Part shown: piece after piece, positions 1 through 49,409 of the stretch
Numbering within the stretch: the first letter of the stretch is position 1
Layout: each line of letters begins with the position of its first letter
NCBI GenBank assembly: GCA_018334915.1
Contig: JAGXLB010000005.1
Coordinates: 1-49,409, forward strand
Length of the DNA stretch: 49,409 nucleotides
From: Candidatus Bipolaricaulota bacterium
Lineage (GTDB): Bacteria; Bipolaricaulota; Bipolaricaulia; M55B111
Direction of reading: 5' to 3'
Notes under the pieces: generated by a model
What the model saw: only the letters and a program-made list of their open reading frames with translations
The model's database searches: none
Told to the model about the DNA's origin: nothing
Made by a program: the position numbers and the translations under genes

Positions 1-323
1 TCGGGGAAAAGGAAATACGTAACAACCGTCACGATCACTCCCCATCCAATCAATTTTACGCTTCGAGTGAAATATTTTCTCAGGCGATAGTTCAGGTTGG
101 AACTTCCTCCTTTTGTCCGAGAAAAACTAATATAGAGGGAAATTCCTACCACAGAAAAAAATGTCCCTGCAGTCACGTCAGCAAATACTTCAAGGGCTGG
201 TGATCCGATTTTGAGGTCGAGCAAACCAATGCTATGAATGTCGAATATGACGTGGTAAGCAACCATTAATACAACCGCCAGGCCCCGGATTAAGTCCAGT
301 TCTTCGAACCGTTCTTTTTTCAT
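1..323 (-). CDS. DUF1624 / HGSNAT-like membrane protein, N-terminal part
   Basis: Minus-strand reading from the ATG at 323 runs open to the window edge, giving 107 residues of a truncated protein. The first residues read MKKERFEELDLIRGLAVVLM followed by a YHVIFD segment. An E-x-D-x-x-R-G-x-A start leading straight into a hydrophobic helix ending in H is the signature of the DUF1624 / heparan-alpha-glucosaminide N-acetyltransferase catalytic domain family, which are polytopic membrane acyltransferase-like proteins. A second hydrophobic stretch and a basic loop (RTKGG...RLRKYF) follow, then a third helix. Only the N-terminus is visible, so the substrate cannot be named. It is divergent from the ferritin-like gene at 493, sharing the 324-492 gap. 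Confidence 0.7.
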   Translation of the reverse strand, partial: MKKERFEELDLIRGLAVVLMVAYHVIFDIHSIGLLDLKIGSPALEVFADVTAGTFFSVVGISLYISFSRTKGGSSNLNYRLRKYFTRSVKLIGWGVIVTVVTYFLFP

Positions 324-492
324 TTTGAAAGAGATTTCAGAAAATATTCACCCTATTTTCAGGGGGCAAAACCTAACAAAAACTCAAGCAAGGTACTGCA
401 GACTTCGAGTTAGCTAAAAACAGTTTATTGCTATCGTAATCTACGTTAGAATAAATTGGTACTATTATCAATAAAAGGTCAGGTGGCGAGTC

Positions 493-963
493 TTGAACGA
501 GCAAAATGAATCCGTTTCGCAAGATACTTCCGATGGAGAGGTATCTCTTCGACAGCTGCTGGCAAGGGCAATAAGATCCGAAATCGAGGCCGCTGAGACC
601 TACCGTAACTTGCTTGAAAAGGACCTTCCCGAGGAAACCAGACCGAAGATAGAAAGACTGGTAACTCAGGAGGAAGAACACGAAGAAAATTTTAGGAGTA
701 TTTTCGAGGACTTCTTTCCTAATAGTGAAATTCCTTTACCCGAACGCTCTGAGATCGAGGTTCCATCAGAAATTCCTCAGGGCGTCACTCCGGATGAGAT
801 AATCGAAAAAGCCATGGAAACGGAGCGAGAAGCTGAAAATTTTTACAGCGACTTGATCGAAGAGTTCGAAGACAAGGAGGTACAGAGGCTACTGGGCTAC
901 CTGGCTGCCAACGAAAGAGAGCACTACGAAATCTTAAAGGTACAACTAAACAAGCTCGAATAG
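493..963 (+). CDS. Ferritin-like / rubrerythrin-type diiron protein
   Basis: 156 residues, almost entirely helical and strongly acidic. Two half-repeats carry the diiron ferritin-like pattern: EIEAAETY ... EEEHEENF (about residues 31-69) and EREAENFY ... ANEREHYEIL (about 113-149), i.e. two E-x6-Y and E-x-x-H pairs as in rubrerythrin helical domains. No C-terminal CxxC rubredoxin domain is present, so it is a rubredoxin-less relative (COG1633-like). The likely role is peroxide detoxification or iron handling in the cytoplasm; the substrate is not shown by the sequence. The start is TTG at 493, chosen because AGGTGG lies just upstream (481-486) and no later Met precedes the first motif. Confidence 0.8.
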   Translation: MNEQNESVSQDTSDGEVSLRQLLARAIRSEIEAAETYRNLLEKDLPEETRPKIERLVTQEEEHEENFRSIFEDFFPNSEIPLPERSEIEVPSEIPQGVTPDEIIEKAMETEREAENFYSDLIEEFEDKEVQRLLGYLAANEREHYEILKVQLNKLE

Positions 964-1009
964 TCAAACTTCCTGTTCTATACTGAGAAAAAAACGAGGT
1001 AAGGTCTCG

Positions 1010-2101
1010 ATGGTAGAACTCCTGCAAAACTTTCAAACGGCTCTCGGATCTTTTGTGTTACCTCTCGTCGTCGCTATATGCGGCCTGCTATTCTTTATAA
1101 TCATCGTTTACGCCACAGGAGTATTATTCCATCTGAACATGCGAAGGTCCAGGGAGAAACTCAAGAGGAAAGTGGCCCGTTACTTTAAAGATGACAACAC
1201 TGGTCCAATTAAAGAAGTTTTACCAAGAACTCAGGATACTCCTTACGATCGACGAGACGACTTTCTCGAGGTCCTCCGAGAGGAAAACATAGCACCGGAA
1301 AAAATTGTTGATATTTATCAGGAAAACCGCTTCTACGATCAGGACAAAACCGATCTTTCCAGTCGAGCCTGGTGGAGAAGGGCGCAAGCCCTTCACAGGT
1401 TAAAATACGTTTCGCCTGAGGGTTTGCAGGGAAAATTAGCTTCCCTTGTTTACGATTCGAGTCACGAAGTGAGGTTAATTGCTATTGATTCTTTAAGTTA
1501 TCTTGATAGGGTACCAGGGCTCGATCCGATCGAACTATTTGAAAGCTTTCCCGAAAAACTGGATCCATTCCTTGTCATTAAGCTACTTACCCTGAAGCCG
1601 GACAAAAGTTTTTTGCTCCCCCTGATTGATTCGGAAAAACCTCGGCTCCGCCGGGCAGGAGCAACGTTACTGGGACAGCCAGACAAATTGGAATTCCTTC
1701 CATTATTGGATAAGTTAACGGAAGACGAAGATAGTCAGGTTAGGAGGAGAACAGCTGAATCACTTGGCAGAATCGGAGATTTAGAAGCGTTATCGATCTT
1801 GCAACGAACGAGCAGTGATGAAGAATCCGTTGTCCGGGAGGTTTCCGCCAGAAGCCTGGGAAATATAAGTCACGACGACTCCATCAAAATACTGGACAAT
1901 TTAGCCACAGACAATGATTTTAAAGTTCGATTGGCGGCTTTTAGCTCATTAGCACGCTTCGGAGAAGTAGGACGCAAGGCCATAGGAAACCACTGGGGAG
2001 AAAGCAAAAAACTTGCTCGAGAAGCAATTTTTGAGTCCTATCAGGTGTCAATAACTTCGCGCCAAGAACCGGGATCTGTAAAAACCCCCGTGAGGCATTA
2101 A
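1010..2101 (+). CDS. Membrane-anchored HEAT-repeat protein
   Basis: 363 residues. Residues about 13-42 form one long hydrophobic segment (FVLPLVVAICGLLFFIIIVYATGVLF) followed by a basic RRSREKLKRK stretch, consistent with a single anchor and a cytoplasmic remainder. From about residue 120 to 340 there are repeated helical pairs of HEAT/PBS-lyase type (for example EVRLIAIDSLSYL, QVRRRTAESLGRIGDLEAL, VVREVSARSLGNI, KVRLAAFSSLARFG). HEAT arrays bind proteins rather than catalyse. The gene is followed after 33 bp by the GT2 synthase, so I infer a scaffold or regulator for that polysaccharide synthase. GAGGTAAGG at 995-1003 is a good ribosome binding site. The partner assignment rests on position only. 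Confidence 0.75.
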   Translation: MVELLQNFQTALGSFVLPLVVAICGLLFFIIIVYATGVLFHLNMRRSREKLKRKVARYFKDDNTGPIKEVLPRTQDTPYDRRDDFLEVLREENIAPEKIVDIYQENRFYDQDKTDLSSRAWWRRAQALHRLKYVSPEGLQGKLASLVYDSSHEVRLIAIDSLSYLDRVPGLDPIELFESFPEKLDPFLVIKLLTLKPDKSFLLPLIDSEKPRLRRAGATLLGQPDKLEFLPLLDKLTEDEDSQVRRRTAESLGRIGDLEALSILQRTSSDEESVVREVSARSLGNISHDDSIKILDNLATDNDFKVRLAAFSSLARFGEVGRKAIGNHWGESKKLAREAIFESYQVSITSRQEPGSVKTPVRH

Positions 2102-2134
2102 TTATATCCTTTAACCACAAAAACTCGATATACT

Positions 2135-3556
2135 ATGAGGTTATCCGGCGACTTATTAGCTGGCTTTGTCTTAATTTACAACTCGCTCGTACTGCTTTAC
2201 TTTTTCTCGATAAATACCGGTTACTTAATCCTGCTTGGACTTTCCGGACTCGAACTTCGCTATCATTTAAAGCGAAGGACCGTGGATATCTGTCAGGAGG
2301 AGGCCTGCGAGCTGGCACCGGACGTCGCTATTGTGGTACCAGCTTACAACGAAAAGGCGACTATAAGCTCCAGTCTAGCCTCCCTTCAGGAACTGGAATA
2401 TCCAAACCTGGAGCTAATAGTAGTTAACGACGGTTCGACAGACGATACGATAAAAGAGATCAAAGAGAAGTTCAAACTTATCCCGGTTGCAAGGGAACCG
2501 GAAAACGCCGTCGAGTCCGAAAAAGTTAGGGAAGTATACAAATCGGTGTCGGACGAAAGAATACTTGTTATAGACAAGGAAAACGGCGGCAAAGCCGACG
2601 CTTTAAACGCGGGGTTGAACTATTCTCGTTCCGACCTCTTCCTGGCCATTGACGCGGATAGTCTCGTTGAAAAGAAATCTCTACAGCGCTTGATCGAACC
2701 GTACTTGACCAAGGATACTAACGTGGTTGGAATAGGTGGAATCGTTAGGGTATCCAATGGTTGCACGATTAAAGGTTCCGAGGTCGTGGAAGCCAGGACA
2801 CCGAATAAATTGCTTCCATTAATTCAGGTTATGGAATATATTCGGGCTTTTCTATTCGGCAGAACCGGATGGAGCAGGATAAACAGTCTGCCGATTATTT
2901 CCGGGGCCTTCGGGCTATTCAAAACGGATCTCGTTAAAAAAATGGGCGGATACCGAACTGATACAGTAGGAGAGGATATGGACCTGGTTATCAGATTACA
3001 CAAGTACATGAGGGAAAAGGGCGAGAATTACACGATTTCCTTTATTCCTGATCCTGTGTGCTGGACCCAGGTTCCATCGTCCATGAAAGTGCTATCCCGA
3101 CAGAGAAACCGGTGGCAGAGAGGTCTGGCTGAGGCATTAACTTACAACTGGAAGATGATAGGTAATCCAAAATACGGGTCAATTGGCCTTCTGGGCTTAC
3201 CTTTCTTCTTCGTTTTCGAACTTCTGGGGCCTCTGGTTGAAGTAAGCGGCTACGTGGTATTTATAGTTTCCTTTTTTATGGGGTGGATTAACTTACCGTT
3301 CGCGATATTGTTTATCACTCTGGCCCTTGTCTACGGTATCTTACTCTCGGTTTCTTCCCTGTTACTGGAAGAGTTTACCCTGAAGCGGTACAATGACCCC
3401 TTAGACCGGGTAAAATTACTTGGTATGGCGTTTTTGGAAAACTTCGGCTACAGACAGCTCCACGCCCTCTGGAGATTAAAGGGTTTGATAGATTACTTCC
3501 GGAGGAGCAGCTCCTGGGGCGAAATGACCCGGGAAAGCATGGAGTCGGAAGATTAA
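2135..3556 (+). CDS. Processive family 2 glycosyltransferase (PgaC/BcsA-like)
   Basis: 473 residues with an N-terminal membrane segment, a cytoplasmic GT-A domain and C-terminal membrane helices (about 345-430). The catalytic pattern of processive inverting synthases is complete: VPAYNE (68-73), NDGS (98-101), DAD (173-175), GED (279-281, the catalytic base region) and QRNRW (323-327, the QxxRW motif). This is the layout of poly-GlcNAc, hyaluronan and cellulose synthases, using a UDP-sugar to extend and export a polymer at the inner membrane. No PilZ domain is present. The sugar cannot be read from the sequence. The ATG at 2135 has no Shine-Dalgarno sequence; translation may be coupled to the HEAT gene 33 bp upstream. 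Confidence 0.88.
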   Translation: MRLSGDLLAGFVLIYNSLVLLYFFSINTGYLILLGLSGLELRYHLKRRTVDICQEEACELAPDVAIVVPAYNEKATISSSLASLQELEYPNLELIVVNDGSTDDTIKEIKEKFKLIPVAREPENAVESEKVREVYKSVSDERILVIDKENGGKADALNAGLNYSRSDLFLAIDADSLVEKKSLQRLIEPYLTKDTNVVGIGGIVRVSNGCTIKGSEVVEARTPNKLLPLIQVMEYIRAFLFGRTGWSRINSLPIISGAFGLFKTDLVKKMGGYRTDTVGEDMDLVIRLHKYMREKGENYTISFIPDPVCWTQVPSSMKVLSRQRNRWQRGLAEALTYNWKMIGNPKYGSIGLLGLPFFFVFELLGPLVEVSGYVVFIVSFFMGWINLPFAILFITLALVYGILLSVSSLLLEEFTLKRYNDPLDRVKLLGMAFLENFGYRQLHALWRLKGLIDYFRRSSSWGEMTRESMESED

Positions 3557-3586
3557 AAATAAAAAGGCACCACAAATTGATCAACC

Positions 3587-4360
3587 ATGAACGATAAATC
3601 CAGGCCAGCATATAGAAGCCAACTATTTATACCCTTAGTTCTCTTCTTTTGTTTCTTACTTGTATTTACGTTCGGAAGTGATTTTTTGGCGAGGGAAGCG
3701 ATAGATTTCTCGGGTTACACCTGGAAACTCAAACACCACGTTCATTCCCCCGTAGGTCCCGGTCCCAATTACTGGTCTTCTTCAGGCCGAAGCGTCAGGA
3801 TCGATGAGTCCGGGAACCTTCATTTAAGAATTATTGAAAACAGGGGGCGGTGGTACTCTTCAGAGGTCCAACTGAACCAGGGACTCGGTTATGGAACTTA
3901 CGAGTTCATGGTTTATCTCCCCAATAGGCCTTTAAATAAGAACGTTGTCCTGGGTCTATTCAATTATTTAAGTGACAGAAAGGAGTTCGACATCGAGATA
4001 ACAAAATGGGGGGAGGACTCTCCCACGAACGTCCAGTTTGTCGTTCAGCCATCGGTAAAGGACAAAAATATTAAACGGTTCCCCCTGAACCCTACGGAGG
4101 GAACCAAAAAAATACTTTCCTATACCTGGACCAGGAACGAGCTAATATTTCGCTGCGAAAATTGCAAAGACGAAAGCTGCAGCGAAAAAGTTCTATTAGA
4201 AAAGTGGAAATACAGGGGAGAATCGATGCCTAGAGGGGACCTGAAAACTCATATCAATCTCTGGCTTTTAGATGGTAAACCTCCAACCGACGGAAGAGAA
4301 GTGGAAGTCACGATAGAAAACTTCACGTTCTCTCCTTTAGGGAAGGAAAATTCAGAGTAA
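3587..4360 (+). CDS. Secreted or anchored GH16-like glycoside hydrolase
   Basis: 257 residues. Residues about 13-34 are a hydrophobic signal or anchor after a short basic N-terminus, with no lipobox. The rest resembles the beta-jelly-roll of glycoside hydrolase family 16: RWYSSEVQLNQGLGYGTYEFMVYLP corresponds to the usual edge strand region, and EFDIE at 133-137 matches the catalytic E-x-D-x-E motif, where the two Glu are nucleophile and acid/base. Family members cut beta-1,3/1,4-glucans, agars or carrageenans. It starts 30 bp after the GT2 gene, so it probably trims or releases the polymer that gene makes. Two close Cys pairs near residues 186-194 may bind metal or form disulfides. Start at ATG 3587 lacks a strong RBS. 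Confidence 0.72.
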   Translation: MNDKSRPAYRSQLFIPLVLFFCFLLVFTFGSDFLAREAIDFSGYTWKLKHHVHSPVGPGPNYWSSSGRSVRIDESGNLHLRIIENRGRWYSSEVQLNQGLGYGTYEFMVYLPNRPLNKNVVLGLFNYLSDRKEFDIEITKWGEDSPTNVQFVVQPSVKDKNIKRFPLNPTEGTKKILSYTWTRNELIFRCENCKDESCSEKVLLEKWKYRGESMPRGDLKTHINLWLLDGKPPTDGREVEVTIENFTFSPLGKENSE

Positions 4361-4396
4361 CTTAACTCAACCCCTTCACCACTGCTGTACTTAATT

Positions 4397-4480
4397 ATCT
4401 GATCCGAATCTTCCCTCTACCGCCTACCTGTTTACCGGGGCATTGCCTAAATGATAAACCAGTAGTTTTGGTAGTTTGGT
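4397..4480 (-). repeat. Family B palindromic repeat, degraded inverted copy
   Basis: This stretch resembles the reverse complement of the family B copy at 42323-42421, most clearly in the first 35 bases (CTGATCC, then CCCTCT, CCGC, TACCT and CCGG blocks in the same order and spacing). The second half has drifted and its pairing arm is weak. It lies in the 514-bp gap between the GH16-like gene and dinB, where I see no coding sequence. Confidence 0.4.
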
Positions 4481-4723
4481 TGTAAATACCGTAACCTAAA
4501 ACCGATCGTCCAACCTTCGGGCTTTGCGAGCCGGAAATTTTCCCGGCGCAAGGCCCTCTATAGAATAAATTCAAGGGTTAGCAGTTGATATCTTAAGTAT
4601 GTTGCTGGGCATAACGTTAGGTACTTTCAATATAAAGGCAAAAGCCGATCGGATTCCCATTAACCTTCACCAGTCAAAATAGGAGTAATTCAAGGCCCAT
4701 AGATTTACCTTATTTTATCAGAT

Positions 4724-4820
4724 CCTCACCCCGCTTAACTGGTTAACGGGACTTCCGTATCTTCAGGCTTTTAAGGTTAAATCATCTCTATGTAAGCCGC
4801 AAAAAGCAGATAAGAATTAG
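4724..4820 (+). repeat. Family B palindromic repeat, copy 1
   Basis: Aligns with the copies at 42323-42421 and 44539-44629. Shared blocks in order are CCTC, CCGCTTA, CTGG, TTTTAAGGTTAAATCA and TAAGCCGCAA, then ATAAG. The outer arms GCTTA (4733-4737) and TAAGC (4793-4797) pair, with mismatches further out where the 42323 copy pairs over 14 bp. It is the other notable content of the 4361-4874 gap; its role is unknown. Confidence 0.6.
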
Positions 4821-4874
4821 ACAATTCGTACGGCGGTGGTGAAGCAATAAAGTTAAGTTTCTTTCTTGAAGCTT

Positions 4875-6095
4875 TCAATTAAGATCCCCCGGTCGCTTAA
4901 ATTCTCCCACGGAAGGCAGCAGGTCTTCCGCCCCAGCCTGAGCCGCAAAATAAAGCGTTCCCTTTCCGTATTCCTCGTTGATTTCATCCATAACCCGAAG
5001 CAATTCCTCTCGCTTCCTACGATCAGGTAATAGCGGCTGGGAAAAAGAATCTTTTGCGCGCAACTTCGACGCTCTAATTCCGACCATCGTCGGAGTGGCC
5101 GGGAACCCAAGCCTCTTTTTGATCTCGAGGGCAAAGGAATAAATTAAATTACCGTCATCTACGTATCGACCCGGTGTTAGCTGCTTCCCTTTAACGTTGA
5201 ACTCACCGTCCCTGACCATTAACTTCAGAGTTCCGGCCATTAAACCCTTCTTTCTTAACCTGTAACCCACTTTCTGAGCCAGTTTAAATAGCACTGGAAG
5301 CGCCTTACGGGGCGTGCGTTTGTAATCGGGCAGGGTAAGAGAATTCCCCACCGACTTCACCTCCTCCTCGTAGGTAGCGGGCAGAACCGGCGATGGGTCC
5401 TTTCCCTGTCCCATCATCTTCAACCGGGCTCCGTCAACTCCGAATTCCTCCTTTAGCTTCTTTTCCGGGAAATCGCCCAGTTCCGGCACCGAACTCACCC
5501 CCAGGCGATTTAACCTTTTTTCAGTTCTAGAACCTATGCCGCAGATGTCCGTCAGGGATATATCCTCCAGTACCTCGATAACCTCATTGTCCCTGATGCG
5601 GGTTATTCCATCGGGCTTATCCATGTCCGAGGCCAGCTTGGCCAGAAGTTTATTCCTGGCGATGCCAACCGAACAGGTTATCCAGCATCCAAACTTTTCT
5701 TCTACGTCTTTTTTTATCCGCTTTACAAGACTCTCGGGAGATCGATATTCTTTTATTTTGGCAGTTACATCGAGAAAAGCTTCGTCAACCCCGAACGGTT
5801 CCAATTTCGGACTATAGCTTCGCAGTATATCGAAAAAATTATTCGTTATCCACTCGTATTTGTCGGGATCTCCAGGAACCAAAATTAAGTCAGGGCATTT
5901 CTTTCGGGCCTTCCAGGTTGCCATTGCCGAATCGACCCCACACTTTTTGGCTTCTTTCGAAGCAGCCGCTACGACCGACTTGATAGTCGGTTTTCCAGTT
6001 ACAACTATCGGTTTACCCCGGAGATTGGGGTTGGCCTGTTGCTCGACGGAGGCAAAATAAGAGTCCATGTCCACATGAAAGATGGTCCTGCTCAT
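4875..6095 (-). CDS. dinB: DNA polymerase IV (Y-family translesion polymerase)
   Basis: 406 residues, beginning SRTIFHVDMDSYFASVEQ, the palm motif with the first catalytic Asp pair. PFGVDEAFLDVT carries the second carboxylates (DE), followed by the CSVGIARNKLLAKLASDMDKPDGI region, an HhH thumb (LTDICGIGSRTEKRLNRLGV) and a little-finger domain. All elements needed for error-prone bypass synthesis are there. The C-terminus lacks an obvious QxxLF-type clamp-binding tail, although SFSQPLL near residue 356 is nearby in character. Its ATG overlaps the stop of the 6092-6574 gene by 4 bp, so the two are translationally coupled. No copy of the lexA palindrome is visible upstream of this pair. Confidence 0.95.
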   Translation of the reverse strand: MSRTIFHVDMDSYFASVEQQANPNLRGKPIVVTGKPTIKSVVAAASKEAKKCGVDSAMATWKARKKCPDLILVPGDPDKYEWITNNFFDILRSYSPKLEPFGVDEAFLDVTAKIKEYRSPESLVKRIKKDVEEKFGCWITCSVGIARNKLLAKLASDMDKPDGITRIRDNEVIEVLEDISLTDICGIGSRTEKRLNRLGVSSVPELGDFPEKKLKEEFGVDGARLKMMGQGKDPSPVLPATYEEEVKSVGNSLTLPDYKRTPRKALPVLFKLAQKVGYRLRKKGLMAGTLKLMVRDGEFNVKGKQLTPGRYVDDGNLIYSFALEIKKRLGFPATPTMVGIRASKLRAKDSFSQPLLPDRRKREELLRVMDEINEEYGKGTLYFAAQAGAEDLLPSVGEFKRPGDLN

Positions 6096-6574
6096 CGCGG
6101 CTGGTGTCGGTCCAACCAGAGTTTATCCAGCTTCCATCTTAATTTCTTGCCGTCGAACGTAAGCTGGAAAACGTTCTCCCCTACCGTGACGGAAAAGCGA
6201 TGAAGCGGAGCCTCTCCTTTGAAGGAACGGTGGTAGAGGTTTACCTCATCTATTTCGTGCTTCCGTTCCCGCCAGAAAAACCACACGGGCTCTACCTTAC
6301 CCGAGGAGAACTTTACACCGACCTTGACCTGTTTGTCTATATCTTTATACATGATAAGTGAACCTGACAACCTTCCTGTAATCCTCGTTTTAACGCCCTG
6401 GGAAGATAAGAAGAATTGTTTTATAGCCTTTTTTCTCTGGTCATTGTTCGATAAAACCGCAGGCGATTTCCCCAGCGTGGAAATCTCTGCTTCCGATCTC
6501 GGCCTCGCTCCCCATGCTTCCAAGGAAGCATGGAACCATGCCCGCTCGGCCTCCGATAGGATTTTCCTGAACAA
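6092..6574 (-). CDS. Small uncharacterised protein coupled to dinB
   Basis: 160 residues from a TTG start; the start is uncertain because no clear RBS precedes it. I do not recognise the N-terminal half, which is helical and basic (SEAERAWFHASLEAWG ... NDQRKKAIKQFF). The C-terminal part (about 95-156) has the pattern EPVWFFWRERKHEIDEVNLYHRS ... FQLTFDGKKLRWKLDKLW, reminiscent of the short beta-rich DUF6504-type domain that accompanies Y-family polymerase genes in some bacteria; that match is from memory and tentative. The 4-bp overlap with dinB is the strongest clue that it works with the polymerase in DNA damage tolerance. Confidence 0.65.
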   Translation of the reverse strand: MFRKILSEAERAWFHASLEAWGARPRSEAEISTLGKSPAVLSNNDQRKKAIKQFFLSSQGVKTRITGRLSGSLIMYKDIDKQVKVGVKFSSGKVEPVWFFWRERKHEIDEVNLYHRSFKGEAPLHRFSVTVGENVFQLTFDGKKLRWKLDKLWLDRHQPR

Positions 6575-6686
6575 TCACCAGAGAATCTTGATTACAACTT
6601 ATTACCACATCGATTGCTCACTCTTTTGAAGGTGAAGGCTCCGGGTCGAGAAAATTCCAGCGACGCGGCGCATATGTTTGACCGAG

Positions 6687-6724
6687 CCGGGAATTACCTG
6701 AGGTTTGCATCAGGTGATTCCCGG
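6687..6724. other. Strong hairpin in lexA-dinB gap
   Basis: Arms 6687-6701 and 6710-6724 pair over 15 bp with one T-G pair and an 8-base loop (outer CCGGGAAT, inner ACCTGA). It lies between lexA (ending 6864) and the dinB operon, both on the minus strand. No T-run follows on either strand, so it is not a classical intrinsic terminator. It could stabilise the lexA transcript end or be part of a small repeat. Confidence 0.55.
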
Positions 6725-6822
6725 AGAGGGATATTACCATAACCTAATGAGATTAAATATTTATGCATAAATCTTCCTATAGTGAAAACCAATATCATGA
6801 ACAGAACAGTTTGAGCACGCGA

Positions 6823-6860
6823 GTCGGAAATTTCTCGACCCGGGAAACCCGGAGGCCGAC
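6823..6860 (-). terminator. Possible hairpin at end of lexA
   Basis: Immediately beyond the lexA stop are nested arms: GTCGG (6823-6827) with CCGAC (6856-6860), and inside them CCGGG (6840-6844) with CCCGG (6848-6852) around an AAA loop. The minus strand has no U-tract after the stem, so termination is only inferred from position. Confidence 0.35.
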
Positions 6861-6863
6861 CGA

Positions 6864-7487
6864 CTACATCTTCCGAATCACCCCCACGACCCGACCCCTT
6901 ATTTCCACCTCGGACGGGTCCTTAACAATGGTCTCGTAATCCGGATTGGCTGGTTCCAGGCGAATTTTCTCACCCAGCCCGGCCAGCTTCTTAACCGTAC
7001 CCCTTTCGTCATCCACGACTGCAACAACAATATCCCCAACTTCAGCCGTAGGTTGTTGCCGAAAAATGACCAGGTCACCCCGGTGAATTCCGGCTTCAAC
7101 CATGGAGTTACCGTCAACTCGCAGGGCAAAAAGCCCCTCCTGGTTGGGAAACATTTCCTCCAGGTCCAGTAGGCCTTCAACGTTTTCCACGGCCAGCGTC
7201 GGCTCACCAGCCATGACCGAGCCGACCACCGGAACCCCTTCTTCCTCGCCAAACAGCCCCTCCGTTTTCTCTTTCACCGGTCTTATACTCCGGGCCTCTC
7301 CCTCGACCCTTTCTATCCAGCCCTTTTTCTCCAGAGCGCTCAGGTGATCGGCCACTCCTTTCGTGGAGCTAATAGAGAACTCACGCCCAATTTCGCGAAT
7401 AGTAGGTGGACGGGATTTTTCCTCTATTGTCTCGTGAACGAACTCCAGAATTTCGTACTGCCGCTCGGTCAAATTTGCCTTATACAT
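6864..7487 (-). CDS. lexA: LexA SOS repressor / self-cleaving protease
   Basis: 207 residues, the usual length. Residues 1-70 are the winged-helix DNA-binding domain (LTERQYEILEFVHETIEEKSRPPTIREIG ... GVADHLSALEKKGWIER). The C-terminal S24 peptidase domain has the scissile Ala93-Gly94 in SVMAGEP, the nucleophile Ser128 in DGNSM and the general base Lys166 in GTVKKL, so RecA-stimulated self-cleavage should work. It represses DNA damage genes. The ATG at 7487 has no recognisable RBS; a palindromic operator and TATACT -10 lie just upstream (7504-7524). An upstream ATG at 7500 opens a six-codon frame that overlaps the lexA start. Confidence 0.96.
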   Translation of the reverse strand: MYKANLTERQYEILEFVHETIEEKSRPPTIREIGREFSISSTKGVADHLSALEKKGWIERVEGEARSIRPVKEKTEGLFGEEEGVPVVGSVMAGEPTLAVENVEGLLDLEEMFPNQEGLFALRVDGNSMVEAGIHRGDLVIFRQQPTAEVGDIVVAVVDDERGTVKKLAGLGEKIRLEPANPDYETIVKDPSEVEIRGRVVGVIRKM

Positions 7488-7503
7488 GATTCAAATTCAT
7501 GTT

Positions 7504-7524
7504 ACTAAACTTTTGTTTAGTATA
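7504..7524 (-). promoter_or_regulatory. LexA operator overlapping the lexA -10 box
   Basis: A perfect inverted repeat, ACTAAAC (7504-7510), TTTT spacer, GTTTAGT (7515-7521), sits 17 bp upstream of the lexA ATG. On the minus strand its first base pairs overlap TATACT (7519-7524), a consensus -10 hexamer. A 7-4-7 palindrome over the promoter of lexA itself is the expected autoregulatory LexA box; its sequence differs from the E. coli and Bacillus boxes, which is normal between phyla. I saw no second copy upstream of dinB, ruvB or uvrB. Confidence 0.8.
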
Positions 7525-7552
7525 CAAGACCCGGACCGGAGAATCTTCCTCA

Positions 7553-7817
7553 GTCAATTACCTCGCACCAAGGTGCGGGGCTTGTAGAAAAGCAAATTTG
7601 ACTACGGATTTTGTTCTTTTACAAAAGAAGGCCCAGCACTCAAATGAGACCTGCAACTTGGCTCAAGTACTCTAGGCTAGTTCCAAGACTGTAGGGGAAT
7701 AGGTAAAATTAACGGATTCTTAGCCCAAGCAGCTTTCCTCATTTGGGTGCTGGAGGTAAACCAGCCGATTCCTCCCCAGGGCAAGCCCTGGGGCTTCCTC
7801 GGCAAGTTTTGGTGAAA
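7553..7817 (+). repeat. Family A structured element, copy 1
   Basis: Occupies most of the 456-bp lexA-tRNA gap. After GTCAA (7553-7557) comes hairpin P1 (7561-7569 with 7572-7580), then TTGTAGAAAAG which can pair with CTTTTACAA (P2), long-range stem P3 (7634-7648 with 7738-7752, 15 bp with one T-G) and the 3' domain P4 (GCCGA with TCGGC enclosing CCCCAGGGC with GCCCTGGGG). Bases 7759-7817 are identical to 49314-49372 of copy 3. No open reading frame fits it. Strand is arbitrary because the stems read both ways. Confidence 0.8.
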
Positions 7818-7901
7818 TTTTCTTAATATTGTAATTCAACAGGTTATTCAAGTGGAATTCCTATTAAACCCGAGGGTTAGACCACGTTTGGCAAAAACTA
7901 G

Positions 7902-7930
7902 TTGAAAAACATCCGGGGATTTGGTAGATT
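7902..7930 (+). promoter_or_regulatory. Promoter of tRNA-Ser
   Basis: TTGAAA (7902-7907), a 17-bp spacer and TAGATT (7925-7930) match the sigma-70 pattern and end 13 bp before the mature tRNA 5' end. Confidence 0.65.
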
Positions 7931-7943
7931 AAATGTGCCGCCC

Positions 7944-8035
7944 GGAGGGGTGGTCGAGTGGCCGAAGACGACGGCTTGCTAAGCCGTTGCTGAGGTGAGA
8001 CTCAGCCGTGGGTTCGAATCCCACCCCCTCCGCCA
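7944..8035 (+). tRNA. tRNA-Ser (GCT)
   Basis: Complete class II tRNA. The acceptor stem is GGAGGGG (7944-7950) with CCCCTCC (8025-8031), discriminator G and encoded CCA (8033-8035). The anticodon stem ACGGC/GCCGT holds loop TTGCTAA, giving anticodon GCT (7978-7980) for AGC/AGU codons. The long variable arm CTGAG/CTCAG is the serine identity element. The T arm is GTGGG-TTCGAAT-CCCAC. Confidence 0.97.
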
Positions 8036-8091
8036 CAGATCCTATTACTGAACTTTCACCCTATTATCACCTTATCCACTAACTAACACTA

Positions 8092-8120
8092 TTGCACTGA
8101 CACATTCCAGGGCGTAACAT
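8092..8120 (+). promoter_or_regulatory. Candidate promoter of yidD
   Basis: TTGCAC (8092-8097), a 17-bp spacer and TAACAT (8115-8120) lie 80 bp before the GTG start. Alternative -10-like hexamers (TAGACT, TAGAAT) occur nearer the gene at about 8157-8167. Confidence 0.4.
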
Positions 8121-8201
8121 AGCCTGACAGGTATCAAGTAATGACGAGTAAAAAATAGACTAGAATCCTACGAATAAATCGCCCGCAGGAGAGAAAAACT
8201 G

Positions 8202-8474
8202 GTGAAAGTTTTAAAGTCCGTCCTGCTGAAAATAATTAAGGTATATCAGAAAGCGGTATCACCAGGCCTCCCCAATACCTGTAGATTCTATCCGAGCTGT
8301 TCCGAGTACAGCAGACAGGCGATCGAAGAATACGGGGCAATAAAGGGTACTTATCTGGCTATCAAACGTGTACTTAAGTGCCACCCACTAAACTCCGGGG
8401 GATACGACCCTCTCCAGAAAGAGAGCGGAGAAGAGGAAACGGATTCCAAACAGGGAGGAAGTGTTACTCAGTAA
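8202..8474 (+). CDS. yidD: Membrane protein insertion efficiency factor YidD
   Basis: 90 residues. It has the family core: amphipathic N-terminal helix, [31 protein letters not shown], then [15 protein letters not shown] and GGYDP, including the conserved Cys residues of CRFYPSCS and KCHP. YidD is a small inner-membrane-associated protein that helps YidC insert membrane proteins. In most genomes it sits with rnpA-yidC; here it is alone, downstream of a tRNA. Start is GTG at 8202 with GCAGGAGAG upstream. It converges with glyS and the two coding regions overlap by 11 bp. Confidence 0.93.
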
Positions 8475-10527
8475 CTATCCTGGATAGGTCGCCGAGCTGG
8501 AGGAACGGTTCCTTCAGATAAAGCAAAAAGTTGATCCTGTTTTTCTGCTGCTCTTCGTCGTCGGCCATAACCATGACATTATCAAAGTATTCGTCTATAG
8601 GTTTCTTCAGGTTTAAAAGTTCTCGAGCCATTTCCTCGTAGGATTGCTCCCGGGCAAGTTTTTCTATCTCATTCATCTTTCCGGTAACCTTATTCCAGAG
8701 TACTTTTTCCTGGCTCAGCTGGAAAACCTTCGGGTTAACTTCACCTTTTTCTCTTCCTTCAGTAATATTAACTATTCTGGTAAACAAGTCGACGAGGTCC
8801 TCCATTTCCTGTCTTTCCTTAAACTTCTCGAGAGTCTTTGCCCTGAGGTAGGAGTCGTAAAAGTTAAGACCATCTCCGCCGCCTACTGCGTTTACCACGT
8901 CATAAGGTGTGTCGTAGATACGTTCCAGAACCCGCTCCATTCTTTCCTGAAAGTATTCTTTCAGGCTTCTTACTGCTTCGCCAGCCCCTTCCATTTCGTA
9001 TAAAGATCCAGCATAGTCGAGCAAATCCGAGGCATCGACGTTTATTTCTCTATCTATCATCGTCCTAACGATCCCATCAGCTTTTCTGCGAAGCCCGTAA
9101 GGGTCTTTCGTTCCAGTCGGCTTTTCCCCTATAAGAAAAGAACCGAGTAGAGTATCTAGCTTATCGGAAATACTGGCCACAAATGCAGTGGGGTGTTCCG
9201 GCGTTTCGTCCCGGGAATTTCGGGGTCTGTAGTGTTGTTTTATCCCCTGAACTACTTCCTCCGGCTCACCGGAAAACTCGGCATAATAAGCTCCAATAGT
9301 TCCTTCCAGCGAGGGAAACTCGTCCACAACTTCCGTAACAAGATCAGCCTTGGATAACTGTGTTGCCCTGTCGGCGAGTTCTGGGTCAACCTCCTCGAGG
9401 TTAGAGGAAAACCATTCGGCAATCTTCCGCATTCGAGCAACTTTGTCGTATATAGATCCAAGCTCCTCCTGAAAAGTAACCATCTTTAACTCGTCGAGGT
9501 ATTCCTCCAGTGATTGCTCTCTGTCATGGTCAAAGAAGAACTTGGAGTCCCTCAGCCTTGCGTTTATTACCGATTCGTAGCCACGCCTTACCCTGCCTGT
9601 TTCGTCTGACGGCCCGTCTCGAAACCCGAGGAACGTGGATATAGGGTCGCCTTCCGAGTCAACGAGTGGAATCAACCGGGCTTCTTCGGTAAGCGTCTTA
9701 AACAAGAGTTCGTCAGGAAGGTTAAGAAATTCATCGGGGAAACTACCGCTGACAACAGTTGGATATTCGACCGTATTGGAAAGCAATTCCAGGAATTCCT
9801 CTTCTGAGGCCATCGAGGCGGACAAATCGGATAAAATCTCGGAAATTTTGTGTTCCATCTTTTCTAGCCGACTCTCAGGGTCCGGAATTACGTAATTTGC
9901 CTCCAGTTTTTCCTCGTACCGACCCGGTTCATCCAGATTAACTATTTCATTTCCGTGAAACCTGTGTCCCCGCGTATTATCCGAAGCTTTTACGTTCCCA
10001 ATAGCGAGATCTACTTTCTTCGAACCCAGTAAACACGTTATCCAGCGAATCGGTCTTATGAACCTGACCGACGAATCGTCCCAGCGCATCTTCTCTGGCT
10101 GGTCCAGATTTTTAGTAATAGAGGACAACATTTCGGGGAGTAACTCCCTGGCCCCCTTTCCTTCTATTTTCTCGTCGACGAAAAAATAGGTGCCTTCCCC
10201 GGTATCTTCCACGTAAAGATCCTCTTCCGTTGCCCCGTTACCCTCCGCGAATTTCTCCGCGGCAATTGTATAGTCACCATTCTCGTCAAGTCCTATTTCC
10301 TTGGATGGACCACGGTGTTTCTCAACCCTGTCTTCCTGTCTCTTCTGAAGGTCAATTACCTTTATCGCCAGCCTCCTGGGAGTATAGAACAGTTCTATTT
10401 CACCGAAATTCAGCCTCTCGTCCTCTAAACCTTTCCGCAAATCGTTCCTTAAGTTCCTGGCTACTTCGGGGAGAAAAGCAGGAGGAATTTCCTCCGTTCC
10501 CAGTTCAAATAACAGGTCTTCGCTCAT
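8464..10527 (-). CDS. glyS: Glycyl-tRNA synthetase beta subunit
   Basis: 687 residues, normal for the family. It starts [21 protein letters not shown], the diagnostic N-terminus, and contains [30 protein letters not shown], the [25 protein letters not shown] segment and the [14 protein letters not shown] motif; the C-terminus is the anticodon-binding helical domain. It forms the alpha2beta2 GlyRS with GlyQ, providing tRNA binding. Its ATG lies inside the end of glyQ (23-bp overlap), so the pair is translationally coupled. It is the last gene of the minus-strand translation cluster. Confidence 0.97.
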
Positions 10528-11377
10528 TTGGTGTGTCCTCCAGTCTTTCTACGTATTGGCTGGCCACAGTTTCAGCCAGATCTCTGATCCTGCCTATGTA
10601 CTTTTCCCTTTCCGTAACACTTACTGCGTTCCGGGCCAATAGAACGTTGAAGTAATGTGCGGCTTTCAAAGTCATGTCGTAAGCGGGATAGAATAAATCC
10701 TCTTCCAGGCATTTTTTTGCTTCTCTCTCAGCAATTTCAAACAATTGCTGGTTATCGTCGACTCCTGCCAGATCGAAATTATATCTGGAAAACTGGCGTT
10801 CCTTCTCCTGGAATATTCGCCGATAGGAAAATTGATTATTCCAATCGAGGTCGTAAACGCTCTTCTTGTCCTGGATAAAAGTGGCAATACGCTCAAGGCC
10901 GTAAGCAAGTTCGACACAGACCGGATCCAGGTCCAGTCCCCCGACTCTCTGAAAATAAGTAAACTGGGTGATCTCCAGTCCGTCTATCCATACCTCCCAT
11001 CCCGTACCTCGGGCACCCAGCGAAGGAGACTCCCAGTTGTCGTCAACAAACCTGACATCATGAGCGTCGAGATCTATCCCTATGTACTCCAGGCTCTCAA
11101 GGTAAAGATTCTGGCTCTCCTCAGGTGGGGGTTTGAGGATTACCTGATACTGGTGATGCTGCCTCACCCTTATAGGATTCTTCCCGTATCTACCATCCGG
11201 CGGTCTCCGGCTTGGTTCTACGTAGGCTACTCTCAATGGATCCGGTCCCAGAGACCCAAAGAATGTCCCCGGGTTAAAAGTTCCAGCCCCGGTTTCCACA
11301 TCGTAGGGCTGAATAACCAAACAACCTTGTTCTCTCCAGTATTCCTCAAGCTTCGCAATTAAGCCTTGAACATTCAT
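10505..11377 (-). CDS. glyQ: Glycyl-tRNA synthetase alpha subunit
   Basis: 290 residues, beginning NVQGLIAKLEEYWREQGCLVIQPYD with GAGTFNPGTFFGSLGP and VAYVEPSRRPPDGRYGKNPIRVRQHHQYQVILKP, all hallmarks of the class II catalytic alpha subunit; LEITQFTYFQRVGG and YGLERIA complete the active site. It activates glycine and charges tRNA-Gly with GlyS. It begins 3 bp after rplT. The RBS is weak. A split alpha/beta GlyRS is typical of bacteria, as opposed to the single-chain archaeal/eukaryotic type. Confidence 0.97.
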   Translation of the reverse strand: MNVQGLIAKLEEYWREQGCLVIQPYDVETGAGTFNPGTFFGSLGPDPLRVAYVEPSRRPPDGRYGKNPIRVRQHHQYQVILKPPPEESQNLYLESLEYIGIDLDAHDVRFVDDNWESPSLGARGTGWEVWIDGLEITQFTYFQRVGGLDLDPVCVELAYGLERIATFIQDKKSVYDLDWNNQFSYRRIFQEKERQFSRYNFDLAGVDDNQQLFEIAEREAKKCLEEDLFYPAYDMTLKAAHYFNVLLARNAVSVTEREKYIGRIRDLAETVASQYVERLEDTPNERRPVI

Positions 11378-11380
11378 GCG

Positions 11381-11740
11381 TTAATTAGTGATTTCATCCT
11401 CTGCGATATCCACGAGGTGATCAAACGTTTCGGGGTCTCTAACTGCTATATCCGCGAGCATCTTCCTGTTAAGCTCAACGTCAGCCTTGTTCAATCCCCC
11501 CATAAACTTTGAATAGGAAAGACCCCTTTTCCTGGAAGCCGCTCCTATTCTGGTGATCCATAATCTACGGAACTCCCTTTTCTTTCGCCGCCTATCTATG
11601 TAGGCATTCTTCAGAGCCTTCATTACGGATTGTTTGGCTATCTTGTAACAATTTCTTCTCTTGCCATAAAATCCTTTCGACCGCTGGAGAATTTTCTTCC
11701 TCGATTTTAGTCTTGAATTACCTCTAGTTGCCCTGGGCAT
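11381..11740 (-). CDS. rplT: 50S ribosomal protein L20
   Basis: 119 residues, full length. The very basic N-terminus ending in [62 protein letters not shown] is the L20 core that organises 23S rRNA domain I. It follows rpmI by 48 bp and infC further up, the conserved infC-rpmI-rplT order whose expression is usually autoregulated by L20. CGGAGGTAACTT precedes the ATG. Confidence 0.97.
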
Positions 11741-11788
11741 AAGTTACCTCCGAATTATACTAATTATCTAGTCTGACCAATCTAAATA

Positions 11789-11983
11789 CTACGATGACAG
11801 AAGTTTTTCCAGGTTCTTTTTAGTTTTTCCTTTTACTTCCTTGTCCTTACGGGCATCCCTCTTGTTCGACGGTTTCTTCTTTGTTCTCTTGTGACCGTAA
11901 CCCGACTTCTTGTGAGTTAGCTTACCGTTTTTCGATTTCTTGAATCTCTTTGCAATACCTTTATGAGTTTTCTTCTTTGGCAT
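11789..11983 (-). CDS. rpmI: 50S ribosomal protein L35
   Basis: 64 residues, starting MPKKKTHKGIAKRFKKSKNGKLTHKKSGYGH, with a Lys/Arg-rich tail. The canonical second half HxLxxKs is altered to a more basic, less hydrophobic form but the length and context fit L35. The ATG comes one base after the infC stop, whose last codons (GGGGGAGAT) supply the RBS. Confidence 0.95.
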   Translation of the reverse strand: MPKKKTHKGIAKRFKKSKNGKLTHKKSGYGHKRTKKKPSNKRDARKDKEVKGKTKKNLEKLLSS

Positions 11984-11984
11984 A

Positions 11985-12488
11985 TTAATCTCCCCCTGGT
12001 TTTAACAACATTTGAACGACTTGACCCTTCTGAGTCGGTTTCTGATCTACCTCTCCTACTTCTTGAACTTCCTCTTTTATATCGTCCAAAAGATCGTAAC
12101 CTCTGTCTTTGTGAGCTTTTTCTCTGCCCCTGAAAAAGACAGTCGCTCGAACTTTATGTCCGTCTTTAAGGAACTTTTTGATATGGTTTACCTTGGTATT
12201 GAAGTCGTGTTCCTCTATCTTGATGGAAAACTTTATCGTCTTTAACTTCTTCTTTTTTTGCTGTTTTTGTTTCTTTTTTTGCTGTTTATACTTGTACTTT
12301 CCGTAGTCAAGAATCTTTGCTACAACCGGATCGGCTTCCGGTGCAACTTCTACTAGATCTAAATCTTGGTCTTCCGCCTCCTTCAAGGCATCCTCCAAAC
12401 TCATTACCCCAATCTGTTCTCCGTCTTTATCGATAACCCTTACTTCTCCTGCAGTAATTTCGTGATTAACTCTAGTTTCGTTAGAGAT
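11985..12488 (-). CDS. infC: Translation initiation factor IF-3, probable ATC start
   Basis: About 167 residues: N-domain (NHEITAGEVRVIDKDGEQIGVMSLEDALKEAEDQDLDLVEVAPEADPVVAKILDYGKYKYKQQ), a Lys-rich linker and C-domain (TIKFSIKIEEHDFNTKVNHIKKFLKDGHKVRATVFFRGREKAHKDRG). IF-3 keeps 30S subunits free and checks start codons. A perfect AGGAGG (12495-12500) lies 6 bases before ATC at 12488-12486, and SNETRVNHEI then gives a family-length N-terminus. The alternative, TTG at 12503, would put that RBS inside the gene and has no RBS of its own. Non-AUG infC starts (for example AUU in E. coli) let IF-3 repress its own synthesis. Confidence 0.9.
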   Translation of the reverse strand: MSNETRVNHEITAGEVRVIDKDGEQIGVMSLEDALKEAEDQDLDLVEVAPEADPVVAKILDYGKYKYKQQKKKQKQQKKKKLKTIKFSIKIEEHDFNTKVNHIKKFLKDGHKVRATVFFRGREKAHKDRGYDLLDDIKEEVQEVGEVDQKPTQKGQVVQMLLKPGGD

Positions 12489-12512
12489 TTTTTCCCTCCT
12501 CAAAGTAAAAAA

Positions 12513-13130
12513 TTAGTTTCCCCTTGCTTCCTCCGACACTACTCTGTAAAGAGCTTCTTTTTGGATAAAATCTCGAATCTCTTCCGGAACCATCCCGTCT
12601 ACGGGCTGGCCCTCCATAATCCTTTCCCTAACTTCCGTAGAGGAAAGAGATATTTCGCTCATGTCTAGAAACCTTAAATCCTTCCCTTCAAATATATTTT
12701 TTTCGAAATCTCCTTTTAGTATACCCCCTCTAGGAGCAACTATGAAGGGGCAGCTATCCAGCAGTCTTTCCGGGTCTTTCCACGTATCTATATTTATAAG
12801 GTTATCGGCTCCAACGATAAAGGCAATTTTGTCGTAGATTTCCTTCATGGCCTTCAGTGTATCAATAGTATAGGAAGGACCTTCTCGGTTTATCTCTACC
12901 GGAGAAACCTCAAGATTCTCTCTCCGTTCTATAGCCCGCTTCACCATTTCGTATCGTACTTCTGCTTCGGTCATCCCTTTCACTGATTTGTGAGGTGGAT
13001 GTTTGGACGGTATTAGTATTACCTTACCCAGGTTCGTCTGTGCCAGAGACTGTCTGGCTACTTCTAGGTGGGCATTGTGGAGTGGGTCGAAAGTCCCCCC
13101 AAACAGGCCAACTCTAGAGCACGAGCTCAA
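12513..13130 (-). CDS. nadD: Nicotinate-nucleotide adenylyltransferase
   Basis: Up to 205 residues. RVGLFGGTFDPLHNAHLEVA carries the GGTFDPxHxGH nucleotidyltransferase motif, and SSTEVRERI near residue 160 is the ISSTxIR motif that grips ATP. It adenylates nicotinate mononucleotide in NAD synthesis. The coding region begins within the last codons of obgE (17-bp overlap) from a TTG; the exact start is uncertain. The obgE-nadD order is common in bacteria. There is no yqeK or rsfS after it; infC follows instead. Confidence 0.94.
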   Translation of the reverse strand: MSSCSRVGLFGGTFDPLHNAHLEVARQSLAQTNLGKVILIPSKHPPHKSVKGMTEAEVRYEMVKRAIERRENLEVSPVEINREGPSYTIDTLKAMKEIYDKIAFIVGADNLINIDTWKDPERLLDSCPFIVAPRGGILKGDFEKNIFEGKDLRFLDMSEISLSSTEVRERIMEGQPVDGMVPEEIRDFIQKEALYRVVSEEARGN

Positions 13131-14397
13131 ACTCCATGCCTCCGATTTCGATTATGCTTCCGTCGCGGGCTCCTTTCTCTTTCAATTCACTAATGACACC
13201 CTGTTTTTCCAACCTCTGGTGAAAATAATCTGGTGCATCTTCGGTCGAAAAATCAAGCTTTTGCGCCAGTTTTTCTATCTCCCGCCCCTCGACTACGTAT
13301 TTATCCTCTTTTTCGAGGACTCTGAAACCACTTTCTCCCTTAAATCGATAAACTCTGTGCTCCCCGTGCTCCTCCTTTTTGTTTTCTTCTTCGGCTCTCT
13401 TGTCTTCCTTCTGTAACAACTCGTACGTTTTCTTTACCAGTTTATCTATACCTTCTCCAGTAGCTGCGGATACAGGGTATAACTCAAGACCTTTTTCCTC
13501 AAATCTCTTTTTTTGTCTATCGACTTTGCTCGAATCAATCAAATCTACCTTGTTGCCAGCTACTATCTCAGGAGTCTCTTTGAGCGAACTGTCGTATTCC
13601 GTTAGTTCGTTCCGGAAAACTTCCCAGTCTTCCAGCGGGTCTCTTCCCTCAACCCCGGAAATATCTACCATGTGGATCAAAACCCTCGTCCTGGTCAGGT
13701 GTTTTAAAAATTGATCACCAAGGCCCTTTCCCTCGTGAGCTCCCTCAATTATCCCCGGTATGTCGACAGCTACAAACTCATTCCAATCGTCTACAGCCAC
13801 GACTCCAGGATGAGGATCCATCGTCGTAAAATGATAATTTCCAATTTCCGGCTTCTGGGCAGAAATTTTGGAAATTAGGCTAGACTTCCCGACGTTGGGA
13901 AATCCTACTATACCTACGTCTGCGAGCATTCGCAGCTCCAGGCGGAGGTACTTTTCCTCCCCCTTTTCCCCCATCTCGCGAATCCGGGGGGCGGTGTTAA
14001 TTGAAGAAGAAAAGGCCTTATTACCCCTTCCCCCCGTACCACCCCTTGCTATCAAAATCTCCTTTCCTTTTCCGTTCAGGTCGGCGATTTTCTCGTCGGT
14101 TTCCCCGTCAAATACCAGGGTACCCACCGGGACATCAATGTACAGGTCTTCCGCGGATTTACCTGTCTTGTCCTGAGTACCACCCTTCTCACCGCTATCA
14201 GCTCGAAACGTATTCTTCTTTTCGAACCTAAGGAGGGTGTTTACGCTTTTATCGGCGCGAAGATATACATCTCCACCTTCTCCGCCATTGCCTCCATCGG
14301 GTCCACCATATCTCTGCCCGAGCTGATTCTCGAAACTTATGATGCCGTGCCCACCGTCACCTGCTTTAACTGTTATAGTAGCTTCGTCTACAAACAT
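13114..14397 (-). CDS. obgE: Obg GTPase, ribosome assembly
   Basis: 427 residues with the three Obg parts: glycine-rich N-domain (DEATITVKAGDGGHGIISFENQLGQRYGGPDGGNGGEGGDVYLRAD), a GTPase domain with G1 GFPNVGKSSLI, switch region HFTTMDPHPGVV, G3 DIPGIIEGAHEGKGLG and G4 NKVDL, and a C-terminal OCT domain (YRFKGESGFRVLEKEDKYVVEG ... KLDFSTEDAPDYFHQRLEKQGV) ending in a GGMEFEL segment. It acts in 50S maturation. It lies 49 bp after rpmA in the rplU-rpmA-obgE order seen across bacteria. Confidence 0.97.
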   Translation of the reverse strand: MFVDEATITVKAGDGGHGIISFENQLGQRYGGPDGGNGGEGGDVYLRADKSVNTLLRFEKKNTFRADSGEKGGTQDKTGKSAEDLYIDVPVGTLVFDGETDEKIADLNGKGKEILIARGGTGGRGNKAFSSSINTAPRIREMGEKGEEKYLRLELRMLADVGIVGFPNVGKSSLISKISAQKPEIGNYHFTTMDPHPGVVAVDDWNEFVAVDIPGIIEGAHEGKGLGDQFLKHLTRTRVLIHMVDISGVEGRDPLEDWEVFRNELTEYDSSLKETPEIVAGNKVDLIDSSKVDRQKKRFEEKGLELYPVSAATGEGIDKLVKKTYELLQKEDKRAEEENKKEEHGEHRVYRFKGESGFRVLEKEDKYVVEGREIEKLAQKLDFSTEDAPDYFHQRLEKQGVISELKEKGARDGSIIEIGGMEFELVL

Positions 14398-14446
14398 ACC
14401 CTATCCCACGTCGTCGGTGCGCACAAAGAAAAGGCTGAAATGGTCT

Positions 14447-14698
14447 TTAGGAAGGAGGAACGACACTTATGTACTTGTCTCCTGATCCCTCGAACTTCAC
14501 ATGACCGGAAACTTTAGCGAAAATCGTATGATCTCTTCCCATTCCTACGTTTTCTCCTGGTTTATACTTAGTTCCCCGTTGTCTAACTATAATGTTTCCG
14601 GGTTCTACCCATTCACTTCCGAACTTCTTTACACCCAGCCGTTTACCGGCTGTATCGTGAACATTCTGCGTAGAACCACTACTTACTTTATGAGCCAT
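14447..14698 (-). CDS. rpmA: 50S ribosomal protein L27, unusual N-terminus
   Basis: 83 residues. The body ([51 protein letters not shown]) is standard L27. The N-terminal arm, which reaches the peptidyl transferase centre, reads [21 protein letters not shown] instead of the near-universal AHKKGGGSTRNGRDS pattern: the Lys, two Gly and the NGRD motif are altered. There is no cleavable Firmicutes-type extension. AGGGGAGAT precedes the ATG, and rplU ends 15 bp upstream. Confidence 0.95.
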
Positions 14699-14713
14699 TT
14701 TATCTCCCCTAAT

Positions 14714-15028
14714 TTAAGAAGATATACTATCTATCCTGACTTTTGTATAAGGCTGTCTATGTCCTAGCTTTCTCCTATGTCCCTTTCTTTTCTTATAGGT
14801 AAATACTGTAACTTTTTCCTCTTTCCCCTCTTCAACTATCTCCCCTTCCACAACGGAATTTTCGAGGAATGGTTTTCCTACGTCAACACCCTCTTCACCA
14901 TTTACCAGCAGTACTTTCTCGAATTCGACCGTTTCCCCGACACCTTTTTCCTTTAACTTCTCGACCTTTAACTCGTCTTCGGGTGTAACCCTATATTGTT
15001 TACCGCCTGTTTCTATAATTGCGTACAT
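14714..15028 (-). CDS. rplU: 50S ribosomal protein L21
   Basis: 104 residues: MYAIIETGGKQYRVTPEDELKVEKL at the start, an acidic middle (EGEIVEEGKEEKVTVFTYKKRKGHRRKLGHRQPYTKVRI) and the conserved KxxKxxHRQPYT block. L21 binds 23S rRNA. The usual ysxB protease gene between rplU and rpmA, present in Firmicutes with cleaved L27, is absent, consistent with L27 here having no pre-sequence. TCTGGAGGAAACA is the RBS. Confidence 0.96.
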   Translation of the reverse strand: MYAIIETGGKQYRVTPEDELKVEKLKEKGVGETVEFEKVLLVNGEEGVDVGKPFLENSVVEGEIVEEGKEEKVTVFTYKKRKGHRRKLGHRQPYTKVRIDSISS

Positions 15029-15096
15029 TGTTTCCTCCAGAATTCTACTTCACGTTTCCACTGATTTTCAACCCTGCCACTCAATTTGACCGAGAG

Positions 15097-17097
15097 TTAG
15101 GCTATTTCCGCTCCCGGTTCAAGGTCCTTGTCAAGACCGAGCAGGGCTAGCTCTTCTCCCTCGGCCGCAAGTAACATACATTCGGACTTCTCTCCGTGAA
15201 TGGTAGCCGGCTCGAGGTTTGTCAGAACTACTACCTGTCTATCCTCAAGGTCGGAGACGTCGTAATGGTTCTTTAGTCCCGACACGGTTTGAAGCTCGTC
15301 AAACCCAACATCTACCTGTATCCTGTATAGCCGATCTGCACTCGGCATTTCATCTATCTCTACGATCCTGCCAACTCTCATATCTAAAGCGTTGAAGTCC
15401 TCAAAACTTATTCTTTCTTTACTCATTTCCTGACCTACCTCCTTTTGCCTGGTTTTATTTGCGATATTTTTCTCGTACTGCTCTCTTATACCTTCGATAT
15501 CCTGCTTTTCGAGTAAAGGACTGGGCTCTGTAAGTTCCCCTGACGGGGTCCTTCCTATCTCACCCCATCCCGGTTGAGTCAGGTTAAATATCTCGTAAAC
15601 TTCTTTTGCGAATGAAGGTACAAATGGCTCCAGCATTACCGAAATGGCCTTAGCAACTTTCAAGCTGGATAGTACTACTGATATATCTTCCGTCTCCCAG
15701 GGCTTCTCCTCCTGAAAATATCTGTTTCCAAAATTCGCCAGGTCGCAGATTTCTCTCAGGGCTCCAGAAAGTCCTCCCGACTCGATTATCGATTCTACTT
15801 CGTTAACCGTTAGCTCAATTCTTTCGTTCACCTTCTCCGCTACTTCGCCCTCCGGGATGGTTCCGTCAAACCTGGAATAAGCAAAGGAGGTCACCCTGTT
15901 TACAAAATTGCTTACGTTATCTATGAATATATTGTTCACGGCTTTATCCAGCTCGGACCAGGAAAATTCGACGTCCTTCTTCTCCGGCCTCTGAAATATT
16001 AGGTAAAATCTCCAGAATACCGGATCCATCAATTCGGTAGCATCATCAGCAAAGATCCCCACTCCCTTGCTTTTTGAGAAGGACTTTCCTCCCACCCAGT
16101 TCAGGTATTCTCCAGCACTTATCTGGTCCGGAAGGTGGTATCCCTGACCGGAAGCTAAAAGCTGGCCGGGAAAAAGTAGAGTATGGAATGGTATATTGTC
16201 TTTTGCAAGAGTATACACCTGAAAAGCTTCATTCGAAAACCAGTAATCTTCCCAGCTCTCGTCGCTCTCGGTTTTTTCAAAGTATTCTACAGTCGCCGAA
16301 ACGTATCCCAGAGCAGCTTCCGCCCAGACGTAGATTACCTTTTCTTCCGCACCTTCAAATGGAGCAGGTATGCCCCATTCTATGTCTCTGGTAATTGCTC
16401 TGGGCTCCAGACCGTCTTTGATCATCTGATCGGTGAACCTTTTTACGTTGTCCTGCCAGTTATCGTAATTTCGATTTACGTATTCCTCCAGCCTGGGTTG
16501 AAGCTTTTCTAAATCTATAAACCAGTGTCTTGTGCTTTTGAATTCTATGTTATCTCCACCACAGATAGCGCAGTTTGGCTGTATCAGCTCTTCAGGTTCC
16601 AGTAAAGAGCCACAGCTATCACACTGGTTTCCGTGCGCTCCTTCCCCACCACATTCAGGACAGGTTCCTTCTATGAATCTGTCAGCAAGGAATCTCTTAC
16701 AATCGTGACAGTACGCTCTCTCCTCTTTTTTTGATAGTATATATCCCTCGTTATCCATCTGTTTATGTATTTCCTGGACGAATTCTTCGTGGGTCGGGTT
16801 CGTCGTTATAGTGTAATTATCGAACTCGATCCTGAATTCTTTCAGGATACCAACTATCTTCTCGTGTACTTCATTCGCCAGTTCCTCCGGCTCCATATTC
16901 CGTCTTTCTGCTTCGAACTCTATTCTCGTACCATGTGCGTCCGAACCGGAAACGTAAAGCACGGAATGCCCCTTCAGCTTGTAGTAACGAGAAAATACGT
17001 CACCCGACAATAAGGAGGTCTGGATATTTCCCAAATGTGGCATTCCGGACGCATAAGGCCAGGCGCTACAAATTAATACGTTATTTCCTTCGCTCAT
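15097..17097 (-). CDS. metG: Methionyl-tRNA synthetase with C-terminal tRNA-binding domain
   Basis: 666 residues from the ATG at 17097, chosen because AAGGAG sits 10 bases upstream; a GTG at 17130 would only add 11 unlikely residues. The class I motifs are AWPYASGMPHLGN (HIGH variant) and FSKSKG (KMSKS variant). A connective peptide with four CxxC pairs (CHDC, CPEC, CDSC, CAIC) binds two zincs, as in E. coli MetG. The last 105 or so residues (FNALDMRVGRIVEIDEMPSADRLYRIQVDVG) are a Trbp111-type OB fold that binds tRNA and dimerises. It heads the translation cluster, 68 bp ahead of rplU. Confidence 0.96.
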   Translation of the reverse strand: MSEGNNVLICSAWPYASGMPHLGNIQTSLLSGDVFSRYYKLKGHSVLYVSGSDAHGTRIEFEAERRNMEPEELANEVHEKIVGILKEFRIEFDNYTITTNPTHEEFVQEIHKQMDNEGYILSKKEERAYCHDCKRFLADRFIEGTCPECGGEGAHGNQCDSCGSLLEPEELIQPNCAICGGDNIEFKSTRHWFIDLEKLQPRLEEYVNRNYDNWQDNVKRFTDQMIKDGLEPRAITRDIEWGIPAPFEGAEEKVIYVWAEAALGYVSATVEYFEKTESDESWEDYWFSNEAFQVYTLAKDNIPFHTLLFPGQLLASGQGYHLPDQISAGEYLNWVGGKSFSKSKGVGIFADDATELMDPVFWRFYLIFQRPEKKDVEFSWSELDKAVNNIFIDNVSNFVNRVTSFAYSRFDGTIPEGEVAEKVNERIELTVNEVESIIESGGLSGALREICDLANFGNRYFQEEKPWETEDISVVLSSLKVAKAISVMLEPFVPSFAKEVYEIFNLTQPGWGEIGRTPSGELTEPSPLLEKQDIEGIREQYEKNIANKTRQKEVGQEMSKERISFEDFNALDMRVGRIVEIDEMPSADRLYRIQVDVGFDELQTVSGLKNHYDVSDLEDRQVVVLTNLEPATIHGEKSECMLLAAEGEELALLGLDKDLEPGAEIA

Positions 17098-17214
17098 TGG
17101 ATCAAAACTCTCCTTAATAAAAAGGTTCACGAACTATCTGAAGGGAGGTTAATAACTCGTAGATTTTATGACAACGAAGCAATTATTACAAGCCAGCGGA
17201 AAGAGCAGGGGCGC

Positions 17215-18012
17215 CTAATCACGGTTTAGACCCTCCAACCTTCCCTCACCTGAGTATACTGACAGTCGTCCCCCGCGAACGAACCCAACTATTGCGAGTC
17301 CGGCCGTCCTTCCCATTCTAACTGCGAGCGTTGTAGGAGCCGAACGAGATACGACTGTTGAAATAGAGCTCCGTATTGCTTTCAATGCCATCTCCAAGGA
17401 TAGCCTTCCACTGGTCAGTAGAATTAACTCCTCCGGGTCACGGTTGTCCATAACTGATTGCCCTATTACCTTGTCCACGGCATTGTGGCGACCGATGTCT
17501 TCCGCCAGGTAATCTATCCCTTCGGGCCCCGCCAGGGCGGCCGTGTGGGAGCCACCAGTTCTCCTGAAAAGTTTAGCCCTTTTTTGAATCTCTTTCATTA
17601 ACTCGATTAATTGAGAGGTTTCCGGAAAGAACCCCGTCTCAGTTTTTTCTAATTCCAGATCCCGCAGTTTCCCGATTATAGACTTTGCCCCGCCGCAGCT
17701 GGAAGTTAACGCTCTTTTTTTCTTGAAATAGGTTTCCAGATCTATTCCATCAGCCACCACCTTAACCTCAACCAGCTTCTCTTCCGGATCATAGTTTACC
17801 TCACTCACAACTTCCATTCCCTCAATCAACCCTTCGGACCTCAAGTAACCTACGGACAGGGCTCTCTGGTTTTCCGGGCTGCAAAACAGCGTAACCAGGT
17901 TACGATTGTTTACGATCAGGTCCAGGGACGACTCGACCACTACCTCGTCTCTAATCCTGCTAGTATCTCCTTTTTCCCATCTGACTATTTCTATTTCTTC
18001 GAATCTGGCCAA
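17215..18012 (-). CDS. fdhD: Formate dehydrogenase sulfurtransferase FdhD
   Basis: 265 residues from TTG 18012 with GAGGTGAGG upstream. It has the FdhD fold pattern: NRNLVTLFCSPENQRALSVGYLRSEGLI, the active Cys at 106 in TSSCGGAKS, RTGGSHTAAL, EDIGRHNAVDKVIGQ, and TSGRLSLEMALKA ... SRSAPTTLAVRMG. FdhD moves sulfur from IscS to the bis-MGD cofactor of formate dehydrogenase. Only the first Cys of the E. coli CxxC pair is kept; the second position is Ala, a variant known in the family. No formate dehydrogenase gene is in the window, so its client lies elsewhere. Confidence 0.92.
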   Translation of the reverse strand: MARFEEIEIVRWEKGDTSRIRDEVVVESSLDLIVNNRNLVTLFCSPENQRALSVGYLRSEGLIEGMEVVSEVNYDPEEKLVEVKVVADGIDLETYFKKKRALTSSCGGAKSIIGKLRDLELEKTETGFFPETSQLIELMKEIQKRAKLFRRTGGSHTAALAGPEGIDYLAEDIGRHNAVDKVIGQSVMDNRDPEELILLTSGRLSLEMALKAIRSSISTVVSRSAPTTLAVRMGRTAGLAIVGFVRGGRLSVYSGEGRLEGLNRD

Positions 18013-18135
18013 CTTTACCTCACCTCAGGCTGAATTGAAGGACCTCTCCGTTGAACTTAAGTTTACCGAAATCGACCGCCTATTCCCATCCGGAGATGAA
18101 AAATAGCGAGAAATAAAGAACGCAAATAAGTGGTT

Positions 18136-18164
18136 TTGCCCTTCCTACTGCTTTTGGGTAGAAT
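18136..18164 (+). promoter_or_regulatory. Candidate promoter of PEGA-barrel gene
   Basis: TTGCCC (18136-18141), 17-bp spacer, TAGAAT (18159-18164). It lies 41 bp before the GTG start at 18206 and within the divergent gap with fdhD. Confidence 0.5.
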
Positions 18165-18205
18165 TTATGATAAACGACGAACCGAACCTAATCAGGGAGG
18201 TATTA

Positions 18206-19909
18206 GTGAACAAAAGACTCCATACTACTTTAATCGTTATTCTAACCCTCTTTTTTTTCGTTTCACCGGGAGGAGCCAAGGACAGGGAGTCCGCACCCAA
18301 TGGGATAATTGTAAAACCACCCAAACCCTCCGGCCCAGAAGTAAATCTCGAACTAAACAGACCCCGTTATCGTCCCGGAAGCGAAGTAGAAATGGAATTG
18401 AATCTCAATAAACGAGCCTATCTCTACCTTTACAATATAGATACCGAGGGTAAAGTTAATCTGCTTTTTCCCAATAAATACGAGAAATCCAACCACCTTG
18501 GTCCTGGTAAGGTGTCCCTACCTGGAAAAGGTTATAGTTTTATTGCCGGGGGAAAAGAAGGAACCGAGTACCTGGGGGCTATCGCCAGCACCCAACCGCT
18601 GGAACTCTTTACTTCTATAAACCAGGAAAAATTTGAGAATAACCCCTTTCCCCGTCTCTCCCAGGATGCTCAGTCTTTTGCTCTTTCCGGAAAAGAAAAA
18701 ATATCGTCGGAAGTATCTCCGAAGGATTGGGCAATCTCCTGGACCAGGATACCTATCACAGAGAAACTATCCGAAATTTCAGTTTTCTCCCATCCAGCCA
18801 ATGCCAAGGTCTATGTTGACGAACAATTTATCGGCAGGACACCCGTAAATGTTTCGGTAGAGCCGGGTAATAGAGAGGTAAATCTCCAACGAACGAACTA
18901 CGAGGACTGGTCCGATACCGTCTTCGTTAAGCCCTATAGACAAAAAAGAATCGAACCAGAACTTCAACCAATATCGATAACCCGGCTAACTGTAAACTCA
19001 ACCCCGTCAGGGGCGGATGTCTACGTGGACGGAAAGTTCCACGGGCGAACTCCGGTCAGTTTTTTCGCGGAAAGCGGCAACAGGAGGGTCAGGATTAGTA
19101 AACAGGGATACGAGACCTGGGAAGAAGTTATAGAAGTCCAGCCATATCTTAGCAGGAACTTAGGAGTAAACCTTCCAGAAATTCAGTTTTCCCGTGTTTC
19201 AGTAGAATCAACCCCTCCAGGAGCCAGCATCTTCGTCAGCGGAGAATACAGAGGGACTACTCCGGCTGATCTTAAGCTTCCCGCTGATAAACCGCTGGAG
19301 ATAGTCCTGAGCAAGAAAGGCTATGAGAAGTGGGAACGAGACTTCGTTCTGACTCCACAGCGAAAAGAGAACATTAACGTTAATTTACGGACTTCGGGGG
19401 CAAAAGGGTTTAAGACCCGGGCCGGTAATCCGGAGTTAGGCCTGGGAATCAACGGGGGAGGAATATTTGGATACGCTTTTTCGCTCGGGTCTGAAATAGA
19501 GGTAAACAACTTCGTGTTTGGTGGTTCCTTCCGATCGACAGGCAATCCGGAAGTACCACAGGAAATCAACTGGGTGTCAGGATCCTGGAAAGGGTCAGAG
19601 ATCCTGAATTACGGTCCCGAATGGGAAGGAAATTTTGGGTACAAACTGGATTTATTTCCCGGGATTTACCTGAGAGCAGGTTCCGGTCTCGCCCTCCAGC
19701 CGAAAGTCCATCTTGAATCTCTAGAAGGTCAAACCAGCAGCTTCAGCGCTATCAGATCGATGATTGAGATAAAAAGAAATGCCCGGCTCGAGGTTGTCCC
19801 CTATTTAACAATTCACACCGGTATAGGGTTACACACTAACCGATACTCGATAGACTTAATTTTTCACAATCGCCGCGGCCCAATCCTCAATTTCGGACTC
19901 AAATTTTAA
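18206..19909 (+). CDS. Exported DUF4384-PEGA(x3)-beta-barrel protein
   Basis: 567 residues from GTG 18206, preferred over ATG 18167 because GGGAGG lies 5 bases upstream and it gives a clean signal peptide (NKRLHTTLIVILTLFFFVSPGGA). Residues about 45-140 look like DUF4384 (AYLYLYNIDTEGKVNLLFPNKY). Three PEGA domains follow (about 193-250, 261-320, 331-390), each with V-x-S-x-P-x-G-A-x-V/I-x-V ... G-x-TP pattern. The last 165 residues (from about 400) have alternating aromatic/polar strands and end in Phe, as outer-membrane barrels do. PEGA domains often bind surface polymers or glycans. Function unknown; envelope location inferred. Confidence 0.75.
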   Translation: MNKRLHTTLIVILTLFFFVSPGGAKDRESAPNGIIVKPPKPSGPEVNLELNRPRYRPGSEVEMELNLNKRAYLYLYNIDTEGKVNLLFPNKYEKSNHLGPGKVSLPGKGYSFIAGGKEGTEYLGAIASTQPLELFTSINQEKFENNPFPRLSQDAQSFALSGKEKISSEVSPKDWAISWTRIPITEKLSEISVFSHPANAKVYVDEQFIGRTPVNVSVEPGNREVNLQRTNYEDWSDTVFVKPYRQKRIEPELQPISITRLTVNSTPSGADVYVDGKFHGRTPVSFFAESGNRRVRISKQGYETWEEVIEVQPYLSRNLGVNLPEIQFSRVSVESTPPGASIFVSGEYRGTTPADLKLPADKPLEIVLSKKGYEKWERDFVLTPQRKENINVNLRTSGAKGFKTRAGNPELGLGINGGGIFGYAFSLGSEIEVNNFVFGGSFRSTGNPEVPQEINWVSGSWKGSEILNYGPEWEGNFGYKLDLFPGIYLRAGSGLALQPKVHLESLEGQTSSFSAIRSMIEIKRNARLEVVPYLTIHTGIGLHTNRYSIDLIFHNRRGPILNFGLKF

Positions 19910-19925
19910 CGTTACTGGTGTGTGA

Positions 19926-21755
19926 TTATTCCTCTTTTCTCTCATACATCCTGTTGTCCGCTCTTTTCAGGGCATCTTCGATATTTCGGTCTTCCGGTGA
20001 ATCCCAGACGGCAGTTCCTACAGTGAGATCAAGTTCCTCGTCAATAAGGTCCGAACGTTTATTCCATCTTTTGACTTCCTTTTCTATTCGTTCGATGATG
20101 CTTTCCATGTTGTTTTCAAATTCGGGAATAAAAATTAAGAACTCGTCTCCCCCGTACCTGACAATAGTATCCGCCCCTCTCACCGTATCCGACAAAACAC
20201 CAGAGACTCCCCTCAGCACCTTGTCTCCGACCAGGTGAGAATAGTTATCGTTGATCCGTTTAAAATCGTCCAGGTCAACCATCAACAAAGCGACGGCTCC
20301 TCCGTACCTTTTTACCCTCTCTTCTTCTTTCTGCAAAATTTTTTTAAGAAACCTTCGATTGTACAGACCCGTCAGCGGATCCCGGATAGCTTGTTCTTTT
20401 AACTCCTCCTCCAGCCCGACTCTCTTTAGTTCCCCCAGGAGATGGTCCGCCAGTATTTCTACCAGTTCCACGTCCTCCTCGTTAAACGCACCTACTTTCG
20501 TCGAGACAACTTGCATAACAGCCATATCGCCAATGGGGACGCTGATGAAACTGTGGAAATCCTCGTTCGTCGGCCTGGCATCGTCACGTCTCTGGACGTC
20601 ATCCCCCCATATAGTTTCTTCTCGCTCTGCAGTCACTCCCCCAATTCCTTCACCTACCTGTCCGGTTTTGGTATCATCGGGGTCAATCTCGGACGAAGCC
20701 GCTCGGGGGACTAGCCTGTCGCCTTCAATCCTGTCGATAGAACAAAGTTCGAACTCCAGGATATCATGAGCAGTTTCAACTGCCGTTTCGAATAACTCTT
20801 CTTCAGTTTTACAGATTTGTGTCCTGTCAACTGCTCTGTGTAGCCCTCTCAACTTACTCCTCGATTCTTCCAGCCGGTTCATTCTTTCCAGCCCTCTCAG
20901 AGCTACATCCACTTCAGAAGTTAATATAGTGATCATTTCCCTGTCTTGTACGGTAAAGGCGTCGAGTTTGTCGTCCTCAATATTCAGCACACCGTAGGCT
21001 TTCCCCTCCAGGGAAATTGGAACCGCAAACTCAGACCTCGTCTCAGAATCGGGAGTAGCGGGAATATAACGCCGGTCCTCTTCTACATCGGGAACGTAAA
21101 TTGGTCGGTTCTGTTTAAACGCCATAACAGCAATGGACGGTTGGTCAAGAGAAAGTACTCTCCCCCTGGCTTCCGCTTGACTTTTTCGCCCTACGACTAT
21201 CTGTAGCTTTTCCTCTTTACCTTCCAGTATACTGGTGTTATCGAAACCAAATACCCCCTCTATTCCGTCAAGAATTAACCTATAAAGTTCGTCCTTATCC
21301 TCCGCCAGTACCAATTCTCGCGATATTCGGTCTACAGCTTTAAGTCTTCTTTCCGTCTTTTTCTGCTTGGAAATATCCGATATCGAGGCTACACTTTTCT
21401 CAGTTCCCGGGATCATGTCCATATTTAAGAGTACTTCTTTTACGTTATCGTACCTATCTACGAAGCGGGTCTCATACCTGTTCGGGGCTTCTTCACCCTC
21501 CTCCCTCCTCCTGCTATGGTAATCCTTCATCATGGGTAACTTTTCTTCACTAAAGAACTCCGTCCAGCTCTTTTGCCCTTCTATTTCACTCTTTTTATAT
21601 CCCGATAAGTCTTCAAATTCTTTGTTGGCGGCCGAAATAGTGTTATCGCTTTCAATGATGATTGTGGCGGTGCCGGTATTTTCAAATACAGTAGAATATT
21701 TCAGCTCGGCCTGCTGCAGCGAGGTAGTCCGAAATTTTTGTCTCTCAGGTTTCAT
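19926..21755 (-). CDS. Diguanylate cyclase, PAS-GAF-GAF-GGDEF
   Basis: 609 residues, cytoplasmic, no membrane helix. The order is PAS (about 18-125, with a PAC-like RYETRFVDRYDNVKEVLLNM), GAF 1 (about 150-295), GAF 2 (about 310-455) and GGDEF (about 455-605). The active site is RYGGDEF with GGDEF at 535-539, intact, preceded by RGAD at 526-529, the RxxD inhibitory site at the right distance, so product feedback by c-di-GMP is expected. It makes c-di-GMP from GTP in response to unknown ligands of the sensor domains. It converges with the PEGA-barrel gene. No EAL or PilZ protein is in the window, and the GT2 synthase lacks PilZ. Confidence 0.93.
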   Translation of the reverse strand: MKPERQKFRTTSLQQAELKYSTVFENTGTATIIIESDNTISAANKEFEDLSGYKKSEIEGQKSWTEFFSEEKLPMMKDYHSRRREEGEEAPNRYETRFVDRYDNVKEVLLNMDMIPGTEKSVASISDISKQKKTERRLKAVDRISRELVLAEDKDELYRLILDGIEGVFGFDNTSILEGKEEKLQIVVGRKSQAEARGRVLSLDQPSIAVMAFKQNRPIYVPDVEEDRRYIPATPDSETRSEFAVPISLEGKAYGVLNIEDDKLDAFTVQDREMITILTSEVDVALRGLERMNRLEESRSKLRGLHRAVDRTQICKTEEELFETAVETAHDILEFELCSIDRIEGDRLVPRAASSEIDPDDTKTGQVGEGIGGVTAEREETIWGDDVQRRDDARPTNEDFHSFISVPIGDMAVMQVVSTKVGAFNEEDVELVEILADHLLGELKRVGLEEELKEQAIRDPLTGLYNRRFLKKILQKEEERVKRYGGAVALLMVDLDDFKRINDNYSHLVGDKVLRGVSGVLSDTVRGADTIVRYGGDEFLIFIPEFENNMESIIERIEKEVKRWNKRSDLIDEELDLTVGTAVWDSPEDRNIEDALKRADNRMYERKEE

Positions 21756-21788
21756 AATTTTTAACTCCAGTACTTCAGGTAGTTGACG

Positions 21789-22139
21789 TTAGATTTCCCG
21801 AATTATTTCCACTTCGGCACTACGAGTAAACCTCAGAGCCGAGGGCTTCTGAACTGATACTTTCGTTCTAACGACTCCATCGTAAGCCAGGGAGATCTTC
21901 GCGATTTCTTCGGCCAGAGATTCGATCAACTGGAACCCGGAATCGACCGCCATTTCGTATATCTCGTTCTTCAGTTTGCTATAATCTATGGTATCGCTTA
22001 ATTCATCCGTTTTGCCCGCTTCGGTAACGTCTGTGAACAGGGTTACGTTAACGACAACCTCCTGACTGGATTCCTTTTCGTACTCCTCAGTGCCGATAAT
22101 CGTCCTTATGGATAAGTCGTTAATCTTTATCTTATCCAT
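21789..22139 (-). CDS. folB: Dihydroneopterin aldolase
   Basis: 116 residues: DKIKINDLSIRTIIGTEEYEKESSQEVVVNVTLFTD, DTIDYSKLKNEIYEMA, FQLIESLAEEIAKISLAYDGV and VSVQKPSALRFTRSAEVEI match FolB, including the catalytic Glu and the K-P-x-A signature. It cleaves dihydroneopterin to the hydroxymethyl pterin in folate synthesis. Its ATG directly abuts the stop of the SDR gene, whose last codons contain the GGAGGG RBS, so the two are coupled. No folP, folK or folA is nearby. Confidence 0.92.
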   Translation of the reverse strand: MDKIKINDLSIRTIIGTEEYEKESSQEVVVNVTLFTDVTEAGKTDELSDTIDYSKLKNEIYEMAVDSGFQLIESLAEEIAKISLAYDGVVRTKVSVQKPSALRFTRSAEVEIIREI

Positions 22140-22871
22140 TCAGCCCTCCAGTTCGTGAAGGAGGTTCCTGCCCCCGTCTACGTAAAGAATTTGTCCGGTT
22201 ACGAAACTCGATTTAAGGAGGTAGACAACCGCTCTAGCTACTTCTTCCTCTTCGCCGTGTTTTTTCAGGGGGACTCTGTCCATTCGTTCTTTTAGGTATT
22301 CTTCGTCAAGTCCTGGTGGAGGAGTTATCAACCCTGGGGCAACTCCAGTAACGGTAAACTCCGGGGCGAATTTCAAAGCCATCATTTTTGTCATCCTCGC
22401 CAGCAATACTTTGCTGAAATAATACCCGGCGTGATCCCAGTCATACCCGGCCACTCTTGTATCCAGCAGGTTAACAATTTTTCCCCGGTCGGATCTCTTT
22501 AAAAAAGACCTTGCTAGATAAAAAGGGGCCCAGGAATTGATTCTAATGTTACTTACCAGCTCTTTGAACTCAAGCTCTTCCAGGTCACCGGAGGGAAATA
22601 CGGCGGCGTTATTAACCAGATAATCTATTTTACCGGCTTTTTCAGCTGCCTCAGGTATCACTCTATCCAGGTCGGATTTTTTCCTCAGGTCCGCCTGTAA
22701 CAGGGGCGCCTCAACTTCAAGTTCTAGCAATCTGTCATGGAGTTCCTTGGCTTCTTCTTCAGAAGATCTGTAGTGTATTACTACATTCACTCCCTCATCA
22801 GCGAGAGTAACGGCTATTTTCCGGCCGATCCGTCTTGCAGCCCCCGTGATTAATGCCGTATCTTCATTCAA
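22140..22871 (-). CDS. SDR oxidoreductase, pteridine reductase / FolM-like
   Basis: 243 residues, Rossmann SDR. The nucleotide motif is TGAARRIG (TGxxxRxG, the arginine form typical of NADPH-using pteridine reductases) with IHYRSSEEEA after beta-2, NNAA at about 87-90, and the catalytic YYFSK. The C-terminal TGQILYVDGGRNL is standard. The TGxxxRIG plus HYRSS combination and coupling to folB argue for reduction of dihydropterin or dihydrofolate, as in PTR1 or FolM, rather than fatty acid synthesis. A generic 3-oxoacyl-ACP reductase is the main alternative. Start is TTG 22871 with GAGGAG upstream. Confidence 0.8.
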   Translation of the reverse strand: MNEDTALITGAARRIGRKIAVTLADEGVNVVIHYRSSEEEAKELHDRLLELEVEAPLLQADLRKKSDLDRVIPEAAEKAGKIDYLVNNAAVFPSGDLEELEFKELVSNIRINSWAPFYLARSFLKRSDRGKIVNLLDTRVAGYDWDHAGYYFSKVLLARMTKMMALKFAPEFTVTGVAPGLITPPPGLDEEYLKERMDRVPLKKHGEEEEVARAVVYLLKSSFVTGQILYVDGGRNLLHELEG

Positions 22872-22956
22872 TTATATCTACTCCTCAGATAACCGCCCCA
22901 GTAACTTAATTCCCACAAAGATATTGTACCTCTCCTGCTAACCGGATTGTCACCCT

Positions 22957-24159
22957 TCAACCGATCATTCCTACAAGATCTTCCCTACTAAAGTTTTCTT
23001 CACTCTTTATCAGGTCTCTCGCATCCCCCTTTGCTCCCCAAACTCCAAGCAATAATACACCCCTAACTTTTCCGTCTTTGGAGAGATAGTATCCGACACC
23101 TTTTTTTCCTTTTTTCTTCCAATCGATAAAGTTATCAAGCTCCGAACGCACGTCTCCTACGGCCTCAAATCCGAAATCGAACAGGTCCGAGAAAAAGTAG
23201 GGGACGTAATCGTAAAGCTTGCTGGCACCTGCCATATTCTCTCCCGCCACCTCTCCCTGGCTCTTAGCGTTATCCCAGTGTTCTACCCGTGTACTTTCAT
23301 CCAGAGCGGAAAACGGGAAGTAGGTGTTATCTCCGGCCGCGTAGATGTCGGGTTCTGAGGTCTGAAGTGTGGCGTCAACTTCTACTCCATCGTACACTTC
23401 CAGCCCGGCAGTCTTTGCCAGCTCGACCTCGGGTGAAATCCCGATACCGGCGACCAGCAGGTCCCCCTGGAGAAGTCTTCCCTCCTCAGTTTTCACCTCT
23501 AACCCATCCGAATTTTTCCTTATTCTGGTGGGTTTATCCCCTTTAACCACGCTTACCCCACGGTCTTCGTAGTCCCCCTGGATAATAGCTGCTAATTCCT
23601 TTGGCAACACCCGCTCCAGCAAAAAATCTTCGGGGAAAATCATGGAGACTTCGATATCATTCAAATTGAGACCGGCTGTAATTTCCGAGCCAATAAAACC
23701 GCCACCTATCACTATTGCCCGACTTGCTTCATTCAATTGCCCCCTTAGTAACTGGTAATTGTCCAGATATCTATAGTAGTTAACTTCGTCGAGTTGCCCA
23801 CCGGGAATATCTAGCGTTCTCGGAGAGCCTCCTGTGGCAAGCAACAATTTTCCGTATTTATAACTTTTACCCTGGTCATCGGTGACCTGATTTTTATCGG
23901 GATCGACTTCCGTTATTTCAGTACCCAGCTCGAGTTCGACCCCTCGCTCCGTGTAATATTTTTCGTCTTCTATTTTTATTTCTTCTACTGTTTTATCACC
24001 CAGCAGCAACTCCTTAGAGAGCGGCGGTCTGTTGTAGGGAACCTGTTCTTCCTTACCAACCAGCAATATTGAACCCTCTTGGTCCTCTTTCCTGACACCT
24101 TTTATTGCGGAAGATCCTGCACGGCCAGCCCCAACGATCACGTAATCATATTTTTTCAT
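22957..24159 (-). CDS. FAD/NAD(P)-dependent ferredoxin-reductase-like oxidoreductase
   Basis: 400 residues from ATG 24159, preferred because GGAGG lies 6 bases upstream; an ATG at 24180 overlaps that RBS. Two dinucleotide folds are seen: FAD site VIVGAGRAGSSA at the start, NAD site IVIGGGFIGSEI at about 158, and TSEPDIYAAGDNTYFP for the flavin. YNRPPLSKELL is typical of rhodocoxin/putidaredoxin reductases and apoptosis-inducing-factor-like enzymes. The C-terminal domain ends with a KVRGVLLLGVWG stretch. There is no redox-active CxxC, so electrons pass directly to a ferredoxin or rubredoxin, partner unknown. Confidence 0.85.
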   Translation of the reverse strand: MKKYDYVIVGAGRAGSSAIKGVRKEDQEGSILLVGKEEQVPYNRPPLSKELLLGDKTVEEIKIEDEKYYTERGVELELGTEITEVDPDKNQVTDDQGKSYKYGKLLLATGGSPRTLDIPGGQLDEVNYYRYLDNYQLLRGQLNEASRAIVIGGGFIGSEITAGLNLNDIEVSMIFPEDFLLERVLPKELAAIIQGDYEDRGVSVVKGDKPTRIRKNSDGLEVKTEEGRLLQGDLLVAGIGISPEVELAKTAGLEVYDGVEVDATLQTSEPDIYAAGDNTYFPFSALDESTRVEHWDNAKSQGEVAGENMAGASKLYDYVPYFFSDLFDFGFEAVGDVRSELDNFIDWKKKGKKGVGYYLSKDGKVRGVLLLGVWGAKGDARDLIKSEENFSREDLVGMIG

Positions 24160-24338
24160 ATCTTTACCTCCTTCCTTCATTTACAGGCCAGAACAGTAAA
24201 AATTTAACGTGAGATAATAAAAGCTCAATAAAATATAACCCAGAATTGACCCCGCTAATTCCAGTTACACAATGATTTTAGGATAAATCAGGGGAGTCTG
24301 GCAAACTAGCGTGAGGATGAAGTTTTTCCAGCTTGATA

Positions 24339-24827
24339 CTACTTCACAGAATTATCGGGATTCTGGATATCCGAATAGTCGCTTAATTTCTCAGCCATCT
24401 CCAGCCTGCCAAACCTTCTGTAAGCCTTTGACTCGTAGCCCAGGTTCAAAACGGGAATTTCCATTTCTTTCACGGTAACTATTTTTTTGTGCTTATCGAT
24501 ATCTATTGGTTCTTCCCATTCACCGTCGTAGAACTTCTGAACCGCCCCCATTATCTCAACCAGAACACCTTCGATTTTGAGAGCACCAAAGTGAGACTTT
24601 ATTCTATCAGTGGATGAAAACTTAACCTTTTTGATCACGTACTCCTGGAATAGTCGCTCTATCTCGTAGGCGCCGGGTTTATCCGTTTGTATATCCAGGT
24701 CATTAGGGCTTACAGGAACACCTTGAAGGCAAAAAGAAACACTTCCGGTCACCACCCAGTTCACTTCGGTTCCTTTTAACTCGGAATATAGCTTTTGCAA
24801 TACTTCCAGGTGCTTACATGGAAGCAT
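24339..24827 (-). CDS. Small nucleotidyltransferase-fold protein
   Basis: 162 residues from ATG 24827, 9 bases after GGAGG. VVTGSVSFCLQGVPVSPNDLDIQTD gives the GS ... N-D-L-D-I pattern of minimal or aminoglycoside-type nucleotidyltransferases, with GVLVEIMGA as the likely third carboxylate strand. The C-terminal part mentions YESKAYRRFGRLEMAEKLSDY. Members of this fold transfer nucleotides to tRNA, drugs or toxin targets, so the role is open: it could be an unpaired MNT/AbiEii-like toxin-system member or a housekeeping enzyme. No HEPN or AbiEi partner is next to it. Confidence 0.65.
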   Translation of the reverse strand: MLPCKHLEVLQKLYSELKGTEVNWVVTGSVSFCLQGVPVSPNDLDIQTDKPGAYEIERLFQEYVIKKVKFSSTDRIKSHFGALKIEGVLVEIMGAVQKFYDGEWEEPIDIDKHKKIVTVKEMEIPVLNLGYESKAYRRFGRLEMAEKLSDYSDIQNPDNSVK

Positions 24828-25000
24828 GCTTTTGAACCTCCACAATTAAACTTCGACTTATGCCAACATTAGCAGGTTCCGAGGATATCACCAAGGTAGC
24901 AAATAAACGTGAACGGTCCTCCGGGTTGGTCGCAATGGTTTAGTCCGGAAAGTGTCTGTTATTCGCTGGTTAATCTTATCGGGGGTGAAAACCTCTACAC

Positions 25001-25372
25001 TCACCATCCTGATAACGCCTTTTTTAGAGCGTTCAGGGATAAAGAGGCGCAGTCTTTTCTCATTTTTGCTGGGTTCCCCATATTTTCAACAAGGTCATCA
25101 AAGGTTAACTCCAAGGCCTCCCTGACATTTAACCCCTGGATCATCTGGGTCAATATTGAGGCAGCACCAATGCTGAGCACGCAACCGTGACCATGGAATT
25201 TTACCTCACTTATTTCGGCCCCATCCAGTTTTATCTGAAGAGTAACTCTATCTCCACACTTCGGATTCTCCTCCGTCACACTAAAATCGGGGTCACTTAA
25301 TTTGCCTTTGTTATGGGGGTTCTGATAATGGTGAACTACGTCTTGGTTATAAATCTCCGGCTTATCTTTCAT
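25001..25372 (-). CDS. sufU: SufU-type Fe-S scaffold / sulfur acceptor
   Basis: About 123 residues. Conserved metal ligands are in NPKCGD (Cys42, Asp44 counted from an upstream GTG), HGHGCVLSIGAAS (Cys67) and RKDCASLSLNALKKAL (Cys111). The R-K-x-C-A-x-L form is the SufU signature rather than IscU. In Firmicutes SufU takes persulfide from SufS using a zinc ion. It overlaps the end of sufS by about 10 bp, with ATG 25372 embedded in the sufS tail. GTG at 25381 is an alternative start. No sufBCD genes are in the window. Confidence 0.92.
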   Translation of the reverse strand: MKDKPEIYNQDVVHHYQNPHNKGKLSDPDFSVTEENPKCGDRVTLQIKLDGAEISEVKFHGHGCVLSIGAASILTQMIQGLNVREALELTFDDLVENMGNPAKMRKDCASLSLNALKKALSGW

Positions 25373-26591
25373 CTGCACCACCCAGGATTTTTTTCGCTTC
25401 TTTAATTGCGTCGATAAATCGATCGACGTCCTCGGGAGCGTTATAGACGTAAAAGCTCGCCCGGGCCGAAGAATTTAATTCCATAACTTCGTGCAGGGGT
25501 TGAGCACAATGAAGGCCCGCTCTGATGGCTATGTTGTCGAGGGAGTCAAGTGCAGTCGCCAGGTCATGCGGATGAACTCCTTCAACGTTAAACGAGACAA
25601 GTCCTCCCCGGGATTCACCCTCTTTCGGTCCGTAAATATCGACGTAAGGTATCTCCGACAGCTTATTCACGGCTCTTTGAGCCAGTCTATCCACGTGCTC
25701 GTTAACCTCCGAGATCCCCAACTCATTTAGGTAGTCCACACTGGCCCCAAAGGCAATTATCTGGGCAATCGGAGGAGTTCCTGGTTCAAATTTTTGCGGC
25801 GGATCATTCCATTTGACCTTTCTTCGGTCCACTTTTAGAACCATCTCTCCGCCACCAAACGGAGGGGGCATCCGGCAAAGTAAATCTTCTTTTCCGTAAA
25901 GAACTCCCAGACCGGTCGGACCTAACATCTTATGGGCCGAAAAAGTTAGGAAATCGACCTTGTACTCAGAGATGTCGAACTTTCTATGCGGTAACCATTG
26001 AGCCCCGTCCATAACCACCAGGGCATCTCTCTCATGGGCCAGATCTGTCATCTCCTTTATCGGATTAACAGTTCCCACGACGTTCGAAATCCCGGGTACC
26101 CCTACAGCTACGGTGTCAGGGGAAAGCTTACTTTTGTAGTCTTCTAAATCCAGCCTCCCCTCTTTCGTTACGTCAACGTATTCCAGCTGAAACTTTTCCG
26201 ACCCATTAGCCATGAACCTCCAGGGTAGGATATTACTATGATGATCCATTTCGGTCACCAGAATTTTACCTTCCATCTCTGGCCAGTGATGCAAGGAATA
26301 GGCAATAATATTTATCCCTTCCGTACAGTTCTTGGTAAAAACAATTTCCCGGGGGGAATCAGATCCAACGAAATCAGCTACTTTCTTACGGGCTCTTTCG
26401 TATTTTTCAGTAGTCTCGTTGGCAAGTTGATAAATCCCTCTGTGTACGCTAGTTCCAAGGTTTTGATAATAGTTTTTCAAGGATTGGATCACTGAGTCGG
26501 GGGTAAGGGTGGTTGCGGCGTTGTCCAGATAGACTACATCTCGATTTTTCAGCACGGGGAAATCTTTCTTGACGTCTTTTACGTTCAACAT
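25362..26591 (-). CDS. sufS: Cysteine desulfurase SufS
   Basis: 409 residues, class V aminotransferase fold. YLDNAATTLTP, MDHHSNILPW, VMDGAQW, the PLP lysine at 221 in TFSAHKMLGPTG, and the active Cys362 in AGLHCAQPLHE are present; the short loop around RAGLHCAQP marks the group II (SufS) type. It removes sulfur from cysteine and hands it to SufU, encoded next. The ATG at 26591 has only a distant AGGAG (about 20 bases upstream), so the start is slightly uncertain. Confidence 0.95.
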   Translation of the reverse strand: MLNVKDVKKDFPVLKNRDVVYLDNAATTLTPDSVIQSLKNYYQNLGTSVHRGIYQLANETTEKYERARKKVADFVGSDSPREIVFTKNCTEGINIIAYSLHHWPEMEGKILVTEMDHHSNILPWRFMANGSEKFQLEYVDVTKEGRLDLEDYKSKLSPDTVAVGVPGISNVVGTVNPIKEMTDLAHERDALVVMDGAQWLPHRKFDISEYKVDFLTFSAHKMLGPTGLGVLYGKEDLLCRMPPPFGGGEMVLKVDRRKVKWNDPPQKFEPGTPPIAQIIAFGASVDYLNELGISEVNEHVDRLAQRAVNKLSEIPYVDIYGPKEGESRGGLVSFNVEGVHPHDLATALDSLDNIAIRAGLHCAQPLHEVMELNSSARASFYVYNAPEDVDRFIDAIKEAKKILGGADER

Positions 26592-26705
26592 TATTTTTTA
26601 TGGTTAATTTGTTCTCCTGAAGTTATACTACTTTGATCCTCATGAATTGGTAACTAAATACCCTTTTTCCTAGATTATCATAAATGAAAGAAAATATAAA
26701 TACCA

Positions 26706-26967
26706 GTCAAGAACCCTACCCCGAAGGCAGGGGCTTGAAAAACATATGAACAACAGTACTTTAAGGTTAAAAACCGGGAATTGACCCAGCAACCAATTGA
26801 GGAGACTAACCTGGCCAAATTAAACCAAACCTTTTCTCGTTGGCTTTGCCTAACAGGTTACGCGTACGATAACTTCACCAGGTCCCTATCTCAACTGGGT
26901 GCTGGAGGTAAACCAGCCGATCACTCCCCGCAGCACGCTGCAGGGATTCCTCGGCAGGTTTTGGTGA
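26706..26967 (+). repeat. Family A structured element, copy 2
   Basis: Fills most of the 408-bp sufS-ZIP gap. GTCAAGAACCC begins it, then P1 (CCCTACC with GGCAGGG), P3 (26787-26801 with 26890-26904, 13 of 15 pairs) and P4 (GCCGA 26916-26920 with TCGGC 26951-26955). The inner hairpin GCAGC/GCTGC replaces the sequence of the other copies but keeps the pairing. Between the P3 arms TAACCTG and CAGGTTA pair. It is the most diverged copy; P2 is not recognisable. Confidence 0.75.
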
Positions 26968-26999
26968 TGTAGAAACCAGTTAAAACCAGGAGATCCCGG

Positions 27000-27818
27000 T
27001 TAACCCAGTGCAACGTCAAGTGTCATCATTATCGTAAATCCTACCATAACTCCCATGGTAGCGGTATCAGCATTTCCCTCGACCTGCGATTCCGGTATCA
27101 GTTCCTCCACCACCACAAAGATCATTGCTCCAGCTGCAAACGCCAAAGCATAGGGTAGCAGTGGCCTAACAACTATGACCGCTATTACTCCCAAGAGACC
27201 TGCCATCGGTTCTACTATTCCGGAGAGCTGACCGTACCAGAAGCTACGGAGGCGAGAAAATCCTTCCCTTTTAAGAGGTACCGAAACCGAAGTTCCTTCC
27301 GGAAAGTTTTGGATGCCTATCCCGAGAGCTAGAGCCATAGCACCGCTCAGAGTTGCAGTTGGTAAATCAGCTGCCAGCGCACCAAAAGCCACGCCCACTG
27401 CCAGTCCTTCCGGAATATTGTGAATTGTTATAGCCAAGATCAACAGCACGCTCCTGTGGAGACTGGTCTTGACACCCTCCGCTTCTTCCATGGGGAACCC
27501 CAGGTGGAGGTGGGGCATATACCTGTCAATGGCTCTGAGAAATACCCCACCAAGGAGGAACCCGATTGCCGCAGGAAGAAAAGCCGGAAGCTGTGAATCT
27601 TCAGCCATCTCGATTGCAGGAGCCAGCAAAGACCAGTAACTCGCGGCTATCATGACCCCGCCCGCAAACCCGAGCATGAAATCCAGAACCTTCCGGTTTA
27701 CCTCTTTGAAAAAGAACACTAACCCGGCACCCGCGGCCGTCAGGAACCAGGTAAATCCGGTGGCAACAAGAGCCTGAAGGACAGGACCCAGGGATTTAAA
27801 CCAGTTAAATATTCCCAT
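27000..27818 (-). CDS. ZIP-family metal transporter (ZupT/GufA-like)
   Basis: 272 residues from ATG 27818, with GGAGG 5 bases upstream. About eight hydrophobic helices are visible. The metal path motifs are HNIPEGLAVG (helix 4) and QNFPEGTSVSVP (helix 5), and a Gln replaces the second His found in many family members. A His-rich loop PHLHLG lies before helix 4. ZIP proteins import divalent cations, usually zinc, iron or manganese, across the inner membrane. It may be self-contained; the neighbouring gene is a CysQ-like phosphatase 115 bp upstream. Confidence 0.9.
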   Translation of the reverse strand: MGIFNWFKSLGPVLQALVATGFTWFLTAAGAGLVFFFKEVNRKVLDFMLGFAGGVMIAASYWSLLAPAIEMAEDSQLPAFLPAAIGFLLGGVFLRAIDRYMPHLHLGFPMEEAEGVKTSLHRSVLLILAITIHNIPEGLAVGVAFGALAADLPTATLSGAMALALGIGIQNFPEGTSVSVPLKREGFSRLRSFWYGQLSGIVEPMAGLLGVIAVIVVRPLLPYALAFAAGAMIFVVVEELIPESQVEGNADTATMGVMVGFTIMMTLDVALG

Positions 27819-27933
27819 ATTCACCTCCTTATCTTAATGAGACTGCATTGCCAAAATCTGGTACTTTTTCTTTAATTCAGCTCCTTCACCATTAGTGTCT
27901 GAATTTTCCGGTCCAGTAACTTCCCTCTTCTCC

Positions 27934-28743
27934 TTAGCCTCCAGCGCTTACATTTTCCAAATTTTCCACTACCTCTCGCTGGCATCCGCCACCAATCCCT
28001 ACGACTCCATGGGCCATCTTTCTTCGCTCCAGGTCGTATACTAGCTCTCTACCCCTCAGGTCAAATGCTTCTCCACCAGCTTCCTCAAGAATAACTTGAG
28101 GAGCACAACAATCCCATATTCCCAGGCGGTCGGTCGTATAGTAAACGATGTCGGCTCTCCCTTCCGCAATCGCACAGAACTTGATACCGAGACTTCCCAT
28201 CCTCGTGATATCCTTAACACCCATCTGTCCGGCAATCGCCTCGTCACGAGAGCTAAAGTGATTCCGACTGGCAATTAATACGTACCCTTCCAGGTTCTCT
28301 TTCCCCGCAACCTGTATTCTCGTTTCAGCTCCATTCTCAACCATGAATGCACCTTCGTTTTTGACCGCGTACCAGAGTTTTTCCCTGGCCGGAGCGAATA
28401 CGACCCCCATTGAGGGTTCACCATCTACCAATAGACCGACCATAATAGAAAACTCTCCCGTCTTATCTATGAAATCCTGTGTGCCGTCCAGAGGGTCAAC
28501 GATCCAGTAACTATCCTCGCTCTTACCGGGCAACAGTCCAGCCTCTTCCGCAATTATTCCCGGGTCCGTGGATTTTAGGCCACTAATTAATATATCCTCC
28601 GAGGCGTAATCCGCCTCTGTTACTGGGCTATCATCCTCCTTTTCCTCAATTGAATAATCTTTCCGGTAGTACTTTAACGCCTCAGTACCCGCATTTCTGG
28701 CAAGGTCTATTACCTCGTCAAGATAGCTATTATAATTTGTCAA
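27934..28743 (-). CDS. Inositol monophosphatase family, CysQ-like phosphatase
   Basis: 269 residues from TTG 28743, preferred because GGGAGG is 8 bases upstream. Metal site: ITEAD-like VTEADYASE, EEAG, and WIVDPLDGTQDFI, the D-P-L-D-G-T signature; the second motif is GIWDCCAPQVILEEAGG. The DGTQDF wording resembles CysQ 3'(2'),5'-bisphosphate nucleotidase more than SuhB (DGTxNF). It would recycle PAP from sulfate assimilation or hydrolyse an inositol or sugar phosphate. The C-terminus has GIGGGCQREVVE. Lithium-sensitive family fold; substrate not certain. Confidence 0.85.
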   Translation of the reverse strand: MTNYNSYLDEVIDLARNAGTEALKYYRKDYSIEEKEDDSPVTEADYASEDILISGLKSTDPGIIAEEAGLLPGKSEDSYWIVDPLDGTQDFIDKTGEFSIMVGLLVDGEPSMGVVFAPAREKLWYAVKNEGAFMVENGAETRIQVAGKENLEGYVLIASRNHFSSRDEAIAGQMGVKDITRMGSLGIKFCAIAEGRADIVYYTTDRLGIWDCCAPQVILEEAGGEAFDLRGRELVYDLERRKMAHGVVGIGGGCQREVVENLENVSAGG

Positions 28744-29059
28744 GTTTCGATTCCTCCCCAAGTTTATCCGTGGTTATTTTAAGGAAAAACCCTTTTGAAA
28801 AAGATTATATCGTTCGTAAAAACTAAAACAACCGACCAACGAACTATTAGACAATTTATCTCTAACCTAATATCCCCGCGCCAGGTTTGTACTTTGTAAC
28901 AAAAATCAGCGGAACTACTCACGAGGCAAACCAGTGGAGCCTTCCCGATGATTTTTGATAATACACAAGAGCCTTCAGAAATTCAGGTAAACTCTTATGT
29001 TGATATCGTCAATTTTTCCGGACATAATCTTTACCGGCAATATCACCAGAGGAGGGACA
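28744..29059. other. Non-coding gap before NifX-like gene
   Basis: 316 bp between divergent genes. AAAAATCA near 28900 and TGATTTTT near 28948 can close a roughly 55-base domain containing GAGGC/GCCTT, which hints at a leader structure, but I recognise no known riboswitch. CCGG occurs twice around 29019-29036. No credible reading frame covers it. Confidence 0.3.
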
Positions 29060-29467
29060 ATGCAACCAATTGTAGCCTGCGGTACTTCTGATGGGAAAAA
29101 CCTATTTAAAGACCATTTCGGCGCTGCACCTTACTTTTACTTGTACAAAATAAACGTCCAGGGGTTTGAGTTTATCGAAGAAATCGAAAATATCTCACGG
29201 GCAGACTCAGAGAACGAGGAACCAGGCGGAAAGTTAAAGGCGAAGAACATTTCTTCCTTGCTAAAATCGAAGTCAGCCAACGTACTCGTTTCCCACCAGA
29301 TGGGTCCTCACCTGGCAAAAATAAGTAAGGATTTCGTTCCGATAATATCACGGGAGTTAGATATTGACGCTGCACTCAATTCAGTAAGAGAAAAACTCCA
29401 CCTCGTCGAGAGGGAATGGCGGAAAGGGGAAAACCAAAAATACCTGGTATTAGAGGAGTCCTCATAA
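29060..29467 (+). CDS. NifX / dinitrogenase iron-molybdenum cofactor-like protein
   Basis: 135 residues from ATG 29060, chosen for GAGGAGGG just upstream; an ATG at 28997 adds an unlikely 21-residue lead. VACGTSDGKNLFKDHFGAAPYFYLYKI and NVLVSHQMGPHLAKIS follow the family pattern (strand, then D-x-HFG, then strand, with G-x-G-P before the last helix). These ribonuclease H-like small domains bind metal-sulfur cofactors; outside nitrogen fixers they are common in anaerobes with unclear roles. There are no nif genes here. An FAD oxidoreductase follows 112 bp downstream. Confidence 0.85.
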   Translation: MQPIVACGTSDGKNLFKDHFGAAPYFYLYKINVQGFEFIEEIENISRADSENEEPGGKLKAKNISSLLKSKSANVLVSHQMGPHLAKISKDFVPIISRELDIDAALNSVREKLHLVEREWRKGENQKYLVLEESS

Positions 29468-29579
29468 GAAAATGACAATTACGCCGGGGACCGGAATTAG
29501 CAATGAAAATTACTAAAGTTAGAAGTTTAAAATAGCCCGGAGACGAATTCGGTCGACCAAAAATATCACTGGGAGTATT

Positions 29580-30767
29580 GTGAGCAAGGTTTTAATTATC
29601 GGGAATGGCGTTGCCGGATCAACGGCCGCAAGCGTGATTTCTCGCGCCAACCAGGAAGTTGACCTGAAGGTTTTTACGAGGGAAAAACACCCTTTTTACC
29701 AGAGGACCAGGCTGGGCGAGGTTCTTGGTGGCAAATCATCCGCCAAAGATATTATCTTACATGACACCCAGTGGTACGCCGAACGTAACATAGATTTACA
29801 GCTAGAAACCACGGTTGGTAAAATAGACCCAGAGAAAAAAATTGTCAAAAACGAGCTTGGAGGTAAATTTTCCTACAACAAACTGCTGCTAGCTCCCGGA
29901 GCTAAACCATTATTACCTCCGATAAGTGGTTTAAATAAGGGAAACGTATTTTCTTTAAGAACACTCAAGGACGTTCGAAAGATAAAATCCCAACTAAATA
30001 ACGTGAAAGACGCAGTGGTTATTGGAGGAGGTCTTCTCGGCCTGGAATCGGCTTTCGCGCTAAAACAGCGGGTCCAAAACGTAACTGTGGTAGAGGCACT
30101 GCCTATAGTCATGGGCAAACAACTGGACAAAACTGGATCAAAATACGTCCAGGCCAGGCTGGAAAGTATTGGTATTGACTTCAAGCTGAATGCCAGGGCA
30201 AAAGAACTGACCGGCGGAAAACTTGTTACGTCTGCCGTTCTTAATACCGGCGAGACCGTGAGAACGGATATGGTAATCATTTCGGCAGGGATATCTCCTC
30301 GAACTGAACTCGCTGAAAGTGGTGGTCTCGAAACTTCGCGGGGGATAATCGTCGATAAAACTCTCCGGACTTCCGATGATGAAATATTCGCCGCGGGAGA
30401 CGCCATGGAACAAAATGGCCGTTGCTACGGAATATGGCCCCCTGCTCAAGAGCAGGGAAAGATAGCAGGCAAGAACTTGATTGGTGGCGAGAAGGTGTAC
30501 GAAGGAAGTCTAAGTTATTTCAAACTGAAAGTCGCCGGCATCGACATGATATCCGCCGGAATAAGGGACGAAGAAAGAGCCAGGGAAGTTTTGGTTAACG
30601 AAAAAGAAAGCGAACAAACGTACAAAAAATTCTTTTTGAACGAAAATGAAGAACTCATAGGAGCAATCCTGGTCGGCAACCAATCATGTTACCCAGCTGT
30701 GCTCAACGGACTTAGAACCAGGAAAACTTTTGACCAGCTTAACGCAGAAGAACAACTGATTAACTGA
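29580..30767 (+). CDS. NAD(P)/FAD-dependent oxidoreductase (rubredoxin/nitrite-reductase-like)
   Basis: 395 residues from GTG 29580 with GGGAG upstream. FAD motif VLIIGNGVAGSTAASVI, HPFYQRTRLGEVLGG, NAD motif AVVIGGGLLGLESAFAL at about 140, and TSDDEIFAAGDAMEQNGRCYGIWPPAQEQGKIAG. The last phrase and overall length are typical of the flavin part of NirB-like and rubredoxin-reductase-like enzymes. No CxxC disulfide is present. Its substrate is probably a small iron-sulfur or rubredoxin protein. An aminotransferase follows after 22 bp, and the NifX-like gene precedes it on the same strand. Confidence 0.85.
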   Translation: MSKVLIIGNGVAGSTAASVISRANQEVDLKVFTREKHPFYQRTRLGEVLGGKSSAKDIILHDTQWYAERNIDLQLETTVGKIDPEKKIVKNELGGKFSYNKLLLAPGAKPLLPPISGLNKGNVFSLRTLKDVRKIKSQLNNVKDAVVIGGGLLGLESAFALKQRVQNVTVVEALPIVMGKQLDKTGSKYVQARLESIGIDFKLNARAKELTGGKLVTSAVLNTGETVRTDMVIISAGISPRTELAESGGLETSRGIIVDKTLRTSDDEIFAAGDAMEQNGRCYGIWPPAQEQGKIAGKNLIGGEKVYEGSLSYFKLKVAGIDMISAGIRDEERAREVLVNEKESEQTYKKFFLNENEELIGAILVGNQSCYPAVLNGLRTRKTFDQLNAEEQLIN

Positions 30768-30789
30768 ACTGGATTAAAAAGGTGATAAA

Positions 30790-31995
30790 ATGGATCGCAA
30801 ACCAAAAATTTCAACCAGGGCGTCCAGCTTTCCCGAGTCTCCAATAAGAAAATTGAACCCTCTGGCGGACAGGGCTAAAAACGAAGGTACGAAGGTTTAT
30901 CATGTAAATATTGGCCAACCTGATATTCCCACTCCAAAAGAGTTCCTGGACGGTATCAAGGAAGCCGGTATTGAGGTTCTTAGCTACAGCCCGTCAAAAG
31001 GAATAAGAAAAGTTCTCGAAAGTCTGGCGGGTTACTACAGCGATCAAGGAATAAATATAAACCCGGAAGAAATTATGATCACCACCGGAGGTAGTGAAGC
31101 AGGATTATTCGCCTTTTATACGGCACTCGAACAGGGATCGGAGATATTGATACCCGAACCGTTCTATACTAATTACAGGGGCTTTGCCCGGATGACCGGA
31201 GTTAATATCAAACCCATATCTACCGAACGAGTAAACAATTTCGCCCTCCCGGATACCGGGGAAATTGAAAACCTGATAACAGAAGAGACCGGAGCCTTAC
31301 TGCTTACAAACCCAAGTAACCCGACCGGAAGGGTTTATTCCGAGCGGGAAATTAATACGGTTAAAAACTTAGTCAGGGAAAACGATCTGTTTCTGATTTC
31401 GGACGAAGTTTACCGGGAATTCGCGTACCGTGATACCCGTCCGGTAAGTGCCATCAACCTTGAGGGTATAGAAAACAGGGCAATAATGATTGATAGCATA
31501 TCCAAAAGGCTCAGCGGCTGCGGAGCGAGAATCGGGACACTGGTCAGTAGAAATGAAAAGATAATGAATGCCGCCCTTCGGCTGGGTCAGGCCAGGCTGT
31601 CACCGCCGACTATGGGTCAGCTGGGTTTAGCCAGGTTTCTCAATTCCTCGTCCTACCCTTCCGCGATCGAGGAAATGATAAACCGCTACGAAAAGAGAAG
31701 AGATACCTTTCTGGAAGAACTAGACGGGATAGAAGGTCTGAGGTTTGGTAAACCCGACGGAGCGTTTTACCTCATGGTGAGTTTGCCCGTGGAAAACGCA
31801 GAGACCTTCGTCCGGTGGATGCTTACCGATTTCAGGGCCAGGGGAGAAACCGTAATGATGGCTCCCGGAGAGGGGTTTTACGATACCCCCGGAAAGGGGA
31901 AAGACGAGGTAAGGTTAAGTTACGTCCTAAACAGAGAAAATCTCGAAAGAGTAGCAGAACTTATAGAAAAAGGACTTACCCAATACAGGGAGTAA
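30790..31995 (+). CDS. Class I aminotransferase (aspartate-like)
   Basis: 401 residues. INIGQPDIPTP-like start HVNIGQPDIPTP, TTGGSEAGLFAFYTAL, LLTNPSNPTGRVYSEREI, ISDEVYREFAY and SISKRLSGCGARIGTLVS with the PLP lysine follow the fold-type I pattern, and RLSYVL supplies the carboxylate-binding Arg. It most resembles aspartate or broad-range aminotransferases of anaerobes. The amino acid cannot be settled from the sequence. AAAGGTGATAAA precedes the ATG and the gene is 22 bp after the FAD oxidoreductase, suggesting cotranscription. Confidence 0.88.
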   Translation: MDRKPKISTRASSFPESPIRKLNPLADRAKNEGTKVYHVNIGQPDIPTPKEFLDGIKEAGIEVLSYSPSKGIRKVLESLAGYYSDQGININPEEIMITTGGSEAGLFAFYTALEQGSEILIPEPFYTNYRGFARMTGVNIKPISTERVNNFALPDTGEIENLITEETGALLLTNPSNPTGRVYSEREINTVKNLVRENDLFLISDEVYREFAYRDTRPVSAINLEGIENRAIMIDSISKRLSGCGARIGTLVSRNEKIMNAALRLGQARLSPPTMGQLGLARFLNSSSYPSAIEEMINRYEKRRDTFLEELDGIEGLRFGKPDGAFYLMVSLPVENAETFVRWMLTDFRARGETVMMAPGEGFYDTPGKGKDEVRLSYVLNRENLERVAELIEKGLTQYRE

Positions 31996-32035
31996 ACTCA
32001 ACCAGGCCCGCGGTAGACGTTCACTCTCCGAACTT

Positions 32036-32581
32036 TTATCTCTGAAATCCTTTGCAACGAATTCGATCATCGGAGCAGTCTCCCAGGTCAAATCTACCCT
32101 GGATTAGCCTTCCCAGCACATTCCCCTCTGTTAACTGGTGGGCGAGATGGAGATGAAGACATTTCAGGTGCTCGTCGCTTTTAATTCCCCCGATGCCTCG
32201 AGATAGTGCGTCATCCAGACCTTTCTCTTCTATGAACTTTCGATCCTTCTCCGTCAGTAAGGATCGCTGGGTTTCAAGGTAACGCTCTTCATCCTCCTGG
32301 TATTCTTCTTTCAAGCCAGGAGAAGAGGCTAGTCCTTGCTCCAGTTTCCGAACGTAACCGTTCGATTCTATCCGAGAGACTTCTTCGACGCGTTTCGGAC
32401 AGCTCAGCCAGTAGAGGGTGGGAAATACCTCGAACTCCTCTTGGTCGCGGATTAACGGTTTAGTAGTGAGTACCACGGGATACCCATAACTACATCGGAC
32501 GGGAATATCGACTAACCCTTTCGGATTTTTCTTCAGCTGCTTTTGGACTATTCTTCTGTCCTCATCGGTTATTTCACTCAT
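32036..32581 (-). CDS. DUF501 family protein
   Basis: 181 residues. The family pattern is visible: DIPVRCSYGYPVVLTTKP, FPTLYWLSCPKRVEEVSRIESNG, and the C-terminal GIGGIKSDEHLKCLHLHLAHQLTEGNVLGRLI, with conserved Cys and several His (CLHLHLAH) that could bind a metal. DUF501 (COG1507-like) has no agreed biochemical function; in other genomes it often lies near enolase and ppx genes. Here a phosphoglycerate mutase gene is 60 bp upstream on the same strand, again next to lower glycolysis. The aminotransferase converges on it from the other side. Confidence 0.85.
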   Translation of the reverse strand: MSEITDEDRRIVQKQLKKNPKGLVDIPVRCSYGYPVVLTTKPLIRDQEEFEVFPTLYWLSCPKRVEEVSRIESNGYVRKLEQGLASSPGLKEEYQEDEERYLETQRSLLTEKDRKFIEEKGLDDALSRGIGGIKSDEHLKCLHLHLAHQLTEGNVLGRLIQGRFDLGDCSDDRIRCKGFQR

Positions 32582-32641
32582 CCCGCCCCCGTGATAGATG
32601 GAATGGCCCGAATATCGAGAGCCATTCCTATTTAACTAACT

Positions 32642-33874
32642 TTACGCTCCGAACTTCGGCAATTGGTTGCTATAGGAGAGGGTCATCGGTAACAAATTGC
32701 CACTAAACCTTCCAAGCCCCCCTTTCATACAACTGTACTCGTCAAAAGTCTTCAACTCGTCTCTTCTGACGTTTGGACCCGTAATCATTACCGGAACGGG
32801 ATCAGCCACGTGATCTCCGTACTGGATTGGCGAAGAGTGATCTCCCGCAAAGGAAAGGTGAGTACTCTCCCAGTCAGTGTTTTTCTTTAACCAGCCAATC
32901 GTATCGTCAACTTTTTCTATATACTTAGTTTTTGCTTCGGCGTCTTGATCGTGGGAAGCGTTATCAGCACCCTTAAAGTGCAAAAATACCATATCTTTAC
33001 CTTTTTCGAGTTCATCTACTGACTTTTTCGCCTTATTTAAAATATTGGAATCAACGGTACCTGTCGCCCCCTCCACCTGTTTAAATGCCATTCCTGCCAC
33101 TCTTGCAACCCCTATATAGAGCGCTCCAGCGGCAATTACGGAAGAAGTGACGCCGTACTTTTCCTCAACCGAAGGAAGCTCCGGATACTTAGCCGAACCC
33201 CTTGACAGGATCGCGTTAGCCGGCAACTTGCCTTCCTTTTCCCTTTGTTCATTCACAGGATGCTTGTCGAGTATCTTCCGGGCCTGTTGCGTGACCTCAT
33301 TTAGTATGGAAGCGGTCTTTTTCGACTTCTCGTCCTGCCCGGAAGATTCGGGTATCGGTATACCCAGTTCGTGGGGATCGGTGGGAGAAACATTACCACC
33401 AAGTTCCGGTCCCCTCAGACAGAGGGCCCCTCGGTGCTGGGTGCTTCTTTTGAACCTGACCTCAACTTCTGGAAACTTCTCGGATTCGAGATCTGCCAGG
33501 GCTTCCTCCAGTTCGTCCTGACTCTCTGAGATCCTTCCCGCCCTTCGGTCAGCTATATTACCATTGGAATCGATCGTGGCAAAATTTGTTCGAAAACAGA
33601 CGTCGTTTTCCGTTAGATCCATCCCTATTCCTGCTGCTTCAAACACTCCTCGTCCCGTATAGTACTCATAGGGGTCGTATCCAAACAGCGAAAGGTGAGC
33701 AGTATCGCTGCCTGGCCTAACTCCGTTTGCTATGGGATCCATAAGTCCCCCGGTACCACGCCTCGCCAGGAGATCGTCAATTTCAGGTGTCTCCGCAACC
33801 TGGAGACAGGTTTTACCGTCAATATCCGTCGGCCTTCCACCAAGTCCGTCAGTGACAATCATTATCGTCTTCAT
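32642..33874 (-). CDS. apgM: Cofactor-independent phosphoglycerate mutase, archaeal type
   Basis: 410 residues from ATG 33874, with a G-run about 10 bases upstream; TTG 33883 is an alternative. The start KTIMIVTDGLGGRPTDIDGKTCLQVAETPEIDDL, the Ser-containing GVRPGSDTAHLSLFGYDP, DRRAGRISES and the late FAGDHSSPIQYGDHVADPVPV are diagnostic of the aPGAM branch of the alkaline phosphatase superfamily. It interconverts 3- and 2-phosphoglycerate without 2,3-BPG, using metal-bound phosphoserine. The bacterial GpmI form is about 510 residues, clearly different. lpdA ends 51 bp upstream... of it on the same strand. Confidence 0.93.
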   Translation of the reverse strand: MKTIMIVTDGLGGRPTDIDGKTCLQVAETPEIDDLLARRGTGGLMDPIANGVRPGSDTAHLSLFGYDPYEYYTGRGVFEAAGIGMDLTENDVCFRTNFATIDSNGNIADRRAGRISESQDELEEALADLESEKFPEVEVRFKRSTQHRGALCLRGPELGGNVSPTDPHELGIPIPESSGQDEKSKKTASILNEVTQQARKILDKHPVNEQREKEGKLPANAILSRGSAKYPELPSVEEKYGVTSSVIAAGALYIGVARVAGMAFKQVEGATGTVDSNILNKAKKSVDELEKGKDMVFLHFKGADNASHDQDAEAKTKYIEKVDDTIGWLKKNTDWESTHLSFAGDHSSPIQYGDHVADPVPVMITGPNVRRDELKTFDEYSCMKGGLGRFSGNLLPMTLSYSNQLPKFGA

Positions 33875-33924
33875 GTCAATCAACCCCCATAATTCAATAT
33901 TATCGGATTATTAACCTTCAGTCA

Positions 33925-35337
33925 TCACCTGTTTCCGGTATGTATAGCCTGACCGTGGATGTTTTCAGCAGCTTCCATTACAGCTTCGGAAAGAGTAGGA
34001 TGTGTATGTATAGTTTCCGCCAGTTCCTTCGCCGTGAGTTTCATCTCTACCGCAAGCGCGATCTCTGCAATCAGGTCCGAAGCGTGGGGACCCAGTATCG
34101 CTCCTCCAAGTAGCTTATCCGAACCTTCATCCGCTACCAGATGAACCATTCCCTTTTCTGCGCCCATAGCCAAAGCTTTACCGGAGGCTCGAAAAGGGAA
34201 CTTTCCTATAACGGGCTCGTACCCGTTTTTTCTGGCTTCTTCCCGGGAAAGACCTACTTCAGCATATTCCGGATCCGTGAAGACTGCGGCCGGGACCACT
34301 CGATACTGACTCGTCTCCTCACCAGCTATATCGGCAGCAGCAATTAGACCCTGCATGGATGCCTTATGGGCGAGTAAAGGCGGACCTGCCACATCTCCGA
34401 TCGCGTAAATCCCCTCCTCGCTTGTCGTGCAGAGCTCATCGATCTCAACATATCCTCCGTCGTCAAGGCCGAGTTCCAGTCCACTTGTTGCCGACGGAGA
34501 ATTTGGTGATCGACCGACAGCTGATAGAACTCTGTCCGCCGGAAATTCCTTTAAGTCTTCGTCTTCTTCTCCAACTACCACGTGCCCTCCGGAATCTTCT
34601 TTTAACTCCAGCGCTTTCGTCTCTGTATGTAAATTTATTCCGGATTTCTTTAATTCCCTTATCAGCATGGAGGATAAGCGCCTATCGATGTTCATTCCCG
34701 GCAGCACTGAATCAGCCATCTCCAGTATTTCAACTTCTGTGCCAAGTCTGTTATAAATCGTCGCCATCTCGAGTCCGATAACTCCGGCCCCCAGAATAAC
34801 AAGCTTTTTTGGAATTTCTGGAATTTTTATTGCATCGCGCGAATTCCAGACTACCCTATTTTCGAACGGAAAACCGGGAAGTTCAATTGGAGATGAACCC
34901 GTAGCTATGATGACGTTATCCGGTTCGATCGAGATCTCTTCGCCATTTGCTTTTTTTACTTCCACTTCATACCTGGAATTTAACGTAGCTCTACCTTCAA
35001 TAACTTTTCCTCCGTTAGCCTCGATCAACTTTTCAACTCCGCCAGTCAACTTATCCACTATTTTACTCTGGTTTTCGATCATTTTTTCCCGATCGAGATC
35101 GTAGCCAGAAAAGACTATTCCTCTCTCCCGCCATGTTTCCAGGCGACCCAATGGTTCAGTAGAGCTATACAGAGCTTTTGTCGGTATGCAACCCCAATTC
35201 AAACATACCCCTCCGACGTTCTCCTCCTCGACAACGAGCGGCTCAAACCCGAACTGGCCAAGCCGAATAGCAGCAGCATAACCTCCGGGTCCAGCTCCGA
35301 TTACCAGAACGTCCTGATTATCATTTTCTGCAGTCAT
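33925..35337 (-). CDS. lpdA: Dihydrolipoyl dehydrogenase
   Basis: 470 residues. FAD site VLVIGAGPGGYAAAIRLGQ, redox disulfide GGVCLNWGCIPTKAL, NAD site LVILGAGVIGLEMATI, and the dimer-interface catalytic pair HTHPTLSEA. It reoxidises dihydrolipoamide of 2-oxoacid dehydrogenases or the glycine cleavage H-protein. None of those partners is in the window, but an AhpD-like gene lies directly upstream, and in mycobacteria Lpd drives AhpD reduction. TTGGAGGAGGAG precedes the ATG, just after an intrinsic hairpin. Confidence 0.95.
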   Translation of the reverse strand: MTAENDNQDVLVIGAGPGGYAAAIRLGQFGFEPLVVEEENVGGVCLNWGCIPTKALYSSTEPLGRLETWRERGIVFSGYDLDREKMIENQSKIVDKLTGGVEKLIEANGGKVIEGRATLNSRYEVEVKKANGEEISIEPDNVIIATGSSPIELPGFPFENRVVWNSRDAIKIPEIPKKLVILGAGVIGLEMATIYNRLGTEVEILEMADSVLPGMNIDRRLSSMLIRELKKSGINLHTETKALELKEDSGGHVVVGEEDEDLKEFPADRVLSAVGRSPNSPSATSGLELGLDDGGYVEIDELCTTSEEGIYAIGDVAGPPLLAHKASMQGLIAAADIAGEETSQYRVVPAAVFTDPEYAEVGLSREEARKNGYEPVIGKFPFRASGKALAMGAEKGMVHLVADEGSDKLLGGAILGPHASDLIAEIALAVEMKLTAKELAETIHTHPTLSEAVMEAAENIHGQAIHTGNR

Positions 35338-35366
35338 TATAACTCCTCCTCCAAGGTTGAAAATAA

Positions 35367-35393
35367 AATCCCCCGTCCAGGTAACGGGGGATT
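35367..35393 (-). terminator. Intrinsic terminator between AhpD-like gene and lpdA
   Basis: AATCCCCCGT (35367-35376) pairs perfectly with ACGGGGGATT (35384-35393) around a 7-base loop. On the minus strand it is followed by TTTTATTTT, so it should end transcripts of the AhpD-like gene, or act as an attenuator before lpdA, whose start is about 30 bp further on. Confidence 0.8.
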
Positions 35394-35434
35394 AACTCTA
35401 CCGATCAAGTCAAACTTATTTCCCCAAAAATACC

Positions 35435-35767
35435 CTAAGCCATTTCGTCAAGAGCCTCCAGCACTAGTCCGGCGTGCATTAGGGCTGGTCCTCCCCCCAT
35501 TAATACGGCAACCCAGGCAGCTTCCATTACCTCTTCTTCCGTAGCTCCCTCTTCAAGGGCGTTATTTACGTGAAAAGCGATACACCATTCGCACTGTTGG
35601 GTAATGGAAATTGCAATAGCCATGAGTTCTTTTGTCTTAGCCGACAAAACGTCTTCCTTCTCGACAGCTCCCATAAGCTTCCGGAAGTGTTCCATGCCTT
35701 CCGGGTTTAGTTCACCAAATGTCTTCATCCAATTCTGAGCTCTCTTTAATTGTTCTTTTGCCTGCAT
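35435..35767 (-). CDS. Carboxymuconolactone decarboxylase / AhpD-like protein
   Basis: 110 residues, all helical. The redox motif CEWCIAFHVNNALEEGAT (C-x-x-C-x-x-x-H) is the AhpD-type active site, and EEEVMEAAWVAVLMGGGPALMH completes the CMD fold. Proteins with this CxxC act as alkylhydroperoxidases or disulfide reductases rather than ring-cleaving decarboxylases. A good RBS (AGGAGGGG) precedes the ATG. It is upstream of lpdA on the same strand, separated by a terminator-like hairpin, suggesting a linked thiol redox role. Confidence 0.88.
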   Translation of the reverse strand: MQAKEQLKRAQNWMKTFGELNPEGMEHFRKLMGAVEKEDVLSAKTKELMAIAISITQQCEWCIAFHVNNALEEGATEEEVMEAAWVAVLMGGGPALMHAGLVLEALDEMA

Positions 35768-36241
35768 ATTACCCCTCCTGAGGTTATGGTGACTGACTGT
35801 TATTCAATAAATGCTGAATGTTATTACATTCACTATTGATTCAATTTTAACTCACTCTTCCTAATTAAACAACGTGTTTCGTGTAAACACACAAAAAATA
35901 TTCACAGAGTCATTATTACCGTAGAGCTATTCATGCCGGGCCTTCCCTTTATCGATTCCGACTGACTTATTCTATTCCATAAACCTCATCTATAAATCCC
36001 GGCTATTAATTAGCTGTTTTACCTTAATAAACTATAACCCCCAGAAAGACAAGAAACGAACCTTATCAACATTGGCCTAATTTACCGGAGGCGGTTCGAT
36101 AAAAATTGGACCCAACCGCCATATTACTCATGTTCCAAAGAAAATTCTTCACTGGATTCTTTGTAGATGGGTGTCAAGTTTGTCTTTGGGCGGGCTGATT
36201 CGTAACATTCACTGAACAAACTGGAAAACGGGGTGTAGAAT
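35768..36241. other. Non-coding divergent gap with two hairpins
   Basis: 474 bp between the AhpD-like gene (minus) and the GTPase gene (plus). I see no coding frame. GTGTTT (35874-35879) pairs with AAACAC (35885-35890), a possible operator near the AhpD-like promoter. GGCGGTT (36090-36096) pairs with AACCGCC (36114-36120) across a 17-base loop. The rest is AT-rich. Confidence 0.4.
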
Positions 36242-37231
36242 ATGCCAGCCAATTTACCTCCAGAGTACATCGAAGCTGAAGACAGGTACCGAAACGCTAA
36301 TTCTAAGGACGAAAAGCTCGATGCACTCCAGGAAATGCTTTCCCTTCTGCCTAATCATAAGGGAACGGACAAGATAGAGGCAGACCTCCGAAAGCGAATA
36401 TCCGACCTCAAGAAGAGTTCCCAGAAGAAGAAAGGACCCACGAGAGCAAAAACACCAGACCAGATAGAACCTCAGGGAGCAGGCCAGGTAGTGCTTGCTG
36501 GCCTGCCAAATTCAGGAAAGTCGGCGTTACTCGATATCACAACCAACGCCACTCCCAGGGTCGCCGATTTTCCTTTTTCGACCCAGGGACCTACTATTGG
36601 CATGCTAGAACACGAGGACGTTCAAATACAGCTGATCGATACCCCTCCCGTTTCTGAAGAACACGTAGAAACCTGGGTTTATAATTTGATAAGAAAAGCA
36701 CACCTAGTACTTCTTCTTGTAGACGGTTCCACCGATGACACCGTCGAGAAATTTGATCACACAATGGACCTGCTTAATGAGGAAGGCATATATATTTTTC
36801 CTCCAAAGGCAGACTTTCAGAGAGATGCCATAGGAAAGACAAATAGAAAAGGTCAGGTAGTTATTACTAAGAGCGACGAACTTTCTTCGCCGGAAGTTGC
36901 GGACAAAATTGAAGACTCCTCGGGTCTACCGGCAATGGCTCTTTCAATCTTGGACGAGTCAAGTCTTTCCCGGTTTTCGGGTTTCGTCTTCGATGGGCTA
37001 AACAAGATAAGGATTTACACCAAAAAGCCGGGGAAGGAACCGGACCTGCAGGAACCTTATATTTTGGACAAAGGTAGTACCGTCCTGGAAGGAGTCAGGT
37101 CTATCCACAGGGATATGGTAGAAAAGCTCGATTATATAAGGATATGGGGTTCGGGCAGGTTTGACGGACAGGAGGTAGCCCAGGATCACGTGTTAAAGGA
37201 CGGAGATATAATTGAAATTCATCAGGAGTAA
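36242..37231 (+). CDS. DRG/Obg-like GTPase with TGS domain
   Basis: 329 residues. A helical N-terminus (about 1-75) precedes the GTPase: G1 LAGLPNSGKSALL (about 85-97), a switch with PFSTQGPTIGM, G3 LIDTPP, and G4 as VITKSDE (TKxD rather than NKxD). The last 65 residues (EPYILDKGSTVLEGVRSIHRDMVEKLDYIRIWG...VLKDGDIIEIH) are a TGS domain ending in the DRG-style H-x-L-x-D-G-D-I-I-E-I form. Archaeal and eukaryotic DRG proteins act with ribosomes; bacterial members like this one are uncharacterised. It ends exactly where the convergent cca gene ends, with no intervening base. Confidence 0.82.
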   Translation: MPANLPPEYIEAEDRYRNANSKDEKLDALQEMLSLLPNHKGTDKIEADLRKRISDLKKSSQKKKGPTRAKTPDQIEPQGAGQVVLAGLPNSGKSALLDITTNATPRVADFPFSTQGPTIGMLEHEDVQIQLIDTPPVSEEHVETWVYNLIRKAHLVLLLVDGSTDDTVEKFDHTMDLLNEEGIYIFPPKADFQRDAIGKTNRKGQVVITKSDELSSPEVADKIEDSSGLPAMALSILDESSLSRFSGFVFDGLNKIRIYTKKPGKEPDLQEPYILDKGSTVLEGVRSIHRDMVEKLDYIRIWGSGRFDGQEVAQDHVLKDGDIIEIHQE

Positions 37232-38671
37232 CTAGCTCTGACCTTCAACCAGTTTGGCCGCCTCCTTCAGAGCGGCCTCTCTTGTTTCTATTTCTCCGGA
37301 GTAAATTTTCTCGTGGAGCGACTCCAGTACCTCACCAACCACTGGACCTTCCTGTAGTCCCAGCTCTATAAGGTCATTACCATCAATCAGCTCTCGGGCC
37401 GTACCCAGGTCTTCCAGATGTTTAAGGTGGGGCAAGAGACTCGAAAACTCCTGAAGGACAGGAAGCCAGCCCTTTACGCCGTGAGAACTTGCCTCGCTGT
37501 CCGCGATTATTGTTTTTAGAAGTGTTGTAAAGTAATCAAACCGGTTCGTCACGGCGTCAATCGAGAAATTTTTGTCCTGATGGGACCGAACCAGTTTTAC
37601 CTGCTTTGCTCTTCTCATCTTTGGCAAAACTGATCCCCTCATATGGTTTTCTACGATCCAGGTCAATTTCTTCGTTTCCTCGTTCGAAAGCCTGAGGCGG
37701 GAAGCGATTTCTTTGGTTTTTCTTCTGCCGATCAAGGCATGTCCACCCATGTGCTGCTTATCGTTGTTGTGATATGCATCGGCTTTTCCAACATCGTGAA
37801 TAAATACGGCAAACTTCGTTAAAGGTCCAAATTCAAGTTCGTCCGCTACTTCCAACCCCTGGAAGCTGTGCTCCAGCACGTCACCTTCGGGGTGGTATTT
37901 TTCTGGCTGAGGTATGCCCTCGTTCGCAGTCATTTCAGGCAAGATTTGGTCGAGTAACCCGGTCTTATGACAGAGCCTCAATCCCCACCCGGACCTCGGG
38001 GTCCTCAGTATTCTGAATAGCTCCTCCCTTATGCGCTCCTGGGAAATGCTGGTTATCTCCGAGGCAACTTCCTCAATCGCCTTCTCGGTTTCCGCTTCTA
38101 TCTCCCCTCCTAGATAGCAGGCAACTCGTATGGCCCGGAGAGGACGAAGATAATCCTCCCTAAATCTTCGCAGGGGGTCGCCAATTGCTCGAACCACCTT
38201 CTTCTTCAAATCACTTATCCCATCCACCAGGTCAATGACTTGGCCGTCAAGGTCCAATGCCAGTCCGTTCACTGTGAAATCCCTTCGCTTTACGTCCTCT
38301 TCCAGCGAGTGGGCTGGCTTTACTTTTCCCGGGCGTCGGCCATCGTAATCGGATTCCATTCTAAACTGAGCCACTTCGTACTGGTTCTCGTCAGGCGCAA
38401 CGAGGACCAATACGCCAAAGCTCTCCCCAACTTCGAGAAAGTTGTATTCGGGAAACACTTCTTTTATCTCTTCCGGGCTGGCTGAAGTTGCTATGTCGAT
38501 ATCGGTGGTTTCGGGATCAAAATCAAAATCTTCTTCGTATTTCCCAAGGAGGGCGTCCCTTACCGTACCGCCCACTATTACAGTCCTGTAATCGGCCCGG
38601 GATAGGTCTTCAAGAAGTTCTCTAGCGTGTGGGTGAGGAGCTAATACCTGATCTAGGTCAATCCTGGGCAT
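37232..38671 (-). CDS. cca: tRNA nucleotidyltransferase with HD domain
   Basis: 479 residues from ATG 38671, one base after the stop of the upstream gene. The class II nucleotidyltransferase head has VIVGGTVRDALLG, the metal-binding DFDF and TDIDIATSAS, and RRDFTVNGLALD; then EDYLRPLRAIR, and an HD domain with HPEGDVLEHSFQ and FIHDVGKADAYHNN. It adds or repairs CCA ends of tRNA; in organisms that split this job it could be only the A- or CC-adding enzyme, or a poly(A) polymerase. The tRNA in the window has CCA encoded. It is the last gene of a minus-strand group with ribF and nrnA. Confidence 0.88.
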   Translation of the reverse strand: MPRIDLDQVLAPHPHARELLEDLSRADYRTVIVGGTVRDALLGKYEEDFDFDPETTDIDIATSASPEEIKEVFPEYNFLEVGESFGVLVLVAPDENQYEVAQFRMESDYDGRRPGKVKPAHSLEEDVKRRDFTVNGLALDLDGQVIDLVDGISDLKKKVVRAIGDPLRRFREDYLRPLRAIRVACYLGGEIEAETEKAIEEVASEITSISQERIREELFRILRTPRSGWGLRLCHKTGLLDQILPEMTANEGIPQPEKYHPEGDVLEHSFQGLEVADELEFGPLTKFAVFIHDVGKADAYHNNDKQHMGGHALIGRRKTKEIASRLRLSNEETKKLTWIVENHMRGSVLPKMRRAKQVKLVRSHQDKNFSIDAVTNRFDYFTTLLKTIIADSEASSHGVKGWLPVLQEFSSLLPHLKHLEDLGTARELIDGNDLIELGLQEGPVVGEVLESLHEKIYSGEIETREAALKEAAKLVEGQS

Positions 38672-38672
38672 G

Positions 38673-39101
38673 TCACTTGAACAGACTCTTAACTTTATCC
38701 AGAAATGAAGTTTCTGTCTCCGACTCTCGCTCGTATTCCTCCTGTCCCATAACCTGATCTTCCTCTTCGGCAAGCTCTATCATCTTCTTCCACTTCTTTT
38801 TTTCCTTTATTTCCTCTTCCCATGCCTCCGCAAACGTGGTTAAAGTTTTTACCGCTGCGTCTACATCAAATCCGCCGCCCGGGCGAGAAGATTTCTGGAT
38901 ATCATTCCGGAGGGAGGACAGTCCACCCGGTAACGGTCTTATATGAACCTCCCCCTCTATCCGGACCGGTACAAAAGACGTTGCTTCACTGATTAATCCA
39001 AAAGTGGATAGATCAATCGAATTCACCGGAAGCTCTTCCACAAACTCACTATCAGCCTTCATAAATTCTTGTTTGACGTATTCTTTCCATGCCTTTGCCA
39101 T
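38673..39101 (-). CDS. Uncharacterised acidic protein between ribF and cca
   Basis: 142 residues, not recognised. Residues 1-50 are mixed (KAWKEYVKQEFMKADSEFVEELPVNSIDLSTFG), a beta-like ATSFVPVRIEGEVHIRPLPGG follows, and the C-terminal half is a charged probable coiled coil (AEAWEEEIKEKKKWKKMIELAEEEDQ) ending with SFLDKVKSLFK, an amphipathic tail. There is no signal peptide or Cys pair. It has a strong RBS (AGGAGGTC) and is tightly packed: 22 bp after ribF and one base before cca. Position suggests a tRNA or nucleotide housekeeping connection, nothing more. Confidence 0.75.
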   Translation of the reverse strand: MAKAWKEYVKQEFMKADSEFVEELPVNSIDLSTFGLISEATSFVPVRIEGEVHIRPLPGGLSSLRNDIQKSSRPGGGFDVDAAVKTLTTFAEAWEEEIKEKKKWKKMIELAEEEDQVMGQEEYERESETETSFLDKVKSLFK

Positions 39102-39123
39102 AAAGACCTCCTAAATATTGAAG

Positions 39124-40050
39124 TTAATTTACCGCACTGACTTCTTTTAAGGCTTCCTTTGCTTCTTTAACGTAATTTCCTATAGCTCTTCTTAGTTCTT
39201 TTTTTTCTTCGTATTTGCGGGTCCGTCCGAGGTATTTTACGATACTTGTTTCTAGCTGCTGACCGTAAAGATTACCGTCGTAATTTATTAGATGAACCTC
39301 AATTTGATGATCCTGACTTACCCCGAAAGTCGGACGATCCCCTACGTGAATTGCTGCTCCCATTCTCTCGCCCTCAAGGTCCAGAAACCCAGCGTAATTG
39401 CCTTTCTTTGGCAAAGCGACTCTTGAATCAATCTGGATATTAGCTGTAGGAAATCCGATATCTCTACCAATCTCGTCCCCTCGGACTACCTTTCCGGAAT
39501 AACTCGGATACCTTCCCAGGAGATCGGTCGCTAGCTCTACTTTCCCCTCAACAATTGATTGACGTATCCAGGTACTGCTTACGGGCCTGTCCCTTTTTTT
39601 TACCTGATCCTGAGGGTGGACCGTAAATCTTCCTTCACTTAACTCTTTCAGGTCAGAGGGCGAGCCGGATCTATTTTGACCGAACCGCCATTCGTTACCA
39701 ACTATTACTGCGTCCACGTTAAGCCAATCAACAAGAATTTCCTCGACGTAATGCCTCGGACTGTAATTTCTGACTTCAAGAAAATTCCCGACAATTACCC
39801 GATCTACATGATCTCGAAGGAGGTTAAATTTTTCTTCCGGATCCACGATCAATGGGGGGCCCGAATCGACAAGATACCTTCTAGGGGGGACTTCGTAGGT
39901 ATAAGCGGCGCTTTCTATCCCCCGGTCGTCCGCGATACTTTTGGTTACATCCAGTAAATACTGGTGCCCGATATGAACACCGTCAAAAGTCCCAATGGTT
40001 AGAGCTAGATTTCCTTCGATCGCACTTCTCCTTGTTCGTCTTTTCTTCAT
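39124..40050 (-). CDS. ribF: Bifunctional riboflavin kinase / FAD synthetase
   Basis: 308 residues. N-terminal FMN adenylyltransferase: LTIGTFDGVHIGHQYLLD, then GNEWRFGQNRSG and the SSTWIRQSIVEG motif that holds ATP. C-terminal flavokinase: GKVVRGDEIGRDIGFPTANIQI and the catalytic Glu in HLINYDG-type strand IEVHLINYDGNLYGQ. It makes FMN and FAD, needed by the several flavoenzymes in this window. Its ATG overlaps the nrnA stop (ATGA). The truB gene that usually sits between nrnA and ribF is missing. Confidence 0.95.
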   Translation of the reverse strand: MKKRRTRRSAIEGNLALTIGTFDGVHIGHQYLLDVTKSIADDRGIESAAYTYEVPPRRYLVDSGPPLIVDPEEKFNLLRDHVDRVIVGNFLEVRNYSPRHYVEEILVDWLNVDAVIVGNEWRFGQNRSGSPSDLKELSEGRFTVHPQDQVKKRDRPVSSTWIRQSIVEGKVELATDLLGRYPSYSGKVVRGDEIGRDIGFPTANIQIDSRVALPKKGNYAGFLDLEGERMGAAIHVGDRPTFGVSQDHQIEVHLINYDGNLYGQQLETSIVKYLGRTRKYEEKKELRRAIGNYVKEAKEALKEVSAVN

Positions 40051-41036
40051 CCTTGGTTCGCGGAGCCAGGTAACTTATCCATTTCCTTCTTTATTTCTTT
40101 CAAAAGCTTTTCTTCCACTTCTTCCATTCTTCCGTCAACCATGCATCCTGCGGCAACTTTATGACCTCCACCTCCAAAATTTCGTGCGACATTACAAACG
40201 TCCACACCGTCCTTCGACCTAAGGGAGACCTTTATCGTATCTTCAGGTAGTTTCTTAAACAGGCAAGCTACCTCCGCCCCTTCGGTAGTTCGCAGCTTAC
40301 CGACGACCCCTTCAGTGTCTTCCTGGGTGGCACCGGCCCTCCTAATTTTTTCTGGCGTAATCTCGGCCCAGACTATACCGTCCTCAAATTTTGCCGTAGA
40401 TAGTACCTCGCCAAGAAGTTTTAACTTAGAAAACGGTTCTCTTTCGTACAAGTTTACGATTACGGATCTGGCGTTAGCTCCGCTTTCCAGCAAATCGGCC
40501 GCTTTAGCCATAAGATTTGCACTTACGTTCTCGTTTTGAAATGACGAAGTATCAGCTATTATCCCTGCATATAACGCAGTAGCAATTGGTTCGTCGGGTT
40601 CAAGCCCCATGTAATCGATCAAATCAGCAATTATCTGTGTTGTAGCGGCCACCGGCTTGACGTAATTAATATAACCGAAATTAGTATTGTCCTTATGGTG
40701 ATCGATATTGATAGTAGGTAAGCCACCGAATAACCTTTTACCTTTATCTCCGAGCCTTTCCAGGTTACTGCAATCCAATACAATACCAAGCTCTACGTCT
40801 GTTACTTCCCTTGGCAGCTCGTCGTAGTTTAAAACGGAATCAGAACCTTTCAAAAAGGAAAGGTTTTTTGGTACTCCATCTCTATTGTAGAGAATCGTCT
40901 GCTTTCCTCTCAGGCGTAACGCTCTTCCCAGTCCCAGTTGGCTTCCTATTGCGTCTGCTTCCGGACTCCTGTGAGAAGCAATAAGAAACTTTTTGTGGCG
41001 GGATATTTCGTTCTCAATTTCTTTTAATCTGTTCAT
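40047..41036 (-). CDS. nrnA: NanoRNase / pAp phosphatase, DHH-DHHA1 family
   Basis: 329 residues. DHH domain: FLIASHRSPEADAIGSQLG (motif I), VLDCSN (II), NIDHHKDN (III, the DHH triad) and GIIADTSSFQNENVSA (IV). The DHHA1 part ends GGGGHKVAAGC, which binds the RNA 5' end. It degrades 2-5 nt RNAs and dephosphorylates pAp, so it may share work with the CysQ-like enzyme at 27934. The first Asp of motif I (usually H-x-x-P-D-x-D) is Glu26 here, a conservative change at a manganese ligand. RBS AGGAAG precedes the ATG. Confidence 0.92.
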   Translation of the reverse strand: MNRLKEIENEISRHKKFLIASHRSPEADAIGSQLGLGRALRLRGKQTILYNRDGVPKNLSFLKGSDSVLNYDELPREVTDVELGIVLDCSNLERLGDKGKRLFGGLPTINIDHHKDNTNFGYINYVKPVAATTQIIADLIDYMGLEPDEPIATALYAGIIADTSSFQNENVSANLMAKAADLLESGANARSVIVNLYEREPFSKLKLLGEVLSTAKFEDGIVWAEITPEKIRRAGATQEDTEGVVGKLRTTEGAEVACLFKKLPEDTIKVSLRSKDGVDVCNVARNFGGGGHKVAAGCMVDGRMEEVEEKLLKEIKKEMDKLPGSANQG

Positions 41037-41089
41037 TAATCTTCCTTTTGCCAGGCGATGATAGCCCTATGGCTAATTACGAAAGTTAT

Positions 41090-41101
41090 GATGTTAACAT
41101 C
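41090..41101. promoter_or_regulatory. GATGTTAACATC palindrome upstream of ruvB and nrnA
   Basis: A perfect 12-bp palindrome in the divergent nrnA-ruvB gap, 54 bp from the nrnA start and about 82 bp from the ruvB -35. Its position suits a dimeric repressor site. It is not the lexA-type palindrome. No partner copy was found in the window. Confidence 0.35.
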
Positions 41102-41182
41102 GTGATCTCCATTAACCTTTACCCAGGTACTATCTCAATTATATCGACGCTTAATCTCCATATCAAAACCGGTAAATAGCTG

Positions 41183-41212
41183 TTGCACCATAAAGGCCCA
41201 TATGTTTACAAT
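41183..41212 (+). promoter_or_regulatory. Promoter of ruvB, near-leaderless
   Basis: TTGCAC (41183-41188), 18-bp spacer, TACAAT (41207-41212). The -10 ends 9 bases before the ATG at 41222, so the transcript should begin within about 3 bases of the start codon; there is no Shine-Dalgarno sequence. Confidence 0.55.
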
Positions 41213-41221
41213 AGTATAGTC

Positions 41222-42247
41222 ATGGATAGCGAAGAAAAAGACAACAGGGGGCCTCTTAGCCAGGAAAAGAAGTCGAGCGACACAGGCCTATCCAACCTGC
41301 GCCCTAAAAAACTGGACGACTTTATAGGACAGACCGAGGTTAAGAAAAGACTATCGATTCTACTTGAGGCTGCTCTAAATCGGGGAGGCTCTGTAGATCA
41401 TACCCTCTTTCACGGTCCTCCTGGACTTGGTAAAACCACTCTTGCCCACATAGTGTCTCACGAAATGGGAGTAAGTATAAAGACAACTTCCGGGCCCGCT
41501 ATCGACAAACCGGGCGACCTCGCCGCCATAGTAAGCAACCTGGCTCCCGGTGATATTCTGTTTATAGACGAAATACACAGGTTGAGACGAAATGTGGAAG
41601 AGGTTCTATATCCGGCTATGGAAGACTTCAAAATCGATATCGTTATAGGGGAAGGCCCAAGTGCTCAATCGATTAGGCTGGACGTTCCTCCGTTTACCCT
41701 TATCGGGGCAACGACGAGAACCGGACTATTAACCTCACCTCTTCGGGACAGGTTTGAAGTAGTCCTTCATCTGGATTTTTACGACGTAGAGGCTATAGAG
41801 CGAATAGTTCTCCGGGGAGCTGAACTATTGGACATAGAAATAAGTGATGGAAAAGGTGGAGCAAACGAAATAGCTAAAAGATCGAGGGGTACCCCAAGAG
41901 TCGCCAACCGGCTTCTAAAGAGAACCCGTGATTACGCGGAGGTAAGGGCGGACGGATATATAGATAGAGAAGTCGCCAGAGAAGCACTGGAAATGCTCGG
42001 AATTGACGACAAGGGGCTGGACAAGCTGGATCGGCGAATTCTATCCACGATAGTTGAAAAGTTCGACGGCGGCCCGGTAGGTCTGGACACTATCTCCGCC
42101 GCGCTGTCCGAACAGAAGGATACTATCTCAGAAGTCTATGAACCCTATCTACTGACAAAAGGTTTCCTGGAACGGACCAGCCAGGGTCGGAAGATCACAA
42201 GCAAGGGCCTGGAACATCTCGGCTACGACGACAACCGCCTTCTGTAA
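41222..42247 (+). CDS. ruvB: Holliday junction branch migration ATPase RuvB
   Basis: 341 residues from ATG 41222, the normal length; TTG 41183 is part of the promoter -35 and is rejected. [12 protein letters not shown], Walker [15 protein letters not shown], Walker [11 protein letters not shown], sensor 1 [19 protein letters not shown] with the Arg finger, and a winged-helix end ([37 protein letters not shown]) are all intact. It drives branch migration with RuvA. ruvA and ruvC are not in the window. It diverges from nrnA. Confidence 0.97.
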
Positions 42248-42322
42248 CCTAACTCAGTTTTTCTCCATTAATTGAAAGCAAGAAGCTATTCATAATTATC
42301 GACTCCATTTTATTCCCTGTAA

Positions 42323-42421
42323 CCTCTTGCCGCTTACCTGGCTGCCGGTTTTGGTCTACTGCTAAGTTTAAAGGGTTAAATCAGTAGCGAGATAAGCGGC
42401 AAGAGGGTATATAAGGATCAG
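42323..42421 (+). repeat. Family B palindromic repeat, copy 2 (upstream of uvrB)
   Basis: The best-formed copy. The outer arms, 42323-42336 and 42393-42406, pair perfectly over 14 bp (CCTCTTGCCGCTTA with its complement). Inside, CTACTG pairs with CAGTAG and TTTAA with TTAAA. It fills the centre of the 240-bp ruvB-uvrB gap and aligns with 44539-44629 in the same orientation. Confidence 0.75.
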
Positions 42422-42449
42422 ACGGTTAAGTACGTCGTCAATTCTCCCG

Positions 42450-42478
42450 CTGACAAACCAACTACAATTGATTAAAAT
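42450..42478 (+). promoter_or_regulatory. Promoter of uvrB, near-leaderless
   Basis: CTGACA (42450-42455), 17-bp spacer, TAAAAT (42473-42478). The -10 ends 9 bases before the uvrB ATG, leaving at most about 3 bases of leader, and no Shine-Dalgarno sequence is present. Confidence 0.55.
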
Positions 42479-42487
42479 TTAACAGTT

Positions 42488-44473
42488 ATGAGTGAAGAAT
42501 TCGTTCTAAAAACCGAGAAAGAACCAAAAGGCGACCAGCCTAAGGCAATCGAAGAGCTAACCGAGGGATTGAGGGACGGATTAACCCATCAGACCCTCCT
42601 CGGTGCCACCGGAACTGGTAAGACCTTTACAATGGCAAACGTAATTGAAAATGTTCAAAAACCAACGCTGGTCATAGCCCACAACAAAACGCTTACCGCC
42701 CAGCTCTGGAACGAATTCAACGAATTATTTCCCGACAACGCCGTCCACTATTTTGTATCTTACTACGATTACTATCAGCCCGAAGCATACGTTCCCGAAA
42801 CTGACACCTACATTGAAAAAGATTCGTCCATTAACGACGAGATAGATCGACTCCGCCACAAGGCGACCTCAGCCCTGTTCGAACGCGACGACGTCATCAT
42901 TGTAGCCAGCGTTTCCTGTATTTACGGACTCGGTTCTCCCGACACGTATTCGGACATGGCCAGGCCACTAACCCTGGACAGTCATCTGGAAAGGGATCAT
43001 TTGTTGAGAAACCTGGTTCGGCTCCAGTACAAGCGGAACGACCTGAACCCGGAACGGGGAACATTCCGGGTAAGGGGTGATACAGTAGAAATAGTACCTA
43101 TTTACGGGGAAGAAGTGGTGCGAGTAGAGTTTTTCGGTGACACGATTGATAGGATAAGACTGATAGATAACATAACCGGGAGGACGCTTGAGGAAAAGGA
43201 TGAAATAGTAATTTATCCCGCAACGCACTTTATTACTTCCCGGTCAAAACTGAACGAAGCCATCGAGAATATCGAGGAAGAGTTAGAGGAGAGACTCGAA
43301 AAGCTACGAGAACGGGGAAAACTGCTGGAAGCCCAGAGACTCGAGAACCAGACTCGTTACGACCTGGAAATGATGGAAGAACTTGGGTATTGTAAAGGAA
43401 TCGAAAACTATTCCAGGCACCTGACCAATCGGGATCCTGGCGAACCGCCTTATACGTTGATAGATTACTTTCCTGACGACTTTCTGATCTTCGTTGACGA
43501 ATCTCACCAGACGATTCCCCAGCTAGGGGGCATGTACAACGGTGACAGATCGAGAAAAGAAACTCTGGTAGAACACGGTTACAGGTTACCTTCTGCTCTC
43601 GACAATCGTCCACTTAAATTCGAGGAGTTCGAAGACAGGATCAACCAAATCATCTATACCTCGGCTACTCCCGGTCCTTACGAATACGAAAATAGCGAAA
43701 AGGTCGTAGAACAGATAATCAGACCTACCGGGCTAGTTGACCCAGAAGTGGAGGTCCGACCGATAGAAAACCAGGTAGACGATCTGTTAAGCGAGATAAA
43801 TGAGGTCACCAGTAGAAACGAGAGAGTTCTGGTAACCACATTAACGAAGAAGCTTGCCGAGGAACTTTCGGACTACTTCCTCGAAGTTGGAGTGAAGGCA
43901 CGATACCTCCACTCGGAAATTGATACGATAGATCGGGTTAAAATACTAAGAGAACTCCGTCAGGGAGAATTCAACGTGCTGGTAGGAATAAATCTCCTCA
44001 GGGAGGGCCTGGACTTACCGGAAGCTTCGCTGGTGGCAATATTGGACGCCGATAAAGAGGGTTTTCTACGCTCGGATACATCCCTCATCCAGACAATGGG
44101 GAGGGCGGCAAGGAACGTGAGGGGAAAAGTCATTCTCTATGCCGATAAGATGACGGATTCTATGAAGAGGGCAATAGACGAAACAAACCGGAGACGGAAA
44201 ATCCAAAAAGAGTATAATGAAGAACACGATATTGAACCAGAAACTATAAAGAAAGAAATCACTGATATTGCCCAGCTTATAGAGCCAGAGTCTTCTCAGG
44301 ACATTCAGGTGCCGGATGAGGAGGAATTGGAAGAGATGGACGAAAGCGAAGTCCTGATGATTGTGGAAAAACTCGAGAAGTCGATGGAGGAGGCTGCCGA
44401 GAGATTAGAGTTCGAAAAGGCCGCAGCCTATCGTGACGAGATCGAGGAATTAAGAGAAACAATGGCAGCTTAA
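42488..44473 (+). CDS. uvrB: UvrABC excinuclease subunit B
   Basis: 661 residues. [14 protein letters not shown] (Walker A), the damage-probing beta-hairpin [36 protein letters not shown] (DEAD-type box), TSATPGPYE, helicase motifs V-VI ([39 protein letters not shown]) and a C-terminal UVR domain ([27 protein letters not shown]) are all intact. It loads onto damaged DNA with UvrA and recruits UvrC. uvrA and uvrC are not in the window. Family B repeats flank the gene on both sides. Confidence 0.98.
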
Positions 44474-44538
44474 ACCAGGTTAAACAAAGTACTGCCGTCC
44501 AGCTCTAAGGTCTTTCCAAGATTTTACTTTTTTCAGCC

Positions 44539-44629
44539 CTCCCCTCTTGCCTAGCTGCTGGATTTTATCTACTACTGAGTTTCTTGAGAGAGTTACCAGT
44601 CGAGGGGAAGAGGGCAGGTGAGGACTGGA
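44539..44629 (+). repeat. Family B palindromic repeat, copy 3 (downstream of uvrB)
   Basis: Arms 44539-44552 and 44606-44619 pair in 12 of 14 positions. It shares with copy 2 the blocks CCTCTTGCC, GCTGC, TCTACT, CT-AGTTT, TTA, CAGT, GAG and AAGAGGG in order. It occupies the uvrB-gltX gap, 66 bp after the uvrB stop, and has no T-run, so a simple terminator role is not obvious. Confidence 0.7.
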
Positions 44630-44751
44630 TAACGAGGCATAGCTATAATGAATATATTTGAGTTTTAATTTGCACTTTACCGCTTCGTCTCTATAATATG
44701 TAAGATAGTTTTATATATAGTTCCCAGAAAAATAGCTGGAGGGAAATATTT

Positions 44752-46188
44752 GTGAAAACAGAAAGAGTTCGGTTTGCTCCTTCGCCAACGGGGTGGCTCC
44801 ACGTCGGAGGAGCAAGGACAGCACTTTTTAACTGGTTATATGCCAAGAAACATGACGGCAAGTTGATCCTTCGAATAGAGGACACCGACCTGGATAGGTC
44901 CAGTGAAAAGTACACCGAGAGCATTAAGGAAGACCTCAAGTGGTTGGGAATTGTCTGGGACGAGTTCTATAAACAATCCGACAGGCTGGAAATCTACGAG
45001 CGATACGCCCGGAGGCTGGTTCATGAGGAAAAGGCCTATCACTGCTTCTGCACGGAAGAAGAACTAGAAGAAAGACGGCAACGAGCCCTGGACGGGGGCC
45101 GGCCACCAGTATACGACGGAAGATGCCGGAACTTATCGGAGGAAGAGAAACAGCAATACCGCGAAGAAGGCCGAGAATCCGTCATCAGGTTCAAGCTGCC
45201 CGAACAACAACCTAACGTAGTTGTACCTGACAGGATAAAAGGAGACGTCGAATTCGAAAGCCTTACCACCGGAGATTTCGTAATTCTCAAATCTGACGGC
45301 ACCCCGAGCTACAACTTCGCCTGTGTCCTGGACGATCACTTAATGGAGATAAGCTTTACGATGAGGGCAGAAGATCACCTAACTAACACGGCAAAACAGA
45401 TGCTGCTTTACGAGGCCCTTGACTTCAACCAGCCCCAGTTCGGCCATCTATCGATGCTTCTTGGTCCTGATAAGTCCAAATTGAGCAAACGCAGCGGAGC
45501 CACTTCGGTAAAAGACTTCAGAAAGAACGGTTATCTTCCCGAGGCACTCGTAAATCACCTGGCCCAGCTGGGCTGGTCTTCCAAGGACAACCAGGAAATA
45601 TTTTCAGTGTCGGAACTTACCAAAAAATTCTCCCTCGATAACATAATCGATAGTTCCCAGGTATTTGACAGGGACAAGCTGGACTGGTTCAACAACCAGT
45701 ACATAAAAAGGGCGGAGCTGGACCGGCTGGTCGATATATCGGCGCCGTTTTTACAGCAGGGAGATTACATCGAAGAAGATCTCAAAGAAGACGAACGAGA
45801 AACCCTGAAGAAAGTTCTAGACCTTATAAGGCCCTCTCTCGATAAATTAACCGATCTCAAAGATCACGAAGACATCGAAATATTTTACGGATCGCTCGAG
45901 TTGAATGCTGAGGCAGAAGAGGTTTTGAACTGGAAAAGTTCTCCAGCCGTTCTCCGAGAACTTGAAGAGAAATTTTCCACCAGAGAGTCCCTATCTCCGG
46001 ACGAAGTTTCGACGATAGTAAAAGAGGTCAAAGAGGGGCTGGAAGTTGAATACAAAGAAGTTTACAAACCGTTGCGTGCCGCGGTTACAGGCAAGATATC
46101 CGGACCAGAGATCAAGGAAGTCCTTAGCATTTTGGGTCCGGAAGTTACTTGTGGCCGGTTAAACTCGGCATTGGAAAGTCGGAGTTAA
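44752..46188 (+). CDS. gltX: Glutamyl-tRNA synthetase
   Basis: 478 residues from GTG 44752 with GGAGGG upstream. RFAPSPTGWLHVGGARTALFNWLYA (HIGH region), YHCFCTEEEL ... RCR (a Cys set likely binding zinc), FVILKSDGTPSYNFACVLDDHLM, ITHxIRAEDHL-type TMRAEDHLTNTAKQ, and KLSKRSGATSV (KMSKS). The C-terminal anticodon-binding domain ends in LSILGPEVTCGRL. It charges tRNA-Glu; whether it also charges tRNA-Gln depends on gatCAB or glnS genes not seen here. Confidence 0.97.
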   Translation: MKTERVRFAPSPTGWLHVGGARTALFNWLYAKKHDGKLILRIEDTDLDRSSEKYTESIKEDLKWLGIVWDEFYKQSDRLEIYERYARRLVHEEKAYHCFCTEEELEERRQRALDGGRPPVYDGRCRNLSEEEKQQYREEGRESVIRFKLPEQQPNVVVPDRIKGDVEFESLTTGDFVILKSDGTPSYNFACVLDDHLMEISFTMRAEDHLTNTAKQMLLYEALDFNQPQFGHLSMLLGPDKSKLSKRSGATSVKDFRKNGYLPEALVNHLAQLGWSSKDNQEIFSVSELTKKFSLDNIIDSSQVFDRDKLDWFNNQYIKRAELDRLVDISAPFLQQGDYIEEDLKEDERETLKKVLDLIRPSLDKLTDLKDHEDIEIFYGSLELNAEAEEVLNWKSSPAVLRELEEKFSTRESLSPDEVSTIVKEVKEGLEVEYKEVYKPLRAAVTGKISGPEIKEVLSILGPEVTCGRLNSALESRS

Positions 46189-46282
46189 AAAGAATCACAG
46201 AATGAATCGCCAGAACGAAAAGATTCACCGGTAAAAAAATTTAACACGAACCAAATTCAAGTTAAACGGAGGAGATTTATTG

Positions 46283-48490
46283 ATGCTATCGTCTTACAAT
46301 TTGAGCCTGATACCAGGGATTGTTTCTGCCCTGGGTCTTGTCCTAGCCTGGTATCTGGTCCGATACGTCACCAAGCAGGATCAGGGAACCGAAGAAATGA
46401 AAGACCTACAGGGATATATCCGCGAGGGTGCTTGGACTTTTATGAGCGAGGAGGTCAGGGTCTTTGCCGTAGTAATGTTAGTGATAGCTGGCCTTTTGTG
46501 GGGTCTTTTCTACTGGGAAGTGGCAATCTCGTTCATTATTGGAGCCATCCTCTCTATGACCGCTGCTTTCATCGGAATGAACTCTGCTACTTTATCCAAC
46601 GGGAGGACGACCAACGCGGCCAGGAGCAATTTCCGAAAAGCCCTCAACATTGCAATTTCAGGTGGGGCAGTAATGGGTCTAGCGGTGGCCGGACTGGCTC
46701 TGGGAGGACTGGTCCTGGTTGTTACTATTTTTAGAGGATCTTTTAATCCCGCGACGCTCCACATTCAGACTAAGTCTATACCTGTCATAAGCCAGTTACT
46801 CGAACGGGACTTAAATCTGATTAAAGGAGCTCTCATTGTCAGTGCTTACTCAATGGGTGCGTCTCTCGTTGCACTGTTCGACCGTGTCGGTGGTGGAATT
46901 TATACTAAGGCGGCTGACATGGGAGCCGATCTTGTCGGAAAAGTGGAACAGGGATTGCCAGAAGATGACCCGCGTAATCCTGCCTCTGTGGCTGATAACG
47001 TAGGAGATAACGTAGGAGACGTTGGAGGACTGGGAGCCGACCTACTCGAATCGTTTATCGGGTCGATAATTTCCGTAATAGTTATCATGCTCTACGTATT
47101 CGTCGGTCAGGGAGTTGAGGGTACCGTAGCTCCATCGCTCCAAAAAATGCTAGAAAGCATCGGACTCAGCGTCGGCCTGACTACGTCGCAGTTCTGGTGG
47201 TCTATCTTTACCCCTATGCTGATAGTCGCCGCGGGAATATTTTCCAGTATCCTTGGAGTCCAGTACATCAGGATGAGCAAAAGAAAAGAAGGTATGCAGA
47301 CTACCCTGATGAACGGAACTAGAATTTCCGCCCTGCTGACGGCCGTATTTGCATTCGTCATTATTCGGTTCTCTCCAATGAACTTCGCCCCGTTCTGGTC
47401 CGTCCTAACCGGAGCACTGGTAGGAATAATAATCGGTTATATTTCCGAGTACTACACTTCAGCCGAATACAACCCGGTACAGCGAATAGCTGAAATGAAC
47501 GACTCAGGAACGGCAGTCGGAATTACTTCCGGAATGGCAGTGGGCATGCTTAGCACATTCATTCCGGCTCTTGCCATAGCACTGGCCGTCATGATAACTT
47601 ACTGGCTCGCCGGGTTGATGGGTGTAGCATATGGCGCACTCGGTATGCTATCTTTCGTCGCCATAACGGTATCCGTAGACACTTACGGACCGATAGCGGA
47701 TAATGCAGGCGGCATTGCCGAAGGAGCCGGGCTGGACGAAAGCGTAAGAGAAAGGACGGACAAACTAGACTCTATCGGAAACACGACAGCAGCAATAGGA
47801 AAGGGTTTTGCAATTGGATCCGCGGCATTTTCTGCTCTGGCACTGATCGCGGCATATATGTGGTCTGCCATTGGCAGCGCGGAAGCCGTTAAAGTACCAA
47901 CGATCGAAATACTTTCATCGGAACCGGGCATAGGTGGATCCGTGGTGGCCGCCTTATTCCTGGGCGCCATGATCCCCTACGTGTTCTCTTCCCTGTTGAT
48001 AAGGGGAGTCAGCGATACGGCAGGAACCATGGTTCAGGAAGTAAGACGCCAGTTCGAGGAAATGCCCGGAATACTCAAGGGAGAAACAAAACCGGACTAC
48101 AACAAATGTATATCGATAACGTCCGCCGGAGGACTCCGGAGGATGGTCGTTCCGTCCTTACTGGCGGTATTCATGCCGATAATTGTCGGCCTGGTACTGG
48201 GAAGATTGGCTCTGGCCGGTTTTCTGATCGGTGCCTTATTATCTTGTCTCCAGCTGGCAATTTATTGTGCCAACACCGGTGGCGCTCTGGACAACGCAAA
48301 GAAGTACATAGAAGAAGGGAACTTCGGCGGCAAGAATTCAGAAGCTCACGACGCAAGCGTAGTAGGTGATACGGTCGGAGATCCACTCAAAGATACCGTC
48401 GGGCCTTCGCTGGATATTCTGGCAAAGTTGATGTCGGTCGTTTCTATACTCTTTGCTTCCCTGTTCCCCGTATATCCAATTATCTTCTAA
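46283..48490 (+). CDS. hppA: Membrane-bound ion-pumping pyrophosphatase
   Basis: 735 residues from ATG 46283, 9 bases after GGAGG. About 16 membrane helices. The pyrophosphate site GGGIYTKAADMGADLVGKVEQGLPEDDPRNPASVADNVGDNVGDVGGLGADLLES, a second acidic site PIADNAGGIAEG, and the late NTGGALDNAKKYIEEG and GDTVGDPLKDTVGPS are intact. GNTTAAIGKGFAIGSAA has Ala and Gly where K+-independent enzymes have Lys and Thr, so it is the K+-dependent type; H+ versus Na+ pumping cannot be decided. It uses PPi from biosynthesis, including aminoacyl-tRNA synthesis, to energise the inner membrane. Confidence 0.97.
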   Translation: MLSSYNLSLIPGIVSALGLVLAWYLVRYVTKQDQGTEEMKDLQGYIREGAWTFMSEEVRVFAVVMLVIAGLLWGLFYWEVAISFIIGAILSMTAAFIGMNSATLSNGRTTNAARSNFRKALNIAISGGAVMGLAVAGLALGGLVLVVTIFRGSFNPATLHIQTKSIPVISQLLERDLNLIKGALIVSAYSMGASLVALFDRVGGGIYTKAADMGADLVGKVEQGLPEDDPRNPASVADNVGDNVGDVGGLGADLLESFIGSIISVIVIMLYVFVGQGVEGTVAPSLQKMLESIGLSVGLTTSQFWWSIFTPMLIVAAGIFSSILGVQYIRMSKRKEGMQTTLMNGTRISALLTAVFAFVIIRFSPMNFAPFWSVLTGALVGIIIGYISEYYTSAEYNPVQRIAEMNDSGTAVGITSGMAVGMLSTFIPALAIALAVMITYWLAGLMGVAYGALGMLSFVAITVSVDTYGPIADNAGGIAEGAGLDESVRERTDKLDSIGNTTAAIGKGFAIGSAAFSALALIAAYMWSAIGSAEAVKVPTIEILSSEPGIGGSVVAALFLGAMIPYVFSSLLIRGVSDTAGTMVQEVRRQFEEMPGILKGETKPDYNKCISITSAGGLRRMVVPSLLAVFMPIIVGLVLGRLALAGFLIGALLSCLQLAIYCANTGGALDNAKKYIEEGNFGGKNSEAHDASVVGDTVGDPLKDTVGPSLDILAKLMSVVSILFASLFPVYPIIF

Positions 48491-48517
48491 CGAGGCACTT
48501 AAACTTGAACTCACTAC

Positions 48518-48555
48518 GGGAGTCCGGAAAGATTCCGGACTCCCTTTTTTCTTTT
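48518..48555 (+). terminator. Intrinsic terminator of hppA
   Basis: GGGAGTCCGGAA (48518-48529) pairs perfectly with TTCCGGACTCCC (48533-48544) around a 3-base loop, followed by TTTTTTCTTTT. It is a textbook Rho-independent terminator 28 bp after the hppA stop. Confidence 0.93.
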
Positions 48556-48650
48556 GGACTCAGTTCTTTCGCCCCCGTCGTACATCGTTCTTTCGAGTTC
48601 ATGAGCTGGTTAAAACACTGAAACTTAGAACACACCAGAGGAGGTAATCA

Positions 48651-49097
48651 GTGGCTACTTTCGACTGGTCAAGGGAAGACAACCGCTGTTTCGGTTGTGG
48701 CGACAATCCAATAGGACTGGAACTTGATTTTACTCGCGAAGATGACTGGATAGTTGCCAGAACGAAACTGAGGAATCTCTACCAGGGGTTTAAAAATAGT
48801 GCACACGGGGGAATAATCGCAACGTTGCTCGACGAAGCTTCCGCGTGGGCGGCAATGGCGAAAACGGGCCGGGTATCTCCGAGCTATGAGTTAGAGTGTA
48901 AATTCCTCCAGCCCGTCCCCCTGGAAGAAGAGATTACGGTCAGAGCAAAGGTAATAGAGAGAAAACACGGGATCGCAAAGACAAAAGCGGAAGTTCGGGA
49001 TAAAGATGACCAAGTTCTGGCAAAAGCCGAAATTACCTGTCGTGTCCTGGACGAGAAAATGGACGGAATCCAAGGCGAATTGACCCGAGACCAATAA
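48651..49097 (+). CDS. PaaI-type hotdog thioesterase
   Basis: 148 residues from GTG 48651, 6 bases after GAGGAGGT. CFGCGDNPIGLELDF at the N-terminus is the usual C-x-G-C opening of this branch, and NSAHGGIIATLLDEASAWAA carries the hotdog helix with the catalytic HGG(x)ITxLxDE pattern. The last strands (ELECKFLQPVPLEEEITVRAKVIERKHGIAKTKAEVRD) complete the fold. It hydrolyses an acyl-CoA thioester; the acyl group is not known. It stands alone between the hppA terminator and a family A element. Confidence 0.88.
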   Translation: MATFDWSREDNRCFGCGDNPIGLELDFTREDDWIVARTKLRNLYQGFKNSAHGGIIATLLDEASAWAAMAKTGRVSPSYELECKFLQPVPLEEEITVRAKVIERKHGIAKTKAEVRDKDDQVLAKAEITCRVLDEKMDGIQGELTRDQ

Positions 49098-49122
49098 TAC
49101 TCGTTAAAACCCCCACCATCGT

Positions 49123-49372
49123 GTCAAGAACCCCGCCCCAAGGGACGGGGTTTGTAGAAAAGCAGTCTTAACTAATATTTTTGGTCTTTTACAAAAGAAG
49201 ACTCAGCAGTCAATCGAGGACATGATCCTTGAAAAAGGATACAGGCAATTTAAACGTTGACCTCGCATTCTGGTAAAAATAAAGGAAACGGGCTCGATTG
49301 ACTGCTGGACAAAAACCAGCCGATTCCTCCCCAGGGCAAGCCCTGGGGCTTCCTCGGCAAGTTTTGGTGAAA
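49123..49372 (+). repeat. Family A structured element, copy 3
   Basis: Fills most of the 312 bp after the thioesterase gene. GTCAAGAA (49123-49130), P1 (49131-49139 with 49142-49150), P2 (TTGTAGAAAAG with CTTTTACAA), P3 (49204-49218 with 49293-49307, 15 perfect pairs), an inner ATCCTT-GAAA-AAGGAT hairpin, and P4. Bases 49314-49372 are identical to 7759-7817. No reading frame fits. Confidence 0.8.
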
Positions 49373-49409
49373 GCGAATCTTAATTTACAAACCTTGAATT
49401 CAGTTTTTT

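Follow-up and report, generated by a model that had tools for sequence, protein, structure and literature searches.

A probable PATE-type, guide-directed single-strand transposable element with an inverting and exchangeable core in halophilic Candidatus Bipolaricaulota

Three repeats in a 49,409-bp stretch of DNA from a Candidatus Bipolaricaulota bacterium (the window; contig C209 of a 2.92-Mb, 316-contig genome) are very probably copies of a non-autonomous, guide-directed IS200/IS605-type single-strand-DNA element, a PATE, with a core probably reshaped by template switching. The element is dispersed, has exact ends and empty sites, duplicates no target sequence and shows covariation between guide and target, and its core has been recurrently inverted, exchanged, nested and palindromised. 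We infer that TnpA acts on it in trans and that the intermediate is single-stranded. They represent a new family of PATE type, naturally retargeted through its guides and with a core that inverts and is exchanged; its assignment to this transposition class is well supported.

The initial annotation of the window had described these repeats as three copies of a dispersed element, and rightly so: all three lie where it placed them. Its spans ran too far at the 3' side, as the element proper stops at TTTTG (7811, 26963 and 49366) and the GTGA that follows, counted there as part of the element, is target sequence. What it called P4, a nested 3' domain, is the element's other end hairpin. The complete copies in the window, with the end hairpins of copy 1, are as follows.

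7553-7811, plus strand: copy 1, complete element of 259 bp, delimited by flank comparison and empty sites; the putative transposition strand is the bottom one, with the left end at 7811 and the right end at 7553
7812-7815, plus strand: target tetranucleotide of copy 1, GTGA (TCAC on the bottom strand), which is host sequence and remains at the junction
26706-26963, plus strand: copy 2, complete element of 258 bp, with target GTGA at 26964-26967
49123-49366, plus strand: copy 3, complete element of 244 bp, with target GTGA at 49367-49370
7561-7580, minus strand: 5' subterminal hairpin of copy 1 (right-end hairpin of the bottom strand), CCTCGCACCAAGGTGCGGGG on the plus strand; variants keep pairing
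7774-7793, minus strand: 3' subterminal hairpin of copy 1 (core of P4; left-end hairpin of the bottom strand), CCCCAGGGCAAGCCCTGGGG

Further copies were sought in the same and related genomes, as the initial annotation had proposed, and 78 distinct two-ended copies were gathered. They come from the window's genome and those of five halophilic Candidatus Bipolaricaulota relatives, of which four belong to its genus and one to its family. These copy counts are minima; at least 59 matches to copy 3 were present in the window's genome, several of them at contig ends. The element was absent from 54 other genomes of the class, and its 3' end was also found in named Candidatus Bipolaricaulota metagenome bins (Great Salt Lake, 'Tobar'), which may overlap genomes G001, G003, G004 and G005. 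Searches of plasmids, phages and IMG/VR by end patterns gave no match, and a looser pattern returned short matches outside the element only.

Boundaries were set by comparing the flanks of 54-56 distinct sites, together with empty sites. The element spans A|GTCAA...TTTTG|GTRA, is ∼240-265 bp long, and is surrounded by sequence that is random beyond the ends except for the A before GTCAA (45/54 sites) and the GTRA after TTTTG. Terminal inverted repeats are lacking, the two ends (GTCAA and TTTTG) differ, and each carries a subterminal hairpin. No ORF of 100 aa or more runs across the copies in the window (244-259 bp), which are too short for a transposase. Among the search hits, no pair placed two ends far apart around an ORF, as an autonomous full-length version would; of the solitary ends examined, some lay where a contig stops, and others belonged to degenerate copies or to copies interrupted by a group II intron. 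The end of such an intron (RF00029; 55 bits for the match in L014) breaks copies L014 (positions 1-81), L112 and L124 just downstream of the foot of the 5' or 3' hairpin, as if the hairpins were landing sites.

Comparison of filled and empty sites supports precise insertion 5' of GTRA, with nothing duplicated or lost. Two of the empty sites lie within the window itself:

36210-36216, minus strand: empty site for a copy of the relative G003 (L096), TTCA|GTGAATG, junction 36213/36212
8472-8479, minus strand: empty site for a copy of the relative G004 (L158), ATA|GTTAC, junction 8476/8475

In G004 the copy is inserted four codons short of the stop of the gene whose end in the window is at position 8464. 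For copy L062, the empty counterparts are related repeats in the window's genome (G000) and in G001, with GTGG already in place, and the diverged orthologous intergenic site of copy 2 is empty in both G001 (contig C33) and G003 (contig C50). Since the empty sites identify GTRA as host sequence, a match between guide and target reflects target choice rather than inheritance. A host-derived GTRA with no duplication or loss also excludes a TIR-type MITE moved by a DDE transposase, a candidate that was rejected on its unlike ends and the absent target duplication. Another dispersed repeat, bearing the motif CCGCTTACCTGGCTGCCGG / GGCAGCCAGGTAA, occurs at window 42320-42409 and in L044, L062, L023, L123 and L141; in the window it folds into an imperfect hairpin, and at L062 it serves as a target of the element.

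The element is most likely mobilised in trans by a Y1 (HUH) TnpA, with the bottom strand as the probable active strand. TnpA would grip the end hairpins, the 4-base guide 5' of each hairpin would pair with a cleavage or target tetranucleotide, and insertion would take place 3' of TYAC (5' of GTRA on the plus strand) without duplication. At the left end, the bottom strand reads TYAC|CAAAAC... and carries GAAG directly 5' of the hairpin; at the right end CAAG stands before the hairpin, and TTCT-TGAC| comes after it. The corresponding positions in the window are:

7581-7584, minus strand: right guide of copy 1, CTTG on the plus strand and CAAG on the minus, fitting the right cleavage site TGAC (GTCA on the plus strand, 7553-7556)
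7794-7797, minus strand: left guide of copy 1, CTTC on the plus strand and GAAG on the minus, predicted to pair with the target TYAC
26946-26949, minus strand: left guide position of copy 2, ATTC on the plus strand and GAAT on the minus, the last base no longer matching
49349-49352, minus strand: left guide of copy 3, CTTC on the plus strand and GAAG on the minus

This layout resembles that of IS608 and ISDra2 (IS200/IS605 family, Y1 TnpA), which likewise have subterminal hairpins with 4-base guides 5' of them, a similar guide-to-cut distance, and insertion 3' of a short motif. IS608 inserts 3' of TTAC and pairs its guides GL AAAG with CL TTAC and GR GAAT with CR TCAA, including the pairs A+16:T-3 and A+17:T-4 (PMC5934647). 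By the IS608 code, TYAC should be served by (G or A)AAG and TGAC by CAAG, and the present element shows both; the left guide lies at +15 to +18 from the cut, versus from +16 in IS608. As the right guide CAAG and the site TGAC (TCAA in IS608) are both nearly invariant, their agreement is one of fit only. The A at -1 is analogous to the +1 preferences of IS608 and ISDra2. In contrast to those elements, the present one has no internal tnpA or tnpB, and its natural guide variants retarget the copies.

The left guide 4-mer predicts the target tetranucleotide by base pairing (N1 with -3 and N2 with -4, the very pairs used by IS608). Across 73 distinct insertion sites, copies whose first guide base was G had C at target position -3 in 38 cases and T in 7 (a G.T wobble), whereas those with A had T in 26 cases and C in none (Fisher p=2.4e-13, with sites treated as independent although copies are related). 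The next-best flank position gave p=0.0026 against the guide. Three copies with a G at the second guide position (CACT copies L103, L115 and L118) all had C at target -4 (CTAC; p=1.6e-4). The target rule is broken elsewhere in the tetranucleotide at 4 of the 73 right ends, and the left guide of copy 2 and the right guide of copy 3 each have one non-fitting base. Within this one dispersed family the insertion motif shifts with guide mutations as pairing, wobble included, predicts, so that genome sequence is enough to read a DNA-DNA target code. The family thereby offers a natural counterpart of engineered IS608 retargeting.

Among the TnpA genes examined, none was a Y1 TnpA bearing the element's ends; those found were interrupted, truncated or RAYT-like. 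Of the IS200-type TnpA genes in the window's genome, one is broken by an in-frame TAG (contig C241) and one is cut off by the contig end (C235); TnpB was not found there. The right ends of both genes fit the code by eye (AAAG and AATG for TTAC), their boundaries being putative. In the C241 gene (L031/L045, 920-1285) the single in-frame TAG occupies a usually conserved Trp position. G001 and G003 carry RAYT-like TnpA genes without the element's ends flanking them. These single-domain Y1 transposase genes (L073 in G001:C118; L072 in G003:C76) neighbour hairpins of their own: L073 is flanked by near-identical GC-rich hairpins, a REP-like pair, and L072 has GC-rich hairpins alongside. REP/REPIN sequences with RAYT (TnpA-REP) are similarly high-copy intergenic palindromes tied to Y1 transposases, with a 4-base guide 5' of the hairpin. 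The present element, however, has two distinct ends in a ∼250-bp unit, and a REP/REPIN identity was rejected for want of a GTAG/GTGG foot, the bottom-strand feet being CAAG and GAAG/AAAG/AATG.

The element closely resembles the PATEs of Haloquadratum walsbyi (PMC3119063), which also lack terminal inverted repeats and target duplication, have near-terminal palindromes and a conserved terminal oligonucleotide that equals the target, are too short for a transposase, and occur as heterogeneous, frequently nested copies. The element described here differs in belonging to another phylum, in having a statistically demonstrated guide-target code, and in its central inverted-repeat cassette, which is inverted and exchanged. 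The initial annotation had centred on this middle part, a long-range stem (P3), and the arms it quoted are exact in all three copies:

7634-7648, plus strand: left P3 arm of copy 1, CAGCACTCAAATGAG
7738-7752, plus strand: right P3 arm of copy 1, CTCATTTGGGTGCTG
7649-7737, plus strand: P3 interior of copy 1, inverted relative to L014, L033, L035, L027, L013 and L019 (91-98% identity)
26787-26801, plus strand: left P3 arm of copy 2, CAGCAACCAATTGAG
26890-26904, plus strand: right P3 arm of copy 2, CTCAACTGGGTGCTG
49204-49218, plus strand: left P3 arm of copy 3, CAGCAGTCAATCGAG
49293-49307, plus strand: right P3 arm of copy 3, CTCGATTGACTGCTG

The covariation reported for P3 was borne out and lies far from chance. 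Standard pairs made up 95% of cells in 29 distinct P3 arm pairs from the family, and two-sided changes occupied 39 cells against a mean of 10.7 in shuffles, a count reached by 0 of 1000 shuffles, which ignore relatedness. Counted by column, two-sided changes were not exceptional (7 columns versus 5.3 in the same shuffles, again without regard to relatedness). The start of the arm, CCAGCA (partner TGCTGG), is nearly invariant. Columns 7, 8 and 11-15 differ among copies yet remain paired; as read from the copies compared, the 5' and 3' hairpins likewise vary with pairing kept.

The interior between the arms is 85-100 bp long (about 40 bp in one family) and sorts into four sequence families. The same 5' and 3' modules bear different interior families, so that the copies are mosaics. 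Three of the four core families contain interiors in both orientations (29+/7-, 13+/8- and 13+/1-), which requires at least 3+1+1 = 5 inversion events. Near-identical copies elsewhere in the same genome hold the interior of copy 1 the other way round, and of all inverted pairs copy 1 and L014 are the most alike (97.5% identical). An assembly artefact was judged unlikely as the source of these inversions, given arms of only ∼15-17 bp and both orientations at contig-internal positions in several genomes. In addition, nested cassettes occur in L144, L171, L177 and L180, and L104 and L177 carry an exact palindrome where other copies have the imperfect 3' hairpin (P4).

The middle would form a second layer, an inverted-repeat cassette of P3 arms and interior. 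Its arms are kept complementary and its interior is inverted, exchanged or nested, for which DNA-polymerase template switching from one arm to the other is the most likely cause. Switching would occur while the element is single-stranded or replicating, and recombination among copies probably adds to it. Template switching is known to homogenise inverted-repeat arms and invert spacers (PMC8604942) and to yield compensatory changes in a single step (PMC8794818); inversion, exchange and palindromisation are, by good inference, its footprints here. As the process itself makes compensatory changes, selection for an RNA fold does not follow from the covariation in P3, and a core so freely replaced by its reverse complement makes selection for an RNA sequence unlikely. 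The argument of the initial annotation from kept pairing in P3 to selection is therefore undercut by recurrent loop inversion, cassette exchange and two P4 palindromisations. Its broader point that the folded form matters holds for the end hairpins, which fit use by a single-strand transposase, and of the two forms it allowed, RNA or single-stranded DNA, the latter is favoured. A caution for RNA discovery follows: covariation in an inverted-repeat stem may stem from template switching, and inverted loops should be checked for first.

A site-specific invertase or recombination between copies possibly underlies the core changes. In the fuller form of this idea the middle is a site-specific inversion or mobile-repeat system in its own right, similar to SMR-A, with a recombinase acting at the CCAGCA...TGCTGG arms. 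The near-invariance of those outer arm bases and the nested cassettes speak for it, as does the comparable SMR-A repeat of Haloquadratum, which is ∼110 bp long, flanked by inverted repeats, and inserts into PATE palindromes without duplication (PMC3119063). SMR-A also offers the parallel of inner inverted-repeat cassettes of about 75-150 bp within a PATE (PMC3119063). Such a system is nevertheless unlikely here, as no recombinase was identified and the palindromised P4 of two copies points to template switching acting on the element. Moreover, the inner unit, in contrast to SMR-A, was found inside the element only and at one orderly central position. The copy-1 cassette, the only one sought, was never found outside the element in six genomes, on which ground an independent SMR-A-type unit was rejected.

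Quite improbable is a broader proposal in which the cassette serves a recombinase-driven variation system, or a transcript of the left end guides an unseen IscB-like nuclease in trans; if such a guide RNA were real, the element would join DNA-guided insertion with RNA-guided retention. The specific version, a stand-alone, ISC-derived omega-RNA (HEARO-like) serving IscB or IsrB in trans, with the left flank as guide and GTRA as target-adjacent motif, appears very unlikely. In ISC elements the RNA 5' end lies at the element end and the motif on the other side, a similar layout that counts in favour of this reading. The 5' end of some copies (GUCA..CCCC-hairpin-GGGGCUU..UUGAC) is like that of HEARO (RF02033), and weak HEARO matches of 23-32 bits were obtained (best 31.6, down to 1.1e-4 per genome), the copies scoring 19-32 bits. 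Across 100 class genomes HEARO-like hits were confined to G000, G004 and G005, all of them element carriers, and at least 4 of the 6 fall on element copies. The HEARO gathering score, however, is 83 bits, of which the copies reach about a third, and membership was rejected on that basis. As we read the alignment, the resemblance is strongest over the 5' ∼50 nt, and the copies lack the conserved core that L181 has; the element's core is instead replaced by cassettes. No IscB was found, its RRXRR domain (PF14239) being unmatched in 60 genomes in a search without a positive control, and TnpB was not found in the window's genome, as noted above. The resemblance may reflect shared ancestry of the transposon ends with ISC elements. 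L181 itself (G005:C36, 1501-1752, minus strand) resembles HEARO weakly (26 bits) but retains the GGAUGC..CCAGUCC core of that RNA family, and may be what is left of a true ISC/IscB element in the lineage; it adjoins and slightly overlaps the start of a tatC-like gene, with no nuclease gene visible.

Least probable is a new family of structured non-coding RNA, dispersed as RNA genes or regulators with P3 under purifying selection: P3 and the end hairpins do covary, and many copies have stable predicted folds, but the interiors are found in either orientation and unrelated ones share the same ends, empty sites and random flanks indicate mobility, guide-target pairing explains the end hairpins as DNA, and compensatory changes arise by template switching without RNA selection (PMC8794818). 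An RNA function is accordingly unsupported. The initial annotation had recognised no known RNA family, and indeed no Rfam family matches the copies at threshold; in the Rfam comparison it suggested, a tRNA was the window's sole hit at gathering. On another contig of this genome, a copy of the element has beside it a pair of neighbouring c-di-GMP-I riboswitch-like matches that score slightly under gathering (L004, G000:C264, 1233-1363, minus strand).
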